The position numbers and the translations under genes were made by a program. Positions 1 through 64,000 of a DNA stretch of 64,000 nt are shown here, piece after piece. Below the pieces are notes generated by a model. That model was given only the letters and a program-made list of their open reading frames with translations, was not told the origin of the DNA and ran no database searches. Origin of the DNA: Panaeolus papilionaceus (lineage: Eukaryota; Basidiomycota; Agaricomycetes; Agaricales); assembly GCA_015501605.1 (NCBI GenBank), contig JADNRZ010000010.1:868001-932000 (forward strand), read 5' to 3'. Numbering within the stretch: position 1 is the stretch's first letter; every line of letters begins with the position of its first letter.

Positions 1-2606
1 AAGCAGCTGTTGGAAGACGTGTCGGGATATGTGGCACCTGGCAAGCTAACTGCATTGATGGGCGAATCTGGTGCTGGAAAGGTTTGGTTTTCGTCCATAA
101 ACACTTCCATTCCCTGACGTTTTTTTCCTTTACGAAGACCACCCTTTTGAACGTGCTGGCCGAGCGCACAGACACTGGAGTCGTTACAGGAGACAGGTTC
201 TTCAGCGGACAAGCATTGCCTCCAGACTTCCAAGCACAAACCGGATACTGCCAACAGCAAGATACTCATGTCCCACTTGCGACAGTCAGGGAAGCTCTCC
301 GGTTTTCAGCGCGTCTTCGACAACCCTCCTCTGTTCCAATATCCGAGAAGGACGCCTAGTCAGTCTACTCAACTCGTCTTCGTGGATTCTTTACTAACTA
401 TCATCGCAGTGCCGAGAAGTGTCTCAAAATGTGCGGCTTGGAACACTTTGCGGATGCGATGGTGGGCTCGTTGGGGGTTGAACAGAAGAAAAGAACGACG
501 ATTGGGGTGGAGCTGGCAGCAAAGGTGGGACCCGCACCTCTGTAACACCCTGGTCCTGTGTTCTGACGCACGTCATACAGCCCCAACTTCTTTTATTCTT
601 GGACGAACCTACATCTGGATTGGACTCTCAGAGTGCCTGGGCTATCATGGGATTTCTTCGTGATCTTGCTGATAACGGACAAGCCATTCTTTGCACGTTG
701 GTTGCTCTCCTTGGGAATGTTATACCGTAAGCCCCTTTACTGACGTTATAAACAGTATTCATCAGGTACGTAGAACCACCATGGAGCGCAGCCCTGTCTC
801 ATGTCCATCAGCCGTCTGCAGAGTTATTTTCGGTGAGGCTATTTTTGTTGTGTCTCCAATGTTATCTGCTGATCTTTTGATCCTCTCAGGTCTTTGATCG
901 GCTCCTTCTCTTGCAGAAAGGCGGACAGACCGTGTACTTTGGTGATGTTGGAGAAAATGCGCAGACGATCATCAGCTATTTTGAGGGTAATGGTGCGAGG
1001 AAATGTGCAGAACCGGAAAACCCGTCAGTCTTCTCTGCGATTTCGTCGTTTAGTCACCGTTGCTGACAGAGACTAGGGCCGAGTACATGTTAGAAGTCAT
1101 AGGGGCCGGAGCCACCGCCGTTAGTGATAGGGACTGGCACGAAGTATGGGTCAATTCCCCTCAATCGCAGCAACTAAAACAGGATATGGACCATATTCAC
1201 GATGAAGGGCGCAAAAATCCCCCAATCAGCGCTACCCTGAAATCTCATTTTGCCGTACCATGGGTATACCAAACCCGGGAGGTTTTGAAGCGGAATCACC
1301 TTGCTTATTGGCGCGACCCGACATATCTCATGTCCAAGCTGGCTCTGAATATTTGTGGTGGCCTCTTGATTGGTTTCACGTTCTTCAAGTCGAAGTATAC
1401 GATTCAGGACAGCCAGAATAAAGTTTTCGTGAGTAAATTTACCTTCTCTTAGTTTGTTATTTTCACCTCAGATGTTCATGACAGGCAATCTTCATGGGCA
1501 CGATCTTGGTTTGTACCTGTCTATTGAAAGTAGATACTGTTTTCAAAGTTTTCCATGTTTCTAGGCAGCACCCCTGTCCCAACAGCTACACGTTCCGTAC
1601 ATCAAGGTAAGAGAAACGAATTGTTTATCATTTACTTACACATCCATAACTTCTTCCTTAGATGAGGAATATCTACGAAATTCGTGAACGATCCAGTCGC
1701 ACTTATCATTGGTCTGTTCTCGTCACATCCCAAATACTAACAGAACTCCCTTGGAACATTCTGGGCTCTAATCTTTTCTTTTGCTGTTGGTATTGGACTG
1801 TCGGGTTCTGGTCATCAAGAGCTGGCTTCACCTACTTTATGCTTGGAGTCTCGTTTCCGTTTTATTATACCACTATCGCTCTTGCTGTAGCGTCTATGTG
1901 CCCAACTGCGGAGATTGCTGGGTTAATCTTTTCTTTCTTCCTGACATTCATATTCACCTTGTGAGTTCTACTGATACAGGAAACTATTATTTCGACTCAC
2001 AATCACTCCTTGTCAGTGATGGAGTCGTCCAACCCTATCGGCAACTTGGCTGGTGGAGGTGGATGTATCACCTCTCTCCATTCACATACCTGATAGAAGC
2101 ACTAGTGGGTCAAGGTAAGGGTCTTTATATTTTTGGGTATGTCAAGGAGAGTCGACCCTTTTTGATTCCCCGCAGCTATTGGCAGGCAGAGAATTCAGTG
2201 TTCAGACATGGAACTGGTGACGATTGAGCCACCGGCTGGTCTCTCTTGCGCTTCCTTTATGGCTCGGTTCATCAGCGACAGCGGCGGATATCTAGAGAAT
2301 CCCGACGCTTCCTCCGCTTGTCGCTTCTGTTCCGCAAGAACGACAGATGAGTGGATGGGTTCCTCGTTCAACATCTTTTATAAAAATCACTGGAGGGATT
2401 TTGGTCTCTTTTGGGCGTACATCGTTTTCAATGTCAGTCAATTTAGCTTTAAAGCGTTTAGATCAGGTGCTCACTTGGCTTTCATTTTTCAGACTTGCGC
2501 CGTATACGCGTTGACCTATTTTGCTCGCGTGCGCGGCCACCGGCGTATCGGTGTTATCGGCAAGTGGGCGATGAAAATGATAGACAAGTTGAAAAAGTCG
2601 AGTTGA
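1..2606 (+). CDS. PDR-type ABC transporter, C-terminal half (5' end outside window)
   Basis: An ATP-driven plasma-membrane exporter of the PDR/ABCG family; only the second half is present. The first base is already coding. The second nucleotide-binding domain shows Walker A (GESGAGKTT, split by an intron at 81), the signature region around [16 protein letters not shown], Walker B ([13 protein letters not shown], about 590-630) and the H-loop ([10 protein letters not shown]). The membrane part follows, with the typical motifs [11 protein letters not shown] and LPWNIL, a Cys-rich stretch ([12 protein letters not shown], about 2318-2350) and a last helix ending in a basic tail, stop at 2604-2606. 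At least ten introns are needed. The H-loop requires a 10-nt exon at 756-765. Substrate cannot be told from sequence; drug or lipid export is usual for the family. Confidence 0.9.
756..765 (+). other. 10-nt microexon in the ABC transporter
   Basis: The exon ending at 696 (TGC AC) joins 756-765 and then the exon starting at 812, giving C-T-I-H-Q-P-S-A-E, the conserved switch-histidine motif. Flanking introns are 697-755 and 766-811, both GT..AG. Skipping the microexon would lose one base of frame and the catalytic His. Confidence 0.7.
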
Positions 2607-3995
2607 ACTTCATTTCTTCGAATGCTGCTGGCTTGGTTTGATGTCTTTTTTGCCAATAAGCAATAAGTACGGCAAGGCGTCCCTCAATTTCAGACGAATT
2701 TTCAAGCGCCATCTTCTTTTCTTTACATTATTCGGGTTTTGAGTCAGGGTCGATGTTTTTGTCCTTTTCTGTTCAAATTGTCAACCCCTTTGTTTTCTGC
2801 CTCGTTTTTCTGACCTGCGAATATTTCAGCAAGTAACGACGGCTTTCAAACCGTCACCATGATGAAAGCCGGTACGCAATTGAGAAGTGACAGCTGCTTG
2901 ATAGTGACCCTTGATAGGCATTTTGAAGTTGCTGTGAAGCGGGGTTCAATAAGGCTCGATTTGTTCCCCAGCTTGGTTGTTCCTTTCTACTTTTTCTAAA
3001 CCTTAGCTGAAATTAATACGCAGACCCTTTGAGGAGTTAAGGGTCCTTTACAATCCAGAAGTCTTTTTAGTGACGTCTTGGAATATGAAATTTCGAATGA
3101 AAGGAATGACTTGGAAGGAAGGAAGTCGCTAATCAAGGACAGAGCACATGCATTTGGACATGTCGACACTCCGTGTCGCTGTGTATCAGTATGGCCTTCT
3201 GTGCTTGGGTGAGGGGTTACTACTTACAGAAGACACACCGACGTTCTGTCGATATAGGCTCCTGAACGTCTCACCGACATCTACATATCATTGATATGAG
3301 AAGCCCCTATGTATTCATAGCCTCTCACCATCATCAGCTCAAACTGACAACGCGTCTGTTAGGGAGGATATAATCAATGAACGATTCCCCATGCCCATAG
3401 ACTTGTCTATTTGGTGCATACCCAAATATACACACGACTTATAAGTAGCACACTGATGATTGGATACCGCGGTTCGCAAACGGAGGCTGGGCTTTCGTAG
3501 AGACGTCATTTTGGGTGTTTCGATGGTTGTGCACATGTGGAGATATCTACCACTTGTCATCTCTGTCTGACCTCTTGCATGTATATAGATGTCCAAACTT
3601 CAAGATTGACGGCCAAACGACACCCCTCTTCCCTTCATCTTCCCCTTCATTCTCATTACTCTCTGCAGGCAGTTTTCTTCACCCCTTTGTGTCTTCTCCG
3701 ATAAGTCTCGGGCGGTGATCTGAGCAGCATCATTATATCGCTATTTTAAGTTTGGTGACCCTTGCCGGCATCAGCATTTTCCTTCATTTTGTTTTTTCGG
3801 GTCACCAAAGCTGTGGGTCTTGACGTCTCGTTATATCGAACATGGAACTGACCAAATCTGTTCAAGCGTGGAACACGGACTTTGTATATAGGAGCATAGA
3901 GAACAAAGATAACATTCCGATATCCTTGCTCCTCCTCTCGAGAATCATCGTACCCTCCCTCTTTACTTGCGTTCCTTCTACTATCGATCGAAAAG
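2607..3995. other. Intergenic region with promoter of the 3996 gene
   Basis: No convincing gene. The right part holds a TATATA-like box near 3893, about 100 bases before the ATG at 3996, and an 11-bp perfect inverted repeat at 3751-3761 / 3799-3809. The rest is AT-rich with stops in all frames. Confidence 0.6.
3751..3809. repeat. Perfect 11-bp inverted repeat upstream of the 3996 gene
   Basis: TTTGGTGACCC at 3751-3761 faces GGGTCACCAAA at 3799-3809, with a 37-base pyrimidine-rich spacer. It lies about 190 bases upstream of the start codon and upstream of the TATA-like box. It could be a pair of operator half-sites or a hairpin; function unknown. Confidence 0.6.
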
Positions 3996-4702
3996 ATGTC
4001 GACGTTTTCTAGTCATCCTTATAGCGCTGGGGCCAGCTACATTTATGCTAATGAGGTGAGCGTTATTCCGATACACAGACCACTGTCGAGAATTCTAATT
4101 GGTGAATGTAGACCGACAACGGAGCAGCAGAGGAAGGACCGCTGTCAATGTGGAATGGGAGCGCCGGGAGATATTACTACGAACAGAACCTTTTCATACC
4201 CACGCAAATAGTTTCCCCTTCGCTTGTTCACGCTCGGAGACTTGCAACAGCTCCTAGTACATTGTCTCTGGTGGGTTGCGCTCTATATTTCCATCGAGCG
4301 CCAGCTTCGTATACTAACCGAATAACTTGCAGCCGACGCTCTCTGATGGACAGTCCTCACCGCTTTTGTCACCGACAGTAGTTACTGGGGGACTTGAATC
4401 AGAGAACTACAGGAAATTCAGCACATCATCAACGACCACCAGTTTTAGTAGTGTGCGGGGGAAGACACCAGACATCATGATGTACGAATCCATCGAAATT
4501 CAAATCGATGCACCAATGGATCGAACAGATGTTTTAAAGAAGCAGATAACGGTTCGTACTATTCAGCTTAATACTCGAGAGCAATTTCTCACTCCGGAAA
4601 CAGAAAGTTAAGCAGACGCTCCGTGGAGTTGGCGCTAAGCTCGGCGTGAAGAAATGGGTTACACCAGCTCCAAATCCTCGAAGTTCTATGATTTATTCTT
4701 GA
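3996..4702 (+). CDS. Hypothetical small protein, unknown function
   Basis: Not a family I recognise. The spliced model has four exons: MSTFSSHPYSAGASYIYANE, then a middle exon rich in Ser/Thr/Tyr, an exon starting QPTLSDGQSSPLL, and a last exon encoding TLRGVGAKLGVKKW... and ending NPRSSMIYS with stop at 4700-4702. All junctions are GT..AG and keep frame. No signal peptide or membrane helix. The C-terminus is short and basic, the centre acidic (SIEIQIDAPMDRTDVLKKQI). A TATA-like box and an inverted repeat lie upstream. The last intron boundary is the least certain. Confidence 0.6.
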
Positions 4703-5070
4703 ATGGCCCTTTTATGAGTTGTAATTTGTGAACATTAGTATTTATGCAACATTTGGAAGTACCTTAGCACCTACATAAAATCTTGTATATTATTTAAAGT
4801 ATTTTAGTATAACAATAATTGCTATTCGTTCGGTAAACTTGAAGGTGGCGGTGATGAGAGAAAGCAACTAAAGGGGATGGTCGGCCCCATCAGAAATTTA
4901 AGCTCCGCTCTAAAAGTGTGAGAAATTGGACAGACGTGGTTGGTCGCTGTTGAGAGCGACGAGCGGCTGTTGTTTTCTTTTTTCCTCACCGTCATTCCCG
5001 TTCCACTCTGCGGGCTCGCAGCCCATCTCGTCCCGCTTTAATTATCTTTTATTCTCGCCCTAAACCTCAA
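4703..5070. other. Intergenic region
   Basis: AT-rich 3' flank of the small gene, then a pyrimidine-rich 5' leader of the complex I gene (4970-5070). No ORF or repeat of note. Confidence 0.5.
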
Positions 5071-7866
5071 ATGCTGCGTCTCGTTTCAAGCGTGTCGCGG
5101 CCAACCTCGACGGGACTACTCGGAAAGGTCGCTACGTCAACACACAACTCACATGGCAGTCTGTATCAACTCAGTTATTCAAGGACATTCGGAGGGACTC
5201 ATCTTTGCTGTTGGAATTCAGGTCTTCGGTCATTTGCATCAACCTCAAGTCGCGGGGCGGATATTACACTGACTGTGGATGGGAAAGAGGTTACTGTTCC
5301 TCAGGGTATGTGGTGACCTTCTGGTTGAATATTGCTGGGGGAGTAACCACTCTTTTCAACAGGCTCTGCATTGATTCAAGCATGTGAGGCTGCAGGAGCA
5401 ACAATACCGAGGTATGTCGCGAAATTTCGGGATGCAACCAGCTTCTTACTTAGATTCCCTTCCTAGGTTCTGTTATCACGACAGGTACTGTATTTCTGAC
5501 TGCTACGAGACGGGTACAATTCTTACTTTTACATATGAAGATTGGCCATTGCTGGAAACTGTCGGTGAGTACATCTTTGCTACCTCTCCACTTCACTTGA
5601 GCTCAGACACCCTGTCAGCATGTGTTTGGTAGAGGTTGAGCGATCACCCAAACCAGTTGCATCATGGTAAAGACTTTCAATGCGTTTTCGTAGGCTTGGT
5701 TTCTCATATTTCACAAAGTGCGATGCCCGCCATGCCAGGATCCAAAGTATGGACCAACACCCCTCTTGTTCATGAAGCAAGGTAGTTTCTTCCCAGATAC
5801 ACAATTTTTTTTTACGTGCTGACAAGATGATTCAGAGAAGGCGTCATGGAGTTCCTGTTGGCTAACCATCCTCTTGACTGTCCCATTTGCGACCAAGGTG
5901 GAGAGTGCGATCTTCAAGACCAGTCCATGCGCTACGGCTCTGACCGTACTCGCTTCCACGAAATTACCGGAAAGCGTGCAGTCGAGAACAAGGATCTTGG
6001 TCCACTCGTCAAGACCTCGATGAATCGCTGCATTCAGTGCACGCGCTGCGTACGATTTGCGAATGAAGTGGCAGGTGTTGAGGAACTGGGAACGACTGGA
6101 CGCGGAAATGATATGCAAATTGGTACTTACGTTGCGAAGACGATGGACTCAGAACTTTCAGGCAACATTGTCGACCTCTGTCCCGTTGGTGCCCTCACCA
6201 GTAAGCCTTATGCCTACCACGCTCGTCCTTGGGAATTGAAGAACACCGAGTCCGTCGACGTTCTTGATGCTGTCGGTTCAAACATTCGTGTGGATTCCCG
6301 AGGTGTTCAGGTTATGCGTATTCAGCCCAAGACGAACGATGACGTTAACGAGGAGTGGATTAGCGACAAGACCCGTTATGCTTATGATGGTCTCAAGTAC
6401 CAACGTCTAACTACCCCACTTATTAAGCAGGGCGACAGGTTCGTCAACGCCACCTGGGAGGATGCTCTCGCTGCAGTTGCCGAAGGACTCGCCGCATCTG
6501 GTGCTAAGGGCGACGAAATTCAAGCTGTTGCTGGCCACCTTGCAGACACAGAGACTCTCGTTGCTCTCAAGGATTTCGTCAACCGACTCGGCTCCGATAA
6601 CCTTGCTCTCGACCAACCAGGGGGCCAAGAAGCACCCGTTCACGGTGTTGACATCCGTTCCAACTATCTCTTCAACTCCACCATCCCTGGCGTCGAGGCT
6701 GCTGATGTCATCCTTCTTGTTGGCACAAACCCTCGTCATGAGGCGGCTGTTCTCAACTCGCGCATTCGCAAGAGCTGGTTGCACACTGGTCTTGAAATTG
6801 GCTTGGTTGGCGAGCACGCCGACATGACATACGGTTACGAGTACATCGGTGAGACCGCGAAGGCCCTCGCTGACTTCGTCGCTGGAAAGGGAGCCTTCGT
6901 AGAGAAGTTCAAGAATGCCAAGAAGCCTCTCATCATCGTTGGTAGCGCCTTGGCTGAGCACCCTGATGGCAAGGCCATGTATAACTCGCTGGCTCAACTT
7001 GTTGAGGCCAATGCTTCCCGTCTTGTCACACCGGAGTGGAACGGATTCAGCGTTCTACAAAGGGTGCGTCAACTTCTGCTACATTTTGAAAATATTTTGA
7101 CATGAGTTATTTTTAGGTCGCCTCCCGTTCTGCCGCATACGATATCGGTTTCGTCCCATCCAAAAAGGCTTCACAGACGAAACCCAAATTCGTCTACCTC
7201 CTCAATGCGGATGAAGTTGACCCCAAGTCTATTCCTCAGGACGCTTTCGTCGTGTATCAAGGCCACCATGGTGACCTTGGTGCCCAGCTCGCTGATGTCT
7301 GCCTTCCCGCCGCTGCCTACACTGAGAAGGGCTCAACATGGGTGAATACTGAGGGTCGTGCGCAGCTCGGCCGTGCTGCTGTTCCTCCTCCTGGTGCTGC
7401 TCGTGAAGACTGGAAGGTCATTCGGTAAGTTCCACCACTAAAGCCTCGCCCTTGCTTGCCCTGACAAGTTTCTGTAGTGCCCTTTCTGAAGTCGTTGGTT
7501 CCCCACTGCCATATGACCACATCGTCGAACTTCGTGATCGTATGTGGGAGGTTTCTCCGACACTGGTGCGCTACGATGTTGCCGAGCCCACCTCGACGGA
7601 GATTGCCCTTGCTGGTATCAAAGCCCTTGCCCTCCGCACAAGCGGATCCAAAGCCACCAACGTTCCTCTACGGAAACCTATCTCCAATTTCTACCAGACT
7701 GATCCTATATCAAGAGCGTGAGTAGCATATTATTCCCGGCTTGGTTGAATTTACTCATTTATGCACACAACATAGGTCCGTGACGATGGCCAATTGCACG
7801 AAGTCGTTTGTGAAGGGTGAAAACTATGGCTTTACGGAGAAGGGCTCACAAGCTGCTTTCGCGTAA
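5071..7866 (+). CDS. NADH:ubiquinone oxidoreductase 75-78 kDa subunit (NDUFS1/Nuo78), mitochondrial
   Basis: Iron-sulfur subunit of mitochondrial respiratory complex I, passing electrons from the NADH module towards ubiquinone. A basic/Ser-rich presequence (about residues 1-65) suggests import to the matrix. The plant-type [2Fe-2S] part has Cys in [20 protein letters not shown]; then come the His/Cys cluster (NHPLDCPICDQGGECDLQD) and the [4Fe-4S] motif CIQCTRCVRF...DLCPVGAL, followed by a molybdopterin-oxidoreductase-like domain. The C-terminus (NFYQTDPISRAS..MA) is typical of fungal orthologues, stop at 7864-7866. The 5' part is cut into tiny exons (18 nt at 5467-5484, 24 nt at 5541-5564), whereas 5835-7063 is a single long exon. 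Confidence 0.96.
5467..5564 (+). other. Two consecutive microexons (18 and 24 nt) in the complex I gene
   Basis: Exons 5467-5484 and 5541-5564 encode FCYHD and LAIAGNC, including two Cys ligands of the [2Fe-2S] cluster. The reading frame [18 protein letters not shown] matches the family only if both are spliced in. Confidence 0.85.
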
Positions 7867-8368
7867 ATGTTTGCTTGTGTAATTAGACGTCATAAAAAGT
7901 TTATTTTTCTTTCTGTTTTCTATTTCAATCAGGATTGCCTCACAATTGAATCGCGAAATTGGTTGTTGATAAAGTGACTTGGTATCCATACCACAGCTGC
8001 GGCTGTGGGCTATGCCAACATTAAACCCAAAGGTGTCGATGCCCTATGTTGTCTTAAATCAACAAACAGGTAGTGTGGTCCTGGAATGGATTCTTAATTC
8101 GAGTGCTTGTAAGAACTCGCTCTTCCGATGTATATTGGGAGTCTCGTAGCGCAGCCAGCTTACAGTATGCCATTGACTGGGTCTATTTTAAAATGAGGAA
8201 CGAGGAAGTGGTATTGGCCTTGTATTTGCTACCTATGCGGTGTCATGGATCATCATTGCCATCTCTATTTTTACTTTCTGTATTGCCCTCATCTTCTTAC
8301 TTAATCGACCGTGGACCAGTAGTGGCTCGTATATATAGGTAAGCGAAACCGATGCTGGAGGACAAGTC
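7867..8368. other. Intergenic region with promoter of the first carboxypeptidase
   Basis: No gene seen. A TATATATA box lies at about 8330-8338, 30-40 bases before the carboxypeptidase start at 8369. Confidence 0.55.
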
Positions 8369-10456
8369 ATGTTGCTGCTCTCCCTGTTGTTGTGCGGGGT
8401 ATTGACGATCTTGAGCGTGTCTGCTGGGCAGGTGCCCGTGGTCGATGGTGTCCTGGGTGGTGTCCCCTCAAGCGCTTCAGTTTCTCACGAAACCGCTCGG
8501 AAGCTGTTCACTATCGCAGCTACGACACCAGGACAACTTCGCATAAAGGAAAACACGGGAATTTGTGGTAAGTGATGGTTGTGTGTCGGTTTACCATTAT
8601 CAACAGGAACTTGTGACACTCAATTGCTCTTAGAAACGACGTCTGGAGTATATCAAGCCTCAGGCTATGGAGACATCACTGCGACGAAAAGTATTTGGTT
8701 CTGGTTCTTTGCGGCACGCAAAAACCCTTCAACGGCTCCCGTCGCACTGTGGTTTAATGGAGGCGTATGTTGTCCTTCTGGCCTGTGGGTGTCTAATTCA
8801 ATTAAGCTTTCATTTCGCAGCCTGGTAGTTCGAGCATGATCGGGCTGTTCCAAGAACACGGCCCCTGTCGAATTAACAACGACACCAAAACCGTATCTCT
8901 TAACCCTTATTCATGGAATAACGAGGTCAACATGCTCTATATTGACCAACCAGTGGGCACTGGCTTTTCCTATGGAGACCTTGATGTCAGCACATCGCAA
9001 GCGGCGGCGGCCGATGTGTGGTCATTCCTACAAATATTTTTCAAGGACAGCAGGTTTGCGAAATACCAGCCTAATAAGCTCGCATTATGGACAGAATCGT
9101 AAGCTTTTTACACATTTCTTATAACTAGACACTTAGTTTACCCTTCAATCAGGTATGGAGGTCATTACGGACCTACCTTTGCAGCGTGAGTTCATGTTTT
9201 GTTTATTTTATGATGGGAGCCGAAGCGCTCATGTCAAATCTAGCCACATCCTCAGTCAGAATGCGGCTATTGATGCAGGTACTGCAAGCGGAGTCAAGCT
9301 TAACCTCCAGGTGCTCGGTATTGGAAATGGCCTAACGGTACGCCATTGAACCCCGGCGCTCACTTAAATGCTGTGCTGAACTACATGCTAGGATCCCCTT
9401 CTGCAATATCCCGGTTACCTTACTTACGCTGCTAATAACTCATACCATCCCCTGGTATCTCAAGCTGAAATCGATGATGCCACCATAGCATGGAATTCAA
9501 CAGGTGGTTGCCAAGATCAGGTATTTTAAGCTACTTTTCGACTGTCTTTGAGTTTGTTAAATTCCTCCACAGATCAATGCGTGCTATGACGGAGGCTCGA
9601 ATGCCACCTGCTCGAATGCCCAGCTTTTCTGCAACAACAGAATACTCACACCTTTAGCTGGGGATTTCGACGTTTATTACGTCCCCACTCGGAATCCTGA
9701 CCCATACCCTCCGGATATCTCTCAATACTTGGCTTCGATTAGGGAAGCCGCGGGCGCTGAAGTGGGATGGCTAGAGTCTTCAGATGAAGTCTATATCAAT
9801 TTTACAGATAGTGGTGCGTACTTCACTTTATCACGTCCGCAGTTTATTGTCTCATCAAACGCCAGGTGACTGGATGAGAAATTCCCGTCCTGATCTTGAA
9901 ACAGTGATAAATTCTGGTGTAAGGCCTCTCTTCGAAATTTGGCTTTTGCTCCCGACTTGACATCTTACCTCTAGGTTCGAACCATCATTTACGATGGAGA
10001 CGCTGTACGTTATCTTTCATCGAGTTTTCCTTTAGATCTTAATCAATTCTTGATTAACTCCAGGATTATATCGTTAACTTCCACGGCGTCGAGTCAATGG
10101 TACGATACCACACAAAACCATGCCGCTCGTCATTTGACGATACTTGACTTAAAACAGGTGGACGCTCTTAATACCCAATTTAGCGCAACGTACAAGCAGC
10201 AACCATGGTCGACGTTCAAAGTCGATGGCCAAGAGGCAGGGCAATACAAGAACGCTGGAACGTTCTCTTACATCCGTGTGTTTGGCGCTGGGCACGAAGT
10301 GCCTGCGTACAAGGTGTGTGCTGTGGACATAGCGAATAAATTAGAACCTGACACGCGCGATCCTTCTTCGATTAGTTTGGTACCCTCGCATATGGACAGG
10401 CGGCTGCGCAGATGTTCACTCAAATTATGAGGAACGAATCCTTGTCGTCAATGTGA
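8369..10456 (+). CDS. Secreted serine carboxypeptidase, family S10 (copy 1)
   Basis: Releases C-terminal amino acids from peptides; secreted or vacuolar. The N-terminus is a signal peptide ([20 protein letters not shown]). S10 landmarks in order: [32 protein letters not shown], the nucleophile elbow [10 protein letters not shown] (9096-9186, split by an intron), the catalytic Asp in IYDGDADYIVN and the catalytic His in [10 protein letters not shown]. All three triad residues are present. At least eleven introns. The last intron falls between YK and [14 protein letters not shown]; stop at 10454-10456. It is closely related to the copies at 17884 and 29399. Confidence 0.9.
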
Positions 10457-10780
10457 GTCTTCAATTGATGGTCTTGTATGTAGGGTAGCATCTCATCTTT
10501 GTATAGGACCATGCCTTCAGCAGCAAGGAGCACCGTTACAAGTCCGATTCAATTTATTAAGGTCCACTTAGCTACTACACTAGCGCTGTATGCGGCATAT
10601 TTGCTTGCCATATAGGCGAGCTTCGTGTTTACAATTGGTAGTAGAAGCGCGATTATCAATAGCACAATTGGTGCTAATAAATCCAAATTACTACATTTAC
10701 AGGTCCATTTTGTAACTTGTACATATGGCTACAACACGGTGTCTCTTACTGTACATGTTTGAAATAAACATATATGAGTC
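10457..10780. other. Intergenic region between convergent genes
   Basis: AT-rich 3' flanks of the carboxypeptidase (+) and the first F-box-like gene (-). Nothing else seen. Confidence 0.5.
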
Positions 10781-12648
10781 CTACTTTCTCACGGCTCTCC
10801 TCTCCTCTCCCCGCTTCTTCGCTTTCTGCAGTTGCTTCAAGACGTTCTGCGTCTGACTATATATCCCATCCCTAGTATACCCTTCGTCAGACCAGAAGGT
10901 TTCAAGTTGAGGGAACAGTGTGTCCAAGAAAGTAGCAAATTGGGTGACCTTCTCTATGGCACCCGTGCAAACGTCGATTGTGCGGGTACCAGTGCTACGG
11001 ATAGGTGGGTTGACCTCTGAGACATCACACGGATATGGTGGTCTCTGGGGCGGGAAAATAGCGATGAACCACAGGGAGGTTTGCGGGACGACGTTGGGTG
11101 GTATGGAAAGAGTTTGCTTCGAAGCATTCTGCATGTTGATACAGAGATTCAATACACGCAAATGGCGGAGTCTAGACGCCACCGTCAAAAAAATAGTGTG
11201 GTCGACCGAGCTCGGAAGGACTTTCTCGCACCCGATGTCGAGATACTCGAGGTGCGGCCATGTGCTGGCTATTCGGGCGAAATCCTGATTTGTGAGCTGG
11301 CTAATCCGCGGCGAGCATATTCGGAGGTCGGTAATGCCTCGCAGCCGTAGAAGAGGCGAGAATGTGTTCCATGGACACTGGAGTGGGCCATCGAAAGATA
11401 AATCCGCCGCAACTATGAATGTGCAAAGCCGTTGGAGGTTGTTGGCGACCACAAGAAATATCCGTTCCCATTCCTGGGATGCGTGATCGCTGACGATATC
11501 TGATCTCGTCCCAAGACAAAGCTCTTCGAGTAGGGGAAGATGGAACAGTGAGAAAAATAAGGATATGGCTTTACTGGCTGAACGAAGTTCGAGACTTGTC
11601 AAGTTGGCGAATATGAGTCTCTCGTGTGTCATAGGAATTGATGTCCCTTCGATACCACGAACATTCAAGTTGAGAAATGAGAGGCGAGGAAGGTCGATGA
11701 GACATTTGAGCGAAGGATAATCCCCAGTAGATACGATGAGGTGTTCAAGAGAATCAAAAGTGCAGATGGATCGGACGACAGATTGAGGAAGAGTTTTCCT
11801 AAATGGAGGCTCCATATTTAAGTTTCTCAAGCTTTGCCCACATACTGCCATCAACCGTTGCATGACGGGCCAGAATGACAACGCACAGCTATCATCTTCA
11901 TCGGCAATAACAGGGTCTATAAACGGAAGAAGAAACGAAATCGTTTGCAACGTTGGTGAAAGGAATATTGATAAGTATGGCCAGAAAGGATCTTCACTGT
12001 GATTGGGATGTTGGCCTGCAATTACTACTGATCGTAAATGCGGGAACAGGCTTTCTCCACTTTGTGCAAGTATTAGCGCCATCTGCGTGACAAGAGTGTG
12101 GTGAAGCCATGGGAACATAGAATGTCCTGTTTCCTCGAGATAGAAATTGAAGGTTCTGATACGACGCCCATAGGATCTGGCGAGCTCCAGATCGGAAGGT
12201 AAAAGCGCACGATTTGCATACTGCCAGTGAGCATCAATTAAGAAGGTGAAAACACAGTATGGAGAATACGTGAACCCACAAAGTAAGGCCAAAAATAACT
12301 ATCCTCCGGATCGTCAGAATCATCTGGGTCCATGGGATCGGGTGACTGGAAAACCTCCAATCCAGGTATAAGCTTTATGATTGGTTTAAGCTCAGTCATG
12401 TCGCGCCAGATGACATCCAAAGCAGGTCCCAAAAAGGCTTTACAGGACAGGGCAGCGGACAAACACGATTGACGATCGAGACGAAGGTATTGATAACGCA
12501 AAGATATAGGAAATGCGTTAGTTGATGTTCGGATATTCCAAGATTGTATTTGTTCCCCGAAGCTGTTCTCGAAGTCATTCTCCTTCATCATCAGGACATT
12601 GTTGAATATGTCGGATAGAAGGGAAGGGATTTGTAAAGCGCGGTGCAT
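10781..12648 (-). CDS. F-box-like / LRR-like protein (tandem copy 1)
   Basis: Probable substrate adaptor of an SCF ubiquitin ligase, inferred from the layout of Agaricomycete F-box families. It begins MHRALQIPSLLSDIFNNV and the first exon continues to CLSAALSCKAFLGPALDVIWRDM, the degenerate F-box pattern, then an acidic stretch PDPMDPDDSDDPEDS. One GT..AG intron (about 12235-12291) joins to YANRALLPSDLELARSYGRR. The rest is Leu-rich with irregular repeats (LEHLIVSTGDY, LEYLDIGCEKVLPSS) and a basic tail. The copy at 12884-14756 has the same intron and is highly similar throughout. Confidence 0.8.
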
Positions 12649-12883
12649 TTTGGCAACACGAGTACAAATGCCACGAAAATTAAGAGAATGCGAAGGTGAT
12701 GCAAAGGTCGGCAGCAGGACGCACTGCTCTCACAGCCAATGATTAATGAGCCATGAAGGACAGGAGCAACATTTGAGACTCTGAGTCACCTCAAAATGGG
12801 AAACATGTCACTGTTCTGTCTCACGCCAGTAATGATGCTACAACACATTGTTTCTTAGATATCGAAATAATTATAAATAAACC
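12649..12883. repeat. Duplicated 5' flank of the tandem F-box-like genes
   Basis: This interval resembles part of the flank of the second copy (about 15060-15135): both contain a GAAGGACAG-GAGCAAC-like block followed by CAAAATGGGAAACATGTCAC. It indicates that the tandem duplication carried upstream sequence. Confidence 0.6.
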
Positions 12884-14756
12884 CTACTTCCTGCCAGCTC
12901 TTGCCTCCCACTCTCCTCGTTTCCTCGCTTTCTGCAGCTGCTTTAGAACACCTTGCGTTTGACCGTATATTCCATCATCGCCACTCCCCTCATTAGACCA
13001 AAAGGTTTCAAGTTGAGGGAACACTGTATCCAAAAAAGTTGCAAAATGGGTGACCTTTTCTATGGCGCTTGTGCAAACATCAATGGCGCGTGTACCAAAG
13101 CTAAGAACTGGTAGATTGACGGCTGAGGTGTCGCACCGATAGACTCTGCTCTTGTGTTGAAAGATAGCGATGAAACGGAGGGATGTTTGTGGGGTGAGCT
13201 TGGGCGGTATGGATAGGGTTTGTTTCGAAGCATTCTGCATATTGATACAGAGCTTCAATACACGCAAGCGGCGGAGCCTCGATGCCACCGTCAAAAATAT
13301 AGTGTGGTCGACTGAGCTCGGGAGTACCTTGTCGCACCCAATGTCGAGGTACTCGAGGCCCGGCCATGTGGTAGCTATTTGGACGAAATCCTGATTGGTG
13401 AGATGTACGATCCACGGCGAACATATTCTGAGGTCTGTAATATTCTGGAGACGTAAAAGAGGCGAGAACGCGGTCCATGGCAGGCAGAGTGGCCCATCAA
13501 AGAGGAAATCTGCTTGTAGGACGAGTGTACGAAGTCGTGGGAGGTTGTTTGAGACCACGAGTGATATCCGTTCCCATTCCTGCAGTGCCTGGTCGCTGAT
13601 AATGTCTGCTCTTGTCCCAAGGAAAAGCTCTTCAACGACGGGAAGACGGAATAGGGAGAAAAATAAGGATATAACTTTACTGGCTGAACGGAGCTCGAGG
13701 CTAATTAAATTTGGGAAGACAGGTCTCTCATGTGCCATAGGAATAGGTGTTCCTTCGATGCCTCGAACATTCAGATCAAGGAACGAAAGGCGAGGGAGGT
13801 TGGTAAGACACCAGAGCGAGGTGTAGTCTCCAGTGGAAATGATCAAGTGCTCCAAAGTGACAAATTGGGAGATGGATCGGACAACAGACTGGGGCAGTGA
13901 TTGGCTAGAGGGGGGTTCCACATTCAAGCTTTTTAGGCTTTGCCCACATACAGTCGTCAGCTGTTGCATGACAGGCCAGAATGACGACGCACGGCTGTCG
14001 GCTGCTGTGCTAACGATGGGAAGTGAAAAAGGAAGAAGGAACGAAGCACTGTGCAACGTTGGCGAGAGGAATAATGATAGGTATGGCCAAAAAGGATCCT
14101 CGTCGTGGATAGGATGGTGTCCCGAAATTACAACAGATCTCAGATGCGGGAACAAAGTCTCTCGGCTTTGGGTGAACATCAATGCCAGTTGTGTAGCAAG
14201 GGTGTGGTGAAGCCAAGGGAACATAGAATGTCCTGTTTCCTCGAGATAGAAATTGAAGGTTCTGATACGACGCCCATAGGATCTGGCGAGCTCCAAATCA
14301 GAAGGCACAAGTGCACGGTTTGCATACTGAAAGTAGGCATCAATCAACAAAGGAGAAAGGTCGGTTATTAGACACGGGGAAACCCACTAGGTAGGGCCAC
14401 AAATACCCGTCGTCTGGATCGTCCGAATCATCTGGGTCAGCAGGATCAGGTGAATGAATAACCTCCAACCCAGATATAAGCATTATAATTGGCTTAAGCT
14501 CAGACATGTCGCGCCATATGACGTCCAGAGCGGGTCCCAGAAAGGTTCTACAGGATAGGGCAGCGGATAGGCATGACTGATGATCAAAGCGATTCTCTTG
14601 ATACCGCAGAGACTTGGGAAATGTGTTAGTGGAGGATCGACAATGCCAAGATAGTATCTGCCCTCCTAGGTTATCATCGAAGTCATTATCTTTCGTCAAA
14701 ATGACGTTGTTGAAGATCTCAGAGAGAAGAGAAGGGATTTGGAGAGCGCGGTGCAT
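12884..14756 (-). CDS. F-box-like / LRR-like protein (tandem copy 2)
   Basis: Close paralogue of the gene at 10781-12648, same strand and same single intron (about 14338-14390). It starts MHRALQIPSLLSEIFNNVI, keeps CLSAALSCRTFLGPALDVIWRDM and the acidic tract PDPADPDDSDDPDDG, then YANRALVPSDLELARSYGRR and the Leu-rich body, ending in a basic RAGRK tail. Changes relative to copy 1 are scattered substitutions with no stop or frameshift, so both copies look intact. The role in ubiquitination is inferred only. Confidence 0.8.
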
Positions 14757-15373
14757 TCCGGCAAGGGTGGTACAGGAGCTGTATAGCCTCAGGTGAATTG
14801 GAAGAGGAAGGTTCTAGGAAAAATCTTCATGAATCCGGAAAGTACCATGGAGGTCGTGTGTACACTTCTTGACCTACAGATGCGCTGACCCTCTATGACT
14901 GCACTGTGGATTTCGAGCTGGGATCAGATACTGCAGGCGTACCGAATCTTTGACATACCGGTCGATGATATCAGGCATAAAATGTGAGACGATAAAGCTC
15001 TTGAAAAGAGAGGGGAAGCAAGGGTAAAACAGGGTCAGGACAGCGCAGCCCTGCTCTAAATGGGCATGAAGGACAGAAGCAACGTCACCTCATCGAAGAA
15101 AGCGCAAAATGGGAAACATGTCACACCTCCGTCCCACGAATTTAGGATATGTTATGTCCGCTGTCTTGAGTGAAGCTTAATTATAGACTCCAAATGTCAG
15201 TTTGTGGTTTACTTGAGAAGATCATCATACCAAGAAATAAACTTGGTTCAAATCATATATTTCCACATAAACTACAGGTTGTCCAAACTAAAATTCTCAA
15301 AATGACGAGGATTCCGCTGTTAAGATTCAAGAGGCTGTGATGTATGAAAGAGTGATTAAAAGAAGTTTAAAAT
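14757..15373. other. Intergenic region, 5' flank of F-box copy 2 and 3' flank of Hsp20a
   Basis: Contains the second copy of the F-box upstream block (about 15060-15135). No ORF of note. Confidence 0.5.
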
Positions 15374-15961
15374 TTAGGAGATGGTAATCTTCTTGGGTGC
15401 CAGCTCAGGAGCGGTCTTGGGGAAGGTGACCGTCAAGATACCGTTCTCCATCGAGGCTTTGATTTCCTCATCCTGTCGAAAGGTGGTTAGAACGAAGTCC
15501 AAATATTGATAATCAAGAAAGAAAAGAAATTACCTTGATGCCCTGAGGAAGTTGAAGTGTCCTCGAGTACTTGCCAAAATGACGCTCACGAACGGCGTAA
15601 CCATTTGCGTCATGCTCCGTCGACTGCTTCGTTTCAGCAGAGACCGTCAGCCGGCCATTCTGCATGTCGATGTTGATGTTCTCCTTCGACACGCCTGGAA
15701 ACTCGAAGGTGGCGGTCACGACGTTCTTCTCGTTATCTTCATGAAGGTCCATCCTAAAATAAAAATTTAGGACCAAAATCAACTAATCGTTCGAGAGACA
15801 AAGACATACCTTGGTCTGAAGGACTTGACCATGTTCCTGCTTCCTTGACGTCTCTGGACTTGGTTCTGTCCGTTATTGCCATTCTGCTGGTTGCCGAAGA
15901 GGGCGTCGTCAAAGAAGCGGTCGATGTCGTAGAAAGGCTCGTAAAACCAGACGTTTGACAT
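15374..15961 (-). CDS. Small heat-shock protein Hsp20 (Hsp20a)
   Basis: ATP-independent chaperone that binds unfolding proteins. Exon 1 encodes MSNVWFYEPFYDIDRFFDD and a Gln/Asn-rich linker; exon 2 starts MDLHEDNEKNVVTATFEFPG, the alpha-crystallin beta-sandwich, through RERHFGKYSRTLQLPQGIK; exon 3 is DEEIKASMENGILTVTFPK and ends KKITIS, with the C-terminal I-x-I oligomerisation motif. Stop at 15374-15376. It is divergent from Hsp20b, with a shared promoter carrying a heat-shock element and TATA boxes. It is almost the same as Hsp20d (33673-34257). Confidence 0.93.
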
Positions 15962-16448
15962 TGTCGACTTGTAGGACAAGAAGAAGATAGAGTTGAGGAG
16001 TGAAGATGAGAGTTGTGCGCGATGAGAATTGGTGATAGATGTGTTTGCTGTTTGACTTGAGGATTCTGAACATCGAAAAAGATCTCCTTTATACCTTTGA
16101 ACCACCCATGGCTTCGCTTCGAGAAATTTCGCTGAGTCCTGTTATCGTTGCTGATGATGTATCGAGTTGGAAAATGCCGATGGACGGGCGCGTCCAGAAC
16201 TTTCGGTAAATCCCCGGATTAGGCATACCTTCCATAAACGGACTCGTAGCCATTCTGTCCTCTTCGATACGTTTCTCGAAAGCTCGATGTCACTGATGAA
16301 ACACAGGAACAATATTTCCAGTGAATTCTAGGTAGATTATTTAGCAAGATATATAAAGGCGTGCTGCGAGCACAGAGCGAACAGAACACATTCACTCACA
16401 AACACCTCAACTTAGCACTCACTTCTAGCAGTTCCTCAATTCTAAACA
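15962..16448. promoter_or_regulatory. Bidirectional promoter of Hsp20a / Hsp20b with heat-shock element
   Basis: A perfect three-unit heat-shock element TTCgaGAAatTTC lies at 16118-16130. TATA boxes: TATAAA on the minus strand at about 16088-16093 for Hsp20a and TATATAAA at 16350-16357 for Hsp20b. Heat-shock factor control is inferred from the element and the gene products. The segment is repeated in inverse orientation at 33184-33672. Confidence 0.75.
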
Positions 16449-17033
16449 ATGTCCAACGTCTTCTTCTACGAGCCGTTCTACGACGTCGAACGCATCCTCA
16501 ACGAGGCACTCTCAGCCCAGCAGTCATCGCAACCCAGCCAACTTCAGCGCTCGCGCCAGCACATGAACGTTGATGGTGCCATCAGGTCCTTCAAACCAAG
16601 GTATGTTACGCTTGCTTGTTCGCTCTCATCATGTATGTGACAAAAGCCTTTTGCAGAATGGACTTGCACGAGAACTCGGAGTCAAACACCGTCACAGCCA
16701 CATTCGAATTTCCTGGTGTCGCCAAAGAGGCCATCGAAATCGATGTGCATAACGGGAGACTGACGGTATCTGCCGAGACGAAGCGCTCAGATGAGCTCAA
16801 TGAGCATGGTTACGCCGTCCGCGAGAGGAGGTTCGGCAAGTACTCACGCACATTGCAGCTACCTCAGGGAATTAATGCAAGTTGCTCTTGTCGTTCGAGA
16901 ATTTCTGATGCACATTCTAACGTGTTCCCACCAGGACGAGGAAATTAAAGCATCCATGGAGAACGGTCTCCTGACAATAACATTCCCCAAGTCAGCTCCG
17001 GAACTGGCCCCCAAGAAAATCAGTATTTTGTAG
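16449..17033 (+). CDS. Small heat-shock protein Hsp20 (Hsp20b)
   Basis: Three exons. The N-terminus is MSNVFFYEPFYDVERILNEA, then a Gln/Ser linker; the alpha-crystallin domain begins MDLHENSESNTVTATFEFPG and runs through RERRFGKYSRTLQLPQGIN; the last exon is DEEIKASMENGLLTITFPK and ends KKISIL with an I-x-I motif. Intron positions are the same as in Hsp20a. It is almost identical to Hsp20c (32602-33183). Chaperone function is established for the family. Confidence 0.93.
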
Positions 17034-17883
17034 ATGTGATAATATAGCTGTGTTTTGTTTGTACTTCTACTATCGTGTACTTATAATACTTATACCCCTT
17101 CATTCGGATTGTGGAGATAGACTAAATGTCTGACCTACACCTAGATTGATAACGACTCAGTCAAAACACACCCACCCAGGAATTACAGCGGTTTTCTGAA
17201 CAATAGGCCGTCACAATTTTACATAAGTACCCTGCCAAACCCTTGCTGTCGCTGTTCATCCTGCCGGATTGATACCCGACCTCCATCAGAGTAGGTGACA
17301 AATGTGACGCCTGCCAATTTTGGCCAAGTGTTCAGAAAACTGGCTGTAATAATAGTTTATGGGCTCGGCATAGGATGCACCCAGTCCTCCGTGAAAATCC
17401 ATGACTCGACCCATTACGCTATTTCTATGCTATTTCGTTGTTGCGACGGGGACACCGGATGAATGGACTCCACTTGTCCCATGCGTGTAATACAGTACAG
17501 AGCACAAAGAATGGAAGACCATTCACTTTACGCGATCTTCTTTGTATAGGTTGAGGATCCGAACTGATGCGTTTCTATTTATAGCGTCAGTCTGCATGTG
17601 TAGTCTGTATTGCTATGATGGCGTCGGATTATTATAATAGCTTTTGGTGTAAGCAGGAGTCACCTACACTAGGTCACTGATGACCTCTGAGGGGACTCTT
17701 GTACGTTGCATTGAGGACAACTCTGCCCGTTATCATGACTTGATACCTGTATCTCGAACGCTATTGACCAGATTGTCCACATGGTTAGGTTGGCTCCAAG
17801 GGGTGCTCGGACGGTCTAGGGGGTAGCTGGTGAAAGGTATATAAACCCTTCGCTATGAACCATTTCTTTACTTTCTGGAAACC
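17034..17883. other. Intergenic region with promoter of carboxypeptidase copy 2
   Basis: No gene seen. TATATAAA lies near 17837-17844, 40 bases upstream of the ATG at 17884. Confidence 0.55.
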
Positions 17884-20058
17884 ATGCTCTTCTCGACACT
17901 ACTCATATGCGTAACCTTGATTGTCCCAAAAGTTTTCGCTGGACAGGTTCCCGTCGTTGATGGCGTTGTTGGAGGCGTCCCAACTGGTGCCTCTGTCTCT
18001 CGTGCAACGAGCCGAAAGGCCATGATGAGCATTTCCTCAACACCTGGAACTCTTCGTGTTACTGAGAATTCTGGGGTCTGTGGTACGTAGCCTGCTCGTT
18101 CACGTTCACGATTATTCGCTCTAATAACTATCGCTGCTCAGAGACTACCCCCGGGGTTTATCAAGCATCTGGCTATGGCCAGATTGCTGCTAATAAGAGC
18201 ATATGGTATGACTATGAGGCTCGATTAGAGTCTTCTCCATCCTCATAAACATCTCCTACAACCAGGTTCTGGTTCTTTGCTGCACGCAAAAATCCAGCCA
18301 CAGCTCCTGTCGCGCTCTGGTTCAATGGGGGTGTAAGTTCTTGTTCGATCTTATAGTCTGCCCCGCTCACCAATCGATCAAATAGCCCGGTAGTTCGAGC
18401 ATGATTGGCCTCTTTCAAGAAAATGGCCCTTGCCGTATCAACAACGACACCCTAGGCGTATCTCATAACCCTTACTCGTGGAACAACGACGTCAACATGC
18501 TCTACATCGATCAACCAGTCGGTGTTGGATTTTCTCACGGAGATCTCGATGTTGGGACTTCTCAAGCAGCAGCAGCAGACGTGTGGTCGTTCTTGCAAGT
18601 CTTCTTCAAGGACAAGAGGTTTTCGAAGTATCAGCCTAATAACCTCGCTATTTGGACTGAATCGTGAGTTCCAATGGACGCCAAAATCTAAAGTGTGACT
18701 CTTAACTGAATCATGCTACTAGATACGGAGGTCATTACGGACCTGCTTTCGCGGCGTATGTGGATGTCTGACATTTCCGTCCTTGTATTCTGTTCTGAGA
18801 ACAATGACTTATAGTCACTTTCTCAAGCAAAACACTGCTATTGCTGCAGGCAGAGTCAGAGGTCTGAAGCTTAATCTAAAGGTCCTCGGCATCGGGAATG
18901 GGATAACGGTTCGTTACTTTCCCTACCCTTTAGTGGCTATACTTAGCCATCGGTTTAGGATACACTCGTCCAATATGCCAACTTCACGTCATATGCAGCC
19001 AGCAACCCGTATCGCCCTCTCGCTTCTCCCGACGTTATCGATGCTGCGCAGACAGCATGGAGCTCTCCAGATGGTTGTAAAGCGAAGGTAAGGGTATACA
19101 GATACATCAGCGCTTCGGAATCTATTGCGCTCATGCTCAAGTGTTAAGATTACCGCTTGCTACGAAGGCGGCTCCAATGCCGTCTGCTCAAGTGCACAAG
19201 AGTACTGCAACGACAACGTCGTCGGGTCTCTTATGGGTGACTTCAACTTCAATTATGTCCCCTCTGATTTCCCCGATCCATACCCTCCCGCCATCGCAAG
19301 TTACGTGAATTCGATTAGCGCCAAAGTAGGCGCTGAAGTTCCGTATATGGACGCGAATGAGGATGTTTATTCTAACTTTGCTGCCACCGGTACGCAATAT
19401 CATTTCTACAACTTAGTCTTCGCAAATTTAACAAATGCTAGGTGATTGGATGCGAAACGCGCGTCCTGATCTCGAGGCGGTCATAAATGCTGGCGTAAGT
19501 CCATCCGAAAAAGGGTCGTCGGATGAGCTTATGAACTCATCGAATTATCGAACATTTATGTAGGTTCGAACCATCATCTTCGTCGGAGACGCGGTATGTT
19601 CCCTTCTTAATCTGCTAGTAATGAAAAAATATAACTTCGTAATTATTCAGGATTTCCTCGTCAACTACGATGGTGTCGAAGCATTGGTAATTTCTTTTCG
19701 TTCAATCAGCTTGGTTTCTATAAATACTGAGCGCCGGATCATCAAAACACCATTGACTTATAGGTTGACGCTCTTAACACCAAGTTTACCGCGACATACA
19801 AACGACAGACCTGGTCAACGTATAAGGTCCAAGGTCAGTCGACGGGCCAATACAAGAACGCCGGAACCCTCTCCTATCTTCGCGTCTATGGCGCTGGACA
19901 CGAGGTGCCTGCATACAAGGTATAATTTGCCTTCTCGAATTTTCAGACTGGCGTCTAATATGTCATGTTTTCTCTAGTACGGAAACCTCGACTTTGGACA
20001 GGCTGCTGCCCAAATGTTCACCCAGGTAATGACAAATCAGGGACTCTCTTCTACTTAG
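17884..20058 (+). CDS. Secreted serine carboxypeptidase, family S10 (copy 2)
   Basis: Signal peptide [20 protein letters not shown], then the propeptide-like [20 protein letters not shown] shared by all three copies. S10 motifs: [33 protein letters not shown], the nucleophile in [10 protein letters not shown], the Asp in FVGDADFLVN and the His in [10 protein letters not shown]; triad complete. Many short introns, including one between YK and [14 protein letters not shown]. Stop at 20056-20058. It lies beside the Hsp20 pair, as does copy 3 in the inverted arm. Secreted peptidase role is inferred from signal peptide and family. Confidence 0.9.
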
Positions 20059-20202
20059 AAAGATGATGTTACAAATAATGTGCTGGATACAAACAGAGGG
20101 ATAATGGAAGGTTATTGAACAATGAACAGCAGGCGGTGTAGTTGCATCTAAAATGATGAAATAAGCAAAGTATGATGGAATTGGGAGGGCGAGTCAGGTT
20201 CT

Positions 20203-21282
20203 CTAGGTCTCGAAGTGTTTGCCACGCTTTGGGTCTGCTCTCCTCTTTTCACGAGCCTTCTCGAGTTTCCTGCCGGGGCGCACGACAATGACGGGAACAG
20301 GTGAATGCGACAAACAATACCTGCAAAAGTAGGTGGGTCAGGAGAGGGTATATTGCTCTTATCTGACTGGACGTACTTGGAAACACTTCCTATCCCCGCG
20401 CCGCCACCGACACCCAAACCGTTGACGATTCCCGCTCCAAGACCTTGCATTAAACCCAACTTTCCACCCCTGCCTCTTGTGCCGACAACTAGTGAGTCAG
20501 GGCGGTAGAGAGCGATGAGTCGATCAATAGAATTGGTGATCTTTCCGGGGATATATTCAAGAACTAGTGACAATTTGCGGTGAGGGTCATAGAAAGATGA
20601 TCTTTGTTGGATGAGAAGCATTAAATCTCTGGCAGAGTCCCGGATCAGGGAGTGAGGTTGGTCTATGATCGAAGTGGTGAGGTTGGCAACGCTATGACTC
20701 GATGGCAAAACATTTACCCAACACGTCTTCATCGACACCCCTGAATACGATCAACTCGTCACCATCCTGAACTAGTGCTTCGAGACACCATTCAAGTGCC
20801 TCACGTCCGCTTTCGTCAGGACTACTAGCACAAAGGAACACCCGCGTATTCCTTGAGCGTTTGTATCCCGCCGACTTTACAGACAGAGTGAACGAAAACA
20901 TCGCAGCAGCATCGGAGTTTTCAAAGGTATCAAATGATACCTTCGGGGTATAATTGGCATTAGCAATGGGATTGGATAGATGGGAATGTCCAGGATGGTG
21001 GAAAGCAGAATGTGGGGCAGTTGTTCCATGGGGGGGTGGTTGGTGATGTTGGTGTATTGAGCCTGATGAATCTGTTCGACTCATCGTTGGTGCTAGGTCC
21101 GAGTCTTGTGGACCGCGATGCTTGGTGGATGTAGACGATGATGGGGGACTAGACGGTGGTAGTGCAACCCTGCTAATTTGTGGAGACAAGTTCGGCGAGG
21201 CGAGGTTGCTCGTTGGAGAACTTGGTCGTGAGGGCTGTTTGAGTGCACTGCGCAGCGGTAATGGTGCGCCTAAAGACGACAT
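20203..21282 (-). CDS. Universal stress protein (UspA-like) domain protein
   Basis: Low-complexity Pro/Ser/His-rich N-terminus (about 110 residues), then a USP domain: NTRVFLCASSPDESGREALEWCLEAL.. DGDELIVFRG, the conserved RKLSLVLEYIPGKITNSIDRL and RPDSLVVGTRGRGG, and SHSPVPVIVVRPGRK at the end. A Gly-rich insertion (GLGAGIVNGLGVGGGAGIGS) sits inside the usual G-2x-G-9x-G nucleotide-binding loop. Two introns: one of about 55 nt joins DEDVL to DQPHSLIRDSARD, the second precedes YCLSHSP. Stop at 20203-20205. It is divergent from the WW gene, 274 bases apart. Confidence 0.85.
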
Positions 21283-21556
21283 CTTATTGTAAATATGTTG
21301 ATATAAGTGTGGTATTCACCGATCTTGGTTCGTTTTCGTCGTTGTCAATCTGTTTGTCGTCGTTGTCGTTGGGGTTAAGCTGTTCTGGATCTCCAATGGG
21401 CCAGATCATGAATATTGAATCGGAGTCAGCGGAGATTGAAATTGATCTCATTCCAAGCTCCAGCCTGTCAATTCGTCAGGCCTTGGCTATATTACTTACC
21501 ATCGGTCTGCTGGCTTTGCTCATACCTGACAGGTGTTCTGGAACGACATTACGACG

Positions 21557-22566
21557 ATGACAAACGTCAAGGAACAGAAAAATCAACAACAACAAGAGCA
21601 GGCTAACGACAACGACGCGAACTCTGACTCTTCTCCTTTAAACGACGCTGGGACATCGCCTTCTAAGAGTCCAGAGCCAACTTCAAAGAACAAGTCCAAG
21701 GGGGGAAAGGAAAGACTTCTGGATCCGAGGGATCAGACGATGGTAATGAAGCTTCAACGGAACCAGAAGCGTCTTCGTCTTCAACACCTGCACCAGCACC
21801 ACAAAACCAATGGCAGGCTGTCTGGGCACCTCAATACAATGCCTACTACTTCTATAACAGTGTGACACAGGAGACGACGTGGGTGAATCCCTTGCAACCA
21901 GGTGCCTCTTCTGGTTCTGCTTCAACGTCGGCTACAGATGCTGCCGAAGGTTCTGGCCCGCCCCAGGACGCTGAAAGAGAGAGCCCAGAAGCGGGGCCAA
22001 GTACTAGCGCGCGGACGAACACGACACAGCAATCTGCCTACGCGTCTCATCACGCTGCTTTGGAAGCGGCTGCTCTTGCTCAGGGAATTGACCCAGCGTT
22101 GGCACATTTGGACCCTAGTTTGTTGGCGCCTGCTGTTCCGGGTAGTTCTTTTACGGCTGGTGGTGAGTATATTACTTCTGCGTTGTGCCTTTATTCCTAC
22201 GATATCGTGTTATTTTTTCCGCTAAATTCTATCCTACAATTGAGCTCATCACTGATCCCCTACTTCCTAGGTCTCCCAACATTCCAGGCCAAATTCAACA
22301 ACCGCACGGGCCAGTTCACAGCGGCCAATTCACGTACACCAGGCCACTTGTCAGAGCATGAGCGTGCAAAGCGAATGAGTGAATTCTACTTCGATGTAAA
22401 TCAGTGGGAGCAGCAGCTAGCGGAGCAAGGCGGGAGTATAATGGGCGACGAGGAGGACGGGGAAGGGGGCAAGAAGAGAAAGAGGCCAACCAAGAAAGAT
22501 TTGGAGAGGTTTAAGGAGCAGAAGAAGGCGAAGAAAATTGCAAAGACGGCATGGTTGAGAAGTTAG
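21557..22566 (+). CDS. WW-domain nuclear protein with apparent frameshift
   Basis: Begins MTNVKEQKNQQQQEQ, an acidic/Ser-rich N-terminus in one frame. From about 21706 the plausible coding frame is another: GSEGSDDGNEAST..., then a WW domain (WQAVWAPQYNAYYFYN..ETTWVNP) with both signature Trp. After an intron (about 22165-22269) comes LPTFQAKFNNRTGQFTA, a helix EHERAKRMSEFYFDVNQWEQQ and a Lys-rich nuclear-type tail, stop at 22564-22566. The two frames meet at a run of six G at 21700-21705; seven would restore one frame. This may be an assembly error or a real mutation. WW domains bind Pro-rich partners; splicing or transcription roles are only possible. Confidence 0.7.
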
Positions 22567-23306
22567 ATCGTCTACTTGTCGTTTGTAGACTGCCGCTTGG
22601 TTTCGTCGTGTATGTGTCACCGCCTGTTTTTTTATATGCAGAGTTTACTAAGCGTGTATTTAGAGATAGGCATTTTACAAGTAACTTGCAATCAATCTAA
22701 TTGTAGTTTTAGATGACGCCGTCTGTCTCGATCCTTACATTTGGGGACGGCTAACATCACCTACCTATGTCCCTCTCAAACACCACGAAGTTGTCGTAAA
22801 ATTATATTCCCTCATTCATGTCATAATGCTTAATTTTGAATGCAGGAAGAGACGCTGCAACAGCGGACTGGGGATTCAAGGTGCTTGTATAAAACGATGG
22901 ATTATTCAGTCAGTTGCTGAATGCAGGAATAACCTTGGAGTTTTACTGGCTGAGTCAGACAATCTTCGGGCAGCACAAATACGAGCTCATTGCACTGCAG
23001 CTTCACTGGCGATATACAGGGGGATTTAAATGGTGACGTGCTAGCACTCAGCTTCCCATTTTCAACATTCCAGCGAGCGCCAGCCGATGGGTCAAGTGGA
23101 CATCGCCACTCAATTGTGCCCAGCTTGACGGGGGCACCGTGGCCCTAAAATCAGCTGGCGCTATTCTCAATTGGAAACTTTTTTTATTTGAAGGGAGATG
23201 GCTCGTAACCGAAGATTGGTACCATAAATAATAGGTATGTATCCAGTATTCTACCACCATCTGCTCCCACTTCCACGACTCCGACTGAAAGCGACTACCC
23301 ATCCAA
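22567..23306. other. Intergenic region between convergent genes
   Basis: No convincing gene, repeat or structured element seen. Confidence 0.5.
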
Positions 23307-23764
23307 TTAGTAGCACTAGATGGTGCAAAATGCCTGTCAGCGAATGAAGGCCACAGCAAAAAATTCAAGGATCAAGGTGGTTGAAGGATTTGTACTCACC
23401 CACCAATACAGGGGGTTCTCCTTGATGCACAGGTATGGATAAACACATTCAGTGGGACCCGTCCACCCGACGCTACAGAACACAGAATTGTTTTCGACAA
23501 CTCCATGAAAAGTACCAGGATAAGTGACTTACCCTCCACCGCATAGCTCTCCGGGTCCAGCTAGGGCTTTGGTGGTCGTTGTAGCAGCTGGGGTGACTGC
23601 AGCTGCATCTGCATCCGCGGCGGGTGCAGCAGTCACTGTCGTCCATTTCGGTAAGCGTCTGTAAGGCAACATTTAGGTAAACACTCACATGCGGGGTTAG
23701 GTGCCGCAATTGATGAAGAAATCAATGCGAGGACAACAAGCTTCAGTGAAACTGTGGAAACCAT
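23307..23764 (-). CDS. Small secreted CBM1-only protein (copy a)
   Basis: Signal peptide MVSTVSLKLVVLALISSSIA, a short Ala/Thr linker (AAPAADADAAAVTPAATTTT) and one fungal cellulose-binding module: [28 protein letters not shown] then Cys. No catalytic domain is attached. Four exons; the last is only nine bases (23307-23315) and encodes Cys-Tyr-stop. The aromatic face residues (W, Y, W) fit carbohydrate binding. Such proteins may coat cellulose or the fungus's own wall; the role is unknown. A TATAAAA-like box lies near 23838. Confidence 0.75.
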
Positions 23765-24602
23765 GGTGCGCAACGAGCAAGTTATGTCTCGAGTCGAGTG
23801 AGAATTCGCTGAGGTTAGAGAACTCGAACGGTGTTCCGTTTTATAAGATGCTAGGGCGCAAGCGATCGGGAAACCCGGGTCAGAAACTTCAAAATCTGAA
23901 TGCGGAGCATATTTGTCTCTCGACACATCGAAATTTTGTATTGTGCGTGTCGTATGGGTGGAGCTATTAATGGCTTGGATATTGGATATAGGGGTTGATT
24001 GTGTTCTCTTTTTCAGTCTCGACGCTTCGAAAAGTTCTAATCATTAGAGTGCATGTGTACTTGATGAGCATACCGAGAATTATCCTGCAGAGAACGGTTA
24101 GAATCTAAGCGCACGCATCAAGTGGTGGGGTCATGGCGAACTATCATGGGAGTATACAATCGAATCATTCAATCAAATTCTTCACGAGATGATGGTGGGC
24201 CGTCACTTGACCCGTCTCAAGAACATCTACCGCTTCGTTCTCTGGTTCTTCCTTTGTTGACGCTAAATATCAGATCTAGAGTACACAATGATTACTCAGT
24301 ACTCAGTCCCGATCGGCAAGTTAACTTAAAGAACGATACTTCTTCGAGGTACATAGCTTCGACAGACCTGTGATGTTCTCTCGATCGACATGAAGCGTTT
24401 GTCCCTTTCAATGTTCACATAGTGCAACGGATAAATTTAGATTTGCCGAACATTCTATCGCGACTCCCGAACCTATCATAGGAGATTGGGGGAATGGGGA
24501 ACGACTGAGTATGAATGGGTTGTGAGATGTGTACAAAGGGCTACGGTAAAACGATACGCTGCCCTCGAATGAGTCATTGGGCGTGTCAATGCTTTCGTGT
24601 AG
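23765..24602. other. Intergenic region, 5' flank of CBM1 copy a
   Basis: TATA-like box near 23838 on the minus strand. Otherwise no gene or repeat seen. Confidence 0.5.
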
Positions 24603-25094
24603 TTACAGGCACTTGAAGAAATCAATCGTGTAGGTCAGACAAAATCAAACACTGCGGGCTTCGATCGAACTTGGTACTTACCCACCAATACCTCGCGTTC
24701 TCCTGAACGCACACATAAGGCGGTTCGCATTGCGTAGGGCCTGTCCATCCCTCACTGTGGTTTGTGGATAGTCAAAATGTATATTAGCTCTGGAACCTAA
24801 GGCTGCAGCAAGAACTCATGTTACTTACCCTCCACAACGTTCCCACCTTGGGACAAGAATCCCTGTACTTGTAGGAGCTGGTGCAGTGGTGATCGTCTCA
24901 CCAGGTGCAGGCGTAACGGTCACCGTCGCTGTCTGGGTTATGGTGTGTGTGATAATATAGCTGTAATAGTCCCAAACCGTTGTTGTTGTCGGAGTACATG
25001 TTGTTGTAGCCTTAGAAGGGGGAGGAGCCGATGCTGATACAGCCGTACCAAGGACGAGAAGGACCAAGGGGGAAAGAGACAGAGGCTTAACCAT
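24603..25094 (-). CDS. Small secreted CBM1-only protein (copy b)
   Basis: Starts MVKPLSLSPLVLLVLGTAVS (signal peptide), then a Pro/Thr linker with TTTCTPTTTTVWDYYSYIIT and HTITQTATVTVTPAPGE, then CBM1: [31 protein letters not shown] plus a final Cys. The last exon (24603-24611) is nine bases and encodes Cys-Leu-stop. The linker Tyr/Thr pattern (YxxYIIT, TATVTVTP) is shared with copy c but not copy a. No enzyme domain. Divergent from copy c across about 965 bases. Confidence 0.78.
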
Positions 25095-26059
25095 GTTGGA
25101 GAACCTGTGGGGAAAATGAAGGAAGGGTTCGTGAGCGCTTGGGTGGTTAGTGATTGTGGGATCGCCGCTATATGTAGGCATAAAGGGGTGATGCCCCTGA
25201 GATTCCTGCGTCGAAGATTGAGCGCAGCTTAGCCGGGCACTCTGGTGTGAATGCTTCGAAGCATGTCGAATCGAAATCTATTCTATAAGACATCGATACC
25301 TTTTCCACGTCAGATAGTAGTCAGTGATAGTGCCCAGATGATGCAATCGAGAAGGTCTTCCAAGTCGGAGTGAAATAGCCACAGTCTTCGAATTCTTCAT
25401 CATCATCACATTGAATTTTATCAGATGCCCCTTTTCTATACCGAACATTATTCTACCGAATTTAAATTGTCGGCACAACTGTTATGTGGGTTTCGAATCA
25501 ATCAAGGCCGTTATTGAGAGTGATTGGTATCCATATCAAGGAAGTTCGAGCGGTTGTTACTCAGCCGCTGGACGGAAAGCATTCTAGCCGTATCCGTGAT
25601 GATCATCTGAATGAGAACAGCTTTATCTCTATTTCCCCGGTTCCCCATCTCGACAAGCTCAAGATAAAGCGTACACGTTCAAGTGTTTTGGCATCGAGTC
25701 TACGCAGAAAGCGCGCGGTTAGGTCGGGCATTGAGCGTCGAAAGTAGACCTTCTTCGCTACAATCAGACCGCAACGCATTCATTCGTTCTACTAAGCCAT
25801 CGACGTCTTTGGAAAATATTCGGCATCAAGCAAACGCCAAATCTCCTACACGATACGGCAGGATTAAACATGCTACGCATGAATCAGATTCCAGTTTCGG
25901 AACGCAGAAGGACTGCAGAAGCAAGTCTAAAGCGTCTTATGTTTATCCAGGAATATGAATAGTCTAACAGTCTATCCCAATATAAATTAAACTTCCTTCT
26001 TCCCCCTCACGTTTTGAGTTCCACAACAGTTACTCGACAACCCACCCGCCGTCCTTATC
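25095..26059. promoter_or_regulatory. Divergent intergenic region between CBM1 copies b and c
   Basis: TATA-like boxes lie near 25168 (minus, for copy b) and 25982 (TATAAAT, for copy c). No other gene seen. Confidence 0.45.
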
Positions 26060-26534
26060 ATGGTCCGCCTTTTTTCCCTGTTGTCGATCCCCCTTCTTGC
26101 TCTAAGCGTCGTATCAACCGCTCCCCCTCCCCCCCCTCCCCCCCCTCCCCGTCCTTCAACTACCCCTTGTCCCACTGTTACGGCCACTCGCACTATTACG
26201 ACCTACATTATCCGTAGCACAACAGTGTCGACAACAGCTACTGTGGGCCCTGCTGACCCAAACGCTACGACGACGCCCACGCCCACGCCCACACCAGTAT
26301 ACGTGGAGAAGTGGCGTCAATGCGGCGGGTAGGACATTTTCGAGTTGAGTATATTTCTGCGGTGGCTAAAACCCAAGTTATCGAAATGCAGGTTTGGTTA
26401 TACTGGACCCACGGTGTGTGCTCCTGGGTTGGTTTGCACTTATGAGAATATCGAATATTGGTGGGTAAGTGCTAACGCAGTTTTTGTTTTCAAACAATCA
26501 AAGACTGAATTAATTTTGTGCATAGTGCCTCTAA
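26060..26534 (+). CDS. Small secreted CBM1-only protein (copy c)
   Basis: Signal peptide MVRLFSLLSIPLLALSVVS, a nine-Pro run, a Thr-rich linker with TRTITTYIIRSTTVSTTATV and repeated PT, then CBM1: KWRQCGG, GFGYTGPTVCAPGLVCTYENIEYWW and a final Cys. The last exon (26526-26534) is nine bases and encodes Cys-Leu-stop. No catalytic domain. O-mannosylation of the linker is likely for such Thr/Pro stretches, but not visible here. Confidence 0.78.
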
Positions 26535-27192
26535 TCATCGAACGAAGAGAAGACATATTTGTTACTCCGTATTATCTAGTGTTGCTTGTATCATTTGTAG
26601 CATCAGAAATAGGGGTCTATCAAAGTTGCATTTGACGAAACCTTTGAGTGGTATGAAAGTTACCAAAAGAACTCTTCAGTAAATCGTCATTAATTGATCA
26701 ATATAACTTCTAAGAGGTCACCTTGTCCAATAAATACCTCCATCTCGACATATGGGTCCAAAGATGATGACTAGAATCTTGCTTACCCTTGCTTACTCCG
26801 TGTCGAGCCTTATACATGGAAGAGCATGGAAGGCTTTCTATGAGAACAGAGAAATGGCACTGAGCTCCTCCGAAACGCCCGTTTGATTAAGCGATACTCT
26901 GTGGGAAAAGGAGGTCATGATTATCGCAATGTTTCCAACGCCCATAAGGACTTGTACTCCAGAATTGAAAAATGTCTATAATTTTGTATTCAAAATTCTG
27001 CGGCCCTTACTTCAAAGATAATATATAAACACTGCTAGTAATAACTAAAGAAAAGACCAAGCATTGTAGTTTATGAATACCTGATCCCTTGTATGCTCGT
27101 CGAATAACAAAAATAGGGGCTAAGCATGGTTTGTGAATAGACACAAACAAATACAAACACCATTCTTTCCCTTTCCCTCAACGTCGACGACG
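26535..27192. other. Intergenic region
   Basis: AT-rich 3' flank of CBM1 copy c and 5' flank of the mannosyltransferase. No gene seen. Confidence 0.5.
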
Positions 27193-29043
27193 ATGAACAA
27201 AGGAGGACACAGTCACCAACATGGCCTCGCCTCACAAATTAGGCGTATACCAGCACCGTTAGCACTGGCTATTGGCGTTCTACTAGGCTTCCTGTTCTCT
27301 AGGCTTGTGCCTTGGTCGACGGTGAGCACGACCGGTGTCAATGGTGAAGAATTATGCATGCTCACCGTTTTCTTCTGCGTTTTATTAGCCCACCACACCA
27401 GTATGGCGGTCAGGACATATACCCTCAAAATCACGTCTTCAGTCACGACAACCTATCCAGCTACCTACACTTGAACAGCGAGCACGAGTGCTAGAGCTCT
27501 TGACCACCCTCAGTCCACACTATACCAAAGAGTGCACGCGCAATGCACAACCGCTCTATGTTGACCAGGTGCACGCCCGGTATGCACCTCTAATAGGGCA
27601 CAACCCGCCACCATCACCTTCATGGCTTTCATCGCTACTAGGGGGTCTGACAGGGAACGGTGTTGAACTAGACGAACACCAGGCAAGGATACGCAGGGAC
27701 TTGACACCACCTTCAGTCTCTGGGGCTTCTGACTCATCCTCATCAAGTAACAATGGTATCACGCCCTCTGAGCACAAATATTTCTTCGCTATCAACCTCT
27801 ACAATTCCTTCGACGTCATTCCCGACCTCTTCGCTACCCTCTTCCGCGTTGCTGCCATCCTGGGTTATCACAACGTCTTCGTTTCCATCTACGAAAACGG
27901 GTCAACAGATCAAACTAAAGCCCTTCTCCGCATTTTCGACGCCCTGACGCGGAGCGTTGGCATGCGAGTGATGATCCGCACCTCCATGCGCACTAGAGGG
28001 GCGTTCAATCACCGTATTGAGTACCTAGCCGAGGTGCGCAACAGCGCATTTGTGCCGTTGCATGAACTCCGAGATGCAGAGGGAGAATACTTTGATTCCA
28101 TCATTTTTATGAACGATATCTTGCCCTGCGTCGACGACCTTCTCGAACTCATCTGGCAAAGTCGGCGGAACAATGCTGGCATTACCTGTGCCGCGGATTA
28201 CATGTACCATGAAGAGATTGCTGCCCCCGTCTTTTACGACAATTGGGTCGCGCGAGATATCAACGGAACAGCTTTGGAGAACGCGCCTTTCGAGAGGATT
28301 TTCCATCATCCCCCTTCAAATGCCCGATGGCAAAGGCATTTGCCAGTTCAGGTCCAGAGTTGCTGGAATGGTATCGCTGTTTTGGACCCTGCGCCGTTCT
28401 ATGAACCTCCTCAGGTTAGGTTTAGGATGGCAAAGATTATGGACGGAGAGTGTTCGGCCTCGGAGTGTAGTTTAATTTGCAACGATTACTGGGAGGCGGG
28501 TTATGGCAGGATTATGATGGTCCCGAGAGTAAAGTTGGCTTATGATAGTGTATGTCCCTTTTTTCTATTTTTTCTTTGACGCGTGCAGCGTACTAACTAC
28601 GTCTACAGAAAGTTTGGGATATCATTCATCCACAGAGGAAGAATTTGACAGCAATTAGAGGGTGAGTCTATTACCTTTTTATTCTTACATCACTGTAATG
28701 ACATCACGTCCAACAACAGATATGTCCGCCTCGGAGGCCTTCCTGACGATCCACGCACAGATCCCCAAGACAGGTCATGGTACGGTCCTCACGATCGGTT
28801 GTTCACCGAAGAGGAGACAGAACCTCTGCAATTCGAACCCGGCCCGAGTCACGGTTCGTACTTTTTTTTGTCCTACTTCTGTGATTGTGCTCAGTTTTCT
28901 TATGTTTAGTGTGGTGTTGGGGTTGGGACGGTGCTGGTGATTTGGACGGACCTGATGTCGATCCTATCTGGGAAGAGATGCCGAATAAAACTATGAACGC
29001 GGACGCTGTGCGCATTAGGCACGATAGGAGTATGGGATTATAG
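27193..29043 (+). CDS. CAP59/CMT1-type alpha-1,3-mannosyltransferase (GT69 family)
   Basis: Golgi type II membrane glycosyltransferase. A single helix near the N-terminus (PLALAIGVLLGFLFSRLVPW) follows a short basic tail. The luminal domain shows the family motifs KYFFAINLYNS, YENGSTDQTKALL, EYLAEVRNSA.PL, IIFMNDILPCVDDLLELI, CAADYMY and the C-terminal VWCWGWDGAGDLDGPDVDP. In Cryptococcus, CMT1 transfers mannose and CAP59 is needed for capsule export; in this mushroom-type genome a cell-wall or glycolipid role is inferred. About five exons; stop at 29041-29043. Tail-to-tail with carboxypeptidase copy 3. Confidence 0.88.
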
Positions 29044-29398
29044 ATGTCGAGCGGCTTAGCGTTGGCTGACAGGGATTGGGGGGTGGTGTTGGGTTAACGG
29101 GAAGGGGAGGGTGAGACACGCCCACACGGACGTTTGCAGAAGCGCATACATACATATACATATGACACCCTCTCAAGAAAATTAATATAATTACCGTACG
29201 TCGTACTTAGCTAGAATTCGATTATGTGCCTTGGGATTCGTGGGCATGTAGTCTTAACCTCAGTATTTATTATTTAATCACTTTTATTCAATTGCTTTGT
29301 GGTGCGCAGACGTCTTTGGCATGGCGATTCGGCTACAAGGAAATGGGTATCGAAATCATGGTAGGCGTATGTATAATAGAACCCAAGCCGTCGATACC
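29044..29398. other. Intergenic region between convergent genes
   Basis: 3' flanks of the GT69 gene and carboxypeptidase copy 3. Nothing notable seen. Confidence 0.5.
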
Positions 29399-31506
29399 CT
29401 AAGTGGAAGTGAGTGACTGGTTCCTCATAATCTGAACAAACATCTGGGCAGCAGCCTGGCCATAGGCGAGGTTGCCGTACTTGTACGCAGGTACCTCGTG
29501 TCCAGCGCCGTAGACACGCATGTAAGAGAAAGTTCCGGCGTTCTTGTATTGACCTGCTGATTGACCTTCGACGTTATAAGTCGACCAGGCCTGTTGCTTG
29601 TAGGTTGAAGTGAACTTAGTTTCAAGAGCGTCGACCTAAGGAAGGGATGGTGAGACCGAGTCAGTCAAATTCGTGAAATATCGAGGGGATTGATCTACCA
29701 TAGCCTCGACACCCATGTAGTTGACAATGTAGTCCTAAAACATTCTCAATTAAAAAATGCATCCCCAAATGAACGGAGAAAAGAACATACTGCGTCTCCG
29801 TCGAAGATCAGAGTTCGGACCTGTTGGGTAAATATATTGAGTCCGAAATGTGTGACGTTCATTTTCGAGGAGACCTACACCAGCGTTTATGACGGTCTCG
29901 AGATCAGGGCGCGAGTTTCGCATCCAGTCGCCTTGTATTGATTGAGTTCATATTGATGACCAATGAAGGACCAGAACACATACCAGTAGCGGCGAAGTTC
30001 GAATATACATTGCTGTTTGACTCAACATAAGACACTTCGGCGCCCACTTTAGTCCTGATCGAAGCCAAGTAACTCGAGATGGCTGGTGGGTATGGGTCGG
30101 GGTTACGAGAGCGAACGTCATAGACGTCGTAGTTTCCAGCAAGAGGGGAAAGAATATTGTTGTTGCAGTAGCTTTGTGCGCTGGAGCAGACAGAGTTGGA
30201 ACCCCCGTTGTTGCAGGCAGTAATCTGCAAAAGTATGAGCGCGGTTGCCAGCGCTCGATGTGGCAGTACCGAGTGGATGTGCGCTTACCTTGGCTTTACA
30301 ACCGCTCGAAGAGCTCCATGCTGTGTTAGCAGTGTTAATAGTACTTGTAGAGACAAGAGCATGGTATGGGTTGCTGGCGGCGTAGGAGATGTAGCCTGGG
30401 TACTGAGAGAGTGGGTCCTAAATTGACGAATAATAAGCACAAACGTGGACGTTGAGAGCTAGTGGAGAGGTCACGAACTGTCAAGCCATTCCCAATACCG
30501 AGAACATTTAAGTTAAGCTTCAGTCCGCTAACTGAACCTGCTGCAATGGCTGCATTCTGCTTCAGAATGTAACTGTGAAATAGAAAGCGTCAGTCGTGAA
30601 ACAGTATCGAATGGCCCTATTATACGTATACGTACGCGGCGAAAGTGGGTCCGTAGTGTCCACCGTAGCTAGAAAAGCAAGTCAATAAAAACCTCACGCT
30701 ATGTCCTGCTACAGCTTACGATTCAGTCCAGAGAGCAAGGTTATTGGGCTGATACTTCGAGAATCTGCTGTCCTTGAAGAAGATCTGCAAGAAGGACCAC
30801 ACGTCGGCTGCTGCGGCTTGGGAAGTTCCAACTTGGAGATCTCCGTGAGAGAAGCCAACACCAACTGGTTGGTCGATGTAGAGCATGTTGACTTCGTTGT
30901 TCCATGAGTAAGGGTTGAGAGAAACGGTTTTGGTATCGTTGTTGATGCGGCAAGGACCGTGCTCTTGGAAGAGTCCGATCATGCTTGAGCTACCCGGCTA
31001 TGTGAATGAAGGGATGAGAGAAGATCGCTGATGTAACGTGCAAGCGTCTACTTACACCTCCGTTGAACCAGAGAGCGACTGGAGCAGTGGAAGGATTCTT
31101 GCGTGCAGCGAAGAACCAGAACCTAAACAGCACAAATAATTTAGATGCATTAGAGGAAGATCAAGATCGACATTGAAGTTTCGAAATTTACCAGATGCTC
31201 TTCGTAGAGGTAAGATCCCCGTAGCCGGAGGCTTGATAAACTCCAGATGTAGTCTCTGCGTTGGTCATGATTAAAAGTGTACGGTGCTGATTCGTTGAGT
31301 TACATACCACAAACGCCTGAGTTCTCGGTAACACGAAGGGCTCCGGGTGTTGTTGCAGCAATTGTGATTGGCTTTCGGGTCGTCTCACGAGAGACAGAAG
31401 CGCCAGTGGGGACGCCTCCAAGGACGCCATCAACTATGGGAACCTGTCCAGCGAAAGCGCTGGATATGGTCAAGGCTGCGCATACGAGTAGCGACGATAA
31501 TAACAT
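29399..31506 (-). CDS. Secreted serine carboxypeptidase, family S10 (copy 3)
   Basis: Signal peptide [20 protein letters not shown], then [20 protein letters not shown]. The S10 blocks match copies 1 and 2: [28 protein letters not shown], the Ser motif in [10 protein letters not shown], the Asp in a GDAD block and the His in [10 protein letters not shown]. The final intron seen between YK and YG in copies 1 and 2 is absent here: the coding sequence runs straight through [17 protein letters not shown]. Stop at 29399-29401. A TATATAA box lies near 31544-31550. It is the mirror partner of copy 2 in the inverted duplication, though its GLFQEHGPC block resembles copy 1. Confidence 0.9.
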
Positions 31507-32601
31507 AGCTTCTCCTCAATGCCAACGCTCTGAAGACTGGGGGGTTATATACGTGCACCATAAAGACCATGAGGTATCTTTCCTATTTTCCCTTGGTCAG
31601 ACGGATCAACGAAGATCTACGCAATGCGTTAATCGTCCTTCGAGATATGATGACCACCTGCGGTCGATGGATGTCATATGGAAGAAATGAAGTGAAATGG
31701 GGTGATCAGGCCCTAAAGTCGTACGTACCAGTCCTGTTCCATGCTTTCCCCTGACCCAATCTTAGAGTTAAATGCCGCCTCACGCATTGCTTAAATGCCG
31801 ACCGCTTCCATAAGATCCTAATTTTGTGTGCATCGATGCTATCTTGTCGATAGTGGCTATAAATAGAGCGTAATCAGGGCGGAACCCCACAAGAAGCTCT
31901 GGACACACAAGGAGTTTGCCTGTTGCATGTGGACTTCTATTAATTCTTCAGGATTAAAGATGAGGCAGGGTTGTTTCTACTTTTGAATTAATGTAAATGG
32001 CCACAAGACGTTCGTGCCAGTGATGATAGGAATTGGATCGAAAGTTTTTTAGTTTGTGCTGTGTTTGTTTGGCTGGAGCCGCCGGAGCAAGCAGCGATGC
32101 TTCAGATTTTCGACTGGCATGCGCATGTGCCGTTGGTAGGAGGATGGTGAATCGAAATCCCATGCAGCGTCAAGGTACAATGGGTGAGAGGTAATTACAA
32201 TCGATGAATAGCCAACACGGATTTTCCGATCTGAAGCTTTAAACGGTTCAAAAACCCTTCGAGGCCTAAGCAAATCATTTGACTAGATATTCAATGCTCC
32301 AGTGCGACTCGGATTCCTTTGTTGCTCTATTCATCGCATCGGCATTGGTTTTCGAATCACACTTGCTTTCTCAACTGATGATACGAATATCAATCTGACC
32401 GTCTTATAGATTTGATTACAATACAGAGGATGGAATCAGTGAGCGTTACTATTGGTACTAGACCGGGCAACAATTGGCCTGGGAGCTCTAAGAACTGCTC
32501 ATCTAGCACGGTTCACATGTACCGGGTATTAATATTATGCATTACATGACAATAGGTTATACTACAATTTCAATAGAAAGTAAGAAGAGTGAGGGTGACA
32601 T
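31507..32601. other. Intergenic region between carboxypeptidase copy 3 and Hsp20c
   Basis: Carries the promoter of the carboxypeptidase (TATATAA near 31544) and the 3' flank of Hsp20c. No convincing ORF. Confidence 0.5.
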
Positions 32602-33183
32602 CTACAAAATGCTAATTTTCTTGGCAGCCAACTCTGGAGCTGACTTGGGGAACGTGATCGTCAGGAGACCATTCTCCATCGACGCTTTAATTTCCTCATC
32701 CTGTTAGGCACGCGTTAGAATGCATATCATAAGACCTCCAAACAAGAGCAACTTACATTGATTCCCTGAGGCAGCTGCAATGTGCGTGAGTACTTGCCGA
32801 ACCTCCTCTCGCGGACGGCGTAACCATGCTCATTGAGCTCATCTGAGCGCTTCGTCTCGGCAGACACCGTCAGTCTCCCGTTATGCACATCGATTTCGAT
32901 GGCTTCTTTGGCTACACCAGGAAATTCGAATGTGGCTGTGACGGTGTTTGACTCCGAGTTCTCGTGCAAGTCCATTCTGCAAAGGCGCTTGTCAGGTAAG
33001 TGGTGAGAGCGATCATACAATCGTAACATACCTTGGTTTGAAGGACCTGATGGCACCATCAACGTTCATGTTCTGACGCGAGCGCTGAAGTTGGCTGGGT
33101 TGCCCTGACTGTTGTGCTGAGAGTGCCTCGTTGAGAATGCGCTCGACGTCGTAGAACGGCTCGTAGAAGAAGACGTTGGACAT
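32602..33183 (-). CDS. Small heat-shock protein Hsp20 (Hsp20c)
   Basis: Near-duplicate of Hsp20b, on the opposite strand. Three exons with MSNVFFYEPFYDVERILNEA, then MDLHENSESNTVTATFEFPG to TLQLPQGIN and DEEIKASMENGLLTITFPK, ending KKISIL. The start codon is at 33181-33183, the stop at 32602-32604. It is divergent from Hsp20d. Introns match Hsp20b in place and nearly in length. Confidence 0.92.
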
Positions 33184-33672
33184 TGTTTAGAATTGAGGAA
33201 GTGCTAGAGGTCAAGTGTTAAGTTTAGAAGTGTGTGAATGAGTGTGTTCCGGTCGCTGTGTGCTCGAAGCACGCCTATATATAACTTGCTAAATAATTTA
33301 CCTAGAATTTACTGGAAATATCGTTCTTGTGTCATCAGTGACATCGAGCTTTCGAGAAACGTATCGAAGAGGACAGAATGGCTACGAGTCCGTTTATGGA
33401 AGGTATGCCTAATCCGGGGTTTTACCGAAAGCTCTGGACGCGCCCGGTCCATCGGCATTTTCCGACTCGATACATCATCAGCAACGACAACAGGACTCAG
33501 CGAAATTTCTCGAAAGCAAGCCATGGATGGTCAAAAGGTATAAAAGGGGGACTTGTTCGATGTTCAGAGTCCTCAAGTCAAAACAGCAAACACATCCATC
33601 TCCAATTCTCATCGCGCACAACTCTCATCTTCACTCCTCGACTCTATCTTCTTCTTGTCCTACAAGTCGACA
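33184..33672. promoter_or_regulatory. Bidirectional promoter of Hsp20c / Hsp20d with heat-shock element
   Basis: Inverted copy of 15962-16448. A perfect heat-shock element GAAatTTCtcGAA lies at 33502-33514; TATATATA-like boxes lie near 33276-33283 (minus) and TATAAAAG at about 33539-33546 (plus). Confidence 0.75.
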
Positions 33673-34257
33673 ATGTCAAACGTCTGGTTTTACGAGCCTT
33701 TCTACGACATCGACCGCTTCTTTGACGATGCGCTCTTCGGCAACCAGGAGAACGGCAATAACGGACAGAACCAAGTCCAGAGACGCCAAGGAAGCAGGAA
33801 CATGGTCAAGTCCTTCAGACCAAGGTATGTCTTTGTCTCTCAAACGATTAATCGATTTTGGTCCTGACTTCTGATTTCAGGATGGACCTTCACGAAGATA
33901 ACGAGAAGAACGTCGTGACCGCCACCTTCGAGTTTCCAGGCGTGTCGAAGGACAACATCAACATCGACATGCAGAATGGCCGGCTGACGGTCTCTGCTGA
34001 AACGAAGCAGTCGACGGAGCATGACGCAAATGGTTACGCCGTTCGTGAGCGTCATTTCGGCAAGTTCTCGAGGACACTTCAGCTCCCTCAGGGCATCAAG
34101 GTAATTTCGATTTCTTTTTTACTAATATTTGGACTTTGTTCTGACCACCTTTTGACAGGACGAGGAAATCAAAGCCTCGATGGAGAACGGTATCTTGACG
34201 GTCACCTTCCCCAAGACCGCTCCTGAGTTGGCACCCAAGAAGATTACCATTTCTTAA
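33673..34257 (+). CDS. Small heat-shock protein Hsp20 (Hsp20d)
   Basis: Near-duplicate of Hsp20a in the inverted arm: MSNVWFYEPFYDIDRFFDD, then MDLHEDNEKNVVTATFEFPG, RERHFGKFSRTLQLPQGIK, DEEIKASMENGILTVTFPK and KKITIS. It differs from Hsp20a in few residues, for example Glu for Gln in the linker and Lys-Asp-Asn for Lys-Glu-Asn before INID. Stop at 34255-34257. Confidence 0.92.
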
Positions 34258-34904
34258 ATTTGTTCTCACATCTCCCGTCATCTTTCCCTATCCCATGTGC
34301 AGAGTGTTTAATAAAGATGTAGATATAGATATATTGATGTAGTTTAATGCAAACATGCAGTTGGTGACTTGGAAATAAATGTCTGTTATTACCCCTCATT
34401 TTTGTGCACCAATCACCCTTCTCAACCATATCACGCCATGCATGCCCGTAATCTCCTCTCTTCAATTTCCACATTATTAAACAGCCGAGCGCCTTGACGA
34501 AGAATGCATTTCTGAGTATGATTACATGAACCCCGATCTAGCTAAGGAGTAGAGTACATATAACATCATGGAGAACACGTTAAAGTCGAATTGCGTCGAG
34601 CTCGACAATTTGCTCGGCGCGGTCATGGATGGCAGTAGTCTTACCAGTGCTAGAATAAATCCCATCAGCTCCGAAGACCCGATTCAAGCATTAAACTAAC
34701 ACTTACGTGCGTTGACCGCTGCAGGCAACCCAGACAGAGAGAAGAGCAGTGGCGTTGAGATATCCCAGCACTTTCAGGTCGTCGTGGAGCTTGGCCGGAA
34801 AAGCCCGAATTATAGGGGTTTTGGTGCTGGCACTGTTGCCGTCTGCTATCACCAATCCATCACATCGTTCAATCTGCTTGTTCCTCTTAATAGCTTGACG
34901 CGCA
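34258..34904. other. Intergenic region with coding-like remnant on the minus strand
   Basis: Holds the 3' flank of Hsp20d and the remnant described separately at 34575-34913. Confidence 0.5.
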
Positions 34905-34913
34905 ATGACTCAG
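34575..34913 (-). pseudogene. Coding-like fragment, unknown family
   Basis: On the minus strand an open segment of about 68 codons, ending VLGYLNATALLSVWVACSGQR, joins by a GT..AG intron (about 34650-34708) to TGKTTAIHDRAEQIVELDAIRL and a stop. The segment contains no Met, and a TGA precedes it, so a 5' part is missing or lies in an exon I cannot find. It abuts the first exon of the F-box-like gene on the other strand. I do not recognise the family; it may be the decayed end of a gene. Confidence 0.35.
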
Positions 34914-36816
34914 TTAATGGAGGAGTTTGGGCCAAGTCATCCTGTCTATAGGCGCGTACCATGGCCACATGAACTTCTAGAGGTAGGTACTTGTCTTGAC
35001 CTCGTTAATACTTGCTGAAAGCTGAGTATGTATCGCAAAAAAGTGTTCAATATGTCTACCCCGGTCACTCATCCCCCTCCTCTCCAACAACGACCCTATT
35101 TCTCTTGAAAAATCGAGTCTGGTTCATGAATTCAAAAAGGTTACAATTGCGCAGATGGAGTCTAACAACATGAAAATCAGACGACTTGAGGAACAAATAG
35201 CACAGATCAAGCAGGGGAACAACAGTTTACAGAAGCAGCTATTTGCATGCGATGTCATGTTTTCACCGTTCCGTCGTCTCTCCACTGATGTTCTGTACCA
35301 CATAAGCTCTCATCTTCCACAGATCAACTCTTCAGATCCCTATACCTCTACGTCTCATTCTGCTTCCGCTCTTTCTCAGGTGTCCAAGTCATGGCGCCTG
35401 ACCTCAAACAGCGTATCCAGCCTGTGGACGATAATCCAGGTGGACTGCTCTTACCGGAATTCGACACCCATAGAGCCTCTGGTCAACCATGTGGAACATT
35501 ACAGCTCGCTATCTGGTACTCAACCTCTAACGGTCCAGCTTGACGATAACACAAACAAAGAAACGTACAAAAGGGACACTGATCGACTTTTACGTATATT
35601 GGATTGGATTTTCACTCAGTGGCAAAGCCGAAGTCGGTTGTCACGACTCCACATCCGAGCCTCAGCCAGTGTTCAGAATTTGGAAGTGATACGTCGCTTG
35701 AAGATGTTTGCAAACATGGGGTTCACCTTACCAAACGTTGGATCATACCTGGCGCTTCCATGGGATGAGATATCCAGTGCAGAAGATTACAAGATGGATG
35801 AAGATGACTTCGTTACTCTGTCGCTAGCATTACCGAAGTTACGCAATGTTTGGGTGGGCTGTCGCAACTTCATGATGGATACCCCGTTCAACTTTCGCCC
35901 ATTGCCCAATGGAACCTACTCGCTTTCGTACCTGAGAACCCTATACTTGGGTCATTGGATTGGATACGAAGACTTTATCGAGTTCCTGAAAGCAGGCACG
36001 CAGCTAGAATCAGCTTGGTTTGAAATGGGCGCTGCCACACTTGAAGACCATATCGTGCACAGCGTGCCGTCTCAACCGGTTGTGCACCACAATATAAAAG
36101 AGCTTGTAGTGCAAATCGAGGGCTTCGGCTACAATATCCTCTGGCTTTTCACCAACCTCAAGTTTCCATGTCTTAAGACCCTCCAACTCCACCTCGTCGA
36201 CGCAGACCTGCTTGACGAAGACAACGAGGAAGACCAGCCCGATCCACCAGATCAAGACGATTTCATGGACACATTTCCCAACCTCGAGACTTTGTACCTT
36301 CACGACCTCCAGAAGGTGGGGGCTGAATCCTTTTGGGAATTGTTCAACCTCTTCCCCATTGTTGGCTCAATCACGCATCTCGTTTTTCATGGCATAACAC
36401 GGGAGGTTGAATTGCGAGGTATCATCGACTGGGTTCTTGATTTGGATGGTACCCGATTGCGTTTTCCTCGGCTTCAGCTATTGGAGGTAATATACCCTCT
36501 AACTACGAGCGCTTTCTCGGGAAAGGGACGGACCTTGGAGAAGGTCATCACCGAGTCATTGTCGAGGACCGATGATCACCTCTCGTCAATTCAAGTTCGA
36601 ATGAAAATCCTTGCTCTTCCGGACAACGTGGCATCACAAACTGAGTTTGTCCAGGATCTAGCAGTATGGTCTGAGAGGGTTAGGAATAACCCCGGCTTAT
36701 TGGGAAATACGGTATTGCAGTCGACCATTGATGTAGATATTGCAAACCCTGGCGATATTATTCGGTGGAATAGTGACGAAGGCTTTAAAGAAGAATTTAT
36801 GAGTAGATTTTTCTAA
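34905..36816 (+). CDS. F-box-like protein with N-terminal coiled coil (subfamily 2, intact)
   Basis: Exon 1 (34905-34982) encodes MTQLMEEFGPSHPVYRRVPW..; a 61-nt intron leads to CSICLPRSLIPLLSNNDPIS. The start was chosen by alignment with the inverted paralogue at 37071-38988, which shares PWPHELLE/PWPHDLLD and the same intron. A coiled coil (IRRLEEQIAQIKQGNNSLQKQL) precedes the F-box-like FSPFRRLSTDVLYHISSHLP and SQVSKSWRLTSNSVSSLWTI; the rest is Leu-rich repeats. About 616 residues. Ubiquitin-ligase adaptor role is inferred from the family. Confidence 0.75.
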
Positions 36817-37070
36817 TTAATTGTATGCCATACTTGGTGGTTTGGAGTTAGCAATGTCACGCACACTCGATTTAAAGACGCAACACACACACGCTAGGGC
36901 TTACCTTTGTAGAGACTTCCATACTATGACCATCGAAATTTCAAATTTCAAAAAAATACGACCTCTTACAATTACAAGGCCCCTCGAAAACATGTAACTC
37001 GAGAAAGGACTGAGCTGGAAATAAGTCCATATGCCCTCAACATGATATTTTCTAACTAAAACATTGCTAA

Positions 37071-38988
37071 TCAGAAAAACCTAGCCATGAAATCTTTCTC
37101 GAACATCTTGCCACCCTCTGTCTGTATAATATCGTCCAGACTGTCGATGTTTACGTCAATATGCGAACGTAGAATGGTGTTCCCCACTAAGCCTGGATTG
37201 TTCTTCACCCTTTCAGCCCAGGCCGTCGGGGTCTGGATGAATACAGATTTGCTTGTTGTCAAACTACGTGGCAGAGCATGTATTTTCAATCGAACTTGGA
37301 CGGTCGAAAGATGCCCATCTGTCCTCGATAGGGATTCAACAATGACATCCTCCAAGTTTGATGATGTTAGCTCCGCGACACCACGAGCCCCAGTCAGGTA
37401 TATCACTTCCAATAACTGAAGCTGAGGGAGGGGTAAATGGCTCGTCGAGCTGGACAATCCAAGAGTACAGTCAATGACCTTCCGCAGCTCCTCATCCATG
37501 CTTACCCCATCAAACACGAAGTGGGTGACGGACTGAATACTTGGGTAGAGGCCAAAGATGTTGGAAAGTGATCCATCTTGCATGTTTTGGAGGTCGTGAA
37601 GGTACAACGTTTTGAGCGCTGGAAATGTATCTGCAAAGTCCGCCTCATTTGGGATATCATCATCGCTTTCTGCAAGAATACATTTATTGACGAAGTGGAG
37701 TTGAAGGTTTGTAAGGCAAGGGAACTTGACATTGGTAAAGAGCCGAAGAATATGGTGTTCAAAGTACCGGATACGCAGAACCAGTTCTTTCATGTTACGG
37801 TGTACAAGCGGCTGGGATGGCGCAATGTTCAGTATGTTTCCATCAATCGTCGCGTAGTTCATTACAAACCAAGCTACTTCAAGGTTTGAGCACTGGCTCA
37901 GGAACCCAATAAAATCTTCGTATCCAATCCAACCGTGTATGTATAAAGATTGCAAATACAGGTGGTTGGCCTCAGTATCGTGGGGTTGTTCGAAGACCAA
38001 TGGATCACCCAAAAGGTAGCCACGAGGCCCTAGCCAGATGTTACGCAGTTTTGGAAATGCGCACGATAGTGTGGTGAAATCGTGCTCGTCCACCATGTAG
38101 TCACTCGTGGCAGAGGGCCATGCAACTTCTTCAGTCATAGAGGGAAGTACCAGGTAGGACTCGACATTCGATAACGTGTATCCAGCTTGCCCTAATTTCG
38201 TTAAGCAACATAAGAGTTGGATGCTTGCACGAATATAGAAGTGTGATACTCGATTTCTGCTCAACTACAAGGTGAACATCCAGGTTAGCATCCGCACAAC
38301 GGCATCAGCATCCTCCAACTCCTCGTCATTGCCTGAGCTACTGTCAAGCTGGACAGTTAGAGGTTTAGAGGCAGACAGCAAGCTGTAGTGTTCCACGCGG
38401 TTGGTCAAGGGTTTGATTGTTAAGTACCGGTGAGAGCAGTCGACTTGTACAGTTGTCCACAGGCTGGAGATATTGTGTACGGTCCGGCGCCAGGATTGAG
38501 AGACTTGAGAAACAGCATATGCAGAGTGAGATGCAATACTGCAGATATCTGAGGATTCAATCGGTGGAAGATGGGTGCTTATGTGGTAGAGTGTGTCGTT
38601 GGAGAGACGTCGAAATGGGGAGAGCATCGTATCATACGCGTACAGCTGCTTCCGATAGGCTTTGTTGTCATGCTTCAACTGTGCGATCTCTTTCTCTAGC
38701 TGTTGGATTCTCGCACTGCTGGACTCTATTTTCTGAGGTAGGGTCGATTTCAAGTCGTGAATCAAGTTTGTTTGTTGATATGAAATCGGTTCGTTGTTCG
38801 TGAGTGGCTGGATGAGCGACTGGGGCAGATTTATGGAACACTTGAAAAAACAAGTGGATCAGCAAGTGTACATCAGTCCCAGAAATAATACCTACGTCCA
38901 ACAAATCATGGGGCCAAGGTACCCGTCTGTATTCGGGATGGCTCGACCCAAATTCTTCCATTGCATGAGCTAACATCGCTAACATCAT
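37071..38988 (-). pseudogene. F-box-like paralogue with premature stop (subfamily 2)
   Basis: Exon 1 (38896-38988) encodes MMLAMLAHAMEEFGSSHPEY..PWPHDLLD; a 55-nt intron leads to CSINLPQSLIQPLTNNEPIS, then the coiled coil LEKEIAQLKHDNKAYRKQL and F-box LSPFRRLSNDTLYHISTHLP. At 38265-38267 a TAG interrupts the frame (MFTL-stop-LSRNRVSHFYIRAS), where the paralogue has TGG. Beyond it the frame stays open for almost 400 codons to the end at 37071, so the loss looks recent. It is tail-to-tail with the intact copy, 250 bases apart. Readthrough or sequencing error are alternatives. Confidence 0.7.
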
Positions 38989-39229
38989 GTTGGAGATGTG
39001 TTGTTGAACGTGGTGATCAAAAGACTAGCCTAAAAAGTGTACAAGCCCCTATCTCTCGGATTTTGCCGTGAATCATGTCCCGTCAAGTGTTCCAATCAAG
39101 CAACAATTATGTCTCGATGAAAGGAAAGTAGCACCGGTAATGGCGATTCATTACAGAAACAAATTAGTAGGATTCACAGAAATTATACAAAAAAGGTCCA
39201 AAGAGTCCGCATTTCTACTACTCGAATGC

Positions 39230-41204
39230 CTACACAAACACCCAAACGCCACTCATCGCTGTCAACAAGGTGACCACACTGACTCCAACAAGCGCGCCAA
39301 TCTCAACAGAAAGTCCCACAGCTCCACCCTTTCCTGACCCACTATTACCACCTGAACCACCGCTACTTCCTCCACCCGAGCTTCCACCAGATGAACTACC
39401 TCCTCCACTCGTGGGTGCAGCAGAAGGCGTGAACGTAGCGCCCGGATTGGAAAGACACGAAGACGCAACTGCTACAGCAGCCACGGTTGTAGATGCCTTG
39501 GTGTTAACAGTGCCGTTCCCTGCAAAGCTACAGGCTTGAGGATCTCTCTTGTTTGCTTCGAAAAATTGACTCATAACGTATGATAGTTTGATGGCTGTTG
39601 GAATGTCAGAATACATGGGTGCGACTGCACAGAACAGATGAAGAAACTCACTGGGATCACACTCCGACACCCGACCATACGTGCCTGCTTGTCCATCTGC
39701 CGAGATATCATTACAGTTTCCACCTGCACCACCAAGAAGCGAACATCCCGTATCGAGCAGTTCACCAACGATAGCACTAAAGTTGCTCGTCTGAGGCGTA
39801 AACTGGCAGCTCAAGTTGGTTTCGAGACAGTCGCAGGCGTTGTTATCGGGTGTCGGGGGTAGTGCATTTGGTGCTGCGAAATCAGTGCTCGAAGCAGGGC
39901 ACGAAGGGAATGAACTAGCGCCGGCGCTGGATTGGGTAGGCGAGTTGATGAAACTGACCATACCAAACTGGGTCTTGAGAGTGTTAAAGTCGTTGTTTGG
40001 TGTTACGGTGGTGTTGTCAGCAGAGATGGTGACCATACCGTAGTCGCCCACATCACTGCTACGAGGGAAGTAAGAGAATGCCAGCCCTCCCGACCACACC
40101 GGGCTCATGTCAGAGCTGAATATGGCTGCAACTTCTGTCCATAACCGAGGTGGCTTCGTGATGCATCCGAATTCACTCAGGTACGCCACGACGTTGTAAT
40201 TCTCGAACAATTGCGTTGTGCCCGCATATGAACTTTGGAAGGTGGAGTCTCCACACCATTCGCTAAAATAACAGGATTCGTCAGTACCTTCCACGTTTAT
40301 AAACACTCTGATTGCGCAGCACATACTAGTTATTCAGACCGAAAATATCAATCGAGGTTGCGTCGGAGTTCCCCGAGCTGGGGTCGCACGAGAGGTATTC
40401 CGCCAAATTTTGCTTGAAATCTGCGGGACCATCAATCGAGGCGTATCCCACGAGCCTGTTTGAACCCTTCGATTTCCTGTGATTTTTGATGAGAGGAAAA
40501 CTAGGATGATTGGATTCAAAATAAACACGAACAAGAAAGCCTTGATATCACGAGCAGCTGCCTTGACGAACGGCGCAGAAGGAACGGTGGTCGTTTCAAC
40601 AACTTCGTTACCGACGTTGTAAGCCAGAACGTTATCATACTTTTCGAAAGTGCTGATGGTTGAGGTATATTCGTTCAACAGATTGGTAGTCCATGTAGGT
40701 CCGGTACGGTCAATCGAGCCGTTGTTTGGCAACCCCAGATCAAGGCTAAAATAGACGAGTTATTACAAGATGCAGAAAAAGTGGAACATTTCGTACATTG
40801 TGTATATTCCTGCCCCGCTAAATGTGGACATACACTGGTCGTGGTTGAGTGTGGAATCCACGCTGTAGATGCGCAGCGCGTTAACGCCTAACTGCTGTAA
40901 GAACGGCAAATCTCTCTGACAAGCTGCTCCATCGGCGAGTGGGTCCGTGAATGTGGACGGTTCAAGAAATCCGTTATCAGGGCCAGAGAGAACAGCCCCT
41001 AATTTCTCAGTGTCAGCACGTTGAAGCCATTCGTTCAAGTGGAGCCCGACGAGACGCACCTTGTGGTTGGTAGGCTATCCCTTTTATGTAGAAACGCTGA
41101 CCACTATCATCATACAGGAACCTCCCTACACGACTGATTTTTGGGATGGCATGAACCGTGTATATCAGCCAGCTGAAGAATGTGGTGAAGAATACTCGTG
41201 TCAT
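39230..41204 (-). CDS. GPI-anchored 1,3-beta-glucanosyltransferase, GH72 with CBM43-like domain (Gel/Gas family)
   Basis: Elongates and remodels beta-1,3-glucan at the cell surface. Signal peptide MTRVFFTTFFSWLIYTVHA; GH72 domain with RFYIKGIAYQPQ, the acid/base Glu in YNVGNEVV and the nucleophile Glu in YLSEFGC. A Cys-rich CBM43/X8-like module follows (ACDCLETNLSCQF ... VSECDPSEFLHLFC), then a Ser/Gly-rich spacer and a hydrophobic end (VGVSVVTLLTAMSGVWVFV), the GPI-attachment pattern. About five exons with GT..AG junctions. Both catalytic residues are intact. Confidence 0.93.
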
Positions 41205-42416
41205 GAAGACAGAGAAATGGAGGAGAGCGAAGGAAGGAAAGTGGGTTCGTGTGTATATATGACACGGAGAGTCAAAGGTGAGAAAACGGGAATCGAATGC
41301 CTTGAATCCTGCAGCAGCATTTAAATCCTTGGATGTCGGCTGTTCGAGCTATGTATAACTGTGACGATGACCGTGCCAATTGATTCGGGCTAAAAATAGA
41401 TGATGACTACCCACCTTGAGCCAAATGTTCTCATGTTCTCATTCACTCGGCATCTAGATATTCCACAACATGAGTTACGGATGGCTGAGTATGTCTGACA
41501 CGACCGCTGAAGACAATGTAAGGCCAGAGTTATTGTCTATGAAGCTTCAAGTTGCGAGTAATGGAATGTTAGTAAGATCGGAACATTAAACGATGCCAGT
41601 CAGCCCGTCAAGCGACCGAAGACTGCAATGGAGTAGCGTTCTTGACTCTTGAGTGCAAGAATAGACCTAGTTCACGGCGTGACTCCATCTACAAGTTAAA
41701 TAACCGTAGTACCCCTTACCGAGGCTGATCAGCAATGCAATGCTAGGAGATGATAATCGTAGCCGCCATGTGAGAAACGTGAGTGTTGCTGAGTCCACCA
41801 CATTAACGACAGTTCCTCACTTTCGGGTATAGGTAAACTAAAGAGAAAACCCTCGTTAAAATTGAATTATGAGTGGAGCAACGGACATGATATGCCTCGT
41901 GCATGAGAGTTTGAGAAAGAAAAAAAGGGACTTGGACTGCGAGTCGAAGGAGCTCAACTGAAATCGGCGAATGAAAATTCGAACCCAAATAGATTCCGAC
42001 GAAGCCCCGATGGCACCGCTTGCCAGCACCTTCGAAAGCAGGGCTTGAAGCCCATAGATAAATATTTATCACTCCTAGTGAACTTGATGAAGACGAACGT
42101 GGTGTATTTGTCCTTCTATTGCACACAGAAATAGCAACATCCATATATAACATAAGTGCATATTACAGCTTCAAATCGAATCGGAGGTGATGGCATATTG
42201 GATTTGATAGGAGATAAGATAGGAGGAGATAAGATCTAAAGGTACATACTTGATGCATAGTCCCTGGTACCCCTTCCTTCCTGAACCACGCCCTCAATGT
42301 CTCCCGCAAGCTATGAATACTAGTAAGGCCTTGAATAAAATACCACTCGAATTTAAAGTAATTCACCTCTTCAAAGGAATTGGCTACGATGGTAGTCCAA
42401 TTCCAGGTGCCTTGTG
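41205..42416. other. Intergenic region
   Basis: Promoter side of the GH72 gene (TATATA near 41258 on the minus strand). No further convincing ORF; short open stretches lack family features. Confidence 0.5.
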
Positions 42417-43247
42417 TTACACATCTGGGCATAGGCAGTGTTCCTCTTCGTCCAAGGACTCTGTCTCGACCCTGTGCAAATGTCAATCAGCTCAGTTAAA
42501 AACGTTACAGTCACAAAACTTACTCTTCGCCTTTAGAAGTGCGAGGATTCCTCGCCTTCTGATCGGGATTGCCACCCACAGCAATCCGTGGGCGGGAGCT
42601 AAACTGTGCTTCTGTGATCAGTCTTACATGGATTTGCTGCTGACGGGTCTCAATGATTAATGGAACGCTCGTAGCCTGATTCGAAGCATTGGGTTGATGG
42701 CTATAATATGAGGTGGTGCCGTGGACGCTGAAGGACGAAAACGCGGATCGAGATGGGGACAAGGACAAGGATCCCGAGGTTGTGTTGGCGGTGGTCTGAA
42801 AAGTTTGGTTAGGGGCGTGAATGAGGCTGGAGATGCCTGGATATCGCTAATTAAACGACTGGCCGAGGCTGCCTGTCTGCAGAGATGCAATGCGGCACTG
42901 ACGTGGCCGTAGTGGGCAGTGTTGCTCTTGTAGCAAGCTGTGCCCCGATACCGACTGACGCGTAGCGCTAAAAGTTAGTTTCCTGCATCACGTTAGCGCG
43001 GTTGTGCTGCGTTGGATAAGATTGGCTGGAGGAGCGACAATTACGGTCTGGGAGTTGTCTAGCAGGGAATCGAGGCATATAGCCAATGCGTCCCAGCGCA
43101 AGAGGAGCTAATCGGTGGGAATAGAGACGTCCGGGTCATCGATAGTAGCCCACCGACATTTGAATCAAAAATACTCGCGTCTTGATTGCGGTTGGTATAA
43201 GGGCTATTATGTGCGTGGTAGATGGAGCGTTTGCGAGTGGGTGGCAT
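42417..43247 (-). CDS. Hypothetical protein, unknown function (tentative splice model)
   Basis: I do not recognise a family. A coherent model has five exons: MPPTRKRSIYHAHNSPYTN..., a 52-nt intron, LLLRWDALAICLDSLLDN, a Thr/Ala-rich exon, a Ser-rich exon with HGTTSYYSHQPNASNQ and RPRIAVGGNPDQKARNPR, and a short last exon ETESLDEEEHCLCPDV with stop at 42417-42419. Junctions are GT..AG, two with good CTAAC-like branch sites, and phases agree. The product, about 200 residues, has a basic start and an acidic end with two Cys. It may be a decayed gene. Confidence 0.4.
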
Positions 43248-43969
43248 AATTCCGACAACGCTGAATATGAGATATATAGTTTCAACAAATTTCTGAGCTT
43301 GTCTGTCCTGTTCAATCATTCTTATACAGCTCGACGATGGATGCAGGGCACCGAACGCAAGGTATTCATGCAGCTCTCCAGACATGAAAGTCCTCATTCG
43401 GCAATATGACTCGATGTAAGACTTTCCTGACGTGGTTATTCCTACATCTAATCAACCGCTATCTCGAAGAATTTCCGTGTTGGTCTACTATTGACCTACC
43501 TCCAGGTATCACGCACTGGTTCGCTGTCTTTGGATTGCCATAAATTACGCAGATTTTACTCCAAGTCCCTTTGGCTAGATTACCTCAGTACTAATATACT
43601 AAGAATTACGAACTCGTTCGTTGTGTGTCTTCATTTCTTTGTTGAAAGGAATTTAAATACATTTTGGGGTGACGACCACTGAGTTTGATATCTTCATAGC
43701 CCTGATATCACACATACCGAGCACAGTGCAACTTGCTTTGGAATAATAAGTAAGCAAATATTATCGCAAGAGTTTAGATATCTAGGCCCTGGCGCCTATA
43801 TTTCAGCGAGGCGAGCTCGAATTATCCCCCTCGTGCGAATAAAACTACGATGGCTTCGCCGGAGCTGGTGCCGCATCACGCGACAAGATTCTCTCATCTA
43901 CCACTCACCATCACCACTCCTTGCATATCTTGTGCCTAAAATATTAAAATATCTGCTTTTTATCTGAAA
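43248..43969. other. Intergenic region between divergent genes
   Basis: No gene or repeat seen; a pyrimidine-rich leader precedes the ATG at 43970. Confidence 0.5.
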
Positions 43970-44978
43970 ATGTCTGAGGTCCATCTTCGCGAATCCACGC
44001 CCTCAGTCAACCCAATTCCAAAAGTCAAGCCGGCTCCTAAAAAGAACAAAATACCCAGCGATTTTGTCTATGTCCCAAGCGATGATGGAACAGACGAGAA
44101 TCTCTTGGTCATGCTGCACGGTTTAGGTAGGTCATTGAGCTGATTCGTCTCTGTCGTGGACAATTTGCAGCTCAGGATTTCACACTAGGTGATACCCATA
44201 TCCCATTCTCGAAACTGGGGAAAACGTTGAAACTTCCTCAGGCGGCTGTTTTAGCTCTGCGCGCACCAGAACAGTGAGTATGTATCCACGATGGTTCATG
44301 ATCTACACCTACCTTTGTCCATCATCAAACCAAACTAAATCGTGGGCCTGCAGAGTCCCATTCCTATACGAACAAGCCTATCAATGGTACACCTCCTTCG
44401 ATGAACTAGGAGAGCTTATCGAACATCCCAACCCCACCCCTGCATTTCTGCATCTCGACAAAATCATCACCCACCTCACAGAAGAATGCCAATGGCCGCT
44501 GAGCAGAATTCATTTCTTTGGGTTCGCCCAGGGTGGATCAGTCGCGGCAGAATTTGCGGTTTACAGGTGGAAGAAGGCGCTGGAGGAGCAGGCTAAGTTG
44601 GAGAAACAGCGAGCTCAAGCCAAGGAAGGAGAGCCAGAGGCTGCCGCGACAGTTCCACCCGCGAGCTTCGCCTCAATCGTCAGCGTATCAGGTCCGCTGC
44701 TCTCGTATCCAACCCTCTCCACTCCCCTGCCCACTCCTGCCTTAATTGTCCACCGCGGGTCGCCGTCTGAGCTGGCGTTGTCAGCGAACGCACTTACAGC
44801 ATTCAGAAAGGCGTTTGTGAGGACGAAAGAGGTGAAAATTGGTCCTCGGGGCGGTATGCCTGCGTCCAAGGAGGAATGGGAACCCATCATGAGGTTCTGG
44901 AGCGAGGTTTTGCAACGACGTCAAGTGGAGGGGTTGTATGAAGTTATGAGCGGGATGTCTATACCAACGACATCATAG
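43970..44978 (+). CDS. Alpha/beta-hydrolase (acyl-protein thioesterase-like), catalytic residues replaced
   Basis: Resembles phospholipase/carboxylesterase (LYPLA, acyl-protein thioesterase) proteins: LLVMLHGLG, DTHIPFSKLGKTLKLPQAA, LHLDKIITHLTEECQW and the nucleophile elbow. Here the elbow reads FFGFAQGGS, Ala in place of the usual Ser. The Asp block (usually HGDxD) reads HRGSPSEL and the His block reads GGMPASKEEW. All three triad residues therefore seem absent. A charged insertion (about EEQAKLEKQRAQAKEGEPEA) follows the elbow. Three exons, stop at 44976-44978. It may be a non-catalytic relative that binds rather than hydrolyses; a related conserved fungal group may exist. Confidence 0.7.
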
Positions 44979-45408
44979 TTCACTTTCGCTGTATGTGGGA
45001 TAATTTGTTGTAGAACTCAAAAAATATATTCGTTATAAGTTAAATAATGAGGTTGAGTATAAACTGTATAAACATGTAGATCAGTCGATATTTGTAAAAT
45101 TGTATGAATGTAAATCGTTTCCAAAATGATAAGCAGTGTTGATGACAAAAGAGAATGAAAAAAAAAAAAAAAAGGGAGGAAACAAGAGATCATAATCCGA
45201 GAGACAAGAAATTATACGTGATAAAAGAGAGGGGAAGGATATGTCAGTGGAAGAAAAAGTCGTGGTTATAGTCGTGAGCGTAGGTATAGTACACTAGATC
45301 GTAAATGCGTGGTATATGTATAAAGTTTAGTACAGGTAGACTGCAAGAAAAGATAGAACAAAATAGGATCAAGACAAGATGGCGAGGGCTTCTTTCCGCC
45401 TTCACGAA
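44979..45408. other. Intergenic region between convergent genes
   Basis: A-rich 3' flanks with a run of about 16 A near 45158-45173. Nothing else seen. Confidence 0.5.
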
Positions 45409-48400
45409 TTAATACATGCCTCCTTCATCAGAGATGGAAGGAGTGCCGAAGGGCCCTCGGGCGTGTGGGCGCTCAGAAACCAAAACGGTGGGTTGTTGTG
45501 GGGGTGGTGTCACCTGGTTAGTGGGATCGGCTGGTAGGGGGCACGAAAATAAGAACATGGCATCAAGAGAGACAGATAATATAACTTACGAATCCATTGG
45601 TTGAAAGAGCGGACTTGTGACCTCAATTCAGGGTCCATCGTCCCTGGACGAGGATAAGGGTAGTGCTGAGCTGGAGGGAACGAAGTGGAGGCGACGGGTT
45701 GGGCAGCCTGCTGAGCGGCCCTCTTTTTCTTCGGCTTTCTCGGGTTAACTGGTCTCCAGGCCGCCTTAACAGGGCCCATGTCAGCAGGGGGTTGAGGAGG
45801 AATATCATCATGTGGGGGTGGTGGGCCAGCAGCTGCTGCACCAGGAGGTTTCCTGGAACGAGAGTGTGAGATGACATGTAATGTTGAAAGACGGCGAGGT
45901 AGCTTACCAGTCTGGCTCATACTCTCCACCAGGTCCATATTTAGACTTCATCGAGAGCAAATCAGAAATTTCACTACAGAGATGATTAAATTGAGTTTTG
46001 TGACCAGGAACAGCAGGACATACTGTTGCAACGCGCGACGTTCTTCGCGGATTCTGCCAACTTCGCCCAACAACAACCGCACCTCGCTGGCCAACGCTCT
46101 GCTGAACTCATCGAGATACTGAAAGGGAGTGTTACTACTATGAAATAATTAAAAGGTATCTCATTACTCACCCCTTGGACGTTGAAAGGAACTTGCAAGT
46201 TCGAGGTGGCCTTAACCGCCGCGATGGTCTCGTCGTGGTGCCTCTGGCACTCGTCTCTCCATTCTATACACAAGATGAGAATTGAAACAGAGACAAACGA
46301 CTTTGAACATACCTTGAGATAACTCCGATAGGAGATGGCGAAGCTCGTCGTTTTGGGATGCAAGATGAGCTACTGTGGTTTGCAAATCTGAGGCGACATG
46401 AGTCAGTGTCAGGGGCTCAGAAAAAGAACGAAAACCGCACTAGTTTGAATTTCCACATGCTCTGCATCTCGCTTCTGCCTATCATCGTCCATCTCCTTTT
46501 GAATAGTTCTGATCATGTCTGTCAACTCGACCATGTGCGCCGACTTCTCCAAACGACGATTCTCCTTTTCGTGCATCTGCTGCTCCATCATCTGCCTAAT
46601 CTCCTCACAACAGCTCCGTTGACCAGAAACCAACTCTGTGACTTCACCAAGTTGCTGGTGAAGGTTCTGGTACTGTTCTGCAGTATTCTGTTGCTCTTGA
46701 TCGCGCTGCTCTTGCTCCTGCATCGACCGCTGCTGCTTATCCGCTTCAAAGTCGCCCCTCAGTTTAGCCAACTCCTCTTCAAGCTCCCTGATACGGTTGT
46801 CCTTTTCTCCAAGCAACAGAGCATGACTTTCCTTGAGTTCTTCTAAATTCTGTTTGTGCAACGCTTCACTCTCCCTGCGGGCTTCGGCAGCCTCTTCACG
46901 TTCGTCAGACACGATCTGTAGCAACTCCTCCTTGTGGATGCTCGCAGCCCGACTGGCCAGACGAATTGAATCGGCTATGGATACCTTATCAGCTGCCTCG
47001 TCGCCAATGCTATGAATGCTTCCAGGGCGGGATTCGATCTGGGGAACTTGGGGAACGTCAAGGGTGCTTGGTAATTGTAAACGACTGAGAGCCGCTTCTA
47101 AGCGAGCGTCCAGCTCAGCCTGTCTCTGTCTCTCCCGCTCTTCAAAGACTTGTTGACGCTTCAGTTCCTGGTCCTGGAAAATTGCCTCTCTGGTATTTTC
47201 AGCCTCAGTGACGGCATCCGCGGTTTCTTGTAAACGGTGAGCCGTGTTGCTCAGCTCATCGAGCTGTGCGCGAGCAGCATCAGCCTCACCGAAGGCGAAA
47301 GGTGTGGGCGCAATGTGAGCAATTGGAGCACCAGATGACCGTGGCGCAGTCGGCACTGTGGTCACAGTTCGGTCTGACCCGATTGAGGCTTGTCTTTTCG
47401 CAGCGGATGGCGGACGCTCGCCCATGTTACCGAGGGTAGCAGGTGCAGCAACTGGCGCCGTACTCGCAGGGCGGGAAGGGGCTGCTGCGGACATGGGCGT
47501 ACCCGCACGAGCTGGAATGGGTATAGCGTGGGTGGGCTCTAGCTCTGTGCGGGCAGTATGTGTCGGTGATCCTTGTCTGGAGGACCCAGGAACGATAGCG
47601 ATGTGCGGAACGGGACTATGAAGATCGTAATCGGGGCGCGATTCGGCAACTGTGGAGTTATTGAGAATAGAAATAAAAAATAAAAGCAAAAAGCTTACCT
47701 GAGTGTGGTCTTTCGGTTGGTGGTCTGCTCGCATCAGGGTAGAAGGGAACCACAGTTGGTGGGCGTTGGATTTCGGCTGGACCACCACGTCGGGCAGAGT
47801 CGTGTCTCGAGGGGACAGTTATCCTATATGGTGGTGAATCCCTTTCATCATCGCGGTCATCATCACGGTAAGAACGAGCGTAACCTGTTGGAGGACGGCC
47901 AGGAATGCGTGTTGGTGTTGGAGAGCGCGAACGGTGCCCATAAGCTGGTGAACCTGTTCTGCTACGGCGAGGACGACGAGGAGATGGTGTACGACTTCGC
48001 ACAGAAGGTGAATAAGATCTAGCGTGCCTGCGCCCATGGCGATCACGGCTGGGAGGTGACCGCGTATCACCACGACCTCTGCTTGGAATATAACGGGGGC
48101 CGCGTCGGTCGGGGGAGCGATAACGTGAGTCCGATGGGCGAGAATAACGTCCTCCATCTCTTTCCAATGATCGTCTACCTGGTGAATAGCGACCTGCATC
48201 ACGTCCACTACGGTCTGGAGAGCGTCGGTATCTTCCTGGAGAGCGTCTGTGCCCTTCTGGTGAGCGCGAGTACCTACGTCTTTCTGGCGAACGTCTGTAT
48301 CTATCGGGGGAGCGCCACCGTTCTGGACTGTACCGACTACGATCAGGGGACCTATGTGATCTGGGGTCCCGTACAACCTCCACACGAGTAGGTGAACGTC

Positions 48401-51400
48401 GTCGGGGTGATGTACTCCTGTGAGTTGGATACCTTGACATTGCTCCTGGTGCCATGTGCGTCATCGGAACGCCAGTCATTGGTACACCTGTCATTGGTAC
48501 ACCAGTCATCGGCATACCTGTCATGGGTCGCGAGGGACCGTAGCCTGTTTGAGCATGACTTGGTGTATGGGTCCGTGGGGGGGTTCTTGACCGAGATCTT
48601 CGTGGAGAAGTGGACCGTCGATGATGTCGACGGTCAGGGCTCCTACTGACATACCGAGAGGGTGAGCGTCCGTGTCTCCTATATTCGGGACTTCGAGAGC
48701 GAGAGCGACGTCCACCGTGCATTGTGGGAAGCGCTGCAGGAGGTATAATGATAGGCGCTTGTTGGACTGGCGGGGGTGTTCGGCGTCGGCGACCCCGTGA
48801 GCTTGAGCGACTTCGTTGTCTCATAAGAGTCGGGGTCATCATGGGCATTCCTGGTATCATGGGTACACCTGGAGCTGGTAGCAAAACCGTAGGCTGGTGT
48901 GCTTGCGATACAGGCGCACCTGGAAGGTATGTAGGCGCCGACGGGTTCTGAAGAATAATTGGTGGTTCGCGAGAGTCGCGATGATGGCGAGGGCTATGGC
49001 TCCGACTCCTGCTGCGACGTCGAGGGGGTGGGCTGCCCTGTGGCATAATGATGGGCTGCATGGGCATTTGACCTTGTGTCGGCTGCAGAATAACGGGTGG
49101 TTGGGTCATTGCCATTGGAGGAGGTCCATATGATGAATGGTGGTGATGAGGGGGAGTCCTTGAGCGGGAACGCGAACGCGAACGACGAGAGGTACCGCTA
49201 ATAATGATGGGCTGTGGCGCGGGAGCGGGAGGTGTATGTCGCCTTCTTGATCCGCTTCTTGAATGGCGCCTACTAGTAGACGAGCGCGGACTGTCACTGC
49301 GAATAATAATTGGTCCACCTGGAACACCGGTCATTGGAACACCGGTCATTGGGATGCCGGTCATAGGAACACCAGTCATAGGAACACCAGTCATTGGCAT
49401 ACCAGGCATTCCGGGGTGAGACATTGGCACGCCCGTCATGGGAACACCAGTCATAGGCATAGGCATCGGGGACTCCGACATATGCGAAGGTGCGAAAGGC
49501 ATCATGGGTGTACCTTGGTGGTGAGGACCAGGTGATGGTGGCATCTGGATGATCGTCTGCCCAGGAGGCATGTGTTGTTGCTGAGGCGGTTGCTGAATGA
49601 TGACCGTCGGCTGCTGTGGTGGATGTGGTGAGAGGTTATCGTAGCGATTATCATCGTATCTACTACGACGCCCCGAGGGAGAACTGGATCGAGACCGACG
49701 CGAGTGCGCAGATGGCGAAACAACATGAACCGTTGGAGGAGGTGCGTAAATAACTGTAGGCTGTTGAGGGCCCATAGGTATCATTGGTGCTTCAGAAGGA
49801 TTGGCCACACGAAGATCTGGCCTTGAGTGCCTGGAATCCGACCTTCGTCTCCTGCTGCTAGGCGAGTACGAGTCGCTTGGACTCCTACGACGGCCGTGGC
49901 GGGAACCAGAATGTGGTCTTCGTCCACGACGGTCATAGTACTCATCTGAAGGAGTTCGCCTTCGACCAGGTGTATGCGCGTCATGTCTACTTTGCCTGCT
50001 GGATGGTCTGCTTGGCGTGTGTCCAGGTGGAGTCCGGCGTCTAGTACTGGGTCGTGTGCTCATGTCCTCACTGCTGCTGGCGCTTGGAGGGATTGCTATG
50101 ATATCAGGGGGAAGATGATGTGGTGCGGGTACAGGGACAGCAGGAGTTGTTGGTCGGCTTCGAGGAGGACCTGTGCTTGTAACAGATCCAGCGTCATCCT
50201 GAAATTCTGGAATGAACGCTGTAGTAGCCTGTGAAGCTGGTCTGGAAGGCCGCATATGTTGTGGCCCGGGTCCTGAGGCGGCATAAGGGAAACCATCAGT
50301 TGGAATGCGAGGACCTGGACCTGATATACCAGGTTGCTGGATTATATACGTAGGCTGTGGTTGCGGCGTAGGTATAACAGGTCCCATACCCATAGCTGGA
50401 ACCATAGGTGTTGTTCGGTAGGCAGCTGGGTCAGGAATAACCGGTGGGATAACCGACCCAGGAGGGTACTCTTGGAATGTCCGAGGTGGCATTCCTTGCA
50501 GTACATGTTGGTTAGGAATTTGGGGCACAGGCATCCCCATGCCAGGCTGGATATTGAAGATGGTTGGACCGCTGTCATCCGTTGATGTGGTTGTAGGAGA
50601 CCGTTGTCCTGCTGAATGAAATTTGGTCTCAATATCTGCTTTCCGAATGACAAGGTAATGTACACATACCACGTTGCATGCGTAGAGAACGTAGCTCTTG
50701 ACTAAGTTGGTCCACACGAGCTAGAACACCACCAAGTTCGGTCCTCCGATCTTGAACATCTCTCCCGAGCCACCCATTTAGTTCGCCCATGTAACGCATC
50801 AGTTCGCGCTGTTGTTCTACAGTTGCGAGTTGAGCCAGTCGATTTTCCTGAGGAGAGTTTTAGGTTAAAATAACAATATAAATTGAATATACAAATACCC
50901 GTAATATTTCCATGAGAGAATCGAATAATGGTGGCAGTTGCACGTTAACCTAGAGGGATATTTAAGAATTTTGCGCGCCCACCAAGTAATAAAACATACT
51001 GGTCCAGCAGGCATGGGCATATAGCGGATTGTATCCGCACGCGAAGCTGGTTGTGGTATGTCGGGGAGCTGAGAGCCTCCTTGTGATGGTCCCCCAGGTC
51101 CTCCAGGGGGTCCAGGGGCACCAGAAGGGCGGGATGAAGTCTAACGACACATAAATTGTCGAGAAAAAATAGAGAGAAATTGACGCTTACAGCATGACGA
51201 CCCGAATCGCGAGGTGGCTTGTGGTACCACGTCTGATGTGGACGACCAGACCCGGACGCTGGCGCTGTCTCTGGACGACGAATGTTGCTGAGATTCTCCT
51301 GCAAGGTCATCATTAGTTTAGCAATATAAATGACAAGTCTTGGACTAACAAAAACAGGCTTGGGCATAGGCCCTAAATTATGGGGGCGGTCTTGTACTAC

Positions 51401-54400
51401 ATGTGGCCGTTGTGGCTGCTGCTGAGGGCGAAGCTGATGTGGCAATGGGTGTTGTTCTTGCCGAGGTTCACCGGTCTGCGGACGACTGACAGGCGCCTCC
51501 GAACGCTCTGAGCGATAGGTATGCGGTCGTGGTTGCTCTCTGCGAGTGAACGGCTGAATATTCAAGGGTGGAATAACAACGGGTGCATAGGCTGGGACTG
51601 AGCGTGAACGAGCTGGGAAGTCAATTGATGAAGGACTCGCGCTACGAGGTCGCTGTCCTCGTTCCGCTGGCGTGTAGACGAAGGGAACTAGCTTGGGAGG
51701 GGGTTCAACATTGACGTCCTCCATGCGCATTTGGGATGAAAGAATGTCTGTCAAACGCTCCGCAATTGAGGGACCCGCTTGAGGACGCAGCGGTGACGGC
51801 ATATGAGGCTCGGATGACTCTGCCGGAAGGTGACGAAGAATAGAACCTAATCGCCCAAGGGAGCTCGTGTCTGACAAAGTGTCAATGATCTCTGAGGCGG
51901 CCCTCACATACTGGGTATCTGTGGACGGTTCAACGGGGTATTCTGAGGGAGCAGGAGCCGGCGAGGGGATAGGCATGGCTGGTGCAGGCGCTGGAGGTGG
52001 CATCCTGCTTTGCTCCAAGACGTTGTGAATGAGCCCCTCAATACGATCCAGCCTCTCAATCAATTCCGGTCGAGGATCCTCAGGCATTGTTTGAGGGGTG
52101 CTAGGACGATCCTTCAGCTCTTTGATCAGTCCATGAGTGAACCCTTGACCATCTTCTAGAGCCCGTAGCTTGTCTTGAATAGCTGACAACGAGTCCTGAA
52201 GGATATCAGGCACAGCTGGCTGAGTGATCGTAACCGCTTCCGAGGGAACGGCGCTTGGTGTATGCGGGCTGGACGACTCGCTGAGACTTGTGGACTCCTC
52301 CAGTGTGGATGAATCAGTCGAGTCGTCCGTCTCGGTCAAGTCCTCATCCTCGTCCTCTTCTTCCAGCGGCTCTTCCTCCTCCTCTACTGACCATCTTGGG
52401 GTAAGCTCCGACATCACTTCCTGATCATCCCACAGATCTTCGTCAGAGTAATGCGATGACAAAATTGAATCTGCACTCATGGTGCTGCTTGCGATGCTGG
52501 TGTTCCGCATAACAGTAGCGACTGCTCCTTCTCCCATGACAGGAAGATCTTCGAGGTTCCGCGGACCAAGGGGGTGAAGCAGGTCTGTTCTTGGAAGGGG
52601 AATAGGGAATGGAACTATGGGAGCCATGGCTACAGGGGTTTCTCGGTGCATTTCGATAACAGGTTCGATAGGACTGACTTGAACACCCCCTGTGATAGCT
52701 GCTACGCGACGAGGGCTCGGTCCTCTCTGGACAACGACTACCGATGGCGACGACGGCGTGGGCGAACGCTGAAGAAACTCAGTCAGGTCCTTGAGCTCAT
52801 CTCTGAGCGCTTGGACGTTGGCATTAAGTGCTTGGTTCTCCTGCGCTCGCGCCGTATCATAACCGTGGAGCTCATCGACGAGGCGATCAAGATCACGACC
52901 GAGGCCACGCTCGGTGATGACTGAACTCAACGAAGGGATGGTTCGCAGGCTTGACTGCTCTGTAGCACCGCTACCTTGAGGGGTGGAGACTGAACCAGAT
53001 ATAGCAGAGACGGCTGGAGTAACATGAACCTCACTTGGAGGAATAGGTGTTGCCATGCGCTGCAGAAAGTGTGAGTCAAGATAGACACAAGCAGAAACAT
53101 ATTACTTACTGGCTCATAAGCCGTACTCAACAGTGATGGCTCTGTTGAGATGTCAGACAAAGCTACAGCGACTTCCGGCTCCGGCTCCTCAAACTGGCCC
53201 AACTCTGATCCTGAATCCAATACTGACGAGCTCAGCGACGACTGCGATAGGCTTGAGGAAGCTGACGACGTCGAAAGTGTCCTACCCAAGGAACTCGATG
53301 AGTCTGAGATCCAATCCAAACTCGTGGGTGTCAACGCGTCGGACTGTGACGAAATCGATTGAGGGAGCATCACCACAGGCGTTAAAGCTGGGAGGGGTGT
53401 CTCCGCCTGAGTCATAGTCATAGGGGATGGTGGGATGGTGCTCATCCTGTCAGCCGACGACGGTGAACCACTGGGACGCAAGAAAGACGTTTCCATTGAG
53501 AAATCTGGTCCATCGTGAAGAGAAACTGAGTGCGTCGATGGTGAGGGCAGCAGAACGGAAGACTCGTAAGATACGTCGGTATAAGCAGCCCATGGCTGTG
53601 GGCTGACAGGAATCGAGGATGACGTTTGAGTTAACGTTGTCAGCCCAACAGTGCTGGAAACAGTGAGCGGCGTTCGCGCCCTAGGACGTGGTTCTGACAC
53701 GGCAGGCAACGAAGGCGGCAACGACGATGCAGTTGAAGCTGAGGACACGAGGAGTGACGTTGGAGTGCGGATGGATGTGTCTCCCAAAGTGGACTCCGGC
53801 AGGGAGGGAAGCCTACTCAGACTAATCGTATCTTCCTCAGATGGTTCATCATCGCTATCGTGATCACTCCAAACATCAGAGGACGTAGGCAGCTGGAGAG
53901 AACTTGGAGTCGGGGCGTCTCCATAATCCAATGAGGCTTCCAGAGGAGACGGGGTCGCTGAGAGCGAAGGAGTTAGCGAAGATGGCGCTACACTTGCCTC
54001 TCTAGGGAGAGAGTGATGCGAGGGCAGTGAGGGAGACGCTGATGGGGAAGGGAGTTCCTCATGCTCAACTGGAAGGGGAGGAAGTGGCGGTGACTCTGCA
54101 CGCGGTGTTGCTGAACCTGCAAGGGAGAATGACGGGGAAGCTCGTGGTACTGGAGTTGCGACCGTCGAAGGAGGAAGTGGGATAGACGATGGCGATAATG
54201 AAATCGTGCTTGGTGCTGACGATGGAGGTAGCGAAGGGAGAGGGCTCAACAACTGCGGTGAAGGGCTAAGAGATGCTGCAAGAGGGCTTTCCCTCGGCGT
54301 CGGGCTGTGAGAGCTTGCTAGATAGCTCTGGGACCTTGGCGAAGGGGTCAACGACGATGGCAGAGGCCTTGCAGGCGGTGCAGGAAGTGAATCTGGTAGT

Positions 54401-57400
54401 GGGATATCCTCTGGTGGCAATGAGAAGATCGTCGACACCGGGGTTGGAATGATAGGCAGACGGGTAGGAATATCGACGACACTTGGTGCAATATCCGGCT
54501 CTGATTCAGAGTCCAAATGAAGACTGGACAGAGCTGGGGTGCTAGCTTCTGAGGGTATAGTGGGGCACACCTCGCAAGTAATGTAATCGGAACCCAGGGA
54601 GACTTCAGAGGGTTCCGAGGCTGTCCTGTACTCCGTCTCCATACCAGGCTCAGAAGCCGTCCTGTAACCCAATGAACCAGATGATGCTGACGCGTAATCC
54701 GAGCCAGGAAGGGAAGGAATAGTATCAAACGACTGGAATGACGAAACTGAAGGGCGAGACGAGAGTGCTGGAGCTGTGCCGAACTCGGTGCTTGCGAGAG
54801 AAGCAGTAAGATATTGTTCCGATACCGCATCTGAAATAACCTCTGCAGGAACTGGTACAGGTTGTCGAACAGGCGTTACAGAAAGCGAATTCGTCGTCGT
54901 CGTGGCGGTCAACGTTGGCCTCGTGAACTCGGTGAAGTCGGATGATGTACAGACATCGTAACCAGTTTCGCTGGACGAAATCGGGGTGAAACCTCCAATC
55001 TCGCTGCTGACAGGTATTGGCGAGTGTCCCGTTTGAAGACTGAAAGAACCACTTCCAGGGGTGTAGCTTCCACTCTGAGTGTAGCTGCCAGTTCCGCTTC
55101 CTGTTCTGCTTGCCGTATAGCTTCCTGTACCAGATCCAGTGTAGCTGCCAGTGCGGCTGCTCCTTGTCCTGTCGCTTCCCGTGTAGCTGCCCGTGTAACT
55201 TCCTGTGTAACTGCCTGTCGGGGTACGACTCCTACTGTGCAAGTAACTCCCTGTTTCGCTTCCGCTATAAGCACTCAAAGATCTGTCATCCCTGCTATCG
55301 CGACTATCCGGGGTGTAGGTGTAAGATTCAGTGGGTGTTCTGCTTCTCCTGCTGCTAGCATCGTCATCGTCGCGCTCTGTAACGGAACCTTCTGTCAAAT
55401 AACCGGAAGTGTACGACCTGGCGGTATTGGTAGTTGCCGCAACACGTCGCCTGATTTCGCGAGCACGTGACAAGGTGGATGGAGAGTCGGCAAACGAGAT
55501 GTCAGAATCCCCACTCCTGCTGCTGCCACTGTATGTGTTGGAGTCTGTGAGACGGAAGGTAGAGTTGAACGTGGAAGGCGCGAGGTTGGTATCCGTCGTC
55601 GCTGGTGTGAAAGCCGACGCAGATTCCAGAGCAGTGGAGCGGAATGCCGTGCTTGATCCGGGAGAGAAGTACGTCGAGGAAACGTTCGACCTTCTTCCCT
55701 CAGAACCGCTGAAGAACTGGTCTTCGGAGCTTTCAGACCTGGTGCGCTCGAAGCTGCGCGTGAGACTGGGTGGAGGAGTGACAAAGATGTTTTTCCCGAG
55801 GGATGAACCACTGGACACAGTAACCGGCGAGCCTCCTAGCATTCCTGATGAATTCCTAGAAAGAATAGGTTAGAATACGATATCACGACAGAAGGAGATG
55901 TTAGACTTACCTGGCACGGTGAACGACGGATTTAAATTCCTCGTCGAGGTCGGTCATCGAACCGCTACGATGACGAGAACTGCGCCTTTGAGTTATAGCA
56001 CGAGGATCGCCACGGTAGACATATTCCTGGTTCTGGATCACAGTGTCATCAACTGTCCCAGAGTGATAAGAGGACAACAATGAAGATTGACGAGAAAGGC
56101 CAGAGGTGCTGGAATGGAAGTCCGATATGTCTGGGAGCGTGCTGAGTGGTGGAACGAAAACCGTGGAGCGGGACCCGCTGCTGACACGACTGACGCTACT
56201 ATCCATCGACAAGATAGTTCTAATGGAGCCAGTGGGGGAACGAGTGACAGATACAGAGTCTGGTACCGCGACGGGTCGATTTACAGCTTCCCTATATTCA
56301 TTGTCAACTTTTTTTGCGTTAAAGAGGGAACAAAAAGAAAATTACTAACCATAAGCGGTTGACCCATTTGCGCCTTTCCAGCAAGCTTTCTGCAGCCAAC
56401 CTTTCCACTCCGTCTGCGTACATCATATGGAAGGGCACCAGAATATCTTGGAGCCTCTGTCCGTTGACCTCGTCTGTTTGTTGACGTGCCGCCATAGTTC
56501 CAACGTCGTCTCGAGCACCTTCTTGAGTTGGGGAAAGTGCAGATTCAACGCTAGTACAATTGAGAAGATCTAATGCGACAATTCCTCGACCTCCACCAGG
56601 GGCAAGCCAGGAAAGCAAGAGCATGTGAGGGTAGAGCAGTGCTTGGCATCGTTGCCAGCGGTAGGGAGGTGGTGCGTGAACGTTGAGGTACCACAAGAGA
56701 CCGATATGAAGAGGCTGGATAGGCATGTCAGAGAGGCAATATAACTAAGAGGGAAAAATAAAACGTACAGGTTCACTGCTTTGGGCGTAGGCGGAAAGCT
56801 CGTTCATATCAAACCCTGGAGGGAAAACACCACTCCCCCTACTCCTTCTGCTAGTAATGCTGGAGGTATCACCGGCGTCTCCAGAAGTTGGCCTGGTCGG
56901 TGTAACATTTGGATTGCTGACTTGTCTGGACTCCCTAAGCCTAGCACGAGCACCTTCAACCCTCCTACGAACACCATAAAGTCCATCATTTTCGGAGTTT
57001 GTGGGCAAAGGTGGGGAAGTCGATGATACCGAACCAGCCGCTGATCGTTCACCGCGAGGCCCGGCGGGAGTCCTTTCCTTCCACAGAGCAATAACGTTGC
57101 GAACAGATGCCAAAGGTGATCTTGGGGACCCTTGAGTGCGCTGGAATCCTGAGGTTGGGGTCATGGATGTTTCGGTGTACGTGTCAGAATTTGTATATCC
57201 CTTAGATTCCGACGCAGGAGTAGTGTAAGACCCTGTTTGGGTCACTGAGCGAGGATTTGTCCAAGTGTTGGTAGTCCGAGAGAAATTGCTGGGTGTGGCT
57301 GTGTATGATGGGGTGTAATCTCCTTCAGTGCGGTTTGTCGTTGAACGAAAGCCGCTAGATGTACGTGTTGGTGGCGGTGAGAGGAGGGACCGCTCCCCAC

Positions 57401-58373
57401 CAGTATTTGTGTATGAGCCAGAGGAACTTCCAGATTTTGTGGGGGAAGAGGGTCGCGAGCTGTAACCATAGCTCGTAGTACCCTGTGTGTAGCCCGTACT
57501 GGTCCCCTGCGTATAACCAGTAGTTGTACCTTGCGTATAGCCAGTACTTGTTGGACCACTTCCAAACATGGGACTGGAAGAACGATATGCTGGGCTAGAT
57601 GTGGCACGAGAATGACTGGTGGTGGTCCCTTGGCTTTCAAATACGGCTCGCAGCTCACTCAACCGACCTGGTGGTGGCAATGTACGATCGGAAGAGGGGT
57701 CTGTGGAGGAACGTGAATGACTGGGTGTGATGCCCAGCGCTGCTGAATGACGCCGTGTGTCTGGTGTGGCATTTGCTGGACGTGTGGCGTTTGAAGCAGA
57801 GAATGCTGTCGATGAAGGACGCGTCTGTTGTTCGCGAGACTCCTCTGTCCTTTCGGTGATGCGACTCAAACGTGGATTGATCTGCGGAACTGGAGACCGA
57901 GGGGAAAATGTTGGTAGAGAAACAAATGAAGGAGAACCCGTGTAAGTTCCTGAATATGTGAAGGTGCCGGTGGCAGAGGAGAATGTTGGTCCAGCTGAGG
58001 AATATGAGCCATGAGACCACTCAGAAACGGCTTGTTCTGTGTCATCAAATTCGTCCTCCAGGTTACTGAGGGCATTGTCCACCTCATCAATCGAGTTTCC
58101 CTCTGTATACATGTCGTCGTCGTCCACGTCGTCGTTTTGAGATGGCGATGGTGACACTGCTAGACGCCTGACATGGCTAGCTGAATCATCTCCATCTGAA
58201 GAAAGACGTCGAGAACCTAGGCAAAGTTTCGCGTCAGCAACCAACTTCACTGCAAAGTCACTCAAAGCATACTTGAATGTGAAGAATATGAATATCTAGA
58301 AGGCGAAAAAGTATCAGTATAAGTTGTGGTCTCCTGAGGTGGAGACCAGATGTCGGAAGGGTTGCTGCTCATC
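45409..58373 (-). CDS. Giant low-complexity protein with PH-like domain and coiled coil
   Basis: Reads as one gene of about 13 kb. Exon 1 begins MSSNPSDIWSPPQETTTYTD (ATG at 58371-58373) and joins across an intron to SRRLSSDGDDSASHVRR. Order of parts: Ser/Thr-rich disorder; GYTQGT repeats (about 57.5 kb); a PH-like domain (56.3-56.75 kb: PLHIGLLWYLNVHAPPP.., ALLYPHMLLLSWL, ERRKWVNRLW); GSYTGS repeats (55.0-55.25 kb); a long Ser/Pro tract; an Asp/Glu patch; helices (ELRSLRMQR); an RS/RSP-rich block with MTGVP repeats (47.8-50.1 kb); a coiled coil (46.4-47.3 kb); and a last exon ending TPSISDEGGMY. Similar products are often named proteophosphoglycan-like in mushrooms. A cortical scaffold role is only inferred. 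It may be more than one transcript. Confidence 0.65.
46409..47330 (-). other. Coiled-coil segment of the giant protein
   Basis: Heptad-like Leu/Glu/Gln-rich sequence with ENTREAIFQDQELKRQQVF, RELEEELAKLRGDFEADKQQ and EVTELVSGQRSCCEEIRQMM. It suggests oligomerisation or filament formation. Confidence 0.75.
48466..48525 (-). repeat. Four 15-bp tandem units encoding MTGVP (second tract)
   Basis: Units start at 48466, 48481, 48496 and 48511, each 15 bases, imperfect (GGNAYNCCNGTCATN on the plus strand). They encode MTGMP/MTGVP repeats of the giant protein. Confidence 0.85.
49321..49395 (-). repeat. Five 15-bp tandem units encoding MTGVP (first tract)
   Basis: Units at 49321, 49336, 49351, 49366 and 49381; the first two are identical. 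Degenerate units continue to about 49455. Being a multiple of three, length change would keep frame. Confidence 0.88.
55062..55245 (-). repeat. GSYTGS-type Ser/Gly/Tyr repeat tract
   Basis: The minus strand encodes repeats of GSYTGSYTGSYTGSDRTR and TGSGTGSYTASRTGSGTG. The underlying DNA repeats are short and imperfect. Confidence 0.75.
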
Positions 58374-58841
58374 ACGGTCGGCGACGACCAGCAGTGGTCG
58401 AAATCAAGTTGCCTCGTCCCTGAATGTCTGGCTATTGCAACTTTGACTCACGCTTGTACAACTTCCAAATCCAGACAATCAACAACAAGGTCATCATTTA
58501 GGGTAGGTCAAAACGCGTACGACGCGATAACCACGTGATGGCGCACAACCTCATTTAACCGTAACTCCTACCGACTAGACCGGTAACCGTCTGTCTAATG
58601 AAACGTGACCACTTCGTAGGAGTTGTCGATAGACAGACCGGTAGATTTCGTCGTTCCCACACGTTGGTCCGTTTTCAGCACAGCCACAGCACCAAATCTG
58701 ACCTCGCCTAAACCTGAACGGTCACGTTGTTTCCTCTTTCAATCATTGACCGTCATCTCGTCGATTTTATGTAGCCTCAATATAATCCCTGTTACTTCAG
58801 CGTCCCTACCGTTCGCTTCCCAATCTCTTGTATTGACGCCA
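58374..58841. other. Intergenic region between the giant gene and the helicase
   Basis: Contains a 9-bp inverted repeat AACTCCTAC (58563-58571) / GTAGGAGTT (58616-58624). The frame leading into the helicase is open from 58623 but has no ATG before 58842. Confidence 0.45.
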
Positions 58842-61146
58842 ATGCTTGATCTATATGCTCCTGAACTGCAGGAAATACGTGAAGCCTCCCTTGACCTCGT
58901 TATGGAGCTATATTCAACTCTAATTCCGGTTTCCTTGCGACCTGTGGAGGACACATTCTGGGACGAGTACAGTGTTAAAAAAAAACGAATCGGACTACAG
59001 GCTTGTGTTATTCTATGGCTTATGACTGGCTGCACCAAAGTTCCTCGTAAATTTCAGATTCAGGCAACAATAGCTGCGCTCTCGGGACAGGATGCTCTTC
59101 TGGATGTTGGCACTAATGCGGGCAAGACACTGTCCATGATCCTTCCTTGTCTGGTGTCTCCGGGTACTATGGCTATCGTTATCTCTCCTCTGAAGCGTCT
59201 TCAGGCTGTCCAAGTTCTCACATATGAAGAATACAAGCTCAAAGCTGTCGCTATAAATGAAGATACACTAAATGACAAAGATCTATGGAAGGTTTGCTTG
59301 CATACACACGCGCAAATTGTTTTCTGGGGCTATATCCTTCATTTTATACTAGGGAATCGAAACCGGAATGTTTCAAGTTTTGATTGTGCAACCTCATCAG
59401 CAATTCCTGATCCGACTACAGGGACTACGGGCCGCTACCTATAGGGGGACCCTTGCTACAGGTGCTACAGAGCACTACGTAGCACCCTGTAGTTCGGCTC
59501 CGAAAACCAGGAATTGCTGATGCTGAACAGTTGACATCAACTAATGGACATACTGCACGGCTGGCTCGCATCATTAACGAGAATCGGGCTTTTGTGAAAC
59601 TGATCAAACGCGTCCATGTTGACGAGGCTCACTTCATATACACTGCTGGCCTCCCCCACTATGGCCTCCCTGCGTTTCGCAGTGCTTGGGGTGGTCTGGG
59701 AGATTTTCGTGTCAAAATTGGACGCCATATCCCATTTCACGCTCTCTCAGGAACATTGCCCCCACATATCAAAGGAGCAATCATGGACAACCTCCTTTTT
59801 GAACGGAAGTCACTACTATCAATAAAACTCACCAGTAACCGGCCAAATATTACATATGCGACTCACGAAATTGCTAGGGAGCTCTCTGATTTTCGCAATC
59901 TTGACTTTCTCGTTCCTGTTCCCTATCCCGAAAACTGGGTAATGCCAAAAACCCTTGTATTTTATGACAAGATTGACTTGGCGACTGGCGCTGCAGCTTA
60001 TCTTGACCGCCGACTTCCATTACACCTCCAACAAACCGGCGTCGTCTGTCACTATCATGGTGGCATGTCTCAGGAATACCTGACATCTATTTATGACGAT
60101 TTTAGCAAAAGTGATGGGAAATGCAAACTCCTTCATGCAACGGAAGGCGCTTCAACTGTATGACATGCTTGTTTTCATTTCATTGTACTAACAACTCATC
60201 ATTAAAGGGACTCGATATCCCTGACATTGAGGTTGTAATTCAATACGGAATTTCTCGTGATGTCCCAACAACGCTCCAAAGGGGTGGTCGTGGCGGTCGT
60301 GGTTCCAAGGACGCGATCTTCGTCATTATGTATGAGCCCTGGGTCAACCTGATTGACCTTTCAACCTTGAAAAATGACTTTCCGGATCCCGACCACCCCA
60401 AAGATAAAATTCTCACCAAGGAATCTAATAAGCAAGATCGTTTAGGTTCAGCCATGATCAAAATCATTCATGGCGACACAACTTGTCTTCAGCAGCTGTT
60501 TTCTGTATACCTTGGTGACGAGACACCACAAGGTGAGTTATTTTAAACTAATGTATGTACAATGTCTAACCTTCAAAACTTAGCAAATCACTTCACTGCT
60601 CGGTGGTGTTGTGATCGTCATGAAAACGAAAGTGACCCATCAAGCAGCTTCCATTTGAAGGACATCTTCAGGGGTCGACTATTATATCGCGAGCACCACA
60701 CTGGTCACTTTTACTATGGTGACTTGAGCGAACCTGATCGATTCCGGATTGTTCCTGAGAAGAAAGTAAAAGCGTCAAGTGGAACACTTCGAAAACCGGA
60801 GCAACGTCAACTCCTTGCCATCCAACTTCGCACCTGGCGCAATTCAACACACTCAGCAAGCCCTCTTCGCGCCGTTTTTCCTTCAACATTCATTCTCGAC
60901 AAAAAGAGCATTGCCAAACTTGCCCGCTTGCACCCTTCTTCCTTTACTTCACCTGCTGACATTACAAAGCTCCTGGGTGAAACCGACGAATGGGGTCTAC
61001 AGTACTCAAATGACATTTACACAGTGCTACTCAAATACGATCAAGATCTGGAGATCAAGAAGAAAAATTCACAAATCAAGAAAAAATCAGATAAGAAGCA
61101 ATCAGAAACCGACAAAAACCTAGCCATGTTTGAATCAGCATCGTGA
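58842..61146 (+). pseudogene. RecQ-like DEAH helicase, interrupted by an inserted element
   Basis: Superfamily 2 DNA helicase related to RecQ. First in-frame ATG at 58842 (MLDLYAPELQEIREASLDLV). Motifs: KFQIQATIAAL (Q-like), Walker A DVGTNAGKTLS, ISPLKRL, DEAH in RVHVDEAHFI, LSGTLPP, LVFYDKI, the C-terminal lobe GLDIPDIEVVIQYG and the arginine-finger motif QRGGRGGRG. A Lys-rich tail ends the protein. Introns at 59292-59352 and three later ones, one with a TACTAAC branch site. Between CAA CCT (59392-59394) and GAA CAG (59525) a 130-base element breaks the frame and adds a stop, so the copy is probably inactive unless the element is spliced. Confidence 0.7.
59395..59524. mobile_element. Short inverted-repeat element (MITE-like) inside the helicase
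   Basis: CATCAGCAATTCCTG at 59395-59409 is perfectly repeated in inverse orientation at 59508-59522. The interior is palindromic (CTACAGGG..CCCTGTAG; GGTGCTAC..GTAGCACC). Removing 59395-59524 rejoins CAA CCT to GAA CAG, which restores a plausible helicase motif in frame. The target duplication would be CT or ambiguous. No ORF. Confidence 0.75.
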
Positions 61147-61298
61147 GAAATTGAAGATCGGGGACGAGAAGCTGCGATGAAATTATTTAGAGCTGGGTGT
61201 GCGCCGGGTTCACAGACATCACTTTATGATGTTACAAATACCATACCGATGATTGTAAATCATTGAACATTTTTTTAATAATAGAGTTTTTTTGTCTA

Positions 61299-63966
61299 CT
61301 ATGCAACTGTGTCGTCATCAGGCCGGGTACCTAGTGCATCATCGTCATCTTGTATGTGAATTGTAATTGCAATGGGTGGTAATGTATCCTCTTCTCCCTG
61401 ATCCTGTTCAGTCTCAACATATTTATGGCCAGTGACCATCGCCTTCACCTTCCGATTAAATGTGGAAATTGTTGAGGATTTGAGCTTCTGTTCACCAACT
61501 GCCATTCCATCTACAACTGCAACAACCTTTGAGCTGTTCCGGCGATTTGGATTGTAAGCATCAAGCTTTTTATCCTGAATGTCATTAGCAACCAACCATA
61601 CAAGATGGTCAGTATTTGGTGTCGTGTGTGTCTTGCTCTGGTAGGATGAGCTCATCGTTAACGAGACCTGCCTCTTCAGCTTCTTGATCAGATGAACAGA
61701 TGCGGAAATGTTTCCCAAACGGTCCCACGTCGACTCCATCCCTTTCGCTTCCAAAAGCTCCTTCAGCTCTCCTATCAGGTGCTCAATATTGAGATCAACA
61801 CCCATACAGTGCCCCTCTAGTCCTGAGACGTTGACGAGAGAGTTGTCTCTCATGATATCACTGTATGAATGCCAGTGGTATGAAAGCCATTTGCCATCAG
61901 CTTAAAACAAACAGTAGACGGATTGAGAACATGCAAACGTACGCAAACTCTGGAGTCCAAACATGTTTTAGATTGTGGATAAAATGAAGAATCTCGGTGC
62001 AGTAGTTGTTGCCACCCAGACCACGAAATAGCATTGCTAGTTGGGGAAGAATGTCTTCAATACGGCCAATATCACCATCGGAAATGGCTTGTGAAAGCTT
62101 GGCAACGTAGAGGAGATTATGTGCCAGCAGGCGAAGATTATGGTGGGAAGCGTCCTTGCAAGCACCGTGTTTATGTTGATCTGGAGCAGGGACCTGGTCA
62201 TCAAGGTCTTGATCGACTTCAGCATCAGAGCTGTCGCTATCTGCATCAGTATCTTCCGAGCCAGAGTCTGGGTGGGTGAGAGGGGTGGTGTGATTCAACA
62301 GAATTTTCTCTGCTACCTCCAACAAATCCTGTTCAGTTGGCTTTTTTTCTTCGGCATACTTGGAGAGATTTTGATACCCTGCTTCCATTCGCCAAGCATT
62401 GAGGATAATCCCATCAAGAATTTGCATTAGCGCAGAATGGAGGGAATGAAAATCGGGGTGTTCGCCATTCAACCGTTTCTTATCCATGAGTGAAAAAAAA
62501 TACTCAAGGCTACCAGTAGACACAAGTGTTCCGCGGTGTGTGTGAAAAATCCCCCAGATAAGATTGAGCAATAGGTGAAAGAAGCCAATACCAAGCTGAA
62601 AAAAGTCCCTCCGAGTGAAACCGTTGACGTCCAGAGCTCTCAGAAGTTGGGCACCTCGTATTCGTGCATTTGTCATCTGGTCATTGAAGCTGGGAATTGC
62701 AATTTCAGACAGTTGTTGCTGCGTCATCTTCAGTTGATTGAGAAAGACATCATCATGATAAAGAATGTTGCCCCTAACAGTTGCCTCTTCAATTGTGGTT
62801 GCGCGGATAGGGAAGAACTGCGTGACATATCCAGCAGGCATAGGGCGACGTGGCTTATGTCGGAGAAAGGGAGACGTTTTGTGATGGGAAAATGCAGCAG
62901 AATATTTGGTGAGCACACGTACAACCCTCGTTTTAAATTGGAAGTGGACTGATGAAAGCTGATCAATACTTGGGCGCAGATCCCGATTGAAATCAACTCC
63001 CTCAGCTTTACGAGCACGTTCCAGGATGGGTGCAAGCTTCATTTGTTCTGGGGTGGCGCCTCGTAGTTTATAAACTACACCAAAGGTTCCGGAGGTGACT
63101 TTGGAGGGTCCTCGGGCGCCTCGTTGCTCAACAAATATTGATGTACTGATGTTAATGTTGTCGTAACAAAAGGCAAAGCAGCAGGTTAACGCAAGAGCCA
63201 CAGCTAACAACATGCAGTGGGTGGCAAGCTCCTCTATCGCTTTCAAAATGGAAGAGTAACTGACAGACAAGCCACAACGGTGCAGAGAGTCGATGGTCTG
63301 CCTGGAGCATCCACTGCTCCAGAGAAAAATTCCGAGGATTGTCTGTGAACCGAGTGACCGGTTGGAGCGTTGATAGCGAAGTTGACTGACAATCATGTTG
63401 CACGTCTGCACCAGAAACATTAAAAGTTGTAAATTTATTTTATGAGTTGTACTTACAGCGTATGGGCGCTTCTTTTTGTTTTCCTCTCGCCCGCGACTCG
63501 TCTGTGCAGCTGCCAGCAGTATCTCTGTGAGAACAGGCGTTTGAGCAGTGTTCCATGAAAGGTCCCATGCCTCAACGTATTCAGGCCTTATGGCTTCAGA
63601 GACTCCTGAGACCTTGTTAGCCTCATTTATGGTGTCCAGCTCATCCTCTATAGTGTCCTTGACAAGCAGAATAGCGTGTGGTTGCATCCAGGACATGAGT
63701 TTTTTGCGTCCACTGGTGCTTGACATGATACTGTCCAGAATCTTTGAAAGCTTTGGACTGGACTCGCGATAGAAGGCATGCCGGTAACTCCAATGCTCAG
63801 CATTAGATTCATCCAAGATGTCCAGAATTAAATCAAACGGGCTCAGTTGACCATCCTTGAGCATATTCAAAGCATCGTTGATTCGTTTAGCACGCGGCAC
63901 CCGAGATTGTTCGGAAAATGTATGTATTGAACCCATATCACTAAGAACGCGGTAAATTGGATACAT
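61299..63966 (-). CDS. DUF6589-like protein (5' end may lie beyond the window)
   Basis: Large protein of the kind seen as many copies in Agaricomycetes; function unknown, by analogy possibly of mobile origin. Seen: YVEAWDLSWNTAQTPVLTEI, QLRYQRSNRSLGSQTILGIF, a segment FCYDNINISTSIFVEQRGAR, TSGTFGVVYKLRGATPEQM, an acidic run DSGSEDTDADSDSSDAEVD, and the C-terminal VNVSGLEGHCMGVDLNIEH. A 51-nt intron (about 63405-63460, no stop in frame) joins RPYA to TCNMIVSQ; a second joins EFA to DGKWLSYHWHSY. The ATG at 63966 is plausible but an upstream exon cannot be excluded. Tail-to-tail with the helicase, 152 bases apart. Confidence 0.65.
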
Positions 63967-64000
63967 ATATAGAGTAAAAAAATGGCCAACATCTTCTCCG

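Follow-up and report, generated by a model that had tools for sequence, protein, structure and literature searches.

A non-autonomous miniature element, very probably of the PlavakaB group, interrupts a helicase gene of Panaeolus papilionaceus

In the stretch of DNA analysed here, referred to as the window (64,000 nucleotides of Panaeolus papilionaceus contig JADNRZ010000010.1, positions 868,001 to 932,000 of the forward strand, assembly GCA_015501605.1), an exon of a helicase gene carries an insert that is, very probably, a non-autonomous PlavakaB MITE, probably brought there by a Plavaka transposase. It represents a new MITE family within a known transposon lineage and, as an event, a tidy and fairly ordinary transposon insertion. 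Placement of the element among PlavakaB would rest on its termini, on the target-site duplications (TSDs) and on its terminal homology to a transposase-bearing element. Since it combines PlavakaB ends and TSDs with such homology, it is best regarded as a non-autonomous PlavakaB derivative, and, because a transposase is absent, as a MITE and not as a full PlavakaB transposon. A first-pass annotation of the same DNA had already pointed to the insertion; the present analysis adds the family, the elements likely to have mobilised the insert and an explanation of the extra CT at the right border.

The earlier description was of a 130-bp MITE-like insertion, with perfect 15-bp terminal inverted repeats (TIRs) enclosing nested palindromes. 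The insertion is real and its MITE-like nature is supported by copies, TIRs, TSDs and empty sites, but the element proper measures 128 bp. The additional 2 bp are the right-hand CT of the target-site duplication, as the suspicion of a copied CT at that end had anticipated (Table 1). Specifically, the two TIR arms are 100% complementary and form the longest perfect inverted repeat among the 25 listed of the 26 found between 58000 and 64000; the same exact arm pair, at a spacing of 80-110 bases, did not occur in any of 100 shuffles of the window. The nested palindromes also correspond to genuine internal pairing, with a predicted fold of -37.1 kcal/mol for the DNA strand (z = -8.9) and of -64.6 for the same segment as RNA (z -9.2), and 0/200 shuffles were equally good in either case. 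The element is without coding capacity and too short for a PF18759 transposase. In other words, it has the hallmarks of a MITE, being short, non-coding, uniform in length and dispersed in copies with TIRs and TSDs (seven 128-bp copies spread over six contigs).

Table 1. Features of the interrupted helicase gene and of the inserted element (window coordinates).
Feature	Position	Strand	Basis or remark
Helicase exon with DEAD domain	58857..59291	+	PF00270, E 4.6e-7; exon start provisional
Helicase exon interrupted by the element	59353..60157	+	limits predicted from GT-AG
Left target-site duplication, CT	59393..59394	.	final two bases of the proline codon; flank tally
Putative non-autonomous PlavakaB element (MITE), 128 bp	59395..59522	+	7 full copies in own genome; termini CATCA..TGATG
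Left 15-bp TIR, CATCAGCAATTCCTG	59395..59409	+	inverted-repeat search
Seven CTACR/YGTAG repeats	59416..59492	.	candidate transposase-binding sites
Stretch homologous to terminus of the 13.3-kb element C45:2183845-2197138	59434..59522	+	71%, 93 columns, E 9e-8 (search of 16 sequences)
Right 15-bp TIR	59508..59522	-	perfect complement of left TIR
In-frame TGA from right TIR	59518..59520	+	read from sequence
Right target-site duplication, CT	59523..59524	.	flank tally
Helicase exon with Helicase_C	60208..60532	+	PF00271, E 1.9e-5 on ORF 60121-60543; limits predicted from GT-AG
Last helicase exon	60584..61146	+	predicted limits; no Pfam match

The insertion point lies between the P and E codons of the helicase exon, and translation confirms the clean join reported earlier: when 59395-59524 is removed, ...QVLIVQP is joined to EQLTSTNGH.... 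Both the frameshift and the stop that had been described are found with the element in place, as 41 codons are read into it before the TGA of the right TIR and, 130 mod 3 being 1, the remainder of the exon is out of frame too. The insertion would probably leave the helicase truncated or disrupted, with loss of its function. Helicase paralogues had been proposed as the place to look for empty sites, and the same segment in all of them would have spoken against an insertion; by protein comparison, the three examined of the seven found align through the site without the segment (37-39%), the alignment having a single-residue gap a few positions downstream of it, and one of the three (L064) has a stop within the aligned exon. 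A search for an empty copy of the window site at the nucleotide level returned none.

A slim chance remains that the insertion is tolerated, the segment being spliced out as a new, introner-like intron from a donor GT at 59386 to an acceptor AG at 59529-59530. Such an intron would remove 145 nt, that is 15 more than the 130 inserted, thereby keeping the frame and shortening the helicase by five residues; moreover, the right TIR contains, about 10 nt before the AG, a CTGAT that resembles a fungal branch site. However, the donor GTGCAA appears by eye poor beside the gene's predicted donors GTTTGC, GTATGA and GTGAGT, the left end of the element supplies no GT, and the product would lose VQPEQ, whose EQ is kept in the three paralogues examined. 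Introner elements are short DNA-transposon-like insertions in coding sequence; in contrast to them, the element described here supplies no splice donor and, judging the splice contexts by eye, there is no sign of its copies acting as introns.

The first-pass annotation had advised a search for further copies with the same repeats, and in the organism's own genome (50.85 Mb, 71 contigs) seven full 128-bp copies were found on six contigs, together with some fragments. Five of the copies are mutually 0-3 of 128 positions apart (98-100% alike), the C56 copy being identical to that of the window, and the other two form a second group, differing from one another at 7 positions and from the first five at 22-27. 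Scanning the genome for the terminal 15 bases with one mismatch gave 34 forward and 36 reverse matches, whereas the reversed control pattern gave 2 and 1; the related CATCAGCAATTTCTG gave 58 and 53, its control 0 and 0, with 100 of the 111 places listed. The exact 15-bp terminus is found in the seven 128-bp copies and at five solitary ends. For four of the latter (C8:1078452, C24:6046, C70:1236974 and C70:1482598) no partner end was present within the stretches examined, and the match at C70:1236974, which falls in a reading frame, is probably due to chance. The fifth, C37:176075, terminates a diverged copy (L043, about 3740-4001) that, by eye, is split by a small insert with ends GGTCCTTA..TAAGGACC, a structure that is probably one MITE nested in another. 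Taken with an empty site that is 99-100% alike, the near-identity of the copies suggests that movement has probably been recent.

The seven copies are flanked by CT/CT, TA/TA, TT/CT, AA/AA, CT/CC, TT/TT and AA/AA, so that an exact 2-bp duplication accompanies five of them (CT, TA, AA, TT, AA) and a 3-bp match none. A wider tally of 20 elements, a subset of those in the genome made up of the 7 MITEs and the 13 larger elements fetched with both ends (for the structure at C22:84205 the outermost end pair was taken), gives 15/20 exact 2-bp duplications and 0/20 of 3 bp; against a simple chance of 1/16, base composition ignored, the former corresponds to a P of about 1e-14. Among the large elements, those on C4, C31, C14 and C45 are flanked by AA, TG, TT and CA, respectively. 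Five of the 20 are without an exact 2-bp duplication. Three of these (L003, which is the C70 copy, L005, which is C7:1035955, and L040) have a single C between the right end and a matching dinucleotide, and the remaining two (L039 and C3:1046500) have flanks without any match. By inspection, C7:1035955 can be read as CT/C-CT and L040 as AA/C-AA; the TT/CT of the C70 copy would be best read as a TT duplication plus one extra C beside the right end, and it is for this copy, among the three, that empty-site coordinates back the extra C.

In the available text of PMC12730594, Plavaka is grouped with EnSpm/CACTA in the CMCT clade, and PlavakaB families are characterized by termini 5'-CATCA..TGATG-3' and TSDs of 2 or 3 bp. 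The element has CATCA..TGATG termini and, at the window site, the 2-bp duplication CT/CT; it encodes no PF18759 and can thus be a non-autonomous derivative at most. Its TIR core, CATCAGCAA, bounds elements of 20.8, 21.1, 14.5 and 13.3 kb (on C4, C31, C14 and C45, respectively), each with internal matches to the PF18759 Plavaka transposase. In particular, a reading frame of the C45 element matches PF18759 (2.6e-66) and DUF6830 (1.4e-30), and one frame of the C4 element matches DUF6830 only. Homology extends to a transposase-bearing member itself, as positions 40-128 of the MITE align with the C45 element right at its end (Table 1), and comparable matches reach the ends of several 1.5-2.8-kb relatives. 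The CTACR/YGTAG motif, chosen after viewing the element, has a density of 5.5 per 100 bp across the MITE, where 1000 single-base shuffles average 0.37; in the 13 larger elements the corresponding values are 1.5-6.5 in the terminal 200 bp and 0.1-0.7 in the middles.

Tc1/mariner, PIF/Harbinger, hAT and mutator-like groups usually leave duplications of TA, 3 bp, 8 bp and 9 bp. That the element is a MITE of one of these other superfamilies, Plavaka-like at its ends only, is very unlikely: many MITEs form a hairpin of such a length and have short inverted repeats, but the exact duplications are of 2 bp and go beyond TA, and the homology found directly to the end of an element that carries PF18759 argues against such an origin. 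A Tc1/mariner or PIF/Harbinger MITE was rejected specifically, the duplications being of 2 bp and mixed in place of TA or 3 bp.

As to the source of mobility of the PlavakaB MITE, no larger element with an identical 15-bp terminus was found in the 1-mismatch whole-genome scans (for the related CATCAGCAATTTCTG, among the matches listed); the mobilising transposase would therefore come from a related element, or else the direct parent has been lost.

Other PlavakaB-ended structures were observed along the way. At least 21 TIR pairs lie 1.5-2.8 kb apart, by eye and among the matches listed (for example L039-L042, L059 and L060), and in L039-L042 the longest wholly internal frame has at most 115 codons. 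An open frame giving the impression of a tyrosine recombinase has the L042 copy at its end. A 4.2-kb PlavakaB-ended large inverted duplication (L058 501-4719, corresponding to C22:84205-88423) consists of two TIR-bounded halves of 1607 bp each, oriented in opposite directions, and has TG/TG as its outer duplication.

Uninterrupted target loci exist for 4/4 of the other copies tested (C22, C56, C7:1238381 and C70), the tests having taken in four of the six other copies and left out C7:1035955 and C8:1155785. For the C22 copy there are five Copia-type empty loci, 96-98% alike, and in the one that was read AA is present once. The C56 copy has one empty locus (97-99%), with TA present once. One locus 99-100% alike, besides more distant ones, matches the surroundings of the C7:1238381 copy with a 2-bp overlap by alignment coordinates, and in the empty loci of the C70 copy (85-87% alike) the alignment coordinates likewise overlap by two bases. 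That 59395-59524 might reflect an error of assembly or a chimaeric read is hardly credible: nothing beyond the existence of a single assembly speaks for it, and the seven copies occupy different sites, four of which have uninterrupted versions.

The surroundings of the MITE copies are varied. The C22 copy is found at the end of a frame with the Copia-type domains PF22936, PF25597 and PF13976, the C7:1238381 copy is in multi-copy sequence with a Transposase_21 frame (PF02992) roughly 570 bp away, and the C70 copy, also in multi-copy sequence, has a distant PF18759 match (75.9 bits) at about 2 kb. The C56 copy resides in a sequence that has one other locus and the C8 copy near a glycosyl hydrolase 3 frame; Pfam returned no family for the frames beside the C56 (L002), C70 (L003) and C7:1035955 (L005) copies. 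Going by Pfam matches, at least two copies out of seven would be nested within, or adjacent to, other mobile elements, with a third near a distant Plavaka match, seven copies being too few for a claim of target preference.

With regard to the interrupted gene itself, the helicase (window 59000-61146, +) is arranged tail-to-tail with a DUF6589 (PF20231) gene (61897-63966, -). A DUF6589 match lies within about 10 kb of 7/8 helicase matches in the genome, the window one included, in convergent orientation in five cases and divergent in two, and at least three DUF6589 loci (C19, C31 and C34:2292956) are without a nearby helicase match. No mention of DUF6589 was found in the literature searched. 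The helicase and DUF6589 together look like a repeated two-gene module, which is possibly mobile.

How the MITE would have reached the helicase can be outlined from these features. The 128-bp element is probably a miniature deletion derivative, consisting essentially of two PlavakaB ends brought together, and the Plavaka transposase would probably be supplied in trans by larger elements elsewhere in the genome, as their shared ends suggest. The transposase would recognise the CATCAGCAA.. ends, with the CTACR repeats as probable further recognition sites; the 128-bp piece would then be cut out and pasted at a target cut with a 2-bp stagger, generating a 2-bp duplication, here CT. A single event of this kind would have set the element between the P and E codons of the helicase exon, with the resulting frameshift and stop. 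On a broader scale, we tentatively consider, as something short of an even chance, a recently active three-tier PlavakaB system, composed of 13-21-kb elements with transposase, 1.5-2.8-kb mid-size elements and the 128-bp MITE.

MITEs deriving from CACTA and other cut-and-paste transposons are short, non-coding, uniform, TIR-ended and hairpin-forming elements, thought to be moved in trans. The element resembles this general CACTA-type class in length uniformity, lack of coding capacity, TIRs and hairpin, and differs from it in the low copy number (7 full copies) and in the parent lineage, which is Plavaka. Compared with PlavakaB transposons as presented in the available text of PMC12730594, it shares the CATCA..TGATG termini and the 2-bp TSD and has relatives in the same genome that encode PF18759; unlike them, it is 128 bp long and non-coding, and its exact 15-bp terminus is not common to any larger element found. 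In Marasmius oreades, according to the accessible portion of PMC8290104, short non-autonomous DNA elements, mostly under 1,000 bp, are classified by the TIRs and TSDs of autonomous relatives, and Plavaka, which together with KDZ makes up about half of the DNA-element content, is termed understudied. The same recognition of a non-autonomous family is applied here, and Plavaka is among the groups of that genome, a comparison made by description only. Because short non-autonomous elements are classified there by autonomous ends, similar elements may be catalogued, and Plavaka-derived short elements may already be in that repeat library. As for other sources, in the parts available, MITEs are defined as a general class of TIR elements of 50 bp-1 kb without transposase (PMC11075540), MITE (8 families) and Plavaka (28 families) are given in separate table rows (PMC7473861), and non-autonomous hAT and Tc/mariner elements are covered with one mention of a Plavaka deletion (PMC9674265). 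No description of Plavaka-derived MITEs was found in the available text of PMC11075540 and PMC7473861, in a search conducted outside subscription literature, supplements and repeat databases.

For the host, the consequence is one further gene likely broken by a MITE. For the transposon lineage, a derivative of 128 bp that retains intact ends hints that very little sequence may be enough for Plavaka transposition, and, with copies this alike and empty sites this closely matched, related strains offer a way of testing for recent movement. If the three-tier system were true, it would provide a ready-made minimal substrate for Plavaka transposase assays, including the extra-C variant.
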